From: Candidatus Nitrosomarinus catalina | Lineage (GTDB): Archaea; Thermoproteota; Nitrososphaeria; Nitrososphaerales; Nitrosopumilaceae | Direction: 5' to 3' | NCBI RefSeq assembly: GCF_002156965.1 | Contig: NZ_CP021324.1 | Location: 282,988-346,987 of the forward strand | DNA length: 64,000 nt | Shown here: positions 1 through 64,000 of the stretch, piece after piece | Position numbering within the stretch: the stretch's first letter is position 1 | Layout of the letters: every line of letters begins with the position of its first letter | Position numbers and translations under genes: made by a program | The notes under the pieces: model-generated | Told to the model about the DNA's origin: nothing | The model's input: only the letters and a program-made list of their open reading frames with translations | The model's database searches: none

Positions 1-2
1 TT

Positions 3-65
3 GGTTCTAAAGATGGTGTTAAAATTATTTCTGATATTCCATTTTTAATTATATTTAATTCGTGA
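3..65 (+). CDS. possible C-terminal end of an upstream gene (partial)
   Basis: One plus-strand frame is open from the window edge to a TGA at 63-65 and would encode the last 20 residues of a protein ending in IIFNS. It is too short to identify. The other plus frames and the minus strand give nothing longer. Positions 66-146 hold the AT-rich promoter region of the Rio1 gene, with a TATA-like tract near 95-110. Confidence 0.3.
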   Translation, partial: GSKDGVKIISDIPFLIIFNS

Positions 66-146
66 CATGAATTTTCACTATCTAACCATCTCTAATGTTT
101 TAATTAAAAAGCAATCTCTTTTATCTAGTGTGGAAAATAATAACTA

Positions 147-932
147 TTGACTGATACTATTAGTAGAAAATTAGAATCTAAAATTGATGATAAATTAATT
201 TCAAAATCTAAACGAAGAGAACTAGATGATGGATTTAAGAAAGGTAAAGTTGTCAATGAAGTTTTAGATAAACCTACAGTTATGACATTATACAAAATGA
301 TAACAGATCATGTAATTGCATATGTTAATGGTTCTGTAAGTGCTGGAAAAGAATCTGTTGTTTTTTGGGGTGTTGCTGATGATGATACTAGTGTTGCATT
401 GAAAATTTATTTGGTTAGTACTTCTAATTTTAAAAAACGTGAACCATATCTTACGGGAGATCCTAGATTCCGTCATGTCAAAAAGGGGACCAAAAATTTA
501 GTTTACTTATGGGCAAAAAAAGAATACCGTAATCTTACCCAATGCTATGAGGCTGGAATTCCTGTACCTAGACCTCTTTATGTTACAAATAATGTACTAG
601 CTATGGATTTTGTGGGTAATGATGGTGCACCTTGTAGGGCTTTGCTAACCTCAAATGTAGAACAAAATGATTATGAACAAGCAATTTCTTTAATTAAAGA
701 TCTATACCATAAAGCAAAATTAGTACATGGTGATTTTTCAGAATATAATATTTTTAAAACTGATGATGGATTAGTTGTATTTGATTTGGGTTCTGCTGTT
801 GATCTTAGACATCCAAATTCTAAGGAGTTTCTTAAAAGAGACATTAATAACATTACACGATTCTTTAAGAAAAGAGGAATGACTATTGAAGATCCTGTTG
901 ACATATTTGAGGATATTGTAAATGAGCTTTGA
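147..932 (+). CDS. rio1: RIO1-type serine protein kinase
   Basis: An atypical kinase of the RIO1 family; family members act in late maturation of the small ribosomal subunit. Visible motifs are the glycine-poor P-loop SVSAGKESVV (63-72), the ATP-binding Lys in ALKIY (K86), the catalytic loop HGDFSEYN (H194, D196, N201) and the metal-binding Asp in VFDLG (D213). At 261 residues the length is normal for archaeal Rio1. It starts with TTG; there is no ATG in the N-terminal region before the conserved part. The stop overlaps the ATG of the KH-protein gene by 11 bases, so the two are probably translationally coupled, as in many archaea. Confidence 0.93.
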   Translation: MTDTISRKLESKIDDKLISKSKRRELDDGFKKGKVVNEVLDKPTVMTLYKMITDHVIAYVNGSVSAGKESVVFWGVADDDTSVALKIYLVSTSNFKKREPYLTGDPRFRHVKKGTKNLVYLWAKKEYRNLTQCYEAGIPVPRPLYVTNNVLAMDFVGNDGAPCRALLTSNVEQNDYEQAISLIKDLYHKAKLVHGDFSEYNIFKTDDGLVVFDLGSAVDLRHPNSKEFLKRDINNITRFFKKRGMTIEDPVDIFEDIVNEL

Positions 933-1494
933 AAAATTAATTCGTATACCTAATGATAGAATAGGTGCTCTAATTGGAAAATCTGGTAGCGTTAAATCTT
1001 CAATTGAAAAATCTTGTTATGTTTCAATTGATATTGACGGTGATAACGGCGAAGTTTTTATAAAATCTGTTGGTGATGTTGAAAAAATGCAACCATTCAA
1101 AGCAATGGAAATTGTTAATGCAATTGGACGAGGATTTTCTCCTGAAAATGCAATGACTTTGTTAGAAGGTGAAAATACATTACATGTAATAGACCTTAGA
1201 GAATTTGCTGGAAAATCTAATGCAAATGTTGAAAGGATAAAAGGGAGGATCATTGGAGAAGGAGGTAGAGCAAGAAAAAATATGGAAAATCTTACTAGTA
1301 CACACATTTCAGTTTATGGAAGAACGGTTTCAATTATTGGCGATGCAAGTAAATTAAGATTAGTAGTTGATGCAATTTCTGCTATTTCCAGTGGAGGTAT
1401 GCATGGTGCAGTTTATGACAAATTAGAAGCTGCAAACCGAAGAACAAAACAAGAAAAAATGCAATTGTGGGAAGATCAAGATGTCTTCTATTAA
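922..1494 (+). CDS. KH-domain RNA-binding protein (Pno1/Dim2-like)
   Basis: It has two KH domains. The first has the GxxG loop in GALIGKSG (residues 15-22) and the second in IIGEGG (110-115). The arrangement matches archaeal relatives of eukaryotic Pno1/Dim2, which bind the 3' end of small-subunit rRNA and work with Rio kinases and the Dim1 methyltransferase. It sits between rio1 and top6B with overlaps on both sides (11 and 14 bases), so one transcript probably carries all of them. A role in 16S rRNA processing is inferred from the family and the Rio1 neighbour. Confidence 0.88.
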   Translation: MSFEKLIRIPNDRIGALIGKSGSVKSSIEKSCYVSIDIDGDNGEVFIKSVGDVEKMQPFKAMEIVNAIGRGFSPENAMTLLEGENTLHVIDLREFAGKSNANVERIKGRIIGEGGRARKNMENLTSTHISVYGRTVSIIGDASKLRLVVDAISAISSGGMHGAVYDKLEAANRRTKQEKMQLWEDQDVFY

Positions 1495-3355
1495 AGAAAA
1501 ATTTAATCAAATTTCTCCTAGTGAGTTTTTTTATAGTAATAGGGATTTAGCTGGATTTAGTAATCCTACTCGTTCACTATACACTGCTGTTCGTGAATTT
1601 GTTGAAAATGCACTAGATGCATGTGATCAAAAAGGCATTCTTCCAGACGTTCATCTTACCATCAAGGCTGTTGATCCTGATAAACCTGACCCTAAACCTT
1701 ACATTTTGACTGTAAAAGATAATGGACCTGGAATTGATGCAGAACACATCCCACTTGCTTTTGGAACTGTACTTTATGGTTCAAAATTTGGACTTAAACA
1801 AGCAAGAGGTATGTTTGGGTTGGGTGCAACAATGGCAATTTTGTATGGACAAATTACAACAAACAAACCTGTAACTGTAAAAAGTTCTTCAGACGCCAAA
1901 ATTCAAAATCAATTTGAAATATTGTTGGATATTCAAAAAAACAAACCTGTAATAGTAAAACATACTACAAAAGAAGTTGCAAAAAAAGGATTGAGTGTCA
2001 GTATTTGTTTAGAGGGTGATTATTCTAAAGCAGGAAATAAAATTCGTGATTATGTTTATGAAACTTCTTTGATTACTCCTTATGCATCAATTACTTTTGA
2101 TGACCCTAAAGGACAAAAATTTAGTCATCCTAGATTTGTAAAAGATATTCCACCACCACCTACTATTATTCGCCCTCATCCTCATGGAATTGACGTAGAA
2201 CGAATTCGACGTATGATTGTTGAATCCCAATTTGAAATTCCAACAATTGATGATGCAATGATTGAAAAAGTTAGAAAAGATTTAGGTTTGTCCAAAAAGA
2301 ATCTTAGTTTTAGTTCTATAATGGATAAAGCAAAGAAAAAATGGAAAAATCTTCCACGTCAAGTTAGAGTTGTAATTGCTTTAATGTCCTTTTTAAAAAT
2401 GGATTTTGAAAAATTAAACAAAATTAGAATTGAGGATATTGACATGCCAAATAAAAAATTATTTTATTGGGATTTTGGTGATTCACAATCTAAATCTGTA
2501 GATATGGATCCTGAAAGTCAATATTATAAACAATTAACAAACACAGTTCAGGGCGAACCGTTAACCACATTTTTGACTAAACGATTTCAGCGTGTAGGGC
2601 CAACAACTGCAGTAAAATTTGCTGAATTTGCTAAAATAAAGCCTGAAAAAAGAATGGGCACTCTGACTAATCAAGAACTTGTCAATCTGAGTGATTCTCT
2701 TCAAAAATTTGATGATTTCATGGCTCCGGATTCTAGTTGTTTGGCTCCATTAGGTGCTGAACCTCTAGAAAAAGGAATTAAGAAATTTTTTAATCCTGAT
2801 TTTGTAGCTGTAGTTCAACGTCCAGCTTCTGCTTATTCTGGATTTCCATTCATTATTGAAATGGGTATTGCTTATGGTGGTGATATTAAATCAGGCGGAC
2901 CTCATGTTTATCGCTATGCAAATAGAATTCCATTACTTTATGATGAAGGAAGTGATGTTGTTATCAAAGTTGTAAATGACACTGATTGGGGAAGATACAA
3001 AGTAAAAGGTGAACCTCCTTTCATTATTGTTTCACATATTTGTTCAACAAGAATTCCATACAAAACTGCTGGAAAAGAAAATGTTGCAGATAGACAAGAA
3101 ATAGAAAGAGAATTAAGATTAGCTTTGCAATTCTTATCTAGAAAATTATCTTCATTTATGTCTAAACGGGGTCAAGCTGAAGCTGCTAAAAAACGAGCAA
3201 ATCTTTATGCAAAATACATTCCAATGATTGCAGAATTTTGTACCGAACTAGCTGGAAAGAAAAAAGAACCTAATTATAAGAAAATGTTAGAAACTGAAAT
3301 TGAAACTGAAAATAAAAAAGCTGTAAAGGAGGAAAAAGAAATTGGCAACAAGTAA
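1481..3355 (+). CDS. top6B: DNA topoisomerase VI subunit B
   Basis: ATPase subunit of the type IIB topoisomerase, which relaxes and decatenates DNA by ATP-dependent strand passage. The GHKL nucleotide fold is clear: the Mg-binding Asn is in EFVENALDACD (39-49), Asp80 lies in KDNGPGID, and the lid motif is GMFGLGAT (110-117). A helix-two-turn-helix and transducer region follow. At 624 residues it is longer than the roughly 530 of crenarchaeal proteins, with a charged Lys/Glu C-terminal tail. It overlaps the KH gene upstream by 14 bases and top6A downstream by 14 bases. Confidence 0.97.
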   Translation: MSSIKEKFNQISPSEFFYSNRDLAGFSNPTRSLYTAVREFVENALDACDQKGILPDVHLTIKAVDPDKPDPKPYILTVKDNGPGIDAEHIPLAFGTVLYGSKFGLKQARGMFGLGATMAILYGQITTNKPVTVKSSSDAKIQNQFEILLDIQKNKPVIVKHTTKEVAKKGLSVSICLEGDYSKAGNKIRDYVYETSLITPYASITFDDPKGQKFSHPRFVKDIPPPPTIIRPHPHGIDVERIRRMIVESQFEIPTIDDAMIEKVRKDLGLSKKNLSFSSIMDKAKKKWKNLPRQVRVVIALMSFLKMDFEKLNKIRIEDIDMPNKKLFYWDFGDSQSKSVDMDPESQYYKQLTNTVQGEPLTTFLTKRFQRVGPTTAVKFAEFAKIKPEKRMGTLTNQELVNLSDSLQKFDDFMAPDSSCLAPLGAEPLEKGIKKFFNPDFVAVVQRPASAYSGFPFIIEMGIAYGGDIKSGGPHVYRYANRIPLLYDEGSDVVIKVVNDTDWGRYKVKGEPPFIIVSHICSTRIPYKTAGKENVADRQEIERELRLALQFLSRKLSSFMSKRGQAEAAKKRANLYAKYIPMIAEFCTELAGKKKEPNYKKMLETEIETENKKAVKEEKEIGNK

Positions 3356-4466
3356 AAAACAAAAAGAAAGTAAAATTAAAGCTCGAAGTAAAAAAGCAGA
3401 TGATAAACAAAAGAATATTCTTGAAATGCTAAAAAGTCATGGTGCAAAAATTTATGATGATTTAGATAATGGACAATTCCCAAAATTTTCTATTCCTAGC
3501 AGATCTGTAAGTAATATTGTATATGATAAAAAACTTAGACAATATATTTTAGGAACTAATGCTGCTTTGAGAAGCTCTAGAAATTCCGCTCAATTAAGAT
3601 CATTTACACAATTAATGTGGTTGGCATTTTTTGCAAATAGATTAACAAATGAAAAAAAATCATCTACTTTGAGAGATGTTTACTACTCATCTCAAGCATT
3701 TGCTGTAGAATTTGAAGATCAATCTGAATCTGATAATATTATTGTGGATTTAGAGGCAGTAACTTCTAAACCTAGAGAGGATTTTCATATTTTTCCTGAG
3801 GAAAGAAGCTCTATTTTCGGTGATTTGAATATTGAATACACTATTCCTGGTTATGAAGGAAAGACAATGAATTTGGCAAACCATCCTGATGGATATTCGA
3901 TAGGCCCAAGTTTGACAACTGCTGAATTGGTTGATACAAGTGCTGAAATTGTTATTGCAATTGAAAAAGGTGGTCTTTTTACAAGATTTGTTGAAGAACA
4001 AGTTGATAAAAAATTCAAATCAATCATCATTAATACTGGTGGACAAGCACCTCGTTCAACTAGAACATTATTGAAAAGACTTCATGATGAAATGAAATTA
4101 CCAATCATTTGTTTAACTGATGGGGATGTGTATGGAGAACATATTGCAATGGTAATTAAATCTGGTTCTGCAAATGCTGCACATCTTAGAGAATTAACCG
4201 TTCCTGATGCTAAATGGGTTGGAGTTTGGGCTACTGATATTGAAAAATACAAGTTACCTACTATCCCAATGACTGAATCTGATATTAAGAGATGTTATGA
4301 TTTACAAAAAGATCCTAGATATCAAGATGGAATTTGGAAAAAGGAATTAGATGTATTTTTGAGATTAAAAAGAAAAGCTGAATTGGAAGCATTCTCAAAA
4401 TATGGTCTCACAAATATTACGGACAAATATTTACCACAAAAGTTAGAATTAGCAAAGAGTCTCTAA
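3342..4466 (+). CDS. top6A: DNA topoisomerase VI subunit A (Spo11-like)
   Basis: DNA-cleaving subunit of topoisomerase VI. The nucleophile Tyr lies in RDVYYSS (111-117) of the winged-helix CAP domain. The TOPRIM metal residues are Glu208 (EKGG) and the Asp pair in TDGDVYGEH (D260, D262). The N-terminus is a Lys-rich extension of about 25 residues. It starts with TTG; a good ribosome-binding site, AAGGAGG, lies about 10 bases upstream inside the end of top6B, which supports this start. Subunits B and A together form the A2B2 enzyme. Confidence 0.97.
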   Translation: MATSKKQKESKIKARSKKADDKQKNILEMLKSHGAKIYDDLDNGQFPKFSIPSRSVSNIVYDKKLRQYILGTNAALRSSRNSAQLRSFTQLMWLAFFANRLTNEKKSSTLRDVYYSSQAFAVEFEDQSESDNIIVDLEAVTSKPREDFHIFPEERSSIFGDLNIEYTIPGYEGKTMNLANHPDGYSIGPSLTTAELVDTSAEIVIAIEKGGLFTRFVEEQVDKKFKSIIINTGGQAPRSTRTLLKRLHDEMKLPIICLTDGDVYGEHIAMVIKSGSANAAHLRELTVPDAKWVGVWATDIEKYKLPTIPMTESDIKRCYDLQKDPRYQDGIWKKELDVFLRLKRKAELEAFSKYGLTNITDKYLPQKLELAKSL

Positions 4467-4991
4467 TTATTTTATTCTTAGTGTTAATACACCATTTCTA
4501 TATTTGAAATCAAATATTTGCATTTCATTTGCTCCTTCAATTGGAACTTCTTTTGAAAATCCGCCTGTACCACGAACATATAATATTCCATCTACTAATC
4601 TAACTGCAATTTTATCTTCAGGTCCTGGAACCTCTGCTACAAAAACAAATTCTCCTTCACCTTTGATTAAATCATAAACCCAATTCTTTGTTTCTTGCTC
4701 TCTTGCTTGTTCGTATGTTGCAGGTTTTTGCTCCACTGCCATCTTTTTAATTACTCTGACCCAGTAGACCATTGTTATTGCTGCTGCTCCGATTAGAATG
4801 AAACTGACATAACCTGTATCAGCCCTTTGACTCATTATGTATACTATCCCTAAAAATAAAATTACAATTATTGGAATTACGAAATTTAATGATTGTTCAT
4901 TTGAATATGTTTTTTTGTAACTTGACAAACAATACAAATCGGTGTCCACCAAATATAAAGTATCTTTGATTTTTATTACCATTTTTGACAA
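4467..4991 (-). CDS. membrane-anchored Hsp20/CS-like domain protein
   Basis: Two hydrophobic segments lie at about residues 34-54 and 61-80. A soluble C-terminal part of about 85 residues has the beta-sandwich pattern of Hsp20/alpha-crystallin or CS domains: FVFVAEVPGPEDKIAVRL, then ILYVRG, ending GVLTLRIK. Such domains bind partly unfolded proteins or act as co-chaperones; a membrane-anchored form suggests quality control at the membrane. The start is uncertain because several Met codons precede the first membrane segment. Its 3' end abuts the stop of top6A (convergent). Confidence 0.6.
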   Translation of the reverse strand: MSKMVIKIKDTLYLVDTDLYCLSSYKKTYSNEQSLNFVIPIIVILFLGIVYIMSQRADTGYVSFILIGAAAITMVYWVRVIKKMAVEQKPATYEQAREQETKNWVYDLIKGEGEFVFVAEVPGPEDKIAVRLVDGILYVRGTGGFSKEVPIEGANEMQIFDFKYRNGVLTLRIK

Positions 4992-5041
4992 TTATCATAT
5001 TGTCTGATCCCTCTAATTCTAAATTGAAGATTAGCGAGATT

Positions 5042-5218
5042 ATGATCAAAGGAACTATAATGGCTACAATTCTTACAGTTCCCTCAATTATTGCCTTTTT
5101 AATTACATGGACTATTCTTGATAACTTGATAAACGCTGCAATTGTGGGTGGAGTTGTACATTTTATTGCAATGGGATTTAGTTTAAAAATTTCAAAAAAA
5201 ATACTAGTAAAAAAATAA
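5042..5218 (+). CDS. small membrane protein, unknown function
   Basis: A protein of 58 residues with two probable transmembrane helices (around 8-26 and 30-46) and a Lys-rich C-terminus that probably stays in the cytoplasm. The frame is open further upstream to a TTG at 4985, but that start would overlap the divergent Hsp20-like gene. The ATG at 5042 or the one at 5060 is more likely. I do not recognise a family. Confidence 0.5.
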   Translation: MIKGTIMATILTVPSIIAFLITWTILDNLINAAIVGGVVHFIAMGFSLKISKKILVKK

Positions 5219-5263
5219 TCCTTTAACCCATATTTTATGTACTTGTTATTTTCTTTGAAAATT

Positions 5264-5617
5264 ATGGATTCTTCAAAACTTGAAAATGATTTAATTTCTG
5301 AAATTAAATTGACACCTATTCAGGCTAAAACCTATTTGTTAATTACATGGTATGGAAAAATGTCTTCCTCACAAATTGCTGAAAAATTAAAAATTTCATC
5401 TGAATCTGCTCAAAAAACTGCAACTGATTTAATGAGTCTAGGTGCTTTTATTGATATTTCTGAAACTGAATTTGAAGCAATGCATCCAAGGTTTACTGCA
5501 GTTAACATGTATAGAAAAATGTGTGAAAGAGAAAATATTGAATTTAAACGAAACAAAGTTGTTGATAGTATAGGTGTAATTTTAGAACAACCATATGATG
5601 ATGCAAGAACTAAATAA
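5264..5617 (+). CDS. winged-helix DNA-binding protein (TrmB/MarR-like)
   Basis: A small transcription-factor-like protein. Residues from about 10 to 75 form a winged helix similar to the TrmB-type domain: LTPIQAKTYLLI, then SSSQIAEKLKISSESAQKTA as the recognition helix region. The rest is a short C-terminal helix with no sugar-binding or sensor domain. The frame is open to an ATG at 5237, but the nine extra residues are not needed for the fold and the ATG at 5264 fits better. The target is unknown. Confidence 0.6.
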   Translation: MDSSKLENDLISEIKLTPIQAKTYLLITWYGKMSSSQIAEKLKISSESAQKTATDLMSLGAFIDISETEFEAMHPRFTAVNMYRKMCERENIEFKRNKVVDSIGVILEQPYDDARTK

Positions 5618-5639
5618 TGCTAATAATTTGTGAACAATA

Positions 5640-6092
5640 TTGAGCGACACTGAAAAAACTGTAGAAAAACCTGAAGAAGAAAAAGTAAAAGCTGCTCCAG
5701 TTTACAAATGCTGTGACAATCCTCAGATTACATACTACGGTGTAGTAAATCTCAACATAGATGAACGAACTATAGGTTCTGTTGATGTATGGAGATGCGG
5801 TGTTTGTAAGAAACATTTCTGTGAGGAAAAACAGCTTGGTATTGAAGAATTAACTGATATTGTTGGAATGCCAAGAATTGATTCTGATGCAAAATGGGCC
5901 GTAAGCGTATGTAAATTACAACAAGGAAAATACAAATGGAAATTAGTAAAACTAAAAGAAAATGGAACCATTCAGCATGAATGTTTAGATGAAAAAGTAA
6001 TTCCTCTCGAAAGTAAAAATTTTAAAATTGAAGATGAACAACATTGGAGCTTTTTAATTGAAGACAATGTTAACAAAGCAATTGAGATTTAG
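5640..6092 (+). CDS. hypothetical Cys-rich protein
   Basis: A protein of 150 residues with an acidic/Lys-rich N-terminus followed by a likely zinc site: a Cys pair in KCCDNP (24-25) and CGVCKKHFC (about 53-61). The C-terminal half is beta-rich and has no motif I recognise. It starts with TTG, 22 bases after the winged-helix gene, and is followed eight bases later by another small gene; the three probably share a transcript. Probably lineage-specific. Confidence 0.55.
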   Translation: MSDTEKTVEKPEEEKVKAAPVYKCCDNPQITYYGVVNLNIDERTIGSVDVWRCGVCKKHFCEEKQLGIEELTDIVGMPRIDSDAKWAVSVCKLQQGKYKWKLVKLKENGTIQHECLDEKVIPLESKNFKIEDEQHWSFLIEDNVNKAIEI

Positions 6093-6100
6093 AATAGATT

Positions 6101-6385
6101 ATGGACATAAAAGTTCACATTAATAATATTCATGGTAGCCAGATGGCTGCAAAAATTACTGGGAATTTTACATTAGATAATAATGAATTTCGTTTTACAG
6201 CTATTGCATTTGGTAGAATTGGTGGACAAAATGTTGGAGCAAAATTATCTCAAACTACTGAAACAGAACTAAAAAAATTAGGTTATGATATAGATGAGGT
6301 AATTATGAAATTACAACAAAACTTACTTCAAGGGGATTTGACACTTCCAGAAGGACTCAAGAAAGAATCCTTTGTAGATGATTAG
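6101..6385 (+). CDS. hypothetical protein, 94 residues
   Basis: A small soluble protein with no membrane segment or Cys. The N-terminal half looks like beta strands ([11 protein letters not shown], then [13 protein letters not shown]) and the C-terminal half like two amphipathic helices. It follows the preceding gene by eight bases and overlaps the end of the convergent mtnP gene by four bases. I do not recognise the family. Confidence 0.5.
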
Positions 6386-7173
6386 AATTCTGCTTCTTCT
6401 AATGCTTTAGCACATGAACAAGTTCTTGTTTTTGGTATTTTTTCAATCAATTTTGTTAAGATTTTCTTTGTAGTTTCAACATTTTTTCCGAGTGTTTCTA
6501 ATACTTCTTTTGCAGTAACTGGTTTATCTGCCCATACATCATAATCTGTTACTGTTGAAATTGATGCATAGCACATTTGAGCTTCTCTTGCAAGTTGACA
6601 TTCTGGAACCAATGTCATTCCAATAATATCTGCACCTGTTGTTCTATAAAATTTAGATTCTGCTCTGGTTGAAAAACGTGGACCTTCAATGCATACGTAT
6701 GTACAGTCTTTATGAATTCCGATATTTTCTTCATCAGTTACTTTAAGAATTGATGATTGTAATTCTGGACAAAACGGATCTGCAACTGAAATGTGGATTA
6801 CTCTTCCGTCTTCAGAAAAAGAACCGTCTCTTGATTTTGTAAAATCTAAAAATTGTGTTGGTAAAACAAAATGACCTGGTTCTAATTCTTCTTTTAAACT
6901 TCCTACTGCTGATGGTGCAATAATTCTAGTAATTCCTAATTCTTTGAATGCCCAGATATTTGCTTTGAAATTAATCATATGCGGTGGAATTGTGTGTTTT
7001 TTTCCATGTCTTGGAAGAAATGCAATTTTTCTTCCTTTGAAAACTCCAACTGTTATGGTGTCTGAAGGTTTTCCATATGGTGTATCTATATCGATTTCTT
7101 GCGCATTTTCTAGCAAGCCTGAATCATATATTCCAGTTCCACCAAAAATTCCAATCTCTACGTCTTTTTCCAT
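6382..7173 (-). CDS. mtnP: S-methyl-5'-thioadenosine phosphorylase
   Basis: Cleaves methylthioadenosine with phosphate to adenine and methylthioribose-1-phosphate. The phosphate-binding N-terminus is [12 protein letters not shown] (residues 8-19). The substrate region [13 protein letters not shown] and the purine-binding Asp in TDYDVW are typical of the MTA phosphorylase branch of the purine phosphorylase family. The start ATG overlaps the stop of apt by one base (TAATG), so the enzyme making adenine is coupled to the one reusing it. Confidence 0.93.
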
Positions 7174-7685
7174 TAATATTTCACCAGTGATTTACAATTG
7201 TATTTGCTTAGTCCTTTAATTCCGTTTAACTCTGTTAATTCAATTATAAATGCAAATCCTGTTATTTCTCCACCAACTTTTTCAATTAGTTTTCCTGCTG
7301 CTTTTGCTGTACCTCCAGTTGCTAATAGATCATCACAAATTATTACTCTTTGACCTTTTTCAAGAATATCTTTTTGAATTTCAATTGTATCCTTTCCGTA
7401 TTCTATGGTATATGATAACTTGGCAGTTTTTCCTGGTAATTTGCCTGCTTTTCTAACCATTACAATACCTTTGTTGTATCTCAATGCCAAAATTGTTGCT
7501 AGAAGGAATCCTCTTGACTCAATTCCTGCAAACACATCTACATTTTTTGGATGAAAATGTTTTACAAATTCATCGGCAATTTGTGATAGTGATGAAGGAT
7601 CTTTTAAAACTGGACTGAAGTCTCTGAATAGTATTCCTTTTTTTGGAAAATTAGGGTATTCTGCAATTTTATCTTTAAGATTCAT
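7173..7685 (-). CDS. apt: adenine phosphoribosyltransferase
   Basis: Converts adenine and PRPP to AMP. The PRPP-binding loop is [16 protein letters not shown], and the N-terminus [17 protein letters not shown] is the usual one for the family. The frame extends to an ATG at 7703, but the Met at 7685 gives the normal N-terminus and a length of 170 residues. It is first in a two-gene operon with mtnP; together they recycle adenine released by polyamine and methionine metabolism. Confidence 0.93.
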
Positions 7686-7719
7686 ACAAATTGCTAAATT
7701 CACTAAAATAAAAATTGTA

Positions 7720-9912
7720 TTATTCTATCACGATATCTTTTTTCACTTCATTTTTTGAATCATTTACAGTAATTGAATACGTTCCTGGAGGTAAATCTTT
7801 AGGAATCGTCCAAAGAATTTCACATTTGAAATCCATTGTTGGTAAGCATGAAAGACTTTGTCCTATGAGATTACCCTTTTGATCAAATACCTCCAAGGTC
7901 ACTGATGTTTTTTGAGTTGTTGTAATTCCAACTTTGACACTTTCCCCAAATCCTGGGATTTCTACTTTTTCTCCAATTTCTATAATTATTCCTTCTTCTT
8001 GAGGTGAAATTACTTCAAATTGTGATCTATCTATGTTTGAACCACTACTAACATTGATTTTCCAAGTTCCTGAAATTGCATTTGTTGGAATTTTGAAATC
8101 TTCCACTTTGAACGTTCCATCACTGTTTGACGGAATTTCTAAACTTTTTATTTCAACTCCATTAGGATTTACTAATGCTGCTGTTAATAGTACATTTGGA
8201 TTAGTTGAACCAATCAATAGAATTCTTTCTCCTTGAGAATACTCTGTTTGTGTTGTTTGTGCATTAATAGGACCTGAACCTATTTGTAAGCCTACTGAGA
8301 ATTTCTCACTACTTTGTGCATTGCCTTTTTGAGCTACTGCTGTGTAAATTCCAGAACTATATCCTCCTAATTCTAATTCATAAGTTCCTCTACCATCTTC
8401 TTGTAACATAACTTGTATATCTTCTCCACTGATACTTCCTGATGGGTTAATTATCATAATCTTCAAAATTTCTGAAGGTTTACCTAATAGGGAAATAATT
8501 GCATTATCTGATGATTTGTAATTTGTTTTGTCAAATTCAATATTTACTGGAATTGATGGCATTTCTCCATATCCTACATAAATGAATTCTTTTACTTTAT
8601 TTTGAGTTGCAATCAAAGTCCATGTTCCTTCTAAATCATCGTTTTCGGTTGTTTGGTATTGAAATTCAACAAATCCTGATTCTCCAACAGTAAGTATATC
8701 TGATGTAATTTCTTTTCCTAGATTGTCTTCTAAGGCTAATTCAATTAATTGATTTGGTAATGCTGTTCCGTTAAATTTGATAATGCTGCCTGGATCAAAC
8801 ATTATTTCAGTTGGGGCGATTAGTATTGTTTTATCTGTTTGAATTGTCCAATATTTTAGATTTTGATTTTTTCCATCTGAAGTTATAATGGAATATTTGC
8901 CAAATGGTGCATCATACGGAATACTGATTGGTTCACTTAACTTCCAATTTCCTGTACCGTCTACTTTTTGTGTTCTACTGTTAATGGTTTTTTGTTGTGG
9001 ATCTTTAATTTCTATAATTATGGCACTACCTGGTGCACCTGTTCCAGATAATTCTAAATTATCTCCTCTATGTACTATTTTATCTATTCCATTAATTGTA
9101 ATTTTTATATTTTCTAATTTTTCTATTCTATTTTGATTTTCTCCCAGTCTTAAACTAACAATTTTTTCTTCACCTTGATTATTTTTTATCTTGAAATCTA
9201 TCCTATCTTTAGAAATGTTATCTGGAATTTTCATGGTTGTTATGAAATTTCCATTATTGTCTGTCTCAAAACTTCCAATTCTACTACTATCTATGTAAAA
9301 ATCAAAAAGTTGTGATACTCCAAAATTTTCACCTACTACTCTAATTGTTGAGCCTGCATTTGGTTTATCTGGAATTATTCTAAAAACTGAATCTGAAAAT
9401 ATTTCTCCATCTGTATCAATGATATTTTGATTTGATTCGATATTTGGATTTTGATTCACTTTCTGAATTTTTGTGGTACTAATGACTCCTGTATCTATTA
9501 CTGAATTTGTTGTGTCTAATCCTTTCCAATTAATTACTGGATTTGGTTTATCTGTCTTAATTCCAAATTTTACTGATTGATTTTCTTTAATTGATTCTGA
9601 TGATGAAAAAACTATTACTCCCTGTGAATTTTTTTCACCAATCCATCCTTTTTCTGTTTTAAAAGATTCAAAATTAGCATCTTGACTTAGCCAAATTCTA
9701 AGTGTTTTAACGTCTTGTGTTCCATCATTTGTAAATGTGATAATTGATGTCTTTTCTACTCCCATACTTTTTACATTAATTTCTTCAGCGTAACCATTTG
9801 ATGGTATAAAAATTATTGAAACAGAAAACAATATGATTGCTGAAAGTGCAATACTACTAGTAACTGGTTTTTTCATATTAGCCATTTTTTTCATATTTAC
9901 TTTAAACTCCAT
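7720..9912 (-). CDS. large secreted beta-sandwich protein
   Basis: A protein of 730 residues with a signal peptide (KKPVTSSIALSAIILFSVSI, cut probably after YAEE near residue 43) and no later membrane segment. The mature part is a string of beta-rich segments of about 90-100 residues resembling Ig-like or carboxypeptidase-regulatory-like modules, with recurring phrases such as GSAIIIEI, PNQLIELAL, LPPGTYSITV. Cys occurs only near the C-terminus. This suggests an extracellular structural or adhesion protein. Met codons at residues 1, 7, 10 and 13 are all possible starts. Confidence 0.65.
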   Translation of the reverse strand: MEFKVNMKKMANMKKPVTSSIALSAIILFSVSIIFIPSNGYAEEINVKSMGVEKTSIITFTNDGTQDVKTLRIWLSQDANFESFKTEKGWIGEKNSQGVIVFSSSESIKENQSVKFGIKTDKPNPVINWKGLDTTNSVIDTGVISTTKIQKVNQNPNIESNQNIIDTDGEIFSDSVFRIIPDKPNAGSTIRVVGENFGVSQLFDFYIDSSRIGSFETDNNGNFITTMKIPDNISKDRIDFKIKNNQGEEKIVSLRLGENQNRIEKLENIKITINGIDKIVHRGDNLELSGTGAPGSAIIIEIKDPQQKTINSRTQKVDGTGNWKLSEPISIPYDAPFGKYSIITSDGKNQNLKYWTIQTDKTILIAPTEIMFDPGSIIKFNGTALPNQLIELALEDNLGKEITSDILTVGESGFVEFQYQTTENDDLEGTWTLIATQNKVKEFIYVGYGEMPSIPVNIEFDKTNYKSSDNAIISLLGKPSEILKIMIINPSGSISGEDIQVMLQEDGRGTYELELGGYSSGIYTAVAQKGNAQSSEKFSVGLQIGSGPINAQTTQTEYSQGERILLIGSTNPNVLLTAALVNPNGVEIKSLEIPSNSDGTFKVEDFKIPTNAISGTWKINVSSGSNIDRSQFEVISPQEEGIIIEIGEKVEIPGFGESVKVGITTTQKTSVTLEVFDQKGNLIGQSLSCLPTMDFKCEILWTIPKDLPPGTYSITVNDSKNEVKKDIVIE

Positions 9913-9936
9913 TTTAATTTAGTATTTCTCATTTTT

Positions 9937-12036
9937 TTATTCTCTCTTTTTTTGAAATTTCTCAAGATCTGGTTTCGTTGCTGTGTTTTGATACTGTCGA
10001 ATCCTTTCTGCAATTAATCTGTACAATGATCTGAATTGGTCTTTTGTCTTATCTGATAAGAAATTAGTCTCTTCTAATGTAATCTTTTCACAAATGTATC
10101 TTGTAATTTCCTCATTGTTAAATTCCCCCCAATCATCCTCGCTATGTTCTTGCCAAACTCTTCTTAATTTTTCTAAGATACCGTTGGAATCCTTAGAATC
10201 AATACTTTCTGGTGTTAAATTCGAATACCCTTCTTGTCTTAATTTAATTTCGTATGTTTGATTTACTGCATGAAGATAATCTTCCACTACAACATAATCT
10301 TCAATTGATTCCATTTTTTTACCATCCCTTTCAAAAAAGATTGTTTGAACTGTAGAGAATTGATTTGATTCTAATTGTGCAGATATTTGTTTAGATTCTT
10401 CTGTATTATCTAATAAAACAAATGTTTTGTATCCGTGATTTCTATAAAATATTGCCAATGGCAAAACTGAATTTTTATTATACGCTGCAATTACATTTAA
10501 TGGATTCATTGAAATGTTTGGATCTTGCAAAAATTTGTCAAATGAATTCAAATACATAGAGTCTGACATTGTTTCTACAATGATTACTGGTCTAGAATTT
10601 GTTCCAATTTCTCTATCTACAATTGCCTCTACTTGACCTCTGCATAATCCATACAAAATAGGAGTTAGTGTTTTATCATCTGCATTCCAATAATCATAGA
10701 AAATTCTACTAAGATGTTTTCTTTTATCTAATTCGACAACTAGCAGATTTCCTGGTGTATAATCAAATATCATAAATGGTGAGTGTGTTGCATATAGAAC
10801 TTGATTAGAACCTGCCAAATTTTTCAATAAATCTGAAATTCCCATTTGTTGTGTTGGGTGAAGATTTCTTGCTGGTTCATCTAAAAGTAATATTGCTTCT
10901 TTTAATTCTGAACGTTGTGTTTCAGCTGCAAAATTTACAATAAATGAAAATGTCCACTTGAAACCCTCTGCACGTCTATTTAGTAATCCTGTGTTTGTAA
11001 TTGTTCCATCTTTGTGTACATCTGAAATTACGACACTCATAATATTTCCTGGATTATATCTTAAATCAACATGAATAGGATCTCCTTTCCATGCAGGGTT
11101 TAATTTTTTAGTCAATCTGTTACTTGCAGTATTAAGTAATTTGATACATTTTGATGGCTGTTCTTTAACTTCATCCAATTCATTCATGTCTAATTCTGCT
11201 AAATAAAACAAATTTCTTACAGTTTCAGCTTTATCAAATTCTTCAATGAATTCAATTGAATCTTGTTTTTGTTCGTTTTCTTTTCTTAAGTATTCATTTA
11301 GGTTGATGTTCCCATAAATTTTCTTATAATCTGAAAAATAAACAAATCTAGGGTGTAATTCTGAAAAAATGAAATTCTTTAATGCAACTTTTTGACTTTC
11401 ACCGCTAAGAAGATTTGAAAATTGGTTTTCTGGCTTATGATAAATTTTTTCCCATTCTTCAAGGATTTTTGATTCTTCAATTGCTATTACGTGTAACTCA
11501 TTACTAAATTCTGCCATTCCACTGTCAAATGATTCTTGGTTTTTTGGAACTTCTCCTTCAAATAATTTTGTATTAATTTGAATTCTCACATGGTTTGGTA
11601 AAGTATCTAAAAACTCAAGAATTTCTTTTGTAAAATTTTCCCATGAATTTAATCCCCCGTCATCAGCATCACTGATTTCAGTTCCTTCAAATTCATATTG
11701 TACTTTGGGATTTCTATTTGTTCTAAACAACTTGATTTTTTTAATTTCTGGTAATCCCGGGAATTTCTCTTTTAGTATTTCCATTTCATATTCATTTAAT
11801 TCAAATTCTCCTTCAGCTAGTTTGACTTCCTCTTTAAGCTCCTCAGTCATCTCATCACAAAGATCTAATTCTGAAATTTTTTCATCTCTGTTTAATAATG
11901 TCAATGCTTGTAGAATGGTTGTTTTTCCACTTTCATTTCGTCCTACAAATGCAGCCAAGTCTCCTACCGTTATTTCGCCAGAATCATGAATGCATCTGTA
12001 TGCTCGAACTCTAAATTTTCTAAGTCGCACATGCAA
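9937..12036 (-). CDS. OLD-like AAA/ABC ATPase with degenerate TOPRIM region
   Basis: A 699-residue protein of the RecF/OLD type. Walker A is GRNESGKTT (33-40 region), the ABC signature is LLSGESQK (209-216), Walker B is ILLLDEPA (382-389) and the H-loop is ATHSP (His418). An insertion between them is probably a coiled coil. The C-terminal part looks like a TOPRIM nuclease domain: Glu488 in IIVETMSDS and Asp543 in VLLDNTEES, though the usual second Asp is Asn. OLD proteins are ATP-dependent nucleases in repair or phage defence. It stands alone next to a secreted protein gene, so its role is not shown by context. Confidence 0.7.
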   Translation of the reverse strand: MHVRLRKFRVRAYRCIHDSGEITVGDLAAFVGRNESGKTTILQALTLLNRDEKISELDLCDEMTEELKEEVKLAEGEFELNEYEMEILKEKFPGLPEIKKIKLFRTNRNPKVQYEFEGTEISDADDGGLNSWENFTKEILEFLDTLPNHVRIQINTKLFEGEVPKNQESFDSGMAEFSNELHVIAIEESKILEEWEKIYHKPENQFSNLLSGESQKVALKNFIFSELHPRFVYFSDYKKIYGNINLNEYLRKENEQKQDSIEFIEEFDKAETVRNLFYLAELDMNELDEVKEQPSKCIKLLNTASNRLTKKLNPAWKGDPIHVDLRYNPGNIMSVVISDVHKDGTITNTGLLNRRAEGFKWTFSFIVNFAAETQRSELKEAILLLDEPARNLHPTQQMGISDLLKNLAGSNQVLYATHSPFMIFDYTPGNLLVVELDKRKHLSRIFYDYWNADDKTLTPILYGLCRGQVEAIVDREIGTNSRPVIIVETMSDSMYLNSFDKFLQDPNISMNPLNVIAAYNKNSVLPLAIFYRNHGYKTFVLLDNTEESKQISAQLESNQFSTVQTIFFERDGKKMESIEDYVVVEDYLHAVNQTYEIKLRQEGYSNLTPESIDSKDSNGILEKLRRVWQEHSEDDWGEFNNEEITRYICEKITLEETNFLSDKTKDQFRSLYRLIAERIRQYQNTATKPDLEKFQKKRE

Positions 12037-12133
12037 TATCTACACGGATACGATTTAACTTATTCGTCACAATGTAGCCTTAGCCTCAATTTTTGCTAAA
12101 TAGATATAAGGGAATTACCTAGTTTAGTACAAA

Positions 12134-12607
12134 ATGGTCTCATCAAAACAAATGGTTGTATTTGTTTTACCTGTAATATTCTCTATTGTATTTGGTTCTG
12201 CAGTTATGGCTGACACTCTTCAGAAACCTGATAGAGAATTGAATATGTGGCCTATGACTTTCTCTGGAGAGTCTTCTCATGGAAAGTCATCTCATGACTC
12301 AGATCTTGAAATAATTGGACTATCAAACCAATATGCTATTTCTGAACCTGTCCAAATTCAAGTAAAAATTAATGATTCATCCCTAAGTTGTGGTGATTTG
12401 TATATCACAATTTATGTTTCTGGAAGCGCTGACGTGGTGACCCAAGGTGGTTATTTCAACCAATGTGTAAAAGATGGTAAGTTATTTCCAAACAATGATA
12501 CTTTTTCAAAAATAATTGACACTCCTGGTTCTTACAAAATTGTTGCAGATATTGTTTCAACTGATCTGACAAATATTTCTACTACTGGAACATTTACTGT
12601 TAAATAG
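12134..12607 (+). CDS. small secreted protein
   Basis: 157 residues with an N-terminal signal segment (VVFVLPVIFSIVFGSAVMA, cut probably after ADT). The mature part is a single beta-sandwich of about 110 residues with two Cys (in SCGDLY and FNQCVK) that could form a disulfide. A TATA-like TAGATATAAG lies about 25-30 bases before the ATG, so the message is probably nearly leaderless. Function unknown; it could be an envelope or metal-handling protein. Confidence 0.6.
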   Translation: MVSSKQMVVFVLPVIFSIVFGSAVMADTLQKPDRELNMWPMTFSGESSHGKSSHDSDLEIIGLSNQYAISEPVQIQVKINDSSLSCGDLYITIYVSGSADVVTQGGYFNQCVKDGKLFPNNDTFSKIIDTPGSYKIVADIVSTDLTNISTTGTFTVK

Positions 12608-12659
12608 GAATGAATTATTCAGAGAATAGTAGTAAATTGAATTTACAAATGGTGATTAT

Positions 12660-13454
12660 ATGACAAAACTTGATGAAGCAAAAAAAATTAAAGCAGAAAT
12701 TGAAGAATTAAAAAAGAAAACAAAAATTCTTGAAGCAAAACCAGCTAAAAAAGTAACAAAGAAAACTGCAGCAAAACCAGCTAAAAAAGTAACAAAGAAA
12801 ACTGCAGCAAAACCAGCTAAAAAAGTAACAAAGAAAGAAGCAGCAAAACCAGCTAAAAAAGTAACAAAGAAAGAAGCAGCAAAACCAGCTAAAAAAGTAA
12901 CAAAGAAAGAAGCAGCAAAACCAGCTAAAAAAGTAACAAAGAAAGATGAAGTAAAACCTGTAAAACCAAAAAAATTAACTAAAAAAGAATTAGAAGAAGA
13001 AAAAAGAATTGCAGAGAGAACTGTTGAAGATGAATTAGAAGAACAACTAACTGAAGCAGAAATTGAAAATTTCCAAATTGAGAAAGTTGACATGGAACGA
13101 TTGACAAATAAAATTTGTGATATTTTAGCTGAAAAAGAATCTGATGGAATGCTACAAAGTGAATTGTGGAAAAAATTGAAACTTTCAAGTCGAGATGGTT
13201 CTAGATTGTCTTTGAAACTCGAAAGGATGGGTACTATCAATAGAGAAAAACTTCTTGAAAACGATCGTTGGACATACAAATTAATTTTAAAGAAAACTCC
13301 AATCAGTACACAATCAATTGAAAATTCCCCTTGTTTGGTTTGTACTGTTGAACAAAAATGTTCTCTAGATGGTGAAATTAGTCCAAAAACATGTCAATTA
13401 ATTGAGGATTGGGTTATCGCTGAATACAAAAAACCATCTAAGGCTAAAAAATGA
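12660..13454 (+). CDS. RPC34/RPC39-like RNA polymerase III-type factor with Lys-rich repeats
   Basis: The C-terminal half has a winged helix (about 135-210) and a Cys cluster PCLVC...C...C (C225, C228, C234, C245) followed by a Trp (EDWV). That pattern is the signature of the RPC34/RPC39 family, where it binds a 4Fe-4S cluster; orthologues in Crenarchaeota and Thaumarchaeota have been described. In eukaryotes the family helps RNA polymerase III open promoters. The N-terminus is unusual: after a short helix, six copies of a 12-residue unit with core KPAKKVTKK (about 26-97) make a histone-H1-like cationic tail. The stop overlaps rlmE by four bases. Confidence 0.75.
   Translation: MTKLDEAKKIKAEIEELKKKTKILEAKPAKKVTKKTAAKPAKKVTKKTAAKPAKKVTKKEAAKPAKKVTKKEAAKPAKKVTKKEAAKPAKKVTKKDEVKPVKPKKLTKKELEEEKRIAERTVEDELEEQLTEAEIENFQIEKVDMERLTNKICDILAEKESDGMLQSELWKKLKLSSRDGSRLSLKLERMGTINREKLLENDRWTYKLILKKTPISTQSIENSPCLVCTVEQKCSLDGEISPKTCQLIEDWVIAEYKKPSKAKK
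12735..12950 (+). repeat. 36-base tandem repeat, six units, in the RPC34-like gene
   Basis: Six 36-base units encode AAKPAKKVTKKT/E. The first copies are identical, and the third to fifth differ only in the codons after KVTKK (ACT replaced by GAA). The near-identity at silent positions points to recent expansion. The antisense reading frame is also open here, but only because of the repeat. Confidence 0.9.
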
Positions 13455-14044
13455 AACTAGCTGATGCACGTAAAGATCATTATCGTAGATTAGCTCATGA
13501 ACAAGGATTTAGAGCAAGATCTGCATTCAAATTAAAAGAATTAAACAAATCTTATCGAATAATCGGTCCTGGATTTTATGTATTAGACCTTGGTTGTGCT
13601 CCTGGTGGATGGACTCAAGTTGCTGTCAAGTTAGTTGGAAATCAAGGAAAAGTAATGGGAGTTGATTTATCTTATGTTGAGGAAATTCCTGGTGCACATA
13701 TTGTTAGGGATAATATTGAAAATGAATCTCTAGTTGATGATGTTTTATCGTATTTTGGGCGTAAAGTTGGTGCAGTAGTATGTGATCTTTCTCCACAGGT
13801 AACTGGAAATTGGTCAGTTGATCATGCAAGACAGATTTCTTTAAACTATGATTGTACTAAACTAATGGACAAAGTTTTAGCTCACAAAGGAAACGCTGTT
13901 TTCAAAGTTTTTGATGGTGAATATTCTTTAGAATTTAGAGATTATGTAAAGAAAAAATTTGCCAGAATTAATCTAACAAAACCTGATGCAAGTAGAAAAC
14001 AGAGTAGTGAATTATACTGTGTTTGTATGGGGTTCACTGGATAA
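13451..14044 (+). CDS. rlmE: RlmE/FtsJ-type rRNA 2'-O-methyltransferase
   Basis: SAM-dependent RNA ribose methyltransferase of the FtsJ/RrmJ family. The SAM site is VLDLGCAPGGW (44-54), and the K-D-K-E catalytic set is visible as K27 (SAFKL), D112 (CDLSP), K152 (FKVFDG) and E187 (SSELY). The size of 197 residues is normal. In bacteria the enzyme modifies U2552 of 23S rRNA; the archaeal target is probably the same A-loop base. It overlaps the RPC34-like gene by four bases (ATGA) and the convergent trm1 gene by 33 bases. Confidence 0.93.
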   Translation: MKLADARKDHYRRLAHEQGFRARSAFKLKELNKSYRIIGPGFYVLDLGCAPGGWTQVAVKLVGNQGKVMGVDLSYVEEIPGAHIVRDNIENESLVDDVLSYFGRKVGAVVCDLSPQVTGNWSVDHARQISLNYDCTKLMDKVLAHKGNAVFKVFDGEYSLEFRDYVKKKFARINLTKPDASRKQSSELYCVCMGFTG

Positions 14045-15181
14045 ATTAAAAATTTTAATTATCTCATTTATGTTTGCATTTGTTTTAAATCCTGTAGGAT
14101 TAAATGATGTTATACTAGATGTAAATCCATTTTCTTTTAAATTTAATATGACTTTTTCTAATTTTGGTGGGGATGTTTTAATTTTTTTGGCAATTTCATC
14201 TAATGTAAAATAATATCCTGGCATTTCTGCTTCCTCTAAGCATTTATGAATAGTTTTTTCACATGATTTTTGTATTTTTAAATTTGAACTTTCTTCAATC
14301 ATAGTTTTAACAAATTCTTTATCAAATATTTTTCCTATCCATAATGGTCCTGCACTACTATTTTTTGATTTACATAAATCACATTCTTGTTGTTGTTCAA
14401 TAGCTGTTTTTCTATGCCCACAATTTTTACAATGTAAAATATATCCAAGATTTTCTTCCTGATCTATTCGATTCAAAATTTTCGTATATGTTCGATAATA
14501 ATGCATTTCAGTTTCAACAAACATGGGAATCATTGTAACTCCTAATCTAGCAGCTACGGACCTAAGACTTCCTAAAATTAGCCTGATGGCCATTTCATTT
14601 CCGTATTCCACTCTTACTGGAACTCCACCATATTTTCTCTTACATGCTCCCTGAAAAAGACCGTTTAATACTTGAAGATCTGTTGCAGCAGTTGATAATA
14701 TTCCTCCATGCATAGTTGCCCTAATCCCACAATCAAAAAATGCTGCAGGAGAACCAAATGGGTCAATATCTACTATCGAACCTCTATTCCCTTTTCTGGA
14801 ATGTTCATTTAGGAACACACATGCTTCTTTTTCAGAAAATTCAATATCATTCAAATTGTTAAGCATGGATGAATCTTTTGCTAGCTCTAACGCCGTTGGA
14901 TTAAGATCATTTATTTTCATTTTTTCAATTTTTAATTCATTTGCAACACGTAACCCTCTTGCCCCTACTCCTGATAATGATTCCAAGAAAATTTTTGGAC
15001 CTTCAAATTTTTTTAAAAATGCTGCATATGCAATTATTGAAAAATCTCTGTTTGTTTTTGCTTTGGGATTGAAAAATGCTGGTTTAATCGGAGGTACTTT
15101 CTCTGTTAATGATTTTTTTGGAACTAATAATTTTGTATCTCCTTCAACAATTTCTTGGAATAATTCATTTGTATTTTTCAT
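14012..15181 (-). CDS. trm1: tRNA (guanine26-N2)-dimethyltransferase
   Basis: Methylates G26 of tRNAs. The catalytic motif is DPFGSPAAFFDCG (140-152). A C-terminal zinc site is formed by CKNC...CDLC (C251, C254, C267, C270). At 389 residues the length is normal. The last 33 bases overlap the 3' end of rlmE on the other strand, an unusually deep convergent overlap but one that keeps both C-termini family-like. Confidence 0.95.
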   Translation of the reverse strand: MKNTNELFQEIVEGDTKLLVPKKSLTEKVPPIKPAFFNPKAKTNRDFSIIAYAAFLKKFEGPKIFLESLSGVGARGLRVANELKIEKMKINDLNPTALELAKDSSMLNNLNDIEFSEKEACVFLNEHSRKGNRGSIVDIDPFGSPAAFFDCGIRATMHGGILSTAATDLQVLNGLFQGACKRKYGGVPVRVEYGNEMAIRLILGSLRSVAARLGVTMIPMFVETEMHYYRTYTKILNRIDQEENLGYILHCKNCGHRKTAIEQQQECDLCKSKNSSAGPLWIGKIFDKEFVKTMIEESSNLKIQKSCEKTIHKCLEEAEMPGYYFTLDEIAKKIKTSPPKLEKVILNLKENGFTSSITSFNPTGFKTNANINEIIKIFNLSSEPHTNTV

Positions 15182-15242
15182 TTCTTTTTCTAGTTTTTAA
15201 TTACGTATAACGGTTTAATACTTGTGTTTAAAGACAAAATTT

Positions 15243-15863
15243 GTGCAAATCTGTGGGATTGATGATGCAGGACGTGGTTCTATGTTGGGACCTTTAGTTA
15301 TAGCTGGTATTTCTTTAGAAAAAAAAAATTTGAAAAAATTGACTGCACTTGGAGTTAAGGATTCAAAAAAACTTTCATCTAAATCTCGTGAAATATTATA
15401 TAAAAAAATAATTGAAATTGTTGATGATTACTATATTGCAAAAATTCCCCCACGTTCTATAGATGCTAGTGTTAAGAAGCATCTTTTGAATAATCTTGAA
15501 GCAAAGTATATGGCAAAAGTGGTTTCAAAATTAGATGCAGATACTTCTTATGTTGACTCTTGTGATGTAAAACCATTAAGATTTGGTAAAGAAATTTCTC
15601 AACTTTCTGATGGTCGTAAAATTAAATCATATCATCATGCCGACAGTAAATTTGTAGTGGTATCTGCAGCATCCATTCTTGCAAAAGTTACTAGAGACAA
15701 ATCTATTGAAAAATTAAAAAAAACTCATAATCTTGGAAGTGGTTATCCTTCTGATTCTACAACTGTTAAATTTGTTAAAAAATATTATAAAAAAAATCAT
15801 TCCATGCCTGTTTTCGTGCGTAAAAGCTGGAAACCTGTGCAAAAAATAATGGGTAAAAATTAA
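15243..15863 (+). CDS. rnhB: ribonuclease HII
   Basis: Cuts the RNA strand of RNA-DNA hybrids and at single ribonucleotides in DNA. The first catalytic motif reads GIDDAGRGSMLGP; most RNases HII have GIDEAGRG, so the second acidic residue is Asp instead of Glu. Later motifs are SYVDSCDV and HADSKF...SAASILAKVTRD. The frame reaches a TTG at 15222, but the GTG at 15243 puts the motif six residues from the N-terminus, which is normal. The end overlaps the convergent fibrillarin gene by four bases. Confidence 0.92.
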   Translation: MQICGIDDAGRGSMLGPLVIAGISLEKKNLKKLTALGVKDSKKLSSKSREILYKKIIEIVDDYYIAKIPPRSIDASVKKHLLNNLEAKYMAKVVSKLDADTSYVDSCDVKPLRFGKEISQLSDGRKIKSYHHADSKFVVVSAASILAKVTRDKSIEKLKKTHNLGSGYPSDSTTVKFVKKYYKKNHSMPVFVRKSWKPVQKIMGKN

Positions 15864-16534
15864 TTTTTATATTTTGCAATTACCATTGCATGATCCTTAT
15901 CATATGGATGTAGGTCTATTGATTCTAAAATTTCAAATCTTTCTCTTAGTTTTTCTATTTCTTCTTCTACAATTCTTTTTGGAGCTTTTGTTACATCTAT
16001 GCTTCTAGTTTTAATCACTAAAAAGAACAATCCATCTTTTTTTAGAAACATGTCACAATTATCTACTGCAATTTTTGTTTGATCTGGTTGTGCTATGTCC
16101 ACATATACTACATCCACTTTTCCAAAGACTGAAAAATATTCTTTAGGTTTTCTTGCATCTTGTAGTATTGGCATGATGTTAGATCTATGTGTGGCCACTC
16201 TGTCTAAGAAATCTCTTGCAACTCTACTAGCATGTTCTACTGCAAAAACTAATCCACTTGGACCTACAATATCTGAAATATGGCTTACTGTCGTTCCTGT
16301 TGATGCGCCTAAATACAAAACTTTTGTATTGTTTTTAAACGGAAAATTTTCTAATCCATTCATTATCGATGCTGCTAATTTACTTCTAAACGGATCCCAT
16401 AATCTATACTCAATTCCTTTTTTAATAATTAATTTTTCCTTGTAAACTTGATTTCCTGGAACTAGATTTTCAGTAGAAATTTTTTGTTCTCCTTCTGATT
16501 TTATCCAAAAATATGATTGATTATCTTCTTCCAA
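15860..16534 (-). CDS. flpA: fibrillarin-like rRNA/tRNA 2'-O-methyltransferase
   Basis: Catalytic subunit of the C/D box sRNP. Archaeal fibrillarin features are NLVPGNQVY, IEYRLWDPFRSKLAA, the SAM loop VLYLGASTGTTVSH, AVEHASR and VYVDIAQPDQ. The start is uncertain. A TTG at 16534 gives 224 residues, close to the roughly 227 of Pyrococcus fibrillarin, and overlaps the nop5 end by 14 bases; an ATG at 16585 gives 241. The same frame is open back to 16918 inside the nop5 repeats, which would add a strange Val/Glu/Lys extension. Together with Nop5, L7Ae and guide RNAs it methylates rRNA. Confidence 0.92.
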   Translation of the reverse strand: MEEDNQSYFWIKSEGEQKISTENLVPGNQVYKEKLIIKKGIEYRLWDPFRSKLAASIMNGLENFPFKNNTKVLYLGASTGTTVSHISDIVGPSGLVFAVEHASRVARDFLDRVATHRSNIMPILQDARKPKEYFSVFGKVDVVYVDIAQPDQTKIAVDNCDMFLKKDGLFFLVIKTRSIDVTKAPKRIVEEEIEKLRERFEILESIDLHPYDKDHAMVIAKYKN

Positions 16535-18020
16535 ACTTCTTTCTCTTTCTATTTGAGTCTGAACCTTCTCTTCTTCTTTCACCATAACTGGATCTTTCGT
16601 TTCTATCTCCGCCTTCTCTTCTATTACCATAACTGGATCTTTCGTTTCTATCTCCGCCTTCTCTTCTTCTTTCATCAAATCTACCACCTTCTCTTCTACC
16701 ACCTTCTCTTCTTCTTTCATCAAATCTACCACCTTCTCTTCTACCACCTTCTCTTCTTCTTTCATCAAATCTACCACCTTCTCTTCTACCACCTTCTCTT
16801 CTACCACCTTCTCTTCTACCACCTTCTCTTCTACCACCTTCTCTTCTACCACCAAAGTTTCCATCTCCACGACTAAATTGTTGAGGTTTTCTGATGTCTT
16901 TTTCAGTTGGATTTTCATATTTTTTACCTATTTCATCTACTCTGATATTGAGTTTTTCTAGTAAAGTTTGATTCAATCCTTCACCATACACATCCACTCT
17001 TGCAGCAATTACTGCTTTTGCAGCAACTGCTCTTGCAATCTTGCCTCTTTGCCAACGTGGAGCTGCATGAACCATTGCATGTTGGAATAATAATCCGTGC
17101 TTTGGTGGTTGAGAACCTGTCTTTAATGATCTAAACAGTGCTTTTTCAGCACCTAATACTTGTATTGTACTTGCAGGAAGTGATGCCATTCTTTTTAAAC
17201 TTCCAGCTCTTCCTAAAATTCTTGCACCCACTGCAGTACCTAAAATAGCAGAAAGGTTAGGTGCAATTTCTTGCATTTCTGATTCTACATGTTCTTCAAG
17301 TTTTTTACGTAATTCATAGAAATCTAAAATTTGTTTTGCAATCGATTGAACAATTGATAAATTAATATCTGAAATATCTCCTCCTCTACTTTTTGATAAG
17401 ATCAATGATAACATCTCCACTTTTGATTCTGGAAAACCAGCTTCTTCAAAAACTTGTTTTGATAATGATTCTCGTTTCCCTGCCATTACAATTTGTGCAT
17501 ATCCGTTGATACTATCTATCATATTATCTAATTCAGGAAAATGTAATCCATACCATTCTCTGAGTCTTGAACTTAATCCATTTGCAATTTTATCAATTTC
17601 ATCCAATGAATTAATTGCTTGAATAATATGAAGATCTGGACTTTGTGATACTTCTGTAACTTTTGAAGATGAAAACCCTAAAGCAAATTCTCTTAATTTG
17701 CCCAATGTATCTTGAAGATTTGATGCAAATCCTGAATCTACAATAATTTGCGGTTTTGTAGATTGTACTTTTTCTAATTCTTCTAGATCCATTATATGAC
17801 AATCAATTGAAAATTTTTTCAAAATTGCAAGTAATGACTCGTCACTAACTGAAACTCCTCTTTGAATCTTAGCTAAATAATTAATTAATTCATTTAATTT
17901 TGCTTCTTTATTTTTTATTGCAAGATATTCTTTAACTGGGTTTGAAAATGGAAATGATTTATCTACTTGCCCATCATTAAAAACTGATATTCCTAATTCG
18001 GTTAAAATTACTGAATACAT
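16521..18020 (-). CDS. nop5: Nop5 (Nop56/58 homologue) with Arg-Gly-Glu repeat tail
   Basis: Scaffold of the archaeal C/D box sRNP: an N-terminal fibrillarin-binding domain, a central coiled coil and a Nop domain holding GTAVGARILGRAGSLKRMAS and GLLFQHAMVHAAPRWQRG. After the usual end (about residue 385) comes a 115-residue tail with eleven RREGG units, three RFDER inserts and two DRNERSSYG inserts, ending in RKRKKFGRR. Eukaryotic Nop56/58 have Lys/Asp/Glu tails and it is eukaryotic fibrillarin that carries an RGG tail, so the tail here is unusual. It is upstream of and overlaps the fibrillarin gene. Confidence 0.93.
   Translation of the reverse strand: MYSVILTELGISVFNDGQVDKSFPFSNPVKEYLAIKNKEAKLNELINYLAKIQRGVSVSDESLLAILKKFSIDCHIMDLEELEKVQSTKPQIIVDSGFASNLQDTLGKLREFALGFSSSKVTEVSQSPDLHIIQAINSLDEIDKIANGLSSRLREWYGLHFPELDNMIDSINGYAQIVMAGKRESLSKQVFEEAGFPESKVEMLSLILSKSRGGDISDINLSIVQSIAKQILDFYELRKKLEEHVESEMQEIAPNLSAILGTAVGARILGRAGSLKRMASLPASTIQVLGAEKALFRSLKTGSQPPKHGLLFQHAMVHAAPRWQRGKIARAVAAKAVIAARVDVYGEGLNQTLLEKLNIRVDEIGKKYENPTEKDIRKPQQFSRGDGNFGGRREGGRREGGRREGGRREGGRREGGRFDERRREGGRREGGRFDERRREGGRREGGRFDERRREGGDRNERSSYGNRREGGDRNERSSYGERRREGSDSNRKRKKFGRR
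16548..16847 (-). repeat. 15-base tandem repeats (RREGG) with 45-base higher-order units in nop5
   Basis: The unit is 15 bases, read on the plus strand as CCACCTTCTCTTCTA, repeated without interruption five times and then in 45-base blocks that add RFDER. Copies are almost identical, so the array is young and its length may vary between strains. Because 15 is divisible by three and the unit has no stop in several frames, three reading frames stay open through it. Confidence 0.9.
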
Positions 18021-18105
18021 GAATAGTTGAACCTAGATCACCTTTAAAAAATGTACTAGATCATTAAATCAACTATTATATTCGAAACTGGATTTATCTA
18101 TCCTG

Positions 18106-19017
18106 ATGGAACCCAGTCTTGCAACTTCTATAGGTAAAATGCAATTAGATAAACCTGCTATGCTTGCATCTGGAATTCTAGGAATTTCTTTGGATGTATT
18201 TAATCGATTATATCGTTCAGGTGCTGGAGCAGTTGTCACAAAATCCCTTAGTAGCGAGCCATGGGAAGGTTATCCAAATCCTACAATTTTTAGTGTAAAT
18301 GGCGGTGGTTGGATGAATGCCGTTGGTCTTTCAAATCCAGGTGCTTCAAATTTTGCTAAAATGATTGAACCCAATCAGGACGTTCCAATAATAGTGAGTT
18401 TAGTTGGTTCTATTCCTAAAGATTTTGAAATGATGATCAATGAATTTAAAAATTGTAATGTTACTGCATTTGAACTAAATTTGTCTTGTCCACATGTTGC
18501 AAAAGTTGGTTTAGAAGTTGGAGATGATCCTGAGTTAGTGAAGAAAATAGTAACTACTGTAAAAAATTCTACTACTGCTCCTGTAATTGCAAAAGTTGGT
18601 TTGGGCACTACTAATTATCTTAATACTGTTAAAACTGCAATCGATTCAGGAATTGATGCTATAACTGCAATTAATACTGTTAGAGCAATGGCAATTGATG
18701 TTGAAACTCAAAGACCAATTCTCAGTAACAAATATGGTGGTTTGTCTGGTACGCCAATCAAACCAATTGCATTAAGATGTGTTTATGAAATTTCTTCTAA
18801 ATACGATATTCCAATTATTGGGTGTGGTGGAATTTCTACTTGGGAAGATGCAATAGAGTTTTTCTTAGCTGGTGCTTCTGCTATTCAACTTGGTAGTGCA
18901 ATAGGTGATAATTGGATTAATGTTTTTGATGATATCAACAAAGGTGTATTGCAATACATGAAACAGAAAAATTATTCTACAATACAGGAGATGGTGGGAC
19001 TTGCAAAGAAATTCTAA
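18106..19017 (+). CDS. pyrD: dihydroorotate dehydrogenase, catalytic subunit (type 1B)
   Basis: Oxidises dihydroorotate to orotate in pyrimidine synthesis. FMN-barrel motifs include AVVTKSLS, GLSNPGASNF, the loop with the catalytic Cys ELNLSCPH, VIAKVGLGT and the phosphate-binding GCGGISTWEDAIEF. The length of 303 residues matches type 1B enzymes, which need a PyrK partner; pyrK follows directly and overlaps by 17 bases. The gene is divergent from nop5, with TATA-like TATTATATTC about 30 bases before the ATG. Confidence 0.95.
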   Translation: MEPSLATSIGKMQLDKPAMLASGILGISLDVFNRLYRSGAGAVVTKSLSSEPWEGYPNPTIFSVNGGGWMNAVGLSNPGASNFAKMIEPNQDVPIIVSLVGSIPKDFEMMINEFKNCNVTAFELNLSCPHVAKVGLEVGDDPELVKKIVTTVKNSTTAPVIAKVGLGTTNYLNTVKTAIDSGIDAITAINTVRAMAIDVETQRPILSNKYGGLSGTPIKPIALRCVYEISSKYDIPIIGCGGISTWEDAIEFFLAGASAIQLGSAIGDNWINVFDDINKGVLQYMKQKNYSTIQEMVGLAKKF

Positions 19018-19813
19018 TCATACTACTATTGTTACAATTGAAAAAGTAGTTGATGAAACTCCTACTGTTAGAACTTTATATTTTTCAGATGATGTGATGT
19101 CTAATGTTTTACCTGGACAATTTGCAATGGTTTGGATTCCTGGAATTAATGAATTACCCATGAGTGTAATGATTTCTAATGAATCTGGAAAGGCAGCATT
19201 CACTGTAAGAAAACACGGTTTGGCATCAACTGGATTATTCAATATTAAAACCGGAGAAAAAATTGGAGTTCGTGGACCTTACGGAAATGCTTTTGATATT
19301 AAACAAGGAAAACTTTTGCTAGTTGGAGGAGGAACTGGACTTGTTCCAATGATGCGATTATTAACTCATGTAAAACCAACTGATGATGTCACTGTTTTAA
19401 TTGGTGCAAAATCAAAAGATGAAGTTTTCTTTGAAAATTTGGCAAATGAACTTTTAAAAAATAATTCTCATAATGTGATTGTTTGTACTGATGATGGAAG
19501 TTATGGTGAAAAAGGATTTGTAACTGATGTTGTTGAAAAATTGGTTGCTGAATCTAATTTTGATGGTGTGTATACATGTGGCCCAGAAAAAATGATGTAC
19601 AAAACTGTTCAATCCGCTCATTCTAGAGGTATTTTCGTTCAGGCCAGTTTAGAGCGTATGATGAAATGTGGTGTTGGAATTTGTGGAAGTTGTTGTGTCG
19701 GAGAAGATCTTGCCTGTAAAGATGGGACTATCTTTGATGGAAATCATCTGTCTCAAAACAAAGAATTTGGTTATACGCACAGAAATAAGGCTGGAATTCT
19801 TGAAGATTATTGA
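19001..19813 (+). CDS. pyrK: dihydroorotate dehydrogenase electron-transfer subunit
   Basis: Ferredoxin-reductase-like protein that moves electrons from PyrD to NAD. An FAD/NAD module with LLLVGGGTGLVPMMRLL (105-121) and YTCGPEKMM is followed by the [2Fe-2S] cluster Cys set CGVGICGSCC...C (C223, C228, C231, C239). The start is a TTG inside the end of pyrD. The overlap and the shared pathway show the two are made together. Confidence 0.94.
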   Translation: MQRNSNHTTIVTIEKVVDETPTVRTLYFSDDVMSNVLPGQFAMVWIPGINELPMSVMISNESGKAAFTVRKHGLASTGLFNIKTGEKIGVRGPYGNAFDIKQGKLLLVGGGTGLVPMMRLLTHVKPTDDVTVLIGAKSKDEVFFENLANELLKNNSHNVIVCTDDGSYGEKGFVTDVVEKLVAESNFDGVYTCGPEKMMYKTVQSAHSRGIFVQASLERMMKCGVGICGSCCVGEDLACKDGTIFDGNHLSQNKEFGYTHRNKAGILEDY

Positions 19814-19855
19814 CTTTTTCGAGTAAGGTTTAAAATCAATCATAAAATATTTTGC

Positions 19856-21589
19856 GTGAAGGGAATGGGAACTCCAAAAATCGTTTTAACTGCTGACAGA
19901 ACTTTGATGTCTCCGTATCGGGGATTGTCTTTGGCAACATTTTTTGGATGTGCACCTGCATTAGACCCTAACAGAGATCCTAAGAGCTTCTGGTACAAAA
20001 TACTGGGAAAACAAGTAACTCCTAAAGTTCTATTTGATTTCATTTGTAATTGGTCTCCTGACATCAATGGTGCAGCAAAATATGCTCCATATGGATTGAG
20101 AAAATTAGAAGCTGGTTTGTTACGTGATGGCTTCGCACGAAGTGATGTAGTTGTTGCTCATCCAAATCACATTGAAAAATTTATTGGCCCTGAAACTGAA
20201 GTTATTGGAACTTATGAAATGGATCCACTTGGAATGGGCCCTGTAACTATGACATTTACTTATGGAAGAAAACAAACATCTTACGATGAGTTTTACAATG
20301 CCGAATTACATCATAGAATTAAAGCTGCTAAAGCAAGAACTGGAAGTAAAGCTAAAGTAATTTCTGGTGCATCTGGTACTTGGCAATATAATTATGATCC
20401 TGAAAAAATTGAAGAGTTTGGAATTTATGCAATTTTAGAAGGAGAGCTTGGTGGTATTGCACCTGAAATTGATGGACATGCTGGAAGATTCTTTAATTAT
20501 TTGATTAACGGTGACTTTGAAAATATGGATCCATTTAGAAAAAGAAGTGACTTTAAAGTTAACATTAAAGAATTTGAAAGAAATAATAAAAAAATCCATG
20601 GACGATTTGTAAATTTCTGGGATAGGCCTGATTTAGAAGAAATTCCAGATATTGTCGAACCTAGTATGCACGGAATGGTAGAAGTAATGCGTGGTTGTGG
20701 AAGAGGCTGTAAGTTTTGTGATGTCACTTTACGATCTTTGAGATATTATTCTCCAGAAAAAGTGAAAAAAGAAATTGAAGTTAACATCAAAAAAGGTGGT
20801 TCAAAATCTGCATGGATTCACAGTGATGATATTTTTGTTTATGGTATGGATCCAAGAACTGCAAAGGGAATGGAACCAAATAGAGAAGCATTAGAAGAAT
20901 TATTCACCGCAATTATGTCTACTGGAGTAGAACATACAAATCCAACACACGGAACATTGGCAGGTGCAATTGCTGATGAAAAACTTCTTCCTAATTTATC
21001 TAGAATCATGAAAGCTGGTCCTGATAATATGATTGGAGTCCAAGCAGGATTTGAAACTGGAAGTCTTAGATTAATAGGTAAATACGCTGATAGAAAACTT
21101 GCTCCATATGATCCATCTGAATGGCACTGGGTTGTAAAAGAAGGTGTAAAATCAATGAATGAAAATTATTGGATTCCTGCATTTACTCTTATTATGGGTC
21201 TTGATAATGATGAAACTCCTGAGGATTCATGGGATACTATTAGACTTCTTAGTGAATTAGAACATGAACAACCTGATTCTATGTTTACTGCTACTGCTCT
21301 AACCTTTGTTCCAATTGGCTTACTTGAAACTTCTAATTTCTTTAATATTGGAAATGAAATGACTCCTGCACAATTGGGAGTTCTTTACAAGACATGGCAA
21401 CATAATTTCAAATATGCTATTCAAAAATTCATGACTAAAACTGGTGCAAAAGGACCACAAAGATACTTCTTCAACGCTATTGCAAGATCTCTTGGCGGAG
21501 TTCCTCTTGGTGCTATGGAAAAATATGCCCGTAGAAAGAGTCCAGAACATGAAAAAGTTATTGAAACTATCAAGGCAAAATACTGGTAA
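19856..21589 (+). CDS. B12-type radical SAM protein (candidate GDGT ring synthase family)
   Basis: 577 residues. The N-terminal 270 resemble the cobalamin-binding-like region of B12 radical SAM enzymes (KIVLTADRTLMSPYRG, FFGCAPALD, VVVAHPNHIEKFIG). The radical SAM cluster motif is RGCGRGCKFCDV (C281, C285, C288). The C-terminal half has further conserved segments (GVQAGFETGS, PAFTLIMGLDNDETPEDSW). Proteins of this type in Sulfolobus and Thaumarchaeota include the Grs enzymes that put rings into tetraether lipids; assignment to Grs rather than a relative is inference. The start may be GTG at 19856 or ATG at 19865. Confidence 0.65.
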   Translation: MKGMGTPKIVLTADRTLMSPYRGLSLATFFGCAPALDPNRDPKSFWYKILGKQVTPKVLFDFICNWSPDINGAAKYAPYGLRKLEAGLLRDGFARSDVVVAHPNHIEKFIGPETEVIGTYEMDPLGMGPVTMTFTYGRKQTSYDEFYNAELHHRIKAAKARTGSKAKVISGASGTWQYNYDPEKIEEFGIYAILEGELGGIAPEIDGHAGRFFNYLINGDFENMDPFRKRSDFKVNIKEFERNNKKIHGRFVNFWDRPDLEEIPDIVEPSMHGMVEVMRGCGRGCKFCDVTLRSLRYYSPEKVKKEIEVNIKKGGSKSAWIHSDDIFVYGMDPRTAKGMEPNREALEELFTAIMSTGVEHTNPTHGTLAGAIADEKLLPNLSRIMKAGPDNMIGVQAGFETGSLRLIGKYADRKLAPYDPSEWHWVVKEGVKSMNENYWIPAFTLIMGLDNDETPEDSWDTIRLLSELEHEQPDSMFTATALTFVPIGLLETSNFFNIGNEMTPAQLGVLYKTWQHNFKYAIQKFMTKTGAKGPQRYFFNAIARSLGGVPLGAMEKYARRKSPEHEKVIETIKAKYW

Positions 21590-21632
21590 TTATTATCCAA
21601 ATACATAAATTCACTAATTCTAACTGTAAGAT

Positions 21633-21815
21633 ATGGCAACACACGGTTCATTAACTAAAGCAGGTAAAGTAAGAGGACAAACCCCTAAAGTTGAAGGTAG
21701 AAAAATTGTAGGAACAAGTTCTAGTGTAGCTAATAAAAGTAATTTCAAAAAACGATTTGCTTTAGGTAGATTCCCAGGTCAAAATAAACCTGGTCAAAGA
21801 AGAAAGAAACGTTAG
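21633..21815 (+). CDS. rps30e: 30S ribosomal protein S30e
   Basis: 60 residues, very basic, with the S30e core HGSLTKAGKVRGQTPKV and a C-terminal FALGRFPGQNKPGQRRKKR. It belongs to the archaeal/eukaryotic small subunit, near the mRNA entry channel, and in eukaryotes is made as a fusion to a ubiquitin-like protein. Here it is a free single gene between the radical SAM gene and radA, with its own AT-rich promoter region. Confidence 0.95.
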   Translation: MATHGSLTKAGKVRGQTPKVEGRKIVGTSSSVANKSNFKKRFALGRFPGQNKPGQRRKKR

Positions 21816-21870
21816 AGTATTTTTCTCCTGTATTTTTATGATTTAACGATCAAATTTTTAAACAATACCC

Positions 21871-21901
21871 TTATAAAGTACAGGTACCGTACTATACGGT
21901 A
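21871..21901 (+). promoter_or_regulatory. radA promoter: TATA box plus start-site palindrome
   Basis: TATA-like TTATAAAG at 21871-21878 lies about 26 bases before the radA ATG (21901), so the message is probably leaderless. A near-perfect inverted repeat, TACCGTA-CTA-TACGGTA (21885-21901), covers the expected transcription start and the first base of the start codon. A protein bound there would block initiation, so it is a candidate operator. Confidence 0.5.
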
Positions 21902-23121
21902 TGGTTGAAGATTTAAGATTAGATAGTTTAGAGGGCGTAGGTCCTGTAACTACAAGAAAATTATCCGATGCAGGTGTCCACAACGTCATGGACCTCATCG
22001 TCAGAGGTCCTGTTGATATTTCAGAAATCACTGGAATGGAAAAAGACACAGCTGAAAAAATTGTCAATAAGGCAAGAAAACATCTAGTTGAAGGTGGTCT
22101 ACTTGCTAAAGATTTCATTAGTGCAAGTGAATTGTATAAAACTCGACAAAGTATTGGTAAAATTAGTACTGGTACTAATTGTCTTGATACTCTATTTGAT
22201 GGTGGTATTGAAACTAGAGCTCTAACAGAAGTTTATGGAGAATTTGGTTGTGGTAAAACACAATTTGCTCATACAATGTCTGTAATGGTTCAAAAAAGTA
22301 AAGAGGAAGGGGGACTTGAAGGTGGTGTTTTGTATATTGATACAGAAAATACTTTCAGACCTGAAAGAATTGTCCAAATTGCTCAAGCACATGAAATGGA
22401 TCCTGAAAAAGTTTTGGATAATATCATTGTCGCACGTGCATACAACAGTGCTCATCAAACATTAATTCTTGAAGAAGCTGGTGCTATAATTGAAGAAAAC
22501 AATGTAAAGTTAATCGTTGCAGATTCTGCAGTTGGATTATTCCGTTCTGAATATCTTGGAAGGGGAACATTGTCTGTTAGACAACAAAAACTAAATCATT
22601 TTGTTCATTTGTTGGTTAGAATTGCTGAAACGTATGATTGTGCTGCAATTGCCACAAATCAAGTTATGGCATCCCCTGATGTTTTCTTTGGAGATCCAAC
22701 TAGACCTATTGGTGGAAATGTAGTTGCACATACAAGTACCTACAGAATCTACTTTAAGAAATCTGGTAAAAAACGAATTGCTAGAATGGTGGATAGTCCT
22801 CATCATCCAGAAGAAGAAGTAATCTTTGCTTTGGGTCAAGCAGGAATTATTGATCCTGAGGAAGCAGAGAAAAAAACAAAAAAGACTGCCAAGAAAGCAA
22901 CTACGAAAAAAACTAAAGAAACTAAAACAAAAACTACTGTAGAACCTGAAGTAGAGGCTACTGTAGAACCTGAAGTAGAGGCTACTGTAGAACCTGAAGT
23001 AGAGGCTACTGTAGAACCTGAAGTAGAGGCTACTGTAGAACCTGAAGTAGAGGCTACTGTAGAACCTGAAGTAGATATAGTTGAAGATCACGGTGCAGAT
23101 ATCACATCTGATGATTTCTAG
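21901..23121 (+). CDS. radA: DNA repair and recombination protein RadA
   Basis: Archaeal Rad51/RecA homologue that forms filaments on single-stranded DNA and catalyses strand exchange. The N-terminal helix-hairpin-helix region is LEGVGPVTTRKL (10-21). Walker A is GEFGCGKT (113-120) and Walker B is LIVADSAVG (204-212). Loop L2 includes PDVFFGDPTRPIGGN. The core ends near residue 320. An 85-residue tail follows that is first Lys/Thr-rich and then has six TVEPEVEA units; typical RadA proteins lack it. Confidence 0.96.
   Translation: MVEDLRLDSLEGVGPVTTRKLSDAGVHNVMDLIVRGPVDISEITGMEKDTAEKIVNKARKHLVEGGLLAKDFISASELYKTRQSIGKISTGTNCLDTLFDGGIETRALTEVYGEFGCGKTQFAHTMSVMVQKSKEEGGLEGGVLYIDTENTFRPERIVQIAQAHEMDPEKVLDNIIVARAYNSAHQTLILEEAGAIIEENNVKLIVADSAVGLFRSEYLGRGTLSVRQQKLNHFVHLLVRIAETYDCAAIATNQVMASPDVFFGDPTRPIGGNVVAHTSTYRIYFKKSGKKRIARMVDSPHHPEEEVIFALGQAGIIDPEEAEKKTKKTAKKATTKKTKETKTKTTVEPEVEATVEPEVEATVEPEVEATVEPEVEATVEPEVEATVEPEVDIVEDHGADITSDDF
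22936..23076 (+). repeat. 24-base tandem repeat, six units, in radA
   Basis: Units encode TVEPEVEA. The first five are identical at the base level and the sixth diverges in its last two codons (GAT ATA). The identity at silent sites shows recent duplication, so copy number may differ between related strains. Confidence 0.92.
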
Positions 23122-23126
23122 TCACT

Positions 23127-23165
23127 AGAAGATTTTTTCTTCTCTTTTTCTTATTTTATTTTTTT
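23127..23165 (+). terminator. radA terminator
   Basis: A six-base-pair hairpin AGAAGA-TTTTT-TCTTCT (23127-23143) starts five bases after the radA stop. It is followed by a pyrimidine tract rich in T runs, which by itself is the usual archaeal termination signal. Confidence 0.5.
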
Positions 23166-23211
23166 ATTATTCATTAAATTCTAATATTATCTGACAATGT
23201 GATATTGTATC

Positions 23212-24267
23212 ATGGTAGACCTTTATCGATTTCTTCCTGAAGAAATGGAAAAATTAGTTATTGACATGGGTTATCCACGTTATAGAGCAGATCAGATTTT
23301 ACTTCCTTTGTATTACAAATTTCCAAAAAAAATTTCAGATATCAAACAACTACCAAAAAAATTGATTGAAGAATTAAATGATGCTGGTTATACAATAGGT
23401 TCTGCACAGGAAACTCATAGAGTTGTAAGTGAAGATGGTGATACTACAAAATTATTACTCAATTTAACAAATGAAAAGTCAGTTGAAACTGTTTTAATGC
23501 AATATGAACCAACCAAAATTGGAGGTCATCCAAGATCAACTATTTGTGTTTCAACTCAAATTGGATGTGCCATGGGTTGTGTATTTTGTGCAACAGGGCA
23601 AATGGGTTTTGAAACAAATCTAAAAGCAGAACAAATTATTTCACAAGTAATTCATTTTGAAGAAATTTTAAGGCAAAGAGGAGAACATGTGACAAATTTA
23701 GTTTTCATGGGAATGGGTGAACCTATGGCAAATTATGATGAAATGATTCGAGCTGTAAAGATTTTAACTCATCCTAGAGGATTTGGACTAGGTCAACGTC
23801 ACATAACTATTTCAACAATTGGAATTAAGTCTGGAATTGAAAGATTAGCTGATGAAAATTTACAAATTGGTTTGGCAATATCGTTACATGCTCCTACAAA
23901 TGATTTAAGAAAAAAATTAGTTCCTACTGCTACTCCTAATTCTGTAGAAGAAATTATTGAATCTGGTCATGATTATTTTAAAAGAACAGGTAGACGTGTT
24001 ACTTTTGAATATGCATTAATGGATGGAATTAATGATTCTCCAGACATTGCTAATAATCTGGCCAAATTATTAAAAGGAAATGGCTCTCATGTGAATTTAA
24101 TTCCAATTAATCCAACTGCTGGTGATTTTAAACGCCCATCAAATAATCGTGTTCATGAGTTTGAACGAATTTTATCCAAAGCAGGAATTAACTGTACAAT
24201 TAGAATTGAGAAAGGAACTGAGATCTCAGCTGCATGTGGACAACTCAGAACTGATATGATTGGGTAA
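23212..24267 (+). CDS. rlmN: RlmN-type 23S rRNA/tRNA adenine-C2 methyltransferase
   Basis: Radical SAM methylase. The iron-sulfur motif is CAMGCVFC (C119, C123, C126), FMGMGEPMANYD follows, and the C-terminal Cys needed for the methyl transfer is in SAACGQLRTDM (C342). The length of 351 residues is that of bacterial RlmN, which modifies A2503 of 23S rRNA and A37 of some tRNAs. This family is mainly bacterial, so the gene was probably acquired early by the lineage. It is a single gene between radA and the L21e operon. Confidence 0.9.
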   Translation: MVDLYRFLPEEMEKLVIDMGYPRYRADQILLPLYYKFPKKISDIKQLPKKLIEELNDAGYTIGSAQETHRVVSEDGDTTKLLLNLTNEKSVETVLMQYEPTKIGGHPRSTICVSTQIGCAMGCVFCATGQMGFETNLKAEQIISQVIHFEEILRQRGEHVTNLVFMGMGEPMANYDEMIRAVKILTHPRGFGLGQRHITISTIGIKSGIERLADENLQIGLAISLHAPTNDLRKKLVPTATPNSVEEIIESGHDYFKRTGRRVTFEYALMDGINDSPDIANNLAKLLKGNGSHVNLIPINPTAGDFKRPSNNRVHEFERILSKAGINCTIRIEKGTEISAACGQLRTDMIG

Positions 24268-24322
24268 TTTTCTAAAAAATTGTCCTAAGTGTTAAAATAG
24301 GGCTTTTCAAGGTTTTACACTC

Positions 24323-24622
24323 ATGGCAACTAAGAAGTCTCATGGTCGTTCACATGGATTTAAACATAAATCTAGATCTGTAATGACAAAAAAATCTCCT
24401 AGAGGAGTATCATTTTTGTTACGTGAATACCAAGAAGGCCAACAAGCACTTGTCATTATTGATCCTAGACAGCATAAAGGATTGCCACATAGAAGATATC
24501 ATGGAAAAGTCGGTGTTATCACCAATGTAGGCAGACGTGCTATAACATTAAGTGTGAAATTGGGAGATAAACCAAAAACCTTAATCACTAGGTTAGATCA
24601 CATAAAACCATTCGGTGTATAA
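24323..24622 (+). CDS. rpl21e: 50S ribosomal protein L21e
   Basis: 99 residues starting with the basic stretch SHGRSHGFKHKSR and containing LLREYQEGQQALVIIDPRQHKGLPHRRYHGK split over the SH3-like fold typical of L21e. It is the first gene of a conserved archaeal operon followed by rpoF, a DUF655 gene, ksgA and a HemK-like gene with spacings of 2, 20, -4 and -26 bases. Confidence 0.96.
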   Translation: MATKKSHGRSHGFKHKSRSVMTKKSPRGVSFLLREYQEGQQALVIIDPRQHKGLPHRRYHGKVGVITNVGRRAITLSVKLGDKPKTLITRLDHIKPFGV

Positions 24623-24624
24623 TT

Positions 24625-24951
24625 ATGGAAGAAGTACAAAAAAAACAAGCAATTTCACTTTCTGAAGTAAAAGAAATTTTGGGTAAGGTTGATGTTGAAG
24701 AAATGGATCAAATACAACGTTGGACATATGATTATGTTTCAAAATTTGTAACAATTGATTCAAAAGATGCAAAAGACATGAAAAAGAAGCTTATCAAAGA
24801 TTGTGAATTGACAGAAGATGAAGCAGTTGAAATTGTAAATATCCGACCAACAAGTATGGCCGAATTACGTTCATTTACTTTCGGTTGGAAAAAACTAATC
24901 CTTGCTGAAACCCTGGAAAAAATGCTCAAAATAATCCAGGAGCATTCTTAA
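24625..24951 (+). CDS. rpo4: RNA polymerase subunit Rpo4 (RpoF/Rpb4)
   Basis: 108 residues. With Rpo7 it forms the stalk of archaeal RNA polymerase, which aids promoter melting and grips nascent RNA. The C-terminal HRDC-like part contains LTEDEAVEIVNIRPTSMAEL, a conserved Rpb4 segment. It starts two bases after the stop of L21e, which is the conserved archaeal arrangement. Confidence 0.92.
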   Translation: MEEVQKKQAISLSEVKEILGKVDVEEMDQIQRWTYDYVSKFVTIDSKDAKDMKKKLIKDCELTEDEAVEIVNIRPTSMAELRSFTFGWKKLILAETLEKMLKIIQEHS

Positions 24952-24971
24952 TTTTTCCGGAGCAATAAATT

Positions 24972-25538
24972 TTGTATCGGGCACAACCCACTTCTAGAAA
25001 GTATGAAGAATACGCATATGTTTTAGATTTTAATCCTAGAGGTAAATCTACAACTGTTCACGGAAGAGAAGGGATAATTATCACGGCCATTGGTGAAGAC
25101 CGTTTAACACTTTTAGAAGTATTAGGTATTCAAAATTCTACTTTTGAAGTTGGAGAAAAAATTTACATCGGTAAGGATGGCAGAACAAAAATTTCATCTG
25201 TGTTAGGTAAAATGGATTATGAAAAAATTTCAAGTTCTGCTCAAAGTGAATTATCTAACGTAATAGAAAAAATTGTAACTGAAAATGAAGTTAAATTTGT
25301 AAAATATCTTAATAATGCACAACCGTTAACTCCAAGAATTCATGCACTAGAATTAATTCCAGGAATTGGGAAAACATACATGAAAACAATGTTAGAAGAA
25401 AGAGAAAAACAAAAATTTGAAAGTTATTTAGATTTACAGGATAGAGTTGGGTTTAAAGATCCAATAAAACATATTTCTGAACGGATAATGGATGAAATTT
25501 CTGGTGAAAGTAGAATGAATCTCTTTGTTAAGAGATGA
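24972..25538 (+). CDS. DUF655 putative nucleic-acid-binding protein
   Basis: 188 residues with an N-terminal OB-like part (YAYVLDFNPRGKSTT, then GREGIIITAIGEDRLTLLE) and a C-terminal helix-hairpin-helix (LELIPGIGKTYMKTMLEER). This is the DUF655 family, found between rpoF and ksgA in most archaea. Its function is not established; the fold and neighbours suggest RNA binding in ribosome synthesis. It starts with TTG and ends in a four-base overlap with ksgA. Confidence 0.85.
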   Translation: MYRAQPTSRKYEEYAYVLDFNPRGKSTTVHGREGIIITAIGEDRLTLLEVLGIQNSTFEVGEKIYIGKDGRTKISSVLGKMDYEKISSSAQSELSNVIEKIVTENEVKFVKYLNNAQPLTPRIHALELIPGIGKTYMKTMLEEREKQKFESYLDLQDRVGFKDPIKHISERIMDEISGESRMNLFVKR

Positions 25539-26239
25539 TAAAACGTAAATTATTGGGACAACACTTTCTTAATTCAAAATCTATTGCAGAATTCATTGTA
25601 AAAGAAGCTGAAATTTCCAAAAATGATGTAGTTTTTGAAATTGGAACAGGCCCTGGAATTTTAATTCCTTTGATGTGTGAAAATGCTCAAAAAGTCATAT
25701 CTGTTGATACTGATGAAAAATTAATTAAAAAAGCAAGATCGAATTTCTCTCAATTTAATAATCTTACACTCAAATCTGGTGATGGATTTAAGCAAAAAGA
25801 TACTTTCTCAATTTTTGTCTCTAATTTACCCTATTCAAAAAGTAAAGATGCAATTGAATGGTTGGCACAAAATTCTTTTTCACATGGGATAATTATGGTT
25901 CAAAAAGAATTTGCAGAAAAATTACTTGCGACATCAAAAAATCGTAGGGCTGTTAGTATTATTGCAACATACACACTAGATATTAAAAAAATTTCTGTAG
26001 TTGGAAAGAATAATTTTTCTCCACCACCTAAGGTTGATTCTGTAGTCCTGAAAATATCGAAAAAAACTACTTTAGATAAAAAATTAATTTCTTTAATTAA
26101 TGATTTATTTTCTTATAGGAGAAAAACTGTAAAAAATATTCTAAAACAATTCAATAAACAAAGTACAATAGAGAAACGTATTGATGATCTTTCAGGAGAT
26201 GAAATAGTTAATCTTGCCAAACAAATTCTTAAAAAATGA
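25535..26239 (+). CDS. ksgA: 16S rRNA adenine dimethyltransferase KsgA/Dim1
   Basis: Makes the two N6-dimethyladenines near the 3' end of 16S rRNA. The N-terminus KLLGQHFLNS is diagnostic. The SAM site is VVFEIGTGPGILIPL and the catalytic motif is NLPYSKSK; FSPPPKVDSVVLKI is also conserved. At 234 residues it is somewhat short, with a small C-terminal domain. Pno1/Dim2-like and Rio1 proteins encoded at the start of the window act in the same maturation step. Confidence 0.93.
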   Translation: MIKRKLLGQHFLNSKSIAEFIVKEAEISKNDVVFEIGTGPGILIPLMCENAQKVISVDTDEKLIKKARSNFSQFNNLTLKSGDGFKQKDTFSIFVSNLPYSKSKDAIEWLAQNSFSHGIIMVQKEFAEKLLATSKNRRAVSIIATYTLDIKKISVVGKNNFSPPPKVDSVVLKISKKTTLDKKLISLINDLFSYRRKTVKNILKQFNKQSTIEKRIDDLSGDEIVNLAKQILKK

Positions 26240-26750
26240 TGAATATCCTCCATCTGAGGATACCTTTTTTGTTGCTAATAATATTGAAAATGAAAAAGGT
26301 AGATGTGCTTTAGATATTGGAAGTGGCTCTGGATATTTAACAAAATTACTTTGTAAAAATTTTTCATTTGTGATTGGAACTGATATTAATTATAGAGTAC
26401 TGCAAAATCAAAGTTCTTACAAAACAGATAATCTGATTTGCTGTAATAGTTCTGATGCATTAAAAATAAAATTTGATTTTATTGTTTGCAATTTACCTTA
26501 TTTGGCCACAGATAAAATTTTAGATATTGCCACTGATGGTGGTTCAGAAGGTTTTGAAATTCCTAAAAAAATATTTGATTCTGCCATACCTAATCTTAAA
26601 AAAAATGGAAAATTTATTTTTGTTACTTCTTCATTATCTAATTATTCAAAATTAATAGATTATAGTAAAAAATTAGGCTTAACCACAAAAATTATTGCTC
26701 AAAAGAAACTTTTCTTTGAAGAATTAATTCTTGTAGAGGCAAGAAATTAA
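26214..26750 (+). CDS. HemK/Mtq2-like methyltransferase
   Basis: 178 residues with the SAM loop CALDIGSGSGYLTKLL and the NPPY-type motif as NLPYL. The size and position after ksgA fit the archaeal HemK family related to eukaryotic Mtq2, which methylates the Gln of the GGQ motif in the release factor aRF1. It starts with TTG inside ksgA (26-base overlap). The target is inferred from the family. Confidence 0.8.
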   Translation: MPNKFLKNDEYPPSEDTFFVANNIENEKGRCALDIGSGSGYLTKLLCKNFSFVIGTDINYRVLQNQSSYKTDNLICCNSSDALKIKFDFIVCNLPYLATDKILDIATDGGSEGFEIPKKIFDSAIPNLKKNGKFIFVTSSLSNYSKLIDYSKKLGLTTKIIAQKKLFFEELILVEARN

Positions 26751-26929
26751 CCTCTCTTTCGATCTTTGTATTATATTGGTTATTTGATAAAATTTCATTC
26801 AAAAATAATTTTTAAAATAAACATTTGATCAACTTTTTCAAATCATATTTTTATTCAATTAACTTCTATTGTCTTTTGATAGCAATCGAATAATTCCAAA
26901 CGTTATATGTTAGGGTGTTAGAATATGTA

Positions 26930-27022
26930 ATGGAGTTACCCGTCGGTAACCATGTGGTTTTGATTACTATCTATTTTCTTAAATTATTTTTTGCATATGC
27001 AATAATCGCATCTGTCATTTGA
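26930..27022 (+). CDS. possible leaderless small hydrophobic peptide
   Basis: In the 220-base gap after the HemK gene, TATA-like TTATAT (26903-26908) lies about 25 bases before an ATG at 26930, the usual spacing for a leaderless archaeal message. The frame runs 30 codons, starting MELPVGNHV and continuing as one hydrophobic helix. Its last 50 bases overlap the 3' end of the icd-like gene on the other strand. The start region also contains a hairpin GTTACC-CGTC-GGTAAC (26935-26950), so the site could instead be a small RNA or the terminator of the icd-like gene. Confidence 0.22.
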   Translation: MELPVGNHVVLITIYFLKLFFAYAIIASVI

Positions 27023-28002
27023 GTTGTGGTTGCATTTCCGCCAATATCCCATGTAACTGTTTTACCTTCATTGATTACTTGTTCAGTTGCAGAAAATATT
27101 GCATCTCTTACTTCTCTTTCACCTAAATAATCTGCCATCCATGCACCTGACAATACTGTAGCTGTAGGATTTACTTTATTTTGCCCTGCAAATTGTGGTG
27201 CACTTCCATGTGCAGCTTCAAACATTGCATAATCATTTCCAATATTGGCTGAATAAATCAATCCAATAGAACCTACTAATGCTGATGCAAGTTCTGAAAT
27301 AATATCCATAAATAAATTGGTACTGACTAATACTGAACCGTTAAACTGTTCAGTTGCAATTACCATCTGCTGTGCCATGTTGTCTATGTATATCTCAGAT
27401 AATTCAATTCCTGTACCTTCTACTGCTTTTTGGGTTTCATCCCAAAATATTCCGTCAGTTTGTTTTAAGATATTTCTTTTTGTAATTGCTACCATTTTTT
27501 TCATTTCAAATTTATTTGCCCAATCCACTGCAGATTCAATTAATCTTCTGCTTCCTTGTCTAGTGATTTTTCTTATTGCAATTGCTGCATCATCTGTAAT
27601 TTTTGCTTCTACACCTGTGTAGAGACCTTCAGTTGCTTCTCTAAAACATACACAATCAAGTTTTCTATTTGGTGTTAATCTATCATAAGTTTTTGTTGGT
27701 CTGATGTTTGCATAAAGATCAAATTTTTGTCTTAATGTGACTGCAACACTTCTAGGTGCACCTGGAATAGGGATCGTTGTAGTTGGTCCTTTAAAACAAC
27801 AGTCTGCTTCTTCTAATGTTTTCATTGTTGAATCTGGGATATATGATGCATCTTTTCTACCATTTTTTTCCCACTGTTCTGAACCTGCTTCACATAAAAT
27901 TAATTCTGATTGGAAATTGCATTCTTTTAGAACTCTTAACATTGAATCAACCACTTCTGGTCCAATTCCATCTCCTTTCATTACAGCAGCTTTTTTACTC
28001 AT
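26971..28002 (-). CDS. icd: isocitrate/isopropylmalate dehydrogenase family enzyme
   Basis: A beta-decarboxylating dehydrogenase. GDGIGPEVVDS is the N-terminal nucleotide-contact segment, substrate-site Arg residues lie in TLRQKFDLYANIRP, and the Tyr/Lys/Asp set is in FREATEGLYTG, ITKRNILKQTDG and the GSIGLIYSANIG region, with EAAHGSAPQFAGQNKVNPTA for the cofactor. Isocitrate dehydrogenase for 2-oxoglutarate supply is the likely role; homoisocitrate dehydrogenase for the lysine pathway is an alternative, since no other candidate is in the window. The ATG at 28002 gives a normal start; the frame extends upstream to 28023. Confidence 0.82.
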   Translation of the reverse strand: MSKKAAVMKGDGIGPEVVDSMLRVLKECNFQSELILCEAGSEQWEKNGRKDASYIPDSTMKTLEEADCCFKGPTTTIPIPGAPRSVAVTLRQKFDLYANIRPTKTYDRLTPNRKLDCVCFREATEGLYTGVEAKITDDAAIAIRKITRQGSRRLIESAVDWANKFEMKKMVAITKRNILKQTDGIFWDETQKAVEGTGIELSEIYIDNMAQQMVIATEQFNGSVLVSTNLFMDIISELASALVGSIGLIYSANIGNDYAMFEAAHGSAPQFAGQNKVNPTATVLSGAWMADYLGEREVRDAIFSATEQVINEGKTVTWDIGGNATTTQMTDAIIAYAKNNLRK

Positions 28003-28096
28003 TATTGCAAGATTTGAAATCACTTCTAATTAATTCTACTACTGTGTAATTTGATAACGAATGAATTTATTTACAGATACATCTAGGTCTAATTAT

Positions 28097-28183
28097 GCGG
28101 GGGTCGCCTAGCCTGGTAGGGCGTAGGATTGCTAATCCTATGTTCGCAAGAACTCGTGGGTTCAAATCCCTCTCCCCGCGCCA
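28097..28183 (+). tRNA. tRNA-Ser (GCT)
   Basis: A class II tRNA with acceptor GCGGGGG pairing with TCCCCGC, D arm, anticodon stem TAGGA/TCCTA around loop TTGCTAA (anticodon GCT), a long variable arm, T arm GTGGGTTCAAATCCC and discriminator G. The CCA end is encoded (28181-28183). There is no intron. No integrase or repeated fragment nearby suggests use as an insertion site. Confidence 0.97.
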
Positions 28184-28218
28184 TTAAAACTTAATAGACC
28201 GGATAAGTCAGTTTTTTC

Positions 28219-28380
28219 ATGGGTCGTAGAAAAAGTCAAAAAATTATTCGTACAGGACCAAAAAATGCTACAACTGGTATGTGCCCTTTATGTCAAACAA
28301 TTGGAAAAATCTTCCTTTTAGGCTCACCTGGTGAAGAAAGAGCAAAATGTGAAAAATGCCGTCAAGAATTTGAATTATAA
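28219..28380 (+). CDS. Elf1-like small zinc-ribbon protein
   Basis: 53 residues, starting with the basic MGRRKSQKI and followed by one zinc ribbon, CPLC and CEKC. This layout, a GRRK-type basic tail before a four-Cys ribbon, is that of the transcription elongation factor Elf1, known in eukaryotes and in several archaeal lineages. The ribbon here is shorter than in eukaryotes. It lies 35 bases after tRNA-Ser. The assignment to Elf1 is an inference from layout and size. Confidence 0.6.
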   Translation: MGRRKSQKIIRTGPKNATTGMCPLCQTIGKIFLLGSPGEERAKCEKCRQEFEL

Positions 28381-28451
28381 TTAAAAAATTATTCAGTCAC
28401 TAAAACATTCACCCATAACTTTTTAATACAATTTTTTCTTCATAATTCATT

Positions 28452-28622
28452 ATGAGTTCAGATGCTGAAACCATTTATGAAAGAGTTGCAAAACTTGAAG
28501 ATGAAATTGCACTACTTAGAAGTGAAGTCGATATATTGAAAGGAGCTTTAAGAAATAAAATTGCTCGTCATGAGATATCTATGATCAAAAAGGGTCAAGA
28601 TATTGATTCCATTATTGATTAA
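28452..28622 (+). CDS. small coiled-coil protein
   Basis: 56 residues with a heptad pattern through most of the length (IYERVAKLEDEIALLRSEV), predicted to be one long helix that would pair as a coiled coil. It follows the Elf1-like gene and ends four bases into the convergent SirB1-like gene. It has no zinc site or membrane segment and I do not recognise a named family; it may be a partner for a larger complex. Confidence 0.55.
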   Translation: MSSDAETIYERVAKLEDEIALLRSEVDILKGALRNKIARHEISMIKKGQDIDSIID

Positions 28623-29437
28623 TTATTTTTCTTCATACTTCTAATTAATTCTAAAATAAAATCTACGTCTTCTGCATTAGGATTTATTTCTAAATATTTG
28701 TTCAAATATTTTAAAGCATTTTCTGAATTTAGTAATCTTTGTTCTAAAATTCCTTTATCTCTAATATCTTCTGGAGATTCTGGTTCTATTGATAAAACCA
28801 TATCAACACAACGTAATGCTTTATCATAAACAAATGATTGAATATATGAATTTTTTAAATTACGAACCATCCTGATAAGAATTTGTTCTGCTTTAACTTC
28901 ATCAAGAAATTCTGGTTTGAATTCTACTTCTCCTCCAAAATTGACATCTAAAATTTCTTGTAAATCATCAATATCTAATAAACGACCATCATAAAATGGA
29001 TCTAATATCATTTCTTCATTATATTTTACCAACACATGACCTGGAAATCCAACTATCTTAAGATTTAATCCTACAAATTTTGCAATTTCAACGTATAGAA
29101 TTGATATTGTTATTGGAAGCCCTGTTTTTTTATCTATTACCTCATTAAGAAAATTATTTTTTGGATTATAGTAATCATCATCATCTCCACTATATCCTAA
29201 ATTTTCAAAAAGATGTTCATTTAACATTGAAATTAGATATGTTGGATTTTTAACATCACTAATTGATTCTTTTAATGACATTCCCATTCTATGAATTTTT
29301 TTAATATATTCATCAACTTGTAGTTCTGGATACTCTATTAATTGTGAAAATTTAAGGCATTTTTCAATTAAATTGAAATTAGGATTTTTTACAAATGATA
29401 TCCATTCTGCAATTATTGGGTCAAATTTTTCACTCAA
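28619..29437 (-). CDS. SirB1-like transglutaminase-fold protein with TPR
   Basis: 272 residues. The first 190 resemble the SirB1/transglutaminase-like family (KTGLPITISILYVEIAKFVG, then GFPGHVLVKY with a conserved His, then ILDPFYDG). The catalytic Cys of true transglutaminases is not evident; the family is probably non-enzymatic or protein-binding. The last 70 residues form TPR-like helices (SPEDIRDKGILEQR, ALKYLNKYLEINPNA). It lies six bases after the 397-residue gene on the same strand, so the two probably act together. Confidence 0.7.
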   Translation of the reverse strand: MSEKFDPIIAEWISFVKNPNFNLIEKCLKFSQLIEYPELQVDEYIKKIHRMGMSLKESISDVKNPTYLISMLNEHLFENLGYSGDDDDYYNPKNNFLNEVIDKKTGLPITISILYVEIAKFVGLNLKIVGFPGHVLVKYNEEMILDPFYDGRLLDIDDLQEILDVNFGGEVEFKPEFLDEVKAEQILIRMVRNLKNSYIQSFVYDKALRCVDMVLSIEPESPEDIRDKGILEQRLLNSENALKYLNKYLEINPNAEDVDFILELIRSMKKNN

Positions 29438-29443
29438 TTATTA

Positions 29444-30637
29444 CTAACTCAGTTTTTTTAGGTATAGTTGAGGATCTTTCAATTCTTTTGTATTTGGAGG
29501 AATTTCAATCATTTTTTTGAATGTTTTTGAGCCTAACTTTTCATAAATTATTTTTGTAAAGTCTTTTCCCATACTTTTTCTTACTTGATATGATGAGAAA
29601 TCCGTACCCATGAATGTTGTAAGATAATTTTGAAAATCTTCATCATCTTTTAGAATATTTTCAATTGCAAAAGCTGCCATTCCTTCCATTGCTGTAAATG
29701 CTGCATGATGTTGTTGGATTGGAACTAACCATTTTTTGTAAATATCTAACAGTTGAGGAATTGCTTCTCCTATCTTTGGATCTATTTCTACGTGGGTAAA
29801 TGTCATTACATCAGGACCTATTTGTTCAATTAGGAAATGATCTGGATTCAAAAAGAAGAATAGATTTGCTTTTTTTGCAAATGGAAAATCATCTGGAACA
29901 GCTTGTAATTGACAATATTCTGAAAGCTTGTTAATTATTTCAGTATCTAATGATAAAATTATTCTTGCTAATTCTTCATTAATTTTATTCACTTCTATTG
30001 CGGCATTTTTGTTAACTTGTTGTAGGTTTTCTTGAGCAGCATGAATCAATTCTTCAACAACAGTCATTTTTACAGCACCCAAATAACCTGAATTGACATT
30101 CTCAAATTTTGTTTCATATGGCTCACCTTGTTTGTGAAGAATTATTTCTGGATATCTTGATAGAATGAATTTGTTCAAATAAATAATTGAATCTAAATAA
30201 TCTCCATAAGTTGTTGTAATTTTAGAAATGTATTGAATTGCATATGTTGAATATACTAAATACTTGGCTGTATCCTCTTGCATTAATTCTGCGATTCTTG
30301 TCTTATCCTCTTTTGCAACTGCATTAAATAATTCTGTAACAAATCCTTTTGATTCTTTATCTGCAAATACTTTTTCTCCTTTCAATCTTTTCAAATCTGT
30401 TAATTCTGGAAATTTTAACTCAATATTTTCAGGGATTTTGACATCTAGAAATTCTTCAACTTTATTTTTATAATTCGAAAAAACTTCTGTAGCTATACTT
30501 TCTAAGTTGTTAAATTCCACTTTGCCTTTTAGATCTTCTTTTGCTCTACTTGCTAATTTGATAATCTCTTTTTCTTCATCAATTTCAACTGATAATTGAC
30601 CAAATAATGCCTCAGTAAACTCTTGAAATTCTCCCAA
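29444..30637 (-). CDS. hypothetical 397-residue protein
   Basis: A soluble, mostly helical protein. A central segment, VVEELIHAAQENL (about 195-207), is an E-E-L-I-H variant of the HExxH metalloprotease pattern with Glu in place of the first His. A second conserved-looking region with several acidic and His residues follows (PIQQHHAAFTAMEGMAAFAIE). I do not recognise a family. The preceding position in an operon with the SirB1-like protein is the only functional clue. A metal-binding role is possible but not shown. Confidence 0.5.
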   Translation of the reverse strand: MGEFQEFTEALFGQLSVEIDEEKEIIKLASRAKEDLKGKVEFNNLESIATEVFSNYKNKVEEFLDVKIPENIELKFPELTDLKRLKGEKVFADKESKGFVTELFNAVAKEDKTRIAELMQEDTAKYLVYSTYAIQYISKITTTYGDYLDSIIYLNKFILSRYPEIILHKQGEPYETKFENVNSGYLGAVKMTVVEELIHAAQENLQQVNKNAAIEVNKINEELARIILSLDTEIINKLSEYCQLQAVPDDFPFAKKANLFFFLNPDHFLIEQIGPDVMTFTHVEIDPKIGEAIPQLLDIYKKWLVPIQQHHAAFTAMEGMAAFAIENILKDDEDFQNYLTTFMGTDFSSYQVRKSMGKDFTKIIYEKLGSKTFKKMIEIPPNTKELKDPQLYLKKLS

Positions 30638-30722
30638 TTTGATTAAAATTTGGAAATACTACATTTAACATTAACTTGAATTTCCCTTAAAATGAAAAAT
30701 CTAGTCACAAAAAAGAATAACA

Positions 30723-31055
30723 ATGAAATATACAATTGTCCTTAGTTGTTGTATGGCCGCTGCTGTGATAATAATTCCAATTTTAGTCGTTAGTATAGTT
30801 GCAATCTCTTCTTATCTTGTATATCAGTTATTTTTAAAAAATTTTTTGGCAAAACGCTCTATTTCTCAAACTCTTGAGAAATATAATATTCAGAAAACCC
30901 CTTCTCAAATTATTAAAGAATATCATGAGAATAAGGGTGAACACTTAACCCATGAGGAAATTCAAAAACTTGAAAAAAATTATACTAGAAATGAACCTGA
31001 ACAATTTCTTGCAATGTATGATGCAATAAGAGAAAATTCTAAGGATAAAAAATAA
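30723..31055 (+). CDS. small single-pass membrane protein
   Basis: 110 residues: one long hydrophobic segment (about 5-37) and a cytoplasmic part rich in Lys and Glu with helix-forming repeats (TPSQIIKEYHENKGEHLTHE). It is divergent from the 397-residue gene and convergent with the prohibitin-like gene. The family is not recognised; it could be a small membrane adaptor. Confidence 0.5.
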   Translation: MKYTIVLSCCMAAAVIIIPILVVSIVAISSYLVYQLFLKNFLAKRSISQTLEKYNIQKTPSQIIKEYHENKGEHLTHEEIQKLEKNYTRNEPEQFLAMYDAIRENSKDKK

Positions 31056-31070
31056 TTTCTTTTAATTTAC

Positions 31071-31934
31071 TTAAGGTTGTACTGGAATTTGAATAAATGG
31101 TGTTCCGCCTTCTCCAACTACTAGAGGAAGTTTACCATCCCATGCTTGTGTCTTTAACCATTCTAAATAATATGGGTTTTGTGAAAGTGCATTATTAATA
31201 ATTGAAATTGCTTCTGCTTCACCTTGTGCCTCTGCAATATTTGCTGCTGCCAAACCCACTGCTTGAGCTTCTAACTGTCTAGCTTCAACTTCAATTCTTA
31301 TAAGATCATTTTCTGCTTTTTGGGCTTTTTGTTCTGCCTCTACTTTAGATTCAATTGCTTGTGCAAATAATGGTGAAAATTCGAAATCTGTAATTGAAAT
31401 TACTTCTGTAGCTACGTAAAATTGGTTTAATCTATCTCTAATTGCATTTTCAATATCTCCCTTAACTAATGGTCTTTTTGTAATTAATTCTTCGGCATTA
31501 TAATTTGCTGTAACTTGTTTTACTGTTTCTTCAACTGCTGGTCCAATAACTCTATTTTCATAGTCTAATCCTATTTCCTTGTAAAGGAAATTTACTTTCT
31601 CATATTCTGCATGATAGTTTACAGTAACTGTAGTTTCTACAGTCTGAAGGTCTTTTGATGCACTTCTAGTCTCTTTATCATACTTTAGAGTACGAACTTC
31701 AATTTGTACTACCTCGTCTTGAAATGGTACAACAAAGTGAATTCCTTCTTCAAGCGGTGGTGATGTTAAATCTACTGCACTCCATTGTGTAAGTACTCCT
31801 CTGTTACCTGATTCTACAATTTTAACTGATGCTCCTGCTACAATTCCAATTATGATTAATAGAATAATAGCACCCACAACTAATTTGGCTGCACCTACGT
31901 TTACTTTAACTGGAGATGATTGATACTTTGACAT
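31071..31934 (-). CDS. prohibitin/stomatin (SPFH) family membrane protein
   Basis: One membrane segment near the N-terminus (AKLVVGAIILLIIIGIVAGA) is followed by an SPFH/band-7 domain (SGNRGVLTQW, LEEGIHFVVPFQDEVVQIEV) and a C-terminal coiled coil with AQAIESKVEAEQKAQKAE. The sequence is closest in feel to prohibitins. Such proteins form rings on the inner membrane face and work with membrane proteases. The start at 31934 (MSKYQSS) is preferred over the upstream ATG at 31970. Confidence 0.85.
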   Translation of the reverse strand: MSKYQSSPVKVNVGAAKLVVGAIILLIIIGIVAGASVKIVESGNRGVLTQWSAVDLTSPPLEEGIHFVVPFQDEVVQIEVRTLKYDKETRSASKDLQTVETTVTVNYHAEYEKVNFLYKEIGLDYENRVIGPAVEETVKQVTANYNAEELITKRPLVKGDIENAIRDRLNQFYVATEVISITDFEFSPLFAQAIESKVEAEQKAQKAENDLIRIEVEARQLEAQAVGLAAANIAEAQGEAEAISIINNALSQNPYYLEWLKTQAWDGKLPLVVGEGGTPFIQIPVQP

Positions 31935-32040
31935 CTGAAATGGTAGAATTTTTCCTATTATTATACCCATTCACTATCTGATTCTTAAATTAGGGAAAAA
32001 ACTCATCAACAAATTTATCTTATTACTGCAATGGATAGGT

Positions 32041-32484
32041 ATGGAAGCAGATTTTTCATGGGTTTATTTGATATTCTTTTTAATGATTCCGTTAGCACGA
32101 ATTTTGCCACGTGTTTTAAGAAAATTCAAAACCGGTGATTTTGATTCCCAAAATATTTCACAAAGACAATATGGCTCTGATTTTGGTAGATTTGAAAAAC
32201 AGTCTGATGAGCAATTTGAATCAAATCCTGCTGAATACCAAGAACCTCCAAAATCTTCAAAACCTCAAACCAAAAACATGCTAGTTTTAGGTGAGTTACA
32301 TAGAGGAGTTAGATTGTTTGAAAATATTCAAAAAAATACCGGTTTGACTACTGAGGAACTTAATTCTATTTTAGAAGATTTGGAAAATAATGGATTGATG
32401 AAAGCCCAGCAGAAATCTGGATTATTTGGTATGAAAACTGAATTAGTCCCAACTGATAAGGGATTCAAAGAATACTATTCTTAG
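32041..32484 (+). CDS. membrane-anchored winged-helix protein
   Basis: 147 residues: an N-terminal membrane helix (SWVYLIFFLMIPLARILP), a polar linker rich in Ser, Gln and Pro, and a C-terminal winged helix (residues about 80-147: LGELHRGVRLFENIQKNTG, LTTEELNSILEDLENNGLM). This could be a membrane-tethered DNA-binding protein, or the winged helix may serve protein contacts. Its start at 32041 is 60 bases from the divergent prohibitin-like gene. Confidence 0.55.
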   Translation: MEADFSWVYLIFFLMIPLARILPRVLRKFKTGDFDSQNISQRQYGSDFGRFEKQSDEQFESNPAEYQEPPKSSKPQTKNMLVLGELHRGVRLFENIQKNTGLTTEELNSILEDLENNGLMKAQQKSGLFGMKTELVPTDKGFKEYYS

Positions 32485-32542
32485 ATTTTTTTAAAATTTA
32501 TCATTGCAACCCCTATCTTTCGATTTTTAAGAATAATCTGTG

Positions 32543-32657
32543 TGCCGGGGGCGAGTTTCGAACTCGCGACCTCCAGATTATGAGTATTGCCTTAGTTGGA
32601 GAACCGTTAGAGTTTACCAATTGAACTGGCACTCTAACCAGGCTGAGCTACCCCGGC
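32543..32657 (-). tRNA. tRNA-Met (CAT), with a 40-base non-canonical intron
   Basis: Acceptor GCCGGGG pairs with CCCCGGC, discriminator A, no encoded CCA. The D and T arms are intact. The anticodon CAT is at 32580-32582 in loop CTCATAA. A 40-base intron (32586-32625) splits the anticodon stem between nucleotides 30 and 31; removing it restores stem CCAGA/TCTGG. Flanks can fold into a bulge-helix-bulge: GAG-TGCC-(AGT) against GGCA-(ATA)-CTC, the shape cut by archaeal splicing endonuclease. Elongator Met is the likely identity; tRNA-Ile2 with a modified C34 cannot be excluded. Confidence 0.92.
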
Positions 32658-32744
32658 ATACTATATGGTCGAAAATATGGGAAATTAAATGATTCTACGG
32701 TGCTAAATTATGTCCTATTCTTTGATTTTTGTGGCATTTGAATT

Positions 32745-34406
32745 TTATTTTAGATCTTTCCATTCCACATCCTCATTTTTTACCCAGAGGAATTTCTTTT
32801 GTAAGGCTGCTGTGTATAATTTCTCCCATTCTGCTCCAACCTCATCAGTCCATGCTTTGAAAACCCGTGGATCTATGTAATTTCTAAGGGATGTTCCGAT
32901 TGCATAATCTTTAGTTTTCTCTGATAAATCTAATTGAAGTTCAAGTTTCTGTAGTCTTTCTTTATGTTTAGATTTTTGTTTCTTGATTTGTTCATTTAAT
33001 GTTTTAATTCTCTTTGTTTTACTTTTCTTTTGGATTTCTGTTTTTGGCTCTTTTTCTTCAACTTTTTTAAGAGTTTCTTGAGTTTTTATCCATGCTTTTT
33101 CTTTTTCTAATTTTTTAATAGAATCTCTTTTCTTTTGTAATGTTTGTTCGTATGTTTTTGGAATTGTTCTTTTGTGGTTACACATTATTGCAGCTTCCAA
33201 GTTTGCTAACTTGGCATGGTACAATTTTTCATTTGCTGTTTTTGTTTTGATAGTGTCATGTTCAACTAGGTATTTTTTTACAACTGAAGTTGCAAGATAT
33301 GTCCTAAACACTTTGGCAGTTAATCCTTTCACAATTCCTGAATAATATTGATTAACGTGTCTTGAAGTAATTCCTTCAAAAATCTCATCTTTTGGTTTTT
33401 TCTTTTCTATAATATTTTTAAGATTTTCATGAAATTGCTTGTCATGACCTTCAGCTACTACTGTTTCTTGCCATCTTACACTATCTTTACCTAGAAAATC
33501 AAATTCAATTGTGTTTGCTGTAATTTTGATGTGCTCTTTTCGGAGAGTTGTTGCGCCTACGGTATCTGCCTCATCTGGGTCTTTTTCGTCTCCTACCCTC
33601 ATAGCAGTTCTATAAATCAAATAACATGCAGTTGATATTCTATTAATTTTAGTATCCTTACTTTTCATATCCTTAACGATTCTATCCTTTATCTTTTCAA
33701 TTTCATTTCCAAGTTTGACTGCTTTTTCATATTTTTCCTTGTCTCTATCTTGTTTGAGTCCTGCAGTATCTGCCAACCATACGTATTTTCTTTTTTGTGT
33801 AAGAAAGTCCATCCAACTTGCTAACCACATTGAATCATTATCATGAATAATTTTGCCCCAATTACCTTCTGGCTTTTTTGCATCTTTTCCCATGTTTAAT
33901 GTAACATCCTTTGCTGTAACTCTTGGTTTCCATTTACCTCTTAGCGGATGTTCTCCTCTACCTATGAATATTCCTGGAGGCTCTGCCATATAGTTTCCAA
34001 CTTCAACTTCTTTTCCATCCATGATGGCAATACCGTATTTTATTTTTAATTTTTCACGTAATTCTTTTCTTTTGACAGCTAATGCTTTTCTGTCTTCTTT
34101 TGTCATCATTTCTTTGAGGTCTTTTTCTTTATCTACAATTTTGTAAGCACTTGTAAAATCAATGTCCTCATATGAAATTTTTTTAAATTTTGAATCTAAT
34201 GTTTTAGCAAAGTCTCCTGTGAAGTTTTTTTGAAAAACTTTGTCTTGTGCATATGGGGTATCTTTTTTCTTTGCCCATTGATACACCATCTCTTCTTGAT
34301 TTATATCGAGATTGATAGATTCTCCTTTGATTTTTATTGTAATTCCTTGTTTCTCGTATTCCGGAGGAAACAAGATTCCATTATGTTGTAGTTTTTTCCA
34401 TTTCAT
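32745..34406 (-). CDS. topIB: DNA topoisomerase IB (eukaryote-type)
   Basis: Relaxes supercoils by a 3'-phosphotyrosyl nick. The whole 553 residues align in plan with the eukaryotic enzyme without its long N-terminus: KWKKLQHNGILFPPEYE at the start, core RISTACYLIYRTAMRVGDEKD with an active-site Arg, a Lys-rich coiled linker, and the C-terminal active-site Tyr510 in TSLRNYIDPRV. Thaumarchaeota are the archaeal group known for TopIB of this type. It is a single gene in the same strand direction as the SDR and helicase genes upstream. Confidence 0.96.
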   Translation of the reverse strand: MKWKKLQHNGILFPPEYEKQGITIKIKGESINLDINQEEMVYQWAKKKDTPYAQDKVFQKNFTGDFAKTLDSKFKKISYEDIDFTSAYKIVDKEKDLKEMMTKEDRKALAVKRKELREKLKIKYGIAIMDGKEVEVGNYMAEPPGIFIGRGEHPLRGKWKPRVTAKDVTLNMGKDAKKPEGNWGKIIHDNDSMWLASWMDFLTQKRKYVWLADTAGLKQDRDKEKYEKAVKLGNEIEKIKDRIVKDMKSKDTKINRISTACYLIYRTAMRVGDEKDPDEADTVGATTLRKEHIKITANTIEFDFLGKDSVRWQETVVAEGHDKQFHENLKNIIEKKKPKDEIFEGITSRHVNQYYSGIVKGLTAKVFRTYLATSVVKKYLVEHDTIKTKTANEKLYHAKLANLEAAIMCNHKRTIPKTYEQTLQKKRDSIKKLEKEKAWIKTQETLKKVEEKEPKTEIQKKSKTKRIKTLNEQIKKQKSKHKERLQKLELQLDLSEKTKDYAIGTSLRNYIDPRVFKAWTDEVGAEWEKLYTAALQKKFLWVKNEDVEWKDLK

Positions 34407-34481
34407 TTCATTTCATCTTATATTTGTGGACTTTGACAAAAACTCCTCTGTATCTGTATATAATTTAACATAAAGTGATTT

Positions 34482-35312
34482 TTAGCCTGGAAACAGCTCT
34501 TTACTCATATATTTTTCAAATTCTAGGTCTGTTTTGGTCTGTTTTGCCTCCATAAACATGGCTGCATCGGTGCCTACGATATAACGTGGTAAAATTTCAT
34601 CACTATGAATTGCTTTCATAATTACTTCTGCGACTTGTGATGGTGGTGTACCCATCTCTGCCATCATTTTGAGACCTGCCAAAATGTGATCAGTTAATTC
34701 TTTGTATTTAGTATCTGTTTTTGATTCTGGTACTTTCATAGAATTGAAAAAATTTGTTTTAATCACTCCTGGTTCAATTAAAGTGGTTTTAATTCCAAAT
34801 TGACCAAGCTCATATCTTAAACATTCGCTGAATCCTTCCAAAGCAAATTTTGTACTGATGTAGGCTGGTGAACCTGGTAATCCTATTTTTCCTACCACTG
34901 AACTGATATTTACAATAATTCCTGATTTTTGATTTCTCATAATTGGAGATACTTCTTGAATTATTCTAACAATGCTGAAAAAATTTGTTTCAAATTGTTT
35001 TCTAAAATCTTCTAATGTTATATCCTCAGTACATCCAAATTGACCATATCCTGCATTATTTACTAAAACATCTAATCTTCCACATTCTGTTGAAATTTCT
35101 TTAATTGCTGAAACTATTGATTCTTCTTTATCCACATCTAATTGGATAATTTTTATTTTGAGATTTTCTTTTTTTGCAGCATATTCTAATTCTGCTGATT
35201 TTTTTATATCTCTCATACTTGCAAATGTTAGATACCCGTCTCTTGCTAGTGCCAAAACTGTTTCTAATCCAATCCCTGATGAGCTACCTGTTACAAGAGC
35301 AACTTTTTCCAT
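34482..35312 (-). CDS. short-chain dehydrogenase/reductase
   Basis: Classical SDR of 276 residues: TGSSSGIG (8-15) for NAD(P), NNAGYG, catalytic Ser in VNISSVVG and YISTK. The region after the active site (LIEPGVIKTNFF) matches the family. The substrate cannot be told from sequence. It is a 46-base gap from the helicase gene and could be its own transcription unit. Confidence 0.88.
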   Translation of the reverse strand: MEKVALVTGSSSGIGLETVLALARDGYLTFASMRDIKKSAELEYAAKKENLKIKIIQLDVDKEESIVSAIKEISTECGRLDVLVNNAGYGQFGCTEDITLEDFRKQFETNFFSIVRIIQEVSPIMRNQKSGIIVNISSVVGKIGLPGSPAYISTKFALEGFSECLRYELGQFGIKTTLIEPGVIKTNFFNSMKVPESKTDTKYKELTDHILAGLKMMAEMGTPPSQVAEVIMKAIHSDEILPRYIVGTDAAMFMEAKQTKTDLEFEKYMSKELFPG

Positions 35313-35357
35313 AGTTATGTTATTTTTTTCTTATATTTATCCCATTTTGATTTTTTT

Positions 35358-37868
35358 TCATACTAATGGTTTGTCTCCTTCCATTGGATCAATCAACTCT
35401 GTTTTCTCTCCATTGTTGATTCTTTCTAGAATTTCTAATGCTGAATATTTATGTAAAAATTCGTTATTGTTTCCACATCTGTATGAAAATGTACATCTTG
35501 GACATCCTGCTTCATTTTTACACGGGCATTCTTTAACAATATGCATACTTCTTTCAAGTGCCTTTTCGAATCTATCGTATAATGCTTTACTGGCACCACT
35601 GCCTCCAATGGCACCATCATAAATGAAAATCAAACCTGATGTCCCTAAAGAAATTCCTCCTAAATCTTGAGATACTCCTCCTGTTATCATATTGCTTCCC
35701 TCAATTACAACATGTTCTGTAGCGTGATATCCACTGGCTTCTGTATATTCTTCATCTTCAGATTTCTCCATAACTTCTAGAGGTCTTGGTGCATGAAACA
35801 CAATTCCTTTTGTAATAAAGTCGTATTCTAGCGGTATGTCTAACATCACTTTTTCACCTTGTGCAACTTCTTGCCCTAATTCTATATTCACATAACCATA
35901 AACTTTTTTCTCTATATGCAATTTGCAAAATGCTATTTCAATTCCTCCTGCATTTCTTTTTTCAAATATTGTTTCAATTGTTGGCCATTCTTCTGTTAAT
36001 GATTTTGTATAGTATGGATAATCTTTTTGCACTCTTTCAATTTTAGCATAATTATTTTTTGGATAATTCAATTCTTTTACTTTGTAGCGTGAACCAGCTA
36101 GAAAATAGATTGCATCTTTATGTAATTCTTCTAAGGCAATAGGTAGTATTCTGTCACCTACTTTTTTTTCATTTAGAAAAATATCTATTGATTTACCAAT
36201 ACCCCTAATGCTATAGTCATTTAAAATTGAATTAATTTTTTCAAAATTGGGAACAATTCTATTGTTTAATTCTATTAAATTTCCTTCTGTTACATGATAT
36301 TCAATCATTTTTTCATGTTCTTTTAATTCATGTTTTGAAATTGGTTTATCGCAAGCAATGGCTAGAATTTGAAATTCTTCTACAAATGGATTCTTTGGGT
36401 CAATGTATGTTTTTTCAATATCTTCAAAATAATCATTAGGATGATTTTTGTAATATTGTGAAATGGGATCATTACCTAATGCTAAAAATGCATATCCTCT
36501 TTGTCCTTTTCTTGCAGCTCTTCCTATTCTTTGAGTCAGTCTGTTTACTGGAATTGTAGATGAAATAACACAATCAACATTTCCAACATCTATGCCTAAT
36601 TCTAGGGTAGGCGTGCATGAAATTGCTTGTAATTTGTCTTCTTTGAATTGTTTTTCAACTGACATTCTATAATTGGCCATTAATCCTGCTCGATGTACTT
36701 TGATGTTGATTTTTTGTTTTTTTGTTTGCATTGCTAGAAGTTCAGCATTCAAATGCGAATTGCTAAAAATCATTGTCTTATGATTTTTATCTGTTAATTT
36801 TTTTGTCAATTCTACCATGAGATTTCTCTGAGTTCTAAGTGTTGGAAATACCATCACAAAATCGGTTTCCCCCTTTTTGCCTGAACCCTTTACTAATTGC
36901 ATTTTCTCTCCAAATAATTGCTCACAAAATGTTTTAGCATCCTCAAGTGTTGCTGATGCTGCAACAAATTGTAGTTTATTTTTGCAAATTCGTTTTAGTC
37001 TTTTTATTATGTAATGAACATTAGATCCAAAAATTCCTGAATAAACATGTGCTTCATCCACTACTAGAATCTCTGTTGAATTTAATAGATTTGAAAATTT
37101 AGTTTGATGCCATAAATGATAATGTAGAACATCAAAATTGGTAATTATGATTTCTGGTGGTGTATCAATAATTTCTCTTCTTTCTTCTATTTTTGTATCT
37201 CCATCAAAAACTTTAACATTAATTTTAATTTTATCTGCAAATTTTTGAATTTTTGGAAATTGATCTCTAGCTAATGCTTTTGTTGGATATACAAAAATTG
37301 CAAAAATCTTACCTTGATTTGATTCTTTTTTTATTCTTTGAATAACTGGAATTAAAAATGCCTCTGTTTTTCCTGATGCGGTTGGTGCTTCAATGACAAT
37401 ATTTTCTCCAAATACTATTTCTTGTATTGCATCTTCTTGAAATTTATAGAATTGTTTAATTTTTGATTCATTTAGAAAATTTGAAATATTTTCATCTAAT
37501 CCTAATTCTTCAACTTTACATCCCATTTTAGGCTCAGAATTTTTCAAAATTTTATAATCAGAAATAAAATCTTTTTTTGAATGTAAAATTTCTTCCAGAA
37601 ATTTTTCTGGATTTGATTCTCCGATCATTTCATTAATTTCTTTTTTTGTTCTGATTATCCCTTCGTCTGCTAATTCATCAGTTAGTTCTTTTTGTTTAAC
37701 TAATCCTTTGTCAAATCTTGCTAGAAATTCTAGAAACACTTCATCAGGATTTTTCGAAAATTCTAGGATATCTTGAATTCCGCATTTACTACACGACACA
37801 TGCATTTTTTTATTGAATGTTTTTTGAATTTCAATTTTTGATTTACATTTTGGACATGAAAATTTCAA
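35358..37868 (-). CDS. DUF1998 DEAH helicase (MrfA/Hrq1-like)
   Basis: An 836-residue superfamily 2 helicase. It opens with a zinc ribbon (C5, C8, C26, C29). Motif I is APTASGKTEA (161-170), motif II is DEAH (271-274), and motif VI is QRIGRAARKGQRG. After the RecA-like cores comes the DUF1998 region, ending in a Cys group CPCKNEAGCPRC (C781, C783, C789, C792) plus C798. MrfA in Bacillus and Hrq1 in yeast unwind DNA in mitomycin and crosslink repair. It is divergent from a DNA methyltransferase gene. Confidence 0.88.
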   Translation of the reverse strand: MKFSCPKCKSKIEIQKTFNKKMHVSCSKCGIQDILEFSKNPDEVFLEFLARFDKGLVKQKELTDELADEGIIRTKKEINEMIGESNPEKFLEEILHSKKDFISDYKILKNSEPKMGCKVEELGLDENISNFLNESKIKQFYKFQEDAIQEIVFGENIVIEAPTASGKTEAFLIPVIQRIKKESNQGKIFAIFVYPTKALARDQFPKIQKFADKIKINVKVFDGDTKIEERREIIDTPPEIIITNFDVLHYHLWHQTKFSNLLNSTEILVVDEAHVYSGIFGSNVHYIIKRLKRICKNKLQFVAASATLEDAKTFCEQLFGEKMQLVKGSGKKGETDFVMVFPTLRTQRNLMVELTKKLTDKNHKTMIFSNSHLNAELLAMQTKKQKINIKVHRAGLMANYRMSVEKQFKEDKLQAISCTPTLELGIDVGNVDCVISSTIPVNRLTQRIGRAARKGQRGYAFLALGNDPISQYYKNHPNDYFEDIEKTYIDPKNPFVEEFQILAIACDKPISKHELKEHEKMIEYHVTEGNLIELNNRIVPNFEKINSILNDYSIRGIGKSIDIFLNEKKVGDRILPIALEELHKDAIYFLAGSRYKVKELNYPKNNYAKIERVQKDYPYYTKSLTEEWPTIETIFEKRNAGGIEIAFCKLHIEKKVYGYVNIELGQEVAQGEKVMLDIPLEYDFITKGIVFHAPRPLEVMEKSEDEEYTEASGYHATEHVVIEGSNMITGGVSQDLGGISLGTSGLIFIYDGAIGGSGASKALYDRFEKALERSMHIVKECPCKNEAGCPRCTFSYRCGNNNEFLHKYSALEILERINNGEKTELIDPMEGDKPLV

Positions 37869-37961
37869 GATCTATTATATTAGAAATATTTGATGATTTA
37901 TTGTTTAATTTCCTTATTAACCAATGAGATTATTAACCTAGAAACAATCTTTAATTTAAAA

Positions 37962-38738
37962 ATGAAGAAAGTGGAAATAAACAAAATTTACAATGAAAAC
38001 TGTATTGATGGAATGAAATTAATCCCTAAAAATAAAATTAATCTTGTAATCACTGATCCTCCATTTGCTATTAATTTTAAAGCAAAAAAAGCTAATTACA
38101 ATAGAACTGCTTCCAGAGTTCTGTCTGGATACAATGAAATAAAACCTGAAGACTACTATGATTTCACGTTTTCTTGGATGAGTGAGGTGTTTAGAATTTT
38201 AAAAGATTCTGGAAGTATGTATGTTTTTTCAGGTTGGAATAACCTCAAAGATATTTTACGTGCCTTGGATGATGTTGGATTCATAACCATTAATCATATT
38301 ATCTGGAAATATCAGTTTGGAGTAGTTACAAAAAAGAAATTTGTCACCTCACATTATCATTGTCTCTATGTTTGTAAAGATGATAAACAAAGAAAATTTT
38401 TCCCTTTTTCTAGATTTAAAAAAGATGATAAATCTGAAGATGGACGAAGTCTTCATTATCGTGATAAAGAGGATGTTTGGGATATTAAAAGAGAATATTG
38501 GTCTGGTGATGAAAAGACTCCAACTAAACTTCCTTCAGAAATAATTAAAAAATTATTGGAATATTCTAGTGAAAAAAAAGATATTGTTTTTGATCCTTTT
38601 TTGGGTTCTGGACAAACTGCAGTTGTAAGTAAATCCCTCAATCGTCGTTATCTGGGATTTGAAATTGTTCCTGATTATTACAAATTTGCTAAAAAAAGAT
38701 TAGACAAAAATCTTTATCGAATTAAACAATCAAAATAA
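37962..38738 (+). CDS. DNA methyltransferase (N4/N6, beta-type), apparently orphan
   Basis: The catalytic motif TDPPFAINF precedes the SAM motif DPFLGSGQTAV, the order of beta-class DNA amino-methyltransferases. The region between them has a motif-rich stretch (SWMSEVFRILKDSGSMYVF). The frame reaches an ATG at 37890, but the ATG at 37962 gives the normal N-terminus (MKKVEINKIY). No restriction endonuclease gene is next to it, so it may be a solitary methyltransferase. It is divergent from the DUF1998 helicase gene. Confidence 0.85.
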   Translation: MKKVEINKIYNENCIDGMKLIPKNKINLVITDPPFAINFKAKKANYNRTASRVLSGYNEIKPEDYYDFTFSWMSEVFRILKDSGSMYVFSGWNNLKDILRALDDVGFITINHIIWKYQFGVVTKKKFVTSHYHCLYVCKDDKQRKFFPFSRFKKDDKSEDGRSLHYRDKEDVWDIKREYWSGDEKTPTKLPSEIIKKLLEYSSEKKDIVFDPFLGSGQTAVVSKSLNRRYLGFEIVPDYYKFAKKRLDKNLYRIKQSK

Positions 38739-38741
38739 TTT

Positions 38742-39086
38742 TTATTTTTTTTCAGATGTATCCGTTGTTTTTTGACCCATTTTTGCAGATATCTCTTTTT
38801 GAATTTCATCATCTGTCTTACCTTCAGTTTTGATGCCTGCTGATTTTGCAATCATTTCTAATTTTTCTCTTTCAGTCTCAACTGGCCCTGAAATTTTTGG
38901 TACTTCCTCAGTCACTTCTTTCATTTGTTGTTGAATTTCATTTTTGGCGTTGTTGTATTCACTAACAACTTTTCCCATTTTTTTAGCTGCACCTGGAAGC
39001 TTTCCTGTTCCTAAAACTAGAACCACTGCAACAAATATGATTATCATCCATTCACTACCACCTATATTTAGTGAATATTCTAACAT
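38742..39086 (-). CDS. tatA: Sec-independent translocase protein TatA
   Basis: 114 residues with one N-terminal membrane helix (EWMIIIFVAVVLVLGTGKLP), the hinge Gly-Pro region KLPGAAKKMGK, an amphipathic helix and a charged Lys/Glu tail: the standard TatA/Hcf106 layout. It forms the pore-like assembly that carries folded proteins. No tatC is in the window. Confidence 0.85.
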   Translation of the reverse strand: MLEYSLNIGGSEWMIIIFVAVVLVLGTGKLPGAAKKMGKVVSEYNNAKNEIQQQMKEVTEEVPKISGPVETEREKLEMIAKSAGIKTEGKTDDEIQKEISAKMGQKTTDTSEKK

Positions 39087-39159
39087 GTTCAGATATTTTC
39101 TAATTTAAAATTAAACGTAATGTTTGAAATTGTGCCTAATCGTTTTTTTTAATTTTGAA

Positions 39160-40320
39160 TTATTGGCCTTCCTGAATTTTCAACGGTTCCAATTTTTTTC
39201 TTGATATGATAGCTAATACTGTAATTCCTATTCCAATAATTGAAAATATGATATATGGCGTCTCGTCTCCAAATGACTGTGTTATTGGTCCACCTATAGT
39301 TGGTCCAACTGCCCATCCTAATCCAAAAATTGTTTCATAAGCTCCGATTATTTTTCCAGATATGCCTTTTTTTGTTTTGCTTAAAATAATTTCTAAAGTA
39401 AGTGGGAAAAATATGCTAAATCCAAATCCCATTAACACCAAAGCAATTCCAAATGTAATTATTGAATCTGCAACAACTGAAATTGCTAATCCTATAGAAA
39501 CTGCTAGTGTGGCTGCAATCAATGTATGACTTGTTTTCTTTGCAAATTTTCCTGCTAATGCTAGTGAAATTACTCGTGAAATTCCAAATGCAAAAAATAA
39601 ATACAAAACATCAGTTGCATTCATTCCTTTATCGTTGAGATATGCCGGAAAAATTGTTAGAATAATTCCAAATGATGATGTACAGAAAATTAGTAATGTA
39701 ATTACTTCTGGAAATTTTTTCATGTCTTTAATTGCTGAAAAAGAAAATCTTTCGTGGTGTACTTTGATTCTCTTTTTTGATGCTAATACCGCCGTAATTA
39801 TTGCTGCTGCTAAAATGAATGCTGCAATTTGGAATAATATTCTATATGTGATGTCCAGATTTTCTAAAAATGCTGTTCCTAATAGTGGTCCTATCATGAA
39901 ACCCATAACAAAAAACATTGTAAACCAAGAGATGTTTTTAACTCTGTTTTTCTCTGTACTTTCATTTGAAATAATTGATTCGCATGGTGGCCAGAAAAAT
40001 GCATGAGCTACTCCTGTCATTATTCTAAATCCTAATAATTCTGGAACTGATTGTGCAATGGATAAAAGATAGATTGATGCTGAATTGATTGCTGCTCCTA
40101 TTGCTAATAGATATGCATTGTTTATTCTATCTAGTAATATTCCTACAAAAAGTGGAATGAACATGTATGGTACAAAATTTGCTAATCCAATAAGGCCTAA
40201 TTCTGAATATGTTGCACCAATTACATTTTTTGCAAAAATTGGTAATATTGGACCATGGAGCCCATATGAAATACCTATGATTAATCCTGTTAAATTTACT
40301 AAGATTAGAACTCTATTCAT
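39160..40320 (-). CDS. major facilitator superfamily transporter
   Basis: 386 residues with about twelve hydrophobic helices. The MFS loop between helices 2 and 3 reads GILLDRINNAYLL, and the N-terminus is GLIIGISYGLHGPILP. The family covers drug, sugar and metabolite porters; the substrate cannot be told. The start overlaps the stop of the UbiE-like gene by four bases, so they are coupled. Confidence 0.8.
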   Translation of the reverse strand: MNRVLILVNLTGLIIGISYGLHGPILPIFAKNVIGATYSELGLIGLANFVPYMFIPLFVGILLDRINNAYLLAIGAAINSASIYLLSIAQSVPELLGFRIMTGVAHAFFWPPCESIISNESTEKNRVKNISWFTMFFVMGFMIGPLLGTAFLENLDITYRILFQIAAFILAAAIITAVLASKKRIKVHHERFSFSAIKDMKKFPEVITLLIFCTSSFGIILTIFPAYLNDKGMNATDVLYLFFAFGISRVISLALAGKFAKKTSHTLIAATLAVSIGLAISVVADSIITFGIALVLMGFGFSIFFPLTLEIILSKTKKGISGKIIGAYETIFGLGWAVGPTIGGPITQSFGDETPYIIFSIIGIGITVLAIISRKKLEPLKIQEGQ

Positions 40321-41009
40321 TTGTATGCCGCAACCATTATTGCGCCACCCATAAGATCTTTTTCAAATTCTACTCGCGAAAATTTCTCTAATAACAATTC
40401 TTCCAATTTTTTATTTTGTGGCCATCTTTTGAATGTTCCATAAAGTGTTCCAAATTTTAATCCTAATTTTCCCCCTGCACTAAAAGCAAGAATTGGTAAA
40501 ATACATCTTAGATAAAATGCAACCCCTGCTCTGATAAAACTTTCATCTGGTTTGCCTAAATCTACAATTACCATTCGTCCCTCTTTTTTCAATACTCGAT
40601 GAATTTCAGAAATAGCAACTCTCAAATTAATTGCATCTCTTAGTGAATAACCGCATAACACCGCATCAAATTCTTCATCTCTAAATGGAATATGTTCAAA
40701 AACTCCATTTGCCATATCTGGAATTTTTTCAAAATGTGAGCCTGTATTTTTCAGCATTGGTACAAGAGGATCATAAAGAGTGATTGAAATTTCTCCGTCT
40801 GTTAGTTTTAATGCTGTTTTTGACATGTTTCCAAAGCCAGAACCTGCATCTAGAATTTTATTTCCTTTGAGAACTCTTCCTGAAATTCCTCGATTTCTAT
40901 GTTCTACATCTTTTCCTAATGATATTATTGAATTTACTTTATCATAAATTGGAATAATTTCGCGGAGTACCTCAATTACTTCACTCCAGTAACTACTTCC
41001 TAAACCCAT
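40317..41009 (-). CDS. UbiE/MenG-like SAM methyltransferase
   Basis: 230 residues. The N-terminus VLREIIPIYDKVNSIISLG and the SAM loop ILDAGSGFGNMSKTAL, followed by CGYSLRDAINL and HRVLKKEGRMVIVDLGKPD, match the UbiE/MenG family that C-methylates quinone rings. Nitrosopumilus-type archaea use menaquinones, so a demethylmenaquinone methyltransferase role is plausible but not proved by context. It is coupled to an MFS transporter. Confidence 0.72.
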   Translation of the reverse strand: MGLGSSYWSEVIEVLREIIPIYDKVNSIISLGKDVEHRNRGISGRVLKGNKILDAGSGFGNMSKTALKLTDGEISITLYDPLVPMLKNTGSHFEKIPDMANGVFEHIPFRDEEFDAVLCGYSLRDAINLRVAISEIHRVLKKEGRMVIVDLGKPDESFIRAGVAFYLRCILPILAFSAGGKLGLKFGTLYGTFKRWPQNKKLEELLLEKFSRVEFEKDLMGGAIMVAAYK

Positions 41010-41059
41010 TATCTAAATTCTCCTTATGTCTGATTGAATATTTTTCAAATCTAAAACTT

Positions 41060-41785
41060 CTATTCGTTTGAAAATTTGGATACATTTTTAGAATAATTTT
41101 CTAAATCTGCTTCTGAAACTTTTTCAAAAACTTTTGATTCTGATGAAACTTTGGCCATTTTGACATTCTTAATTTCATCTTTCACTTCATCTTTCAAATT
41201 TATACATGCAATAGCTAATGCTGCTGCATCTTCTAAACTCATATCTGGATTATAATTTTTTTCTAAAAATGAATTGACTTCATCTGCACCTGCACCAATT
41301 GCAACTGCTGTGAATTGTACATATGTTCCGCTAGGATCAATTACATAGATTGCTTCTCCTTTCTGATCAATTCCTGCAATAATCATTGAGACTCCATTTG
41401 GACGCACTCCTCCATATTGAGTAAATTGATGAGCTGTATCTGCTAAGTATTTTGAAACAGTAGCAATTTCTACTGATTCATCATATGTCATTCTATTTCC
41501 TTGTGAGAATGCTCTTGCATTATCCACTTGAACTCGTGCATCTGGAATATATCCTGCTGCTGCAACTCCAATATGATAATCTACTTGGAAAATTTTCTGT
41601 GTAATATTTTTAGTTTGTAAAGTTCTTGCTTTTTCTTCTACTGCCATGATTACACCTTGTTTGGTACTGATGCCAATAGCTAATGTCCCTCTTTTTACCG
41701 TCTCAATTGCATATTCGACTTGATAAATTCTACCATCGGGAGAATACATTGTTGGTGTCATGTCGTAACCGCGTGATGCCATCAT
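41060..41785 (-). CDS. psmA: proteasome alpha subunit
   Basis: Forms the outer rings of the 20S proteasome. N-terminal TMYSPDGRIYQVEYAIETVKRG is diagnostic of alpha subunits (the YSPDGR and the helix that docks the activator). There is no N-terminal threonine nucleophile, as expected. The 241-residue length is normal, though the tail lacks a clear activator-binding HbYX. The start could be one codon later. It is divergent from gdhA. Confidence 0.95.
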   Translation of the reverse strand: MMASRGYDMTPTMYSPDGRIYQVEYAIETVKRGTLAIGISTKQGVIMAVEEKARTLQTKNITQKIFQVDYHIGVAAAGYIPDARVQVDNARAFSQGNRMTYDESVEIATVSKYLADTAHQFTQYGGVRPNGVSMIIAGIDQKGEAIYVIDPSGTYVQFTAVAIGAGADEVNSFLEKNYNPDMSLEDAAALAIACINLKDEVKDEIKNVKMAKVSSESKVFEKVSEADLENYSKNVSKFSNE

Positions 41786-41886
41786 GATAATACAACTTTA
41801 TTCCCAGTCAATTTAAGGGTAATTATCTCTCAATTATTTTAGAATTTTTGAAAACCTAAAATCTGAATATAACATTTTAAACCAAA

Positions 41887-41909
41887 CTTATATAATCTGA
41901 ATTAGATTA
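41887..41909 (+). promoter_or_regulatory. gdhA promoter with overlapping inverted repeat
   Basis: TATA-like CTTATATAAT (41887-41896) lies about 30 bases before the gdhA ATG. An inverted repeat TAATCT-GAATT-AGATTA (41893-41909) begins within the TATA box and extends towards the start site, a position where a bound protein would block TBP or polymerase. It is a candidate operator. Confidence 0.35.
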
Positions 41910-41920
41910 CTATCGTTATC

Positions 41921-43195
41921 ATGGTAAAATCTGATCCATTTGCCAATGCAACTAAGCAAGTTAATGATGCTTGTGACATACTTGGAATTAATGATAAGGG
42001 AATTCGTGAATATCTTGCAATGCCAAATAAAATGTTGCGAGTTAAAATTCCTGTGAAAATGGATAATGGAAAAATTAGAGTATTTACTGGTTTTAGAAGT
42101 CAACACAATAACGATAGAGGTCCATACAAAGGAGGCATTCGTTATTTCAACCCTGAAGGTGGTGTTGAGTATATGGAAAGAGAAGTAATGGCATTATCTT
42201 CATGGATGACTTGGAAATGTGCAATTGTTGATGTTCCTTTAGGTGGAGGAAAAGGCGCTATTTACGTAAACCCAAAAACTGAAAAACTAAGTGATGGAGA
42301 AATGGAAAGATTGACTAGAGGTTTTGCTTACAAAATTGCAGAAATTATTGGACCTGAGAAAGATATTCCTGCACCTGATGTTTATACTACTGGTAGAGAA
42401 ATGACACAAATTATGGATACATTTAGTAAATTAAATGGAAACAAATACTCTCCAGGTGTAATTACTGGAAAACCAATTCCTATGGGTGGTTCTTTAGCAA
42501 GAAATGTTGCTACTGGATTGGGTACAGCATATACTGTTAGAGAAGCTGCAAAAACTTTGAAAATAAAATTAAAAGGTGCAAAAGTAATTTTACAAGGATT
42601 TGGAAATGCTTCTACTTTTGCTGGTGAATATTTAGAAAAAATGGGTGCAGTTGTAGTTGGAGTCAGTGATTCCAAAGGTTCAATTTTAATTCCTAAAGGT
42701 GCCAAAGTAAGTAAAATTTTAGAACACAAAGAAAAAACTGGATCAGTTGTAGGATTTACTGGAAGCAAAAAAGTTTCAACTGAAGAATTACTAACTGCAA
42801 AATGTGAAATTTTAATTCCTGGAGCCTTAGAAAATCAAATAACTGCAAAAATTGCAGAAAAATTAAATTGTAAAATTATTGGTGAAGCCGCAAATGGACC
42901 AACATTACCTGAAGCAGATCCTGTAATTGAAAAGAAAAAAATTCTTGTAGTTCCTGATATTTTAGCAAATTCTGGTGGTGTTTGTATCTCCTATTTAGAA
43001 TGGGTTCAAAACAATATGGGGTACTATTGGAGTTTTGATGAAGTTGCATCAAAGATGGAAAAAAATATCACACAAGGATTCAAAGATGCATATGCATTAT
43101 CCAAAAAACACAAAGTTGACATGCGAAAAGCTACTATGGTTTTAGCTGTTGAACGTGTTCTAGAAGCATTTAATCATAAAGGCATTTGGCCATAG
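41921..43195 (+). CDS. gdhA: glutamate dehydrogenase
   Basis: Interconverts 2-oxoglutarate plus ammonia and glutamate. Substrate and catalytic Lys residues are in PYKGGIRYF and PLGGGKGAIY; the Asp is in PAPDVYTTGREM. The nucleotide-binding fold has VILQGFGNASTFAG. The length of 424 residues is normal. In an ammonia oxidiser this is the direct route for assimilating ammonium into amino acids; it supplies the glutamate used in the LysW pathways elsewhere in the window. Confidence 0.96.
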   Translation: MVKSDPFANATKQVNDACDILGINDKGIREYLAMPNKMLRVKIPVKMDNGKIRVFTGFRSQHNNDRGPYKGGIRYFNPEGGVEYMEREVMALSSWMTWKCAIVDVPLGGGKGAIYVNPKTEKLSDGEMERLTRGFAYKIAEIIGPEKDIPAPDVYTTGREMTQIMDTFSKLNGNKYSPGVITGKPIPMGGSLARNVATGLGTAYTVREAAKTLKIKLKGAKVILQGFGNASTFAGEYLEKMGAVVVGVSDSKGSILIPKGAKVSKILEHKEKTGSVVGFTGSKKVSTEELLTAKCEILIPGALENQITAKIAEKLNCKIIGEAANGPTLPEADPVIEKKKILVVPDILANSGGVCISYLEWVQNNMGYYWSFDEVASKMEKNITQGFKDAYALSKKHKVDMRKATMVLAVERVLEAFNHKGIWP

Positions 43196-43218
43196 TTTGA
43201 TTATTTTTAATTTTTATA

Positions 43219-43902
43219 ATGTCTGATGTTTTATTAGTACAAAATACTAGAATTGAGGGCTCAGGACATTTAGGTCAATTATTGTCTGATGATGGATTTG
43301 ATATTACATCAGTTCATGCAAAACATGAAGAAATTCCTAAAAAACATTTTTCATTTGCAGTAATCTTGGGAGCTCCAGAAAGTGCAAATGATGATTTTCC
43401 ATATTTAATTGAGGAGCAAAAATTAATTCAAAATTATGTTGAAAATTCAATTCCTGTTTTGGGAATTTGTTTGGGTTCTCAATTAATTGCAAAAAGTTTT
43501 GGATCTTCTGTATATAGGGGTTCAATTACTGAAATTGGATTTTATGATGATTTAACTATTACAAGTAATTCTAAATTATTTGATGGATTTAACAATCCTT
43601 TTTCAGTATTTCATTGGCATGGGGATACTTTTGATTTACCTTCAGGTGCTACTAGATTGGCCTCATCTGAAAATTATCAAAATCAAGCATTTCAATACAA
43701 AAGTGCAATTGGTCTCCAATTTCATCTTGAAGTAAATGAACAAATGGTGAATCTTTGGTTAGACAAAACCGAAGAAAAATTGCATAAAATCCCTCACATA
43801 GATCCACAACAAATTCGTTTAGATATTGATCGAAATATTTCCACTGTTAAATCTAACATGGGAACTTTTTACAAAAATTTTAAATCACAATTTTCGCTTT
43901 GA
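43219..43902 (+). CDS. class I glutamine amidotransferase
   Basis: 227 residues with the catalytic nucleophile Cys in VLGICLGSQLIA and His/Glu in LQFHLEV. This is the class I glutaminase fold, similar to the stand-alone domains annotated as GMP synthase-like amidotransferases. The acceptor partner is not encoded nearby, so the product amidated is unknown. It lies 23 bases after gdhA. Confidence 0.8.
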   Translation: MSDVLLVQNTRIEGSGHLGQLLSDDGFDITSVHAKHEEIPKKHFSFAVILGAPESANDDFPYLIEEQKLIQNYVENSIPVLGICLGSQLIAKSFGSSVYRGSITEIGFYDDLTITSNSKLFDGFNNPFSVFHWHGDTFDLPSGATRLASSENYQNQAFQYKSAIGLQFHLEVNEQMVNLWLDKTEEKLHKIPHIDPQQIRLDIDRNISTVKSNMGTFYKNFKSQFSL

Positions 43903-46062
<2,160 letters not shown>

Positions 46063-46089
46063 ATAACATTTAATTCTCGCATATCTTGA

Positions 46090-46860
<771 letters not shown>

Positions 46861-46966
46861 GCTATTTCAATCTCTTTTTATTTTTATTATATTTTGAGCC
46901 TATCTTAATTACTAGTGTGTTGCAGGGGAAAAGATTATTATAATTTAAAATTGATTTTTGATCATA

Positions 46967-47317
46967 ATGGCAACTGAACAAACACAAAAAATGGTTACAG
47001 TTACTGCAAAAGCAGCTGAGAAAATTCATGAATTCATGAAAGAAGAAGCCGAATCACCTGAATACTTACGAGTATATGTTCAAGGTGGTGGTTGTTCTGG
47101 ATTATCTTATGGAATGGGCTTTGAAAAAGCACCAGAAGAAGATGATTTGGTTCTTGAAGAAAATGGAGTTAAACTCTTAGTTGACAGTTACAGTGTCGAT
47201 CATTTACAAGGTGCAAACGTTGACTATATTGAAAGCCTAATGGGATCTGGATTTAAAATTAATAATCCAAATGTTACAAAATCCTGTTCATGTGGTCACT
47301 CATTTAGTACTGAATAA
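46967..47317 (+). CDS. IscA/ErpA-type iron-sulfur carrier
   Basis: 116 residues of the A-type carrier family. The three conserved Cys are C43 (GGGCSGLSYGM) and C107, C109 (SCSCGHSF). Such proteins accept clusters and pass them to apo-enzymes. TATA-like TTATTATAATTT sits about 25 bases before the ATG at 46967, indicating a nearly leaderless message; the frame also has an ATG at 46958. Confidence 0.92.
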   Translation: MATEQTQKMVTVTAKAAEKIHEFMKEEAESPEYLRVYVQGGGCSGLSYGMGFEKAPEEDDLVLEENGVKLLVDSYSVDHLQGANVDYIESLMGSGFKINNPNVTKSCSCGHSFSTE

Positions 47318-47391
47318 ACTAGTATCATTATTTTCATTTTTTAATATCTTTAGCGTATGCTATATTGAAAATTTTCTCTATTTTGCGATAC

Positions 47392-47424
47392 CCTCATATA
47401 TCCTAGTTTGGAAATGAGGATATA
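47392..47424 (+). promoter_or_regulatory. two mutually exclusive hairpins in the dnaG leader
   Basis: Upstream of dnaG are CCTCAT (47392-47397) with ATGAGG (47414-47419), and TATATCC (47397-47403) with GGATATA (47418-47424). The arms overlap, so only one stem can form at a time. A TATA-like CTATATTG near 47360 puts the region in the transcribed leader. An AAGGAG lies 12 bases before the dnaG ATG. A switch or a DNA operator are both possible. Confidence 0.35.
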
Positions 47425-47447
47425 ATGATAAAGGAGATGAAGAATTT

Positions 47448-48590
47448 ATGCCTCAATCAGGAATTGTCAAATATCACGTTAAACTTTCCTATGAAGTTGA
47501 TGGACTCGTTGAAAGAGCAGATATAATCGGAGCCATCTTTGGCCAAACAGAAGGACTGTTGGGCCCAGAGATGAATTTGAATGAACTGCAACGAGTTTCT
47601 AAAGTAGGACGTATTGAAGTTATTGCAAAATCAACAGCTAATACTACAAATGGTAATGCTGTTATTCCAATGAGTACTGATATTGATACTTGTGCATTAA
47701 TTGCAGCTGGTATCGAAAGTATTGATAAGGTTGGTCCTTTTGATTGTAAATTTACTTTAGATGCAATTGATGATGTACGTGCAGCAAAGAAAGATGATAT
47801 TGTAAAACGTGCAAAAGAAATCAAACAAAAATGGGCAACTAAAACAGTTAGTGAAGGTGAAACTATGTTAAATGACGTTCACCAAGGTGATTCTGGAAAA
47901 TTATCAAGTTATGGACCATCTAAATTAACTTGTAGTTCTGGAGTCTTTGATTCCAATTGGATTATTTTAGTTGAAGGTAGAGCTGATGTGATTAATCTTT
48001 TGAGAGCTGGATATGATAATGTTCTTGCAATTGAAGGTGCAAAAATTGATGAGTCAATTAAAGAATTATGTTCAGAAAAAGATACTGTTGTTGCATTTAT
48101 TGATGGTGATAGAGCAGGTGGTTTTATTCTCAAAGAATTAAAATCTGTTGTAACTCTAGATTATGAATTACAAGCTGACACTGGTGTTGAAGTTGAAGAA
48201 TTAACTCCTCAAAGATTAGACGAAATTTTACAACCAATTGCCGATGAAATTAAAAATGGTAAACCTTCCCCCGCATTAAAAAGTGAGGATGATAAATCTA
48301 TTGCAGATGTTGCTTCAAAAATTTTCCCAAATCTTAATGAAACTTTAGAAGCAGTTGCATTAGATAGTGATCAAAATGAAATCTTCAAAGTTCCAATTAG
48401 TGAAGTAGTAAGCAAATTATCCTCTCAATCTGGCATCAAATATCTTCTATTGGATGGAATAATCACCAAGAGATTATTAGAAGGTGCTAAAAATGCTGGA
48501 ATTGAATGTGTTATTGGACATAGAGTTGCAAAATTAACTAACTCTGATGGCATGACACTAAAAACATTCGCTGATTTAGGCGTATCTTAG
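47448..48590 (+). CDS. dnaG: archaeal DnaG-type primase/exosome subunit
   Basis: 380 residues. The archaeal N-terminal RNA-binding part (KYHVKLSYEVDGLVERADI) precedes a TOPRIM domain with Glu176 (VEGRAD) and Asp219/Asp221 (FIDGDRAGG). The protein is known in archaea as a subunit of the RNA exosome and as a primase-like enzyme. An AAGGAG ribosome-binding site precedes the ATG. It is followed by ribK with an eight-base gap. Confidence 0.95.
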   Translation: MPQSGIVKYHVKLSYEVDGLVERADIIGAIFGQTEGLLGPEMNLNELQRVSKVGRIEVIAKSTANTTNGNAVIPMSTDIDTCALIAAGIESIDKVGPFDCKFTLDAIDDVRAAKKDDIVKRAKEIKQKWATKTVSEGETMLNDVHQGDSGKLSSYGPSKLTCSSGVFDSNWIILVEGRADVINLLRAGYDNVLAIEGAKIDESIKELCSEKDTVVAFIDGDRAGGFILKELKSVVTLDYELQADTGVEVEELTPQRLDEILQPIADEIKNGKPSPALKSEDDKSIADVASKIFPNLNETLEAVALDSDQNEIFKVPISEVVSKLSSQSGIKYLLLDGIITKRLLEGAKNAGIECVIGHRVAKLTNSDGMTLKTFADLGVS

Positions 48591-48598
48591 GATTTTAG

Positions 48599-49282
48599 AT
48601 GACTGAACTAAAAATTCAGCACCTCTTAACTCTCTCTTATCTGTTATCTAAAGGAGCAAAGTACAATTATGTTACAATAACGACTTCTGCATTAGGAAAA
48701 AATATCCATAAATCACAACAAGCTGCCTCAAAACATTTGTTAGAATTAGAACAAAACAAATTCATCTCTCGAATAATTAGTGGAAGAAATCTATCTGTAA
48801 AAATTACTAACAAAGGGTATTCTGAGATTGTGAAATTATCTTCTATGTTGCAAAAAAGTTTGGATTCTTACCCTTCCGTTGTTAATCTTCAAGGAACTTT
48901 AGTTTCAGGAATGGGTGAAGGTGCTTACTATATGGGATTGAAAGGATATACAAAACAGTTTAAATCTAAAATTGGATATGTTCCATTTCCTGGAACTCTA
49001 AATGTTCGTTTAGACAAAAAAATTCATCAGGAAGCAATGAAACAATTTGAAACTCTGGATGGAGTTAAAATCAAAAGTTTTTCTGATGGAAAGCGAACAT
49101 ATGGTTGGGTAAAGTGTTTTTCTGCTAAATTAAATAATTCAATTAAATGTCAACTAATTATTCTTGAACGAACTCATCATGATGAATCCGTAATTGAATT
49201 AATTTCCAAAACCTGTATTCGTAAAAACACTAAATTGAAAGATGGTTCAAAGATTTCAATAAAGATTGAAATAGATTCTTAG
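48599..49282 (+). CDS. ribK: CTP-dependent riboflavin kinase (RibK) with winged helix
   Basis: 227 residues. A winged helix of about 85 residues (HKSQQAASKHLLELEQ) precedes the DUF120 kinase domain GMGEGAYYMGLKGYTKQF and IGYVPFPGTLNVRLD. Archaeal RibK phosphorylates riboflavin to FMN with CTP. The winged helix could let the protein regulate its own gene or others. It is downstream of dnaG and converges with the RibL-like gene, overlapping it by four bases; the two enzymes are consecutive in FAD synthesis. Confidence 0.92.
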   Translation: MTELKIQHLLTLSYLLSKGAKYNYVTITTSALGKNIHKSQQAASKHLLELEQNKFISRIISGRNLSVKITNKGYSEIVKLSSMLQKSLDSYPSVVNLQGTLVSGMGEGAYYMGLKGYTKQFKSKIGYVPFPGTLNVRLDKKIHQEAMKQFETLDGVKIKSFSDGKRTYGWVKCFSAKLNNSIKCQLIILERTHHDESVIELISKTCIRKNTKLKDGSKISIKIEIDS

Positions 49283-49956
49283 ATTCCGTGAATTGATTCC
49301 CCGTATTCCTTTTCTATTTTAGAACTAGAGCTTTCTGGAATAGGTGATTGCAATCTGGCAACTTTTGCATCTAACTTGATTTTTTTACATCCTTCTGTAA
49401 TGAATTGTTCTTGATGAACTTGATCATATCCTAATGCAATAATTTGTGGTTTAACTAAATTAACTGTTTTAAAAATATCATTTTCTTGTCCAATTAAACA
49501 TAAATCTACTACAGATAATGAATTAACTAATTCTTGTCTTTGTTCCTGACTGTGAATGGGTCTTCTTTTTTTCATTTTTACAGCTGTATTGTCTGTGGCT
49601 ACAACCACAACTAAGACATCTCCCAATGCCTTAGCTGCATTTAATGTAGAAATATGGCCTGGATGTATGATGTCAAATACTCCTCCTGCTAATACTACTC
49701 GTAATGACTCCCTGCCCATTTCAGTTAATGTCATTTCATCTTGATTAACTAAATTATCTTGGGTTAGTTTTTCCATTTTTTCAGAAATTTGTTTTTCTGA
49801 AATCATATTATTTTGTAAAATTTTCTCTATGGGATTTTCTCCTGTAATCTCACTTAGATATAATGTTGATAAGATCTTATTTTCAATTTGTTTCAATGTT
49901 TTTTTACCTTTTGACCTACTCTTTAATTTATTGATAATATTACATTTTAAATTCAA
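49279..49956 (-). CDS. ribL: FAD synthetase-like nucleotidyltransferase (RibL)
   Basis: 225 residues. A nucleotidyltransferase domain with VLAGGVFDIIHPGHISTL (HPGH at 98-101) and KMKKRRPIHSQEQR follows an N-terminal helical domain of about 85 residues that looks like a winged helix. The archaeal RibL adenylates FMN to FAD; the adjacency to ribK supports this. The start overlaps the end of dph5 by 17 bases; the first 20 residues are Lys-rich and the true start may be later. Confidence 0.8.
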   Translation of the reverse strand: MNLKCNIINKLKSRSKGKKTLKQIENKILSTLYLSEITGENPIEKILQNNMISEKQISEKMEKLTQDNLVNQDEMTLTEMGRESLRVVLAGGVFDIIHPGHISTLNAAKALGDVLVVVVATDNTAVKMKKRRPIHSQEQRQELVNSLSVVDLCLIGQENDIFKTVNLVKPQIIALGYDQVHQEQFITEGCKKIKLDAKVARLQSPIPESSSSKIEKEYGESIHGI

Positions 49957-50977
49957 GGCCTTTTGCTAATCTTAGTGCATCTACTAACCCATCAGCATAC
50001 CCAATGCTTAAAATCGCATTCTCATCTCGACCTTCACCTAGAAATATCTCTGCATCCTTAATGTATCGTTCAGCATTATCCAAAATTATTTCAAATTCTT
50101 TTTGATTTTTATAAAGCGGTTCAATTTCTTCTAGTGCTTCTCTAACCATTGGCACATATTTTTTCATCATTTGATTTGAAATTTTTTCTGTTTTTTCAGA
50201 ATTATCAAATGGTTCATCAATACATTTTCCAAATAATTTTAATGCATCTGATTCTGTAAAATGTAATCTACCTGGAATGATGATTGTATGTGGTGGTTTT
50301 CCAAAATCTGTTTCTTTCAAACTAGATATTTTTCCACAAACAATTGCTTGATCTTTAAAACCTATTCTTGATGCAATAATTACATAATTTGATTCTGTAA
50401 TCACATTTCTTGTTTGACCTTGCTCAGTTTCCAATAACCCTTTTAATGCATCCTTAGGATCCAAGAAAAATTTTTTGTCTTGATTATATTCTAACAAAAG
50501 TACTGTGTGATTACCTTCAATCAAATTTTTATAAATTACATAATATGGTGTTGTAAGTGATTTCATTTCACTCATTATTGTTGCAATTCTTCCAATTTTG
50601 TAAAAATGTAAACCACATTCTCCAATCATTGATGTCAATGATGATGAAGCATGGATTGAATGTGTTTTAATTTTATTTTCAATTGCTCTTGCTCTTAATT
50701 CGATATGTGTTGTTGCAATGTATGGATCCCCGTATGCTAATAAAACCACGTTTTTTTCTTTTGACATTTCTAAAATTTCATTTCCATCTTCAACTAACCA
50801 TCTTTTAGCCAGCTTGAATTCACCTTTGATTGAATCTTGAATTTTTTTTAAATCTGATTCGCTAATGGGACTAGTAAATTGTTCTAAATACACAATGTCT
50901 GCAGTTGAAATTGTTTCTAATCCTTCAATAGGGATTGATTCAAACCCTGATATTCCTAAACCTACAAACGATAACAT
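49940..50977 (-). CDS. dph5: diphthine synthase Dph5
   Basis: Methylates the modified His of elongation factor 2 on the way to diphthamide. The family N-terminus LSFVGLGISGFESIP, the SAM-contact region LLAYGDPYIATTHIEL and IIPGRLHFTESDALK are present. At 345 residues it exceeds the usual 260-290; the extra is a C-terminal helical domain of about 70 residues (YVPMVREALEEIEPLYKNQK onwards). The start overlaps the lysK stop by one base (TAATG), so it is made with the amino-acid genes. Confidence 0.92.
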   Translation of the reverse strand: MLSFVGLGISGFESIPIEGLETISTADIVYLEQFTSPISESDLKKIQDSIKGEFKLAKRWLVEDGNEILEMSKEKNVVLLAYGDPYIATTHIELRARAIENKIKTHSIHASSSLTSMIGECGLHFYKIGRIATIMSEMKSLTTPYYVIYKNLIEGNHTVLLLEYNQDKKFFLDPKDALKGLLETEQGQTRNVITESNYVIIASRIGFKDQAIVCGKISSLKETDFGKPPHTIIIPGRLHFTESDALKLFGKCIDEPFDNSEKTEKISNQMMKKYVPMVREALEEIEPLYKNQKEFEIILDNAERYIKDAEIFLGEGRDENAILSIGYADGLVDALRLAKGLEFKM

Positions 50978-52104
50978 TATTGCAATTTTTTATCATGTAG
51001 CCTTTTTAAATGCTGTAGAGTAGCTTTGAAAATTTCTATTCCTTTAAGATATTCCTCAATCGAAACTTTTTCATCAATTGTATGTGCTTCGTGAGGATCT
51101 CCTGGACCATATGTTACAACTGGAATTTCCCACTGATTTCCTAAAACATTCATGTCTCCAGTACCTGTTTTTCGAATTAATGTTGGTCTTGATTTCTCCA
51201 CTTGCATAATTCCTAAAGTAAATGCTCTTACTAATGATGAATTATGAGGTGCTTCAAATGGTTCAGTCTCATCTAAAATTGAATAAAATGCATCTACTTC
51301 TCTTTCTTGAGAGATTTCTTTAACTAGTGTTGCAATTTTTTGTTCAATGCTTTTACAATTCATATCTACTGGAATTCTGATGTCAAAAAGAGTTTCACAT
51401 TCTTTGGGGGTAATATTATGACTTGTTCCTCCTTTAATTTCTGTCATTGTTGCTGTTAACAACATTCCTTTTGTCTTATCTTCTTGATTAGCTTCTAGTT
51501 TTTCTTTTAATTTTTTAACAAATATCATTGATTCTTCAATTGCGTTTTTTGAAAGCCATGGCGCACTAGCATGAGAACTATCTGCAGCACTAATTTTTAG
51601 TTTGATTGCTAATCTTCCTTTGTAAGCAATTGTCACTTGTTTGATTCCACTTGGTTCTCCAAATACTGCATAATCTATATCCATTTTCTTTTTTACAATA
51701 TTTTTAATTCCTACTGCATTTCCTTCTTCGTCCACAGCTCCTACAAAAGTAACAGTCCCTTGATTTTTTTCAATTGATGCAGCTGCAAAAAGCATTGCCA
51801 TTAATGGTGCTTTGGCATCAGAAGCACCGCGACCATAAAGTGAATCTCCTTCTTTTCTGACTTTAACTTTTCCTGGAACTACATCCATATGTCCACATAA
51901 CATGATTTTTGGTGAACCTGAACCTTTCTTTGCAATAATGTTCCCAACTTCATCAATTTGTATATCTTCAAATCCTAAATCATCGCATTTATCAGCTAAA
52001 AATTCTGCCATTGGTCTTTCACTAAGTGATGGTGTGTATAGTCGAAGTGCTTTTTCCAGCATTTTTGTTGCAAATTTTGGTGTTACCGTGAAATGGGTGT
52101 TCAA
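50977..52104 (-). CDS. lysK: LysW-lysine/ornithine hydrolase (LysK)
   Basis: M20-family metallopeptidase, 375 residues. Zinc ligands are H72 and D97 with catalytic D74 (LCGHMDVVPG and GRGASDAKAP), then DEEGNAVG and the C-terminal DPHEAHTIDEKVSI. LysK releases lysine or ornithine from the LysW carrier. It is the only gene of its kind here, so it should serve both the lysine and arginine branches. The lysX stop is two bases upstream. Confidence 0.9.
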   Translation of the reverse strand: MNTHFTVTPKFATKMLEKALRLYTPSLSERPMAEFLADKCDDLGFEDIQIDEVGNIIAKKGSGSPKIMLCGHMDVVPGKVKVRKEGDSLYGRGASDAKAPLMAMLFAAASIEKNQGTVTFVGAVDEEGNAVGIKNIVKKKMDIDYAVFGEPSGIKQVTIAYKGRLAIKLKISAADSSHASAPWLSKNAIEESMIFVKKLKEKLEANQEDKTKGMLLTATMTEIKGGTSHNITPKECETLFDIRIPVDMNCKSIEQKIATLVKEISQEREVDAFYSILDETEPFEAPHNSSLVRAFTLGIMQVEKSRPTLIRKTGTGDMNVLGNQWEIPVVTYGPGDPHEAHTIDEKVSIEEYLKGIEIFKATLQHLKRLHDKKLQ

Positions 52105-52106
52105 CT

Positions 52107-52949
52107 TTATCGTTCTACTTTCATTGCGTAATCCAGCATTAGAGAAGGTATGTCTACGTCACATACTCTTACAGTGTTTTTGTATTCTGTTGTATTGTTA
52201 ACTTCATGAACCACTAACCCTTTTTCTTCACTTTCCATTAAATCTACACCTACAATATCTCCTTGTACAGCTTGTTTTGCTTTGATACACATTTCTTCCA
52301 TTTCTTGTGTAACTTTGCATGGTTCAGCAATTCCACCTAATGCCATGTTTGTTTTCCAATGTTCTGATTTTCTATATATTGCAGCAACTATTTTGTCTCC
52401 TACCATAATAGCTCTGATATCTCTTGGAGGTCTTTTTACAAATTCTTCTAAATAATGAATTTGGTAAATTGGATACATAGTTTCTCTACTTTCAATAATT
52501 CCTTCTGCTGAATCTTTGTCATTTAGTTTTGAAATTAACCTGCCCCAACTACCGACTGTTGGTTTTATAACTTTTGGATATCCATCTGTTTCTAATGCTT
52601 GAATAGCTGCATCCTTTGAAAATGCCACTGTTGCATCTGGTGTTGGAACACCTGATTTTTTTAGTAACATATGTGTGAATAATTTATTTCCTGCAAAAAC
52701 TCCTGTGTTTAAACAATTGATTACTTTAACTCCCATTCCTTCAAGAGCTGCTGTTGAATGTAAATTTCTGTAATAACTCACACATCGTTGAATAACTACT
52801 CCGTAATCTTCGGGTTTTTTTTCTAAATCTAAAGCAAGTTTTTTACAATCAACCATCTGTATGTTGATGTCCTTTTTTTTACCTGCTTCTAGTAGAGCTT
52901 TTTCTTCCCAACGTATGGAATCGTAAAGAATTGTAACATCAGGATTCAC
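52107..52949 (-). CDS. lysX: LysW ligase, lysine branch (LysX type)
   Basis: RimK-like ATP-grasp enzyme that attaches the amino group of 2-aminoadipate to LysW. The family start DVTILYDSIRWEEKALLEAG and the ATP-grasp PKVIKPTVGSWGRLISKLND are clear. Near the C-terminus, VHEVNNTTEYKNTVRV resembles the LysX of Thermus more than the paralogue at 59767. GTG at 52949 overlaps the lysW stop as GTGA; a TTG at 52958 is also possible. Substrate is inferred from motif and neighbours. Confidence 0.88.
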   Translation of the reverse strand: MNPDVTILYDSIRWEEKALLEAGKKKDINIQMVDCKKLALDLEKKPEDYGVVIQRCVSYYRNLHSTAALEGMGVKVINCLNTGVFAGNKLFTHMLLKKSGVPTPDATVAFSKDAAIQALETDGYPKVIKPTVGSWGRLISKLNDKDSAEGIIESRETMYPIYQIHYLEEFVKRPPRDIRAIMVGDKIVAAIYRKSEHWKTNMALGGIAEPCKVTQEMEEMCIKAKQAVQGDIVGVDLMESEEKGLVVHEVNNTTEYKNTVRVCDVDIPSLMLDYAMKVER

Positions 52950-53113
52950 TGGCCCCAATCCTCGCCAACTGTTTGAGCAGGCTTTAGATCAAAACCATCT
53001 GAACCTTTTGCTAATTCAAAACTTGCGCCACATTCGGGACATGTTACAATTTCTCCTTCAAGTGCATCACTTGGTATTGAGATATCTGCATCACATTCTT
53101 CACATTTTGACAT
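52946..53113 (-). CDS. lysW: LysW carrier protein, lysine-side copy, ending in Gln
   Basis: 55 residues: zinc ribbon CEECD and CPECG (C4, C7, C25, C28), a helical region, and the conserved tail VGEDWG. In characterised LysW proteins the last residue is Glu, whose side-chain carboxyl bonds to the amino acid. Here the last codon is CAG (Gln), so the tail is EDWGQ. The reading of the last 24 bases is unambiguous in this sequence. It lies 22 bases after the homocitrate synthase gene, just ahead of lysX. Confidence 0.9.
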   Translation of the reverse strand: MSKCEECDADISIPSDALEGEIVTCPECGASFELAKGSDGFDLKPAQTVGEDWGQ

Positions 53114-53135
53114 AATTCTTATTCATTTCTCCTCT

Positions 53136-54302
53136 TTATTTATCTTCAATAATCTTTTTTTCGAGTCTATCTTCAAGTGGGATTTCTATTAGATCTCCCA
53201 TTCTGAGATTTTTTAGCCCTGATGCAACTGCTTTTGCACCTATGTCGTCTTTTTCTAATCCTAATAATGACATCAAATAAGCTGCACCTGTTTTTCCTGC
53301 TAATTCTCCAAATACAATTCGTCTCCTATTTCCTACAGCTCTTGGTGGAATTGGCTCATATGCTGCTGGATTGCGTAGAATTGCTGCAAGGTGTGTGCCT
53401 GCTTTGTGTTTGTATGCAGCTGAACCAACAATTGGTTTTGAATCATACGGTTTGATTTCTGTATAATCTTCAATTAGTTTTGATAAATCCAATAGCATAT
53501 CTAATCTAAAATCATTTGGTGATTTATACAAGTAAGTCAATGCTACTGCTACTTCTGCAAGTGGTGGAATTCCTGTTCTTTCACCAATTCCATCAATAGT
53601 TGTATGAATTTGATCAACACCTGCATCACAAGCTGAAAATGCATTTGCAACAGCAAATCCTATATCATTATGTACATGTGCATCTAATGGTACATCTACT
53701 ACTTCTCTAACTTTCTTTACAAAGTTAAACATTCCAATTGGACGTAAAATTCCTACTGTATCTGGTAGACTTATTCTATCTACTCCTGCTTCTTCAATTG
53801 CTTTACAAACTTTAAGTAAAAATTCTGGTTCTGCTCTGCTACCATCTTCTACTGTAAATCTAATTTTTAATCCATGTGATTTTGCATATTCTACAGTTTC
53901 TACAGCTCTTTCTAATGCTTCTTCTCTTGATATTCGAAGTTTATCTTTAAGATGTATGTCTGATATTCCTAAATATGCTGCACACCATTTTGCATCACAA
54001 TCTAATGAAACATCAATGTCTTGTTTAAGTGCACGACCATGTGAAACTATATCTGCTGTTAATCCTTGTTTGATAATTGTTTTAGTTGCTTCTTGATGAT
54101 CTTTTGAGACTACTGGAGAAATTTCAATTTGATCAACTCCAAAATAATCTAACATCCATGCAATCTGAATTCTTTGTTTATTTGTAAATGAAACACCTGG
54201 ATGTTGTTCACCTTCTCTTAATGTACTATCTAATACTCTAATTTTTTTTGGATTTTTTTCATATGCATTGTAGATATTTGCATAGTGATTCGGATCTTTC
54301 AT
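53136..54302 (-). CDS. homocitrate synthase-like enzyme
   Basis: A 388-residue DRE-TIM enzyme of the isopropylmalate/homocitrate/citramalate synthase group. The signature DSTLREGEQHPGVSF holds D25, R29 and E30; metal His residues are in DAHVHNDIGFA. It lacks the C-terminal regulatory domain of leucine-type synthases. Position upstream of lysW-lysX-lysK favours homocitrate synthase, the first enzyme of the aminoadipate lysine route. A citramalate or isopropylmalate role cannot be excluded from sequence alone. Confidence 0.8.
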   Translation of the reverse strand: MKDPNHYANIYNAYEKNPKKIRVLDSTLREGEQHPGVSFTNKQRIQIAWMLDYFGVDQIEISPVVSKDHQEATKTIIKQGLTADIVSHGRALKQDIDVSLDCDAKWCAAYLGISDIHLKDKLRISREEALERAVETVEYAKSHGLKIRFTVEDGSRAEPEFLLKVCKAIEEAGVDRISLPDTVGILRPIGMFNFVKKVREVVDVPLDAHVHNDIGFAVANAFSACDAGVDQIHTTIDGIGERTGIPPLAEVAVALTYLYKSPNDFRLDMLLDLSKLIEDYTEIKPYDSKPIVGSAAYKHKAGTHLAAILRNPAAYEPIPPRAVGNRRRIVFGELAGKTGAAYLMSLLGLEKDDIGAKAVASGLKNLRMGDLIEIPLEDRLEKKIIEDK

Positions 54303-54420
54303 TACTAAATTCGTTAAACAAAATTGATGATATAAACATATTCGTACTATTTTCGTTGGAAATATTTTTAATTGATCCTAAATTAGTTTTGAATTAAATT
54401 TTTGAAACGAAACTCGTTTT
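54303..54420 (-). promoter_or_regulatory. promoter region of the homocitrate synthase gene
   Basis: On the minus strand a TATA-like TTTATA (54331-54336) lies about 30 bases before the ATG, so the message is nearly leaderless. An inverted repeat AAACGA-AAC-TCGTTT (54405-54419) overlaps the end of the Lrp gene. AACGA cores recur near 54310 and 54352 on the minus strand. This is an internal promoter within the operon and a possible Lrp target. Confidence 0.35.
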
Positions 54421-54838
54421 ACGCAACTTTTCTTAAAATTATTACAGTATTGGTATCTACTACTCCAGAAATTTTTCTTAAAGCATCAATACTGTTATTA
54501 ATTTCTGCAATACTTGAACCACTCATTATTGTTGTAATATCGTATTGTCCTGTTATTTCATAAACTGTTTTTACTCCTTCTAGTTTAGCAAGTTTTGCTG
54601 AAACTTTTGATGTGTCTGTAGCAGAATCGACTGATACTAAAACAATTGCACTTGTAACATTATCTTCTCCAATTTCAATTGTAAATTTACTAATTGTTTT
54701 ACTGTCTACTAAATTTTTAACCCTTCGTCTAACTGCTGATTCTGAAAGTTTAAGTTTTTTCCCAATATCTACAAATGATTCTCTTGAATCCTCTTTAAGA
54801 TATCCTATTATTTTTTCATCTATTTTATCCTTATACAT
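54419..54838 (-). CDS. Lrp/AsnC-family regulator (LysM-like)
   Basis: 139 residues: an N-terminal helix-turn-helix (KIIGYLKEDSRESFVDIG, LSESAVRRRVKNLVD) and a C-terminal RAM ligand-binding domain (SAIVLVSVDSATD, TVYEITGQYDITTIM). Its place between lysJ and the homocitrate synthase gene matches LysM in Sulfolobus, which controls lysine genes in response to lysine. The start overlaps lysJ by eight bases. Confidence 0.88.
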   Translation of the reverse strand: MYKDKIDEKIIGYLKEDSRESFVDIGKKLKLSESAVRRRVKNLVDSKTISKFTIEIGEDNVTSAIVLVSVDSATDTSKVSAKLAKLEGVKTVYEITGQYDITTIMSGSSIAEINNSIDALRKISGVVDTNTVIILRKVA

Positions 54839-56012
54839 TTCTCTTTTCTTCCTCTTTAGTTAATACAACATCTAAAGCATGTAAAACTTTTGTTACATCC
54901 TCTTCTTTAATTACTAAAGGTGGTAATATTCTGAGAATATTTCGTCCTGAGTACAACATTAAAACACCTTCTTCAATTAATCCCATCAAAATATCTTTTA
55001 CTTCAAATTTCATTTCAACTCCAATCATTAGTCCTTTTCCTCTTACTTCTCTGATCATTGTGTGTTTTTCTTTTAATTTTTCCAACCCTTCTCTAAAAAT
55101 TTCTCCCATTTTTTTGGAATTTTCAATTAAGCCATCTTCTGTTAATGATGTTAGTGCTGCAATTCCTGCTGCACAAGATATTGGATTACCTCCAAATGTT
55201 GATGAGTGTTCTCCTTTACTTATGGCAGCTAAAATACCTGGTTTAACTAATGTAGCACCCATTGGCACTCCTCCTGCAATTCCTTTTGCCAAACATAAGA
55301 TATCTGGAACTGTATTCCAGTGTTCGCCAGCCCATAATCGTCCTGTTCTTCCTAATCCTGCTTGAATTTCGTCAAAAACTAATAAGATTCCTTTTTCATC
55401 ACATAATTTTCTAACTTCTTGTAAAAATCCGTCTGGGGCAACTACAATACCACTTTCACCCTGAATTGGTTCTAAAATAATTAAAGCTGTATCTTCATCA
55501 ATAGCAGAACGTAGCGAATCCATATCTCCAAATGATGCAAAAGTAACTTTTTCAACCAATGGTGCAAATGCTTTTCTATATTTTGGATTAAATGTTAATG
55601 ACAATGCTCCAAATGATTTTCCATGATATGATCCTTTCATTGCAACCATTCCTTTCTTTCCAGTAAACTTTCTTGCAAATTTCATTGCAGCTTCAACGGC
55701 TTCTGCACCACTATTGTTTAGATGTACTTGTGTTAATCCTTCTGGAGCTATTTCGATAAGTTTTTTCAAAAATCCTTCTCGTGTTTTATTGTATAATGAA
55801 CTATGTACTGTAATTATTTTATCAACTTGTTCTTTTATTGCTTTGTTAACTCTTTGATTTTGATGTCCAACTAATGCGACACCATATCCTCCCATACAAT
55901 CGATATACTCTTTTCCTTCTATGTCCCATACATGTGCATCCACACCTTTTTCAATTGTAACTGGAAATCTCTGATAGAGATTACCCATATGTTGATCTTC
56001 ACTCATGTTCAA
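54831..56012 (-). CDS. lysJ: LysW-aminoadipate semialdehyde/glutamate semialdehyde aminotransferase
   Basis: Class III PLP aminotransferase of 393 residues. The cofactor Lys is K243 in LCLAKGIAGGVPMGA, and VFDEIQAGLGRTG holds the Asp that contacts PLP. It transaminates LysW-bound semialdehydes to the lysine or ornithine form. It overlaps lysZ by 14 bases and lrp by eight bases. Confidence 0.9.
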   Translation of the reverse strand: MNMSEDQHMGNLYQRFPVTIEKGVDAHVWDIEGKEYIDCMGGYGVALVGHQNQRVNKAIKEQVDKIITVHSSLYNKTREGFLKKLIEIAPEGLTQVHLNNSGAEAVEAAMKFARKFTGKKGMVAMKGSYHGKSFGALSLTFNPKYRKAFAPLVEKVTFASFGDMDSLRSAIDEDTALIILEPIQGESGIVVAPDGFLQEVRKLCDEKGILLVFDEIQAGLGRTGRLWAGEHWNTVPDILCLAKGIAGGVPMGATLVKPGILAAISKGEHSSTFGGNPISCAAGIAALTSLTEDGLIENSKKMGEIFREGLEKLKEKHTMIREVRGKGLMIGVEMKFEVKDILMGLIEEGVLMLYSGRNILRILPPLVIKEEDVTKVLHALDVVLTKEEEKRNV

Positions 56013-56802
56013 TCACCGTACAATTATCGTGTGCAATAGCTGTTGAAATAGGATTCTCTTTTTGACCATTTGCAATAAAAGCTTGTTTTACACCCATATC
56101 TAGTGCTTCAGTTGAAGCTAAAATCTTTTTTTCCATACCTGGACCTATTTTAGGTCTAATTTCTTTTGCTTCAGCTAATGTTAATTTTGGAACAACTTTA
56201 TCTTCCATTAATAGTCCGTCTACGTTTGTTATGAATAATACTTTGTCACTTTTTACACTTCCAGCCACATATGCCGCAGCCCTGTCTCCATCTATGTTAA
56301 GAAATTCTGATTCCTCACTAATTGCAATTGGAGAAATAACTGGTGTTAGTCCTTTTTCTAATAATGATTTTATAAATTCTGAATTTACATTCTTAATTTT
56401 TCCTGTATATCCTCCATCAATTGCTTGTTTTCTGCCCTTTTCATTCATGATTATGAGTTTCTTTTTTCTGTCGGCTTCAATGACTCTCGCATCTACACCT
56501 GATAACCCAATTGCATTAATTCCATTTTTTTGAAGCATCTGGACAATTGTTTTATTAATTCTACCTGACATAACCATGGTAAAAATTTCCGCAGTTTCCT
56601 TGTCTGTATATCGACTTTTAATTCCACTCGGTGAAGTTACAAATTTAGGTTCTTTTCCCAATTGTTCACATACTTTTGTAACTTCTTTTCCTCCACCATG
56701 AACAATTATGATGCCTTCCGTTTCTGCAATTTTTTTAATGTCTGAAATTGTTGATTGATGTAAATCATCTACAACACTTCCGCCAATTTTAATCGTAATC
56801 AT
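55999..56802 (-). CDS. lysZ: LysW-aminoadipate/glutamate kinase
   Basis: An amino-acid kinase fold of 267 residues: IKIGGSVVDD at the N-terminus, IIVHGGGKEV, then the nucleotide part NIDGDRAAAYVAGSVKSDK. It phosphorylates the side-chain carboxyl of LysW-linked aminoadipate or glutamate. Relatives that act on acetylglutamate (ArgB) have the same layout; the LysW context decides the call. It sits two bases after lysY. Confidence 0.9.
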   Translation of the reverse strand: MITIKIGGSVVDDLHQSTISDIKKIAETEGIIIVHGGGKEVTKVCEQLGKEPKFVTSPSGIKSRYTDKETAEIFTMVMSGRINKTIVQMLQKNGINAIGLSGVDARVIEADRKKKLIIMNEKGRKQAIDGGYTGKIKNVNSEFIKSLLEKGLTPVISPIAISEESEFLNIDGDRAAAYVAGSVKSDKVLFITNVDGLLMEDKVVPKLTLAEAKEIRPKIGPGMEKKILASTEALDMGVKQAFIANGQKENPISTAIAHDNCTVIEHE

Positions 56803-56804
56803 TT

Positions 56805-57851
56805 CTAAACCGGAGTTAATGGAGTATATCTTAATCCACTCATTTCATCAAAACCACACATAACATTCATGTTTTGAATTGCAGAACCTGCTGCACCTTT
56901 CATTAAATTATCTGATGCTGACAAAGCAATTAATCTATTATTATCTTCATCAAAATCAAATCCAATATCACAAAAGTTTGAACCTACTAAGAATTTTGGA
57001 TCTGGGAATTTGTAAAGTCCTTTTTTATCTCTAATTAATCTGATAAATTTTTCATCACCATAAGCTTCACGATATATTTTCCATAATTCTTTTTGTTCCA
57101 TATCTTTTTTCAAAAATGTGTGGTTTGTACATAAAATTCCTCTAACAACATCCACTGCATGTGGACTCATTGATACTTTGATTTTACTTCCTGCAATTTC
57201 ACTTAACTCTTGTTCAATTTCACCTGTGTGTCTGTGTTTTGCTGGTTTGTATGGTCTGATTACTCCTGCACGCATTGCATGTGCTGTTCCTGAACCTGAA
57301 CCTGCACCAGATGAACCAATTTTTGAATCTACAATTATGTGATCTGTATCAATGAGGTCATTTTTAATTAATGGTGCAAGTGCCAGTGTTGATGTTACTG
57401 CCATACATCCTGGACAAGAAACAAGTTGTGCTTTTTTAATTTCTTCTCTATGTAATTCTGGAACACCAAAAACTGACTTTTCTAAATAATCTGGATGTGG
57501 GTGTGTCCAACCATACCATTTATCATATGCTTCTTGATTATGTAATCTATAATCTGCACTTAAGTCGATTATCTTGATTCCTCTATCGTATAATGCTTTT
57601 ACAATTTCTGTTGCAGTTCCATGGGGCACTGCTGTGAATACTACATCACAATTATCAGTTAATTTGTCGTAATCTAACTCCGAAAAGGTTAGATCTGTGA
57701 ATCCTTTCAAACTAGGTTGAACTCTGTGTAGATATTCGCCAACATGTTGTCTTGAAGTTACTGTGGTGATCTCAACCTCAGGGTGGTTTACAAGAAGACG
57801 AAGTGTTTCTCCCCCTACATATCCTGATGCTCCTACAACTCCTACTTTCAT
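56805..57851 (-). CDS. lysY: LysW-aminoadipyl/glutamyl phosphate reductase
   Basis: 348-residue ArgC-family reductase. The NADP site is VGVVGASGYVGGETLRLL, the catalytic Cys149 is in SCPGCMAVT, and the His in MSPHAVDVVRG is present. It reduces the LysW-bound acyl phosphate to the semialdehyde. First gene of the operon; the frame extends to 57866, but the Met at 57851 gives the normal start. The 148-base space to the divergent deoxyhypusine synthase gene holds both promoters. Confidence 0.9.
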   Translation of the reverse strand: MKVGVVGASGYVGGETLRLLVNHPEVEITTVTSRQHVGEYLHRVQPSLKGFTDLTFSELDYDKLTDNCDVVFTAVPHGTATEIVKALYDRGIKIIDLSADYRLHNQEAYDKWYGWTHPHPDYLEKSVFGVPELHREEIKKAQLVSCPGCMAVTSTLALAPLIKNDLIDTDHIIVDSKIGSSGAGSGSGTAHAMRAGVIRPYKPAKHRHTGEIEQELSEIAGSKIKVSMSPHAVDVVRGILCTNHTFLKKDMEQKELWKIYREAYGDEKFIRLIRDKKGLYKFPDPKFLVGSNFCDIGFDFDEDNNRLIALSASDNLMKGAAGSAIQNMNVMCGFDEMSGLRYTPLTPV

Positions 57852-58014
57852 GATAAATCTCATCAAAAGTAGTATAATTTATCTTGTTATATTGAACCTT
57901 GATTGTTGAATTTTTTTATTTAAACAGAGGCTATATCTGGAAATTTTTTAATCTTATTTCATAAAATTTCTATTTTTAAAATAAATTTATAGGAAGTCTG
58001 ACAAATATGCTCTT

Positions 58015-58959
58015 ATGGTTGAGATAGGTCGTCCTGTGAAAGATATTGAAATTGATTCAAATACTTCAATTGAAAAAATCTTTGAAGAATTATCCCAATC
58101 TGGTGGTTTTGAATCTGTGAATCTTTCAGATGGATTGGATATTTTAACCAAAATGATTTCTGATGAAAAATGTTTGAAATTTGTTTCATTTGTAGGTGCA
58201 GTTGTTTCAACCGGATTAAGAGGAATAATAAAAGATATGATCAAAAACAAATGGTTTGATGTGGCAATTACAACATGTGGTGCGTTAGATCATGATATTG
58301 CAAAACATTTCTCAAAATATCATGAAGGTTCATTCACAATGGATGATAATGAATTGGCTGATCAAAATATTCATCGATTAGGTAATGTCTTAGTACCCAT
58401 GGATAACTATGGTCCACTTATTGAAGAAAAAATGCAATCATTTCTTGAAGAAGAATACAACAATGGTGTAAAAGAAATGTCAACTGCAGAAATTTGTAAA
58501 ATGATTGGAAAACATATGGGTGAGGATTCTTTTCTTTACTGGGCATACAAAAATGACATTAGTGTAGTAGTACCTGGAATCATGGATGGTGCAGTTGGAA
58601 GTCAAATCTGGATGTTTACACAAAATCATAGTGATTTTAAATTAAATTTGGTTGGAGATGCAAATTTACTTTCAGGTTATATTTTCAAAGCAGAAAAATC
58701 TGGAGCATTTATGATTGGTGGTGGAATTTCAAAACATCATACTTTGTGGTGGAATCAATATCGAGAGGGATTAGATTATGCATTCTATATTACAACTGCA
58801 CAAGAATTTGATGGTAGTTTAAGTGGAGCATTAGTTAGAGAGGCAATTTCATGGGGAAAGGTTACAAAAATTGCACGACAAGCTACATTGCATGCAGAAG
58901 TAACAACAATTTTGCCCTTCATTTATTCTGCATTATTATCAAAATTAAAAAAGAATTAA
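58015..58959 (+). CDS. dys: deoxyhypusine synthase
   Basis: Transfers the aminobutyl group of spermidine to a Lys of aIF5A, the first step of hypusine formation. Conserved segments are TGLRGIIKDMI, TTCGALDHDIAKHF, VPGIMDGAVGSQ and GGISKHHTLWWNQ with the active-site His. The catalytic Lys is K282 in SWGKV. The 314-residue length is normal for archaea. The IF5A substrate gene is not in the window. Confidence 0.93.
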   Translation: MVEIGRPVKDIEIDSNTSIEKIFEELSQSGGFESVNLSDGLDILTKMISDEKCLKFVSFVGAVVSTGLRGIIKDMIKNKWFDVAITTCGALDHDIAKHFSKYHEGSFTMDDNELADQNIHRLGNVLVPMDNYGPLIEEKMQSFLEEEYNNGVKEMSTAEICKMIGKHMGEDSFLYWAYKNDISVVVPGIMDGAVGSQIWMFTQNHSDFKLNLVGDANLLSGYIFKAEKSGAFMIGGGISKHHTLWWNQYREGLDYAFYITTAQEFDGSLSGALVREAISWGKVTKIARQATLHAEVTTILPFIYSALLSKLKKN

Positions 58960-59055
58960 TGATTTTTTATATTTTTTATTTTTGAATTTTTAAAGATTAA
59001 TGATGTTTTTTAATGCAACTTTTTATTCTTACATTTGGAAATAATTGTAACTATT

Positions 59056-59406
59056 ATGTTTCCTAAAACTATCTTAACTTCTATTTTTCTATTTGTAATT
59101 GCTGGATTGTTGGAAATTGGTGGTGGTTACCTTGTATGGTTGTGGTTAAGACATGACTTTAGTTGGATGTTGGGTGCATTAGGTGGATTTGTCTTATTTC
59201 TTTACGGTGTAGTTCCAACATTTCAAAAAACTCATTTTCATAGGATCTATGCTGCATACGGTGGCGTGTTTATTGTAATGTCTGTTTTTTGGGGATGGTT
59301 AATTGATGGAATAATCCCTGACCAATATGAAATAATTGGAACAATAATTGCGGTAATTGGAATTTTAATAATTTTCTATATTCCTAGAAAAGGAGAAAAA
59401 ATTTGA
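59056..59406 (+). CDS. UPF0060 (YnfA-like) membrane protein 1
   Basis: 116 residues and four membrane helices. The family phrases are IAGLLEIGGGYLVWLWLR, YGVVPTFQ, IYAAYGGVFIVMSVFWGWLIDG and IIGTIIAVIGILIIF. The ATG at 59056 gives a normal N-terminus; a TTG at 59035 adds seven residues. It overlaps the next paralogue by four bases, so the two are made together. UPF0060 is a relative of small multidrug-resistance transporters, with no proven substrate here. Confidence 0.85.
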   Translation: MFPKTILTSIFLFVIAGLLEIGGGYLVWLWLRHDFSWMLGALGGFVLFLYGVVPTFQKTHFHRIYAAYGGVFIVMSVFWGWLIDGIIPDQYEIIGTIIAVIGILIIFYIPRKGEKI

Positions 59407-59732
59407 TTGACACAATAAGTTCTTTGGGACTTTTCTTTTTTGCAGCTTTATTGGAAATAACAGGTGGATATTTAATTTGGAGATGGTTAAAAAATCATCA
59501 AGGAAAAATTCTTGGATTAGTTGGGGGATTAATTTTATTTTCATATGGTATAATCATGACTTTTCAGCCTGAAAATTTTGGAAAAGTATATGCTGCATAC
59601 GGTGGATTTTTTGTGATATCCTCTTTATTCTGGGGTTATTGGATAGATAAGAAAAAACCTGATAAATTTGAAATCATTGGTTCTGTTGTGGTCTTGATTG
59701 GTGTTGCAGTAATATTTTATTTTCCTAGATGA
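59403..59732 (+). CDS. UPF0060 (YnfA-like) membrane protein 2
   Basis: 109 residues, clearly a paralogue of the preceding gene (LLEITGGYLIWRWLKN, VYAAYGGFFVISSLFWGYWIDK). It starts with a TTG that overlaps the stop of the first gene (TTGA). Two overlapping, diverged copies of a four-helix transporter-like protein are a pattern seen in paired small multidrug-resistance proteins that work as heterodimers with opposite topology. Confidence 0.85.
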   Translation: MIDTISSLGLFFFAALLEITGGYLIWRWLKNHQGKILGLVGGLILFSYGIIMTFQPENFGKVYAAYGGFFVISSLFWGYWIDKKKPDKFEIIGSVVVLIGVAVIFYFPR

Positions 59733-59766
59733 TTTTATTTTTTAAAATATTTTATGTACATCTGAA

Positions 59767-60624
59767 TTATTTTCTGGCATAATCTAAGGCAAATTCAATC
59801 ATTTCTCTTGGTATGTTTCTTTTAGCAACTTTTGCTAATCCTTTGAATTCTACTGTATTATTTACTTCGTGAACTACTATTCCTTTTTCTTCATCTTCCA
59901 TCATATCTATTCCTAAAATTCCTCCTCCCATAGCTTTTGATGCTTTAATTGCCATCTCTTCCATTTCTTTTGTAATCTCACAAATTTCAGGGTCTGCACC
60001 TAAAGCAATATTTGTTTTAAATCCACCTGATGATTTTCTATACATTCCTGCAATTGGTTGATCTCCTATTGTAATTATTCTGATATCTCTTGGAGGTCTT
60101 TTAACAACTTCTTGTAAATAATAAATTCTATCATGTGGACTATCCGTAATTTCTCTTACTTCTACAATTCCATCCATCGTGTCCTTATCTTTAATTGCCA
60201 TTACTCCTCTTCCCCAACTACCAATTACTGGTTTGATAACTAATGGATATCCTACATTTTCTAAATTCTCAGATGCACTTTCACTTGAAAATGAAAAATA
60301 TGTTTTAGGTGTTGGGATATTATTTTTTTTCAATAATAGTGTCATGAACATTTTGTTTCCACAAATACTTGCAACATCAAATTTGTTTAATACTGGAATA
60401 TCTAAAAATTCTAAAGCTGATGTAAAATGAAGACCTCTGAAATAACTAACACATCTCTCTAAAACTACATCGCCTAAATCTAAATCCTCTTTTTTAGTAT
60501 CTGTATTGATTTGTGTAATTTTGGCATCCAACATTTCTGTGGAATGTCCTAATTCGGCGGCTTCCTTTTGGAGCATTTTTTCTTCCGTTCTTAAACGGTC
60601 AAAAACAATGCTGATTTTTGACAT
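59767..60624 (-). CDS. argX: LysW ligase, arginine branch (ArgX type)
   Basis: 285-residue RimK-like ATP-grasp paralogue of the ligase at 52107 (shared PLVIKPVIGSWGRGVMAI, KRPPRDIRIITIGD, GIDMMEDEEKGIVVHEVNN). At the substrate-contact region it reads TVEFKGLAKV, unlike the LysX-type TTEYKNTVRV, which is consistent with use of glutamate. It is downstream of argG and a LysW with a normal Glu end; its ATG overlaps the lysW stop by one base (TAATG). Confidence 0.85.
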   Translation of the reverse strand: MSKISIVFDRLRTEEKMLQKEAAELGHSTEMLDAKITQINTDTKKEDLDLGDVVLERCVSYFRGLHFTSALEFLDIPVLNKFDVASICGNKMFMTLLLKKNNIPTPKTYFSFSSESASENLENVGYPLVIKPVIGSWGRGVMAIKDKDTMDGIVEVREITDSPHDRIYYLQEVVKRPPRDIRIITIGDQPIAGMYRKSSGGFKTNIALGADPEICEITKEMEEMAIKASKAMGGGILGIDMMEDEEKGIVVHEVNNTVEFKGLAKVAKRNIPREMIEFALDYARK

Positions 60625-60791
60625 TACTCTCCCCAGTCTTCGCCTACGCTTTCTGCTTCTTTGAGCTCAATGTTTGATCCTTCTTTTTTAGAAATCTCAT
60701 AATCAGCTCCACAATCAGCACAAGAGACTATTTCTCCTACTGCGGCATCTTCTGGGATATTGAGTTTTGCGTCACATTCTGGACAGTTCAT
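60624..60791 (-). CDS. lysW: LysW carrier protein, arginine-side copy, ending in Glu
   Basis: 55 residues with zinc ribbon CPECD and CADCG (C3, C6, C24, C27) and the standard tail VGEDWGE, whose last Glu is the attachment residue. The sequence differs clearly from the other LysW in the window in the middle. The start overlaps the argG stop (ATGA) and the end overlaps argX, so the three are one operon devoted to arginine. Confidence 0.92.
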   Translation of the reverse strand: MNCPECDAKLNIPEDAAVGEIVSCADCGADYEISKKEGSNIELKEAESVGEDWGE

Positions 60792-61987
60792 GTTTTTGAT
60801 TTCCTTTTCTTTTGTAATTTATTAGCTTCCGTTGATTGGATTCCCCATAATTCAACGAATCCTTTGGCTAATCTTTGGTCAAATGTGGATTCTACCCCAT
60901 AAGTGGCAATATCGTGACTGTACAATGAATTTTTTGATTTTCTTCCTACGACTCTTAAACTTCCTTTATATAATTTCAATTTGACAGTACCTGAAACTGG
61001 TTTTTGTGATTTTTCAATAAAACCATCTAGATCTGTTTTAAGTGGATCTTGCCAAAGTCCTGAATACACTAAATGAGACCATTCATCGTCAATAATTGAT
61101 TTAAATTTATTTTCGTGTTTTGTATGTACCATTTTTTCTAAATCTGCATGTGCTTCAATTAGACAAGTAGCTGCCGGTGTTTCATAGACTTCACGTGATT
61201 TAATTCCCACAACTCTATCTTCAATATGATCTATTATTCCAACACCTGCTGCACCAGCTTTTTTGTTGATGTATTCAATTATTTTTTGAGAACCTTTTAC
61301 TTTCCCATCCACTTCTATTGGTACTCCTTTATCGAATTTAATTTCTAGATAAGTTGGTTTATCTGGTAAGTCTTTTGTTTTAACCCAAATGAAAGCATCA
61401 TCTGGTGGTTCGTTATATGGATCTTCTAAAACTCCTCCTTCAATTGCACGTCCCCATAAATTCTGATCAATACTAAATTTTTTAGCAACTGAATCAATTT
61501 CAATTCCGTGTTTATTTGCAAATTTTAATTCTGTATCTCTATCTAAATTTTTATCACGAATTGGTGCAATAATTGGAAGATCCGAACCTGAACGTAATGT
61601 AATATCAAAACGCACTTGATCATTTCCTTTACCTGAACAACCGTGTGCTAACGAAGTAACTTTTTCTTTTTTTGCAATCTCTAAAACTTTTTCTGCAATT
61701 AATGGTCTTGCAAGAGCTGTTGCTAAACAATATTTTTTTTGATAAAGTGCATTTGCTTTAATTGCTGGGAATATGTAATCATCAACAAATTCTTTTCTTG
61801 CATCGATATTGTAGTGTTTTTTAACTCCTAATTTTTTTGCTTTTGTTGCAATTTTTTTTGCATCATCCCCTTGACCTACATCCACAGTAACTGTGATTAC
61901 TTCCATGTCGTGTTCTTCTTGCAAGTATTTCACAACAACTGATGTATCTAATCCTCCTGAGAATGCTAAAATTCCTTTTTGAGTCAT
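60788..61987 (-). CDS. argG: argininosuccinate synthase
   Basis: Joins citrulline and aspartate. The N-type ATP pyrophosphatase motif is AFSGGLDTSV, and SLAHGCSGKGNDQVRFD and DQNLWGRAIEGG are family segments. Starting at the Met at 61987 gives 399 residues, as usual; the frame continues upstream to 62038. It is the first gene of the argG-lysW-argX operon, which places the second carrier in arginine synthesis. No argH is in the window. Confidence 0.95.
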   Translation of the reverse strand: MTQKGILAFSGGLDTSVVVKYLQEEHDMEVITVTVDVGQGDDAKKIATKAKKLGVKKHYNIDARKEFVDDYIFPAIKANALYQKKYCLATALARPLIAEKVLEIAKKEKVTSLAHGCSGKGNDQVRFDITLRSGSDLPIIAPIRDKNLDRDTELKFANKHGIEIDSVAKKFSIDQNLWGRAIEGGVLEDPYNEPPDDAFIWVKTKDLPDKPTYLEIKFDKGVPIEVDGKVKGSQKIIEYINKKAGAAGVGIIDHIEDRVVGIKSREVYETPAATCLIEAHADLEKMVHTKHENKFKSIIDDEWSHLVYSGLWQDPLKTDLDGFIEKSQKPVSGTVKLKLYKGSLRVVGRKSKNSLYSHDIATYGVESTFDQRLAKGFVELWGIQSTEANKLQKKRKSKT

Positions 61988-62120
61988 AAAACAATATTTC
62001 CGTAGCATTTTGGAATTTATCTTTTGTGTTGTGCCCATTTTTCCATTTTTTTACAAAAAATTACGACTAGCTTGAGCTAAAATTCGATGATTATTTAACC
62101 GCCGAATATAACGCTGTTTT

Positions 62121-63146
62121 ATGTCCGTTAAAATGATACTGTCAGTAGGCATTGCAGTAATTATACTAGGTTCTATTGCAGCAATCGTATTAAATTCAAA
62201 TGAAAAATTAAATGAAAATAATCTAAGAATTGCATATTTTCCAAATGTTGGACATGTTATTCCTATTGTAGGAATTGAAAAAGGATTTTTCTTAGAAAAA
62301 ATTGATTCTGATACTGAAATTGAAAGCAGAATTTTTGATAGTGGACCACAAGTAATTGAATCACTTTTTGCAAATTCTGTAGATATCGCATATGTTGGAC
62401 CTGGACCTGCAATTAATGGATTCTTAAATTCTGAAAATAAAAATATTAAAATTTTATCTGGTGCTGCTAGTGGTGGTGCAAGTTTCATTGTACATCCTAA
62501 TTCTGAAATAAATTCTGCATCTGACTTTGTTGGTAAAAAAATTGCTGCACCACAAATTGGAAATACTCAGGATGTTTCTTTGCGACATTATTTATCTGAA
62601 AATAATTTGAAACCCGCTGAAAAAGGTGGTTCTGTAGTAGTTTATAATATTTCAAATCCTGATATTTACACATTATTTGTTAAAGGTGAAATTGATGGTG
62701 CATGGGTTGCAGAACCTTGGGCAACAATTTTAGAAACTGAATTGGGTGGAAATAGATTATTTTTTGAAGAAGATTTATGGCCTAACAAACAATTTGCTTC
62801 AGTTTTACTAATTGTAAATTCTAATTATGCAGAAAAAAACCCAGAAATAATATCTAATTTTCTATTATCACATCAACAAACAGTAAATTGGATTAACAAT
62901 AATCCTATTGAAACTAGAAATATTTTTAACAGTTTTTTAAAATCTCATTTGGGTCAATCTTTATCTGATAATGTTGTTGACATTTCATTGTCTAATCTTG
63001 AAATAACATCAGACCCTGTAAGTAATTCTGTTTATTCTTTTGCTGAAAAAGCTGATGCTTTAGGATATTTAGGAAGAAATGGATATGATTTATCTGAAAT
63101 TTTTTACACTATTGATTCAAATTCTAACTATGGAGAGGATACATAG
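62121..63146 (+). CDS. ABC importer substrate-binding protein (NitT/TauT type)
   Basis: 341 residues with an N-terminal membrane anchor (MILSVGIAVIILGSIAAIVL), then a type II binding-protein fold: LRIAYFPNVGHVIPIVGIEKG, YVGPGPAINGF, GASFIVHPNS, GAWVAEPWATIL. No lipobox Cys. Relatives bind nitrate, sulfonates, taurine or thiamine precursors; the ligand cannot be told. It precedes the ATPase gene directly (no gap) and a permease gene. Confidence 0.85.
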   Translation: MSVKMILSVGIAVIILGSIAAIVLNSNEKLNENNLRIAYFPNVGHVIPIVGIEKGFFLEKIDSDTEIESRIFDSGPQVIESLFANSVDIAYVGPGPAINGFLNSENKNIKILSGAASGGASFIVHPNSEINSASDFVGKKIAAPQIGNTQDVSLRHYLSENNLKPAEKGGSVVVYNISNPDIYTLFVKGEIDGAWVAEPWATILETELGGNRLFFEEDLWPNKQFASVLLIVNSNYAEKNPEIISNFLLSHQQTVNWINNNPIETRNIFNSFLKSHLGQSLSDNVVDISLSNLEITSDPVSNSVYSFAEKADALGYLGRNGYDLSEIFYTIDSNSNYGEDT

Positions 63147-63911
63147 ATGACCAAATTAGAGGCAAAAAATATTGTAAAATATTTCAGCCATGATTCTCAT
63201 AAACTAACCGCACTAGGAGGTGTAAATTTAAAAATTGAATCTGGTGATTTTGTATGTTTAGTTGGACCTTCGGGATGTGGAAAATCTACTTTTTTACGTA
63301 TAGTTGCTGGATTGGAAAAACCTGATGATGGTCAAATAATTTTTGATGGTCATCCTGTTAGTGAAACCGGACCTGAAAGAATCATGGTCTTTCAAGAAGG
63401 TGCATTGTTTCCTTGGTTGAAGGTTCAAGACAATGTTGAATTTGGATTGAAAATGGCTGGAATTTCTAAAGAAGAACGTGCAAAAATATCTCACAGATAT
63501 CTTGATATGATGCAATTAACAAAGTTCGCAGATTCATATACTTATCAACTTTCAACTGGAATGAAACAACGTGTAGCTATTGCTAGAGCTCTTGTAATGG
63601 ATCCTGATGTTTTACTTATGGATGAACCTTTTGCAGCTCTTGATGCACAAACTCGGGATTTGTTATTAGTTGAAATGCAATTAATTTGGGAAAAAACAAA
63701 AAAAACTATTTTATTTGTTACACATAATGTTGCAGAAGCTGCAGTTCTTGGAACCAAAGTTGCAGTATTTAGTAATAGACCATCTATAATTAAAAAAGAA
63801 TTTAAAAATGATTTTCCTAGACCTAGAACAGCTGAAGATGAATCATTGACAAAATTTCAACAAGATATTTTACTAGAATTGCGACCTGAGGTAAAGAAAA
63901 ACATCGAGTGA
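63147..63911 (+). CDS. ABC importer ATP-binding protein (NitT/TauT type)
   Basis: 254 residues. Walker A is GPSGCGKST (40-48), the signature reads LSTGMKQR instead of LSGGMKQR, Walker B is VLLMDEPFAALD and the H-loop is FVTHNVAEA. It belongs to the SsuB/TauB/NrtD group. It is coupled to the permease gene by a TGATG overlap. Confidence 0.92.
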   Translation: MTKLEAKNIVKYFSHDSHKLTALGGVNLKIESGDFVCLVGPSGCGKSTFLRIVAGLEKPDDGQIIFDGHPVSETGPERIMVFQEGALFPWLKVQDNVEFGLKMAGISKEERAKISHRYLDMMQLTKFADSYTYQLSTGMKQRVAIARALVMDPDVLLMDEPFAALDAQTRDLLLVEMQLIWEKTKKTILFVTHNVAEAAVLGTKVAVFSNRPSIIKKEFKNDFPRPRTAEDESLTKFQQDILLELRPEVKKNIE

Positions 63912-64000
63912 TGATTATGGCAAAAAATTTTACTCCTCATAGAATTGCATTTTACGTTGGAATTATTGTTTTATGGCAAGTAATTGCTATGGCTGGAATA
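63911..64000 (+). CDS. ABC importer permease, N-terminal fragment (cut by window edge)
   Basis: Thirty codons from the ATG at 63911 (or from a second ATG at 63917) to the window end. The N-terminus is polar and then enters a hydrophobic segment (HRIAFYVGIIVLWQVIAMAG), the usual start of a NitT/TauT-type permease. The identity follows from the operon order binding protein, ATPase, permease. Confidence 0.75.
   Translation, partial: MIMAKNFTPHRIAFYVGIIVLWQVIAMAGI

Follow-up and report, generated by a model that had tools for sequence, protein, structure and literature searches.

A LysW carrier protein encoded with a C-terminal glutamine in ammonia-oxidizing archaea and its probable maturation by deamidation

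The two lysW loci

The window, a stretch of 64,000 nucleotides from Candidatus Nitrosomarinus catalina, carries two lysW genes on its reverse strand, one on the lysine side and one on the arginine side (Table 1). The surroundings of LysW were read as long stretches in about 62 genomes and the commonest layout is argG-lysW-argX-lysY-lysZ-lysJ-regulator-synthase-lysW-lysX-lysK. At its 3' end on the reverse strand the lysine-side lysW reads ...GGC GAG GAT TGG GGC CAG TGA, with CAG at 52951-52949 and the stop codon at 52948-52946, giving the protein tail ...VGEDWG-Q-stop. The overlap with lysX is 4 bases (GTGA), the GTG start of lysX lying at 52949. Either C or G can stand at the first position of the final lysW codon with lysX unaffected. 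The EDWGQ tail (CAG then TGA), the retention of EDWGE in the copy of the argG operon (60624-60791, reverse strand) and the overlap by lysX had all been described in the original prediction and are confirmed.

Both copies in the window exceed the cut-off of the archaeal LysW profile NF041070 in a profile search and the zinc-ribbon cysteines of the lysine-side protein are present (CEEC...CPEC); with 31.3 bits this protein missed the cut-off of 53.2 of the older equivalog TIGR01206. A LysW/ArgW carrier is expected in an operon with a LysX-family ligase bearing the GSWGR motif together with LysK, LysZ, LysY and LysJ, and this is the arrangement found. In standard LysW the substrate is bonded to the gamma-carboxyl of a C-terminal Glu; the residue encoded here is Gln, and because of this the lysine-side LysW of the window is, as encoded, a variant and not standard LysW.

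Table 1. Features of the LysW loci in the window
Feature	Position	Strand	Evidence or remark
dphB-like (diphthine-synthase-like) gene	49940..50977		after lysK
lysK, M20 [LysW]-lysine/ornithine hydrolase, candidate deamidase	50977..52104	(-)	TIGR01902 280 bits vs 163
lysX, ATP-grasp ligase	52107..52949	(-)	GTG start; TIGR02144 332.9 bits vs 275.6; GSWGR motif
lysW (lysine side)	52946..53113	(-)	zinc ribbon CxxC-CxxC, tail EDWGQ; NF041070 89.2 bits vs cut-off 75
CAG codon for terminal Gln, where attachment Glu expected	52949..52951	(-)	kept in relatives
homocitrate/isopropylmalate-synthase-like gene, upstream of lysW	53136..54302	(-)	profile search
Lrp/AsnC-type regulator, LysM-like	54419..54838	(-)	NF040947 178.7 bits vs 180, just under cut-off
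lysJ aminotransferase	54831..56012	(-)	argD subfamily above cut-off; synteny
lysZ, [LysW]-aminoadipate/[LysW]-glutamate kinase	55999..56802	(-)	NF010662 310.8 bits vs 194
lysY reductase, ArgC-like	56805..57866	(-)	TIGR01850 above cut-off
two tandem similar small membrane proteins	59035..59732		between both LysW operons
argX, second LysX-family ligase	59767..60624	(-)	TIGR02144 291 bits; in arginine-side ligase clade
lysW/argW (arginine side)	60624..60791	(-)	tail EDWGE; NF041070 87.9 bits
argG, upstream of arginine-side lysW	60788..62038	(-)	ORF content and synteny

The source genome has one copy of lysK, whose product has [LysW]-lysine hydrolase 5xoy as its top PDB match (E 6e-55), and lysJ, the sole copy seen in LysW loci, is presumably common to both LysW. 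The synthase-like gene falls below the cut-offs of both the LysS/homocitrate synthase and the isopropylmalate synthase models; the profile does not settle its substrate, whether or not it is called homocitrate synthase. In ammonia oxidizers (f1, f3) the dphB-like gene follows lysK; the other families read showed no such gene at that place.

Distribution of glutamine and glutamate tails

Within the class, a DNA pattern for EDWG-Gln-stop matched 211 of 300 genomes and one for EDWG-Glu-stop 233 of 300, reversed-pattern controls in the same genomes giving 0 matches for the Gln pattern and 1 for the Glu pattern; by this count the Gln tail is found in 67 of the 72 genomes of the source genus. The last residue of 180 LysW read in 138 genomes was Gln in 101 cases, Glu in 79 and nothing else. 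When any residue was allowed after GEDWG, the count per genome across the 300, compared by eye, equalled that of Gln plus Glu except for one extra match in G201, a genome with only one LysW.

The original prediction had assigned Gln to the lysine copy and Glu to the arginine copy, and this holds for most of the source genome's own family (Nitrosopumilaceae by named matches); it is reversed in two other genera (g29 and g35 of f3, with Glu on the lysine and Gln on the arginine side) and absent elsewhere, and for this reason the residue does not mark the side of the pathway. Genus g7 has Gln on both sides and genomes G077, G220 and G260 have Glu on both, whilst g25 has Gln on the lysine and Glu on the arginine side, g24, g27, g45 and g47 have two LysW that are both Gln, and g23 and g40 have one LysW only, on the lysine side, with Gln. 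Named records show that Nitrosocosmicus shares both the layout and the LysW sequence type of g23 and that Nitrososphaera has g27-type LysW with Gln in both copies; other Nitrososphaeraceae genera also have two LysW, both with Gln. Genomes of the Nitrosocosmicus type combine a single Gln-tailed LysW with a complete set of LysX, ArgX, LysY, LysZ, LysJ and LysK. Only Glu tails were found in the sampled families f4 and f6-f20, and class families other than ammonia oxidizers that possess LysK have Glu throughout.

Copies have also been lost. Arginine-side lysW is missing, with argX directly after argG, at L160 and L163-L166 (g23, Nitrosocosmicus type), L253, L292 and L319, and at such loci the lone lysine-side Gln LysW must serve both ligases. 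The reverse loss is seen at L133 (G132, f1 g11), which has no lysW between synthase and lysX and where the arginine-side Glu copy remains alone. Arginine-side Gln tails occur in own-family genomes of the sponge-symbiont type (L192 and L193 of f1 g7, and L287 of Cenarchaeum sp. PNGst), and at L192 and L193 a second, arginine-type lysW lies away from any ligase seen.

In a sample of the phylum Thermoproteota Gln tails were also present in families f30, f35, f53 and f56, identity as LysW being confirmed by reading the protein. Both residues occur in f30/g104 (Glu in G355, G389 and G434; Gln in G409 and G429) and in f53/g120 (Glu in G382; Gln in G417), the Glu matches in both genera being to the tail pattern only. 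Further Gln tails come from named records: two Jordarchaeia genomes, each with one lysWXYZJK cluster, archaeon UBA55 and an Undinarchaeales genome. As in Nitrosocosmicus, Gln-type LysW is the only type in f35 and f30 Thermoproteota that keep the full pathway. An oddity confined to ammonia oxidizers, or a deamidase specific to them, is weakened as an explanation since other archaeal groups also show Gln tails. No bacterial LysW with a Gln tail was found among the matches listed; EDWGQ-pattern matches in bacteria (Fimbriimonadaceae, Anaerolineae, Streptacidiphilus and others) and in G327 are chance occurrences and not LysW.

Some of these loci have further peculiarities. At L214-L221 and L223 (f30, f35) the Gln-type LysW is without one zinc-ribbon cysteine (FEHEECG or FEHQDCG), a three-Cys form like that of Sulfolobus LysW. 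One LysW is flanked by two LysX-family genes in f30 g77, and the LysX of archaeon UBA55 (L317:1205-2047), next to a Gln-type LysW, has GSWAR in place of GSWGR.

Switching between the two residues and selection

Among missense changes from GAG about 1 in 7 to 13 gives Gln, and the probability of ten switches all leading to Gln by chance is p < 4e-9, assuming that at most 1 in 7 GAG missense changes does so. Repeated switching between Glu and Gln, with no other residue appearing, means, as far as can be judged from the sequences, that a side-chain C=O would be required, amide and acid being equivalent over the long run. Ligase trees split cleanly into lysine-side and arginine-side clades and require a minimum of 7 Glu-Gln changes in the former and 2 in the latter (at least 9 in all). 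The mean number of C-G changes at lysX four-fold sites on the same trees was 2.8 and 3.4, and the exchange of Glu and Gln is not clearly slower than this neutral change, although the comparison is rough, the tail base always being C or G and the four-fold sites often A or T.

EDWGE in related genomes at this locus had been named as an observation that would count against the prediction, and it does occur in four genomes assigned by label to the source genus (G077, G220, G293 and G260), where it is a matter of switching and not of error. G077, G220 and G293 form one clade inside the genus (support 98, in a tree whose within-genus branch supports are moderate), and G260, listed in the source genus, falls outside it in the ligase tree.

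The dN/dS of Gln-type lysW is 0.026 in the source genus, 0.019 in the Nitrosocosmicus type and 0.048-0.050 in the Nitrososphaera type. Values of this order indicate that the Gln genes are under strong purifying selection and point to the Gln form as a working carrier; a dead copy is excluded because dN/dS is low and Gln-only genomes keep the pathway, provided that they have no other lysine or arginine route. In haloarchaeal ArgW a change of the tail Glu to Ala abolishes arginine synthesis and causes arginine auxotrophy (PMC10433800).

A probable precursor form and its proposed deamidation

The GSWGR motif of the ligase recognises EDWGE (PMC10433800), and it is present in 97 of 97 aligned ligase partners of Gln-tailed LysW. 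No column of the LysX alignment tracks the tail, and the top differences in lysine-side LysX between tail types are at variable positions. Co-adaptation of LysX to the tail was rejected, the differences on the arginine side being lineage marks of Nitrososphaeraceae; a sole Glu-tailed member, G081, appears to have the LysX residues of its Gln-tailed relatives. A LysK-family hydrolase was found in 19 of 19 genomes searched; the matches in the Undinarchaeales genome and in UBA55 stayed under the curated cut-off. The ammonia oxidizers tested have one LysK each, except Nitrosocaldaceae, which have a second, weaker M20 match. As LysK is single, one hydrolase must release the products from both Glu and Gln carriers, and since the downstream enzymes of the pathway are also present in one copy each in the LysW loci read, identical conjugates are favoured, i.e. 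Gln would first become Glu.

The reading best supported by these observations is that the protein is a genuine LysW carrier made as a Gln precursor, deamidated and then used normally, with LysK the likeliest converter, and as a whole this is judged reasonably probable. The side-chain amide of the C-terminal Gln would be hydrolysed to give Glu. Unchanged LysX or ArgX would link the gamma-carboxyl of this Glu to aminoadipate or glutamate through the amino group of the latter, and LysZ, LysY, LysJ and LysK would then process the conjugate as usual. The deamidation step itself is likely; it appears the simplest explanation and the best fit to the exclusive exchange of Glu and Gln and to the unchanged ligase, and it is the one of the three options originally put forward (deamidation, other chemistry or a non-carrier) that fits best. 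LysK as the deamidating agent is a more tentative proposal. LysK hydrolyses LysW-gamma-glutamyl-lysine or -ornithine and LysW-Gln is, chemically, LysW-gamma-glutamyl amide; LysK is the best candidate because it already cleaves a gamma-glutamyl amide of which LysW-Gln is the version with ammonia. It would remove ammonia, a smaller leaving group, from the same gamma-amide, and one cleavage per LysW molecule would suffice because the carrier would be recycled as Glu. In its strongest form, which is rather doubtful, the proposal has LysX add free ammonia to LysW-Glu as well; Glu and Gln tails would then interconvert wherever cells are rich in ammonia, and which of the two is encoded would be neutral.

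Several points count against this reading. The families with LysK and only Glu outside the ammonia oxidizers are not accounted for by pure neutrality, and the pairing of lysine-side Gln with arginine-side Glu is nearly constant in the own family; the LysK of Gln lineages may not differ from that of Glu-only lineages, and LysK may depend on the lysine or ornithine moiety for cleavage.

A separate deamidase (a nitrilase, an amidase or another enzyme) could make the Glu without LysK and would explain the same pattern of Glu and Gln. Such an enzyme would have to be widespread, given the Gln tails in Thermoproteota f30, f35, f53 and f56, in Jordarchaeia and in Undinarchaea-type genomes, and this alternative is considered rather unlikely. 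Two candidates were rejected: CheD, a protein-glutamine deamidase, occurs in just 5 of the 21 genomes tested and is missing from the source genome, from G044 and from several Gln-only genomes, Nitrosocosmicus among them, and Dop/PafA (PF03136) was found in 0 of 21 genomes, a Corynebacterium control being positive. It is improbable that LysX uses the Gln tail directly, either by transamidation with release of ammonia or by bonding through the alpha-carboxyl. Direct use would need no separate converting enzyme, and LysX is a relative of RimK, whose enzymes are annotated as alpha-L-glutamate ligases, but the residues of LysX do not follow the tail, an alpha-carboxyl bond should tolerate other end residues whereas Glu and Gln alone are found, and the apparent sharing of LysZ, LysY, LysJ and LysK by both carriers in one genome favours identical conjugates.

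That the Gln-type LysW carries no substrate, the Glu copy serving both pathways, is very improbable. Most of the own family does have a Glu copy beside the Gln copy, and Sulfolobus uses one LysW for both pathways (PMC10433800), but the single LysW of Nitrosocosmicus is Gln and both copies are Gln in Nitrososphaera and other Nitrososphaeraceae genera; this option of the original prediction is contradicted by Gln-only genomes with a complete pathway and by the very low dN/dS of Gln copies (0.02-0.05), unless Gln-only organisms use another lysine or arginine route. A sequencing or assembly error has practically no standing, as the same codon recurs in hundreds of independent genomes, single-contig ones included, and more than 12 independent genomes hold a LysW identical to that of the window across all 55 residues.

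Comparison with known systems

Many archaea depend for their lysine and arginine synthesis on one residue of LysW, the terminal Glu, and metabolic models of ammonia oxidizers presume the standard mechanism. An encoded Gln that recurs across archaea, sometimes as the sole form, suggests a maturation step that has gone unreported, and raises the question of what converts LysW-Gln to a working carrier and whether LysK is a Dop-like enzyme with two jobs. No mention of EDWGQ or of a LysW C-terminal glutamine was found in the open-access literature, although subscription journals may hold one, and to our knowledge there is no study of LysK acting on LysW-Gln with ammonia as the leaving group.

The proteins described here resemble the known LysW/ArgW carriers (NF041070; LysW of Thermus, Sulfolobus and Thermococcus and haloarchaeal ArgW) in size, in the four-Cys zinc ribbon, in the EDWG tail, in an operon with a LysX-type ligase and in synteny with lysYZJK, but differ in that the last residue is an encoded Gln, which lacks the side-chain carboxyl to which substrate is bonded. 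The LysK of the window is like that of PDB 5xoy and should cleave LysW-gamma-Glu-Lys.

The closest parallel is actinobacterial pupylation, in which Dop deamidates Pup-Gln and also cleaves the isopeptide (PMC8599861). In both systems a small carrier has a terminal Glu that forms a gamma-amide with an amine, lineages differ in whether Gln or Glu is encoded, and an enzyme of the pathway hydrolyses the same gamma-amide. They differ in that there is no sequence relation; Dop, absent here, is glutamine-synthetase-like and LysK is an M20 metallohydrolase; the cargo of LysW is a metabolite and that of Pup a protein, and deamidation has been shown for Pup and is inferred for LysW. That LysK, unrelated to Dop, deamidates LysW-Gln and so represents a second, independently evolved enzyme that both activates and discharges its carrier is a rather doubtful proposition, whilst by analogy LysW-Gln would work like a deamidated carrier of the Pup/Dop type without being a member of that system.
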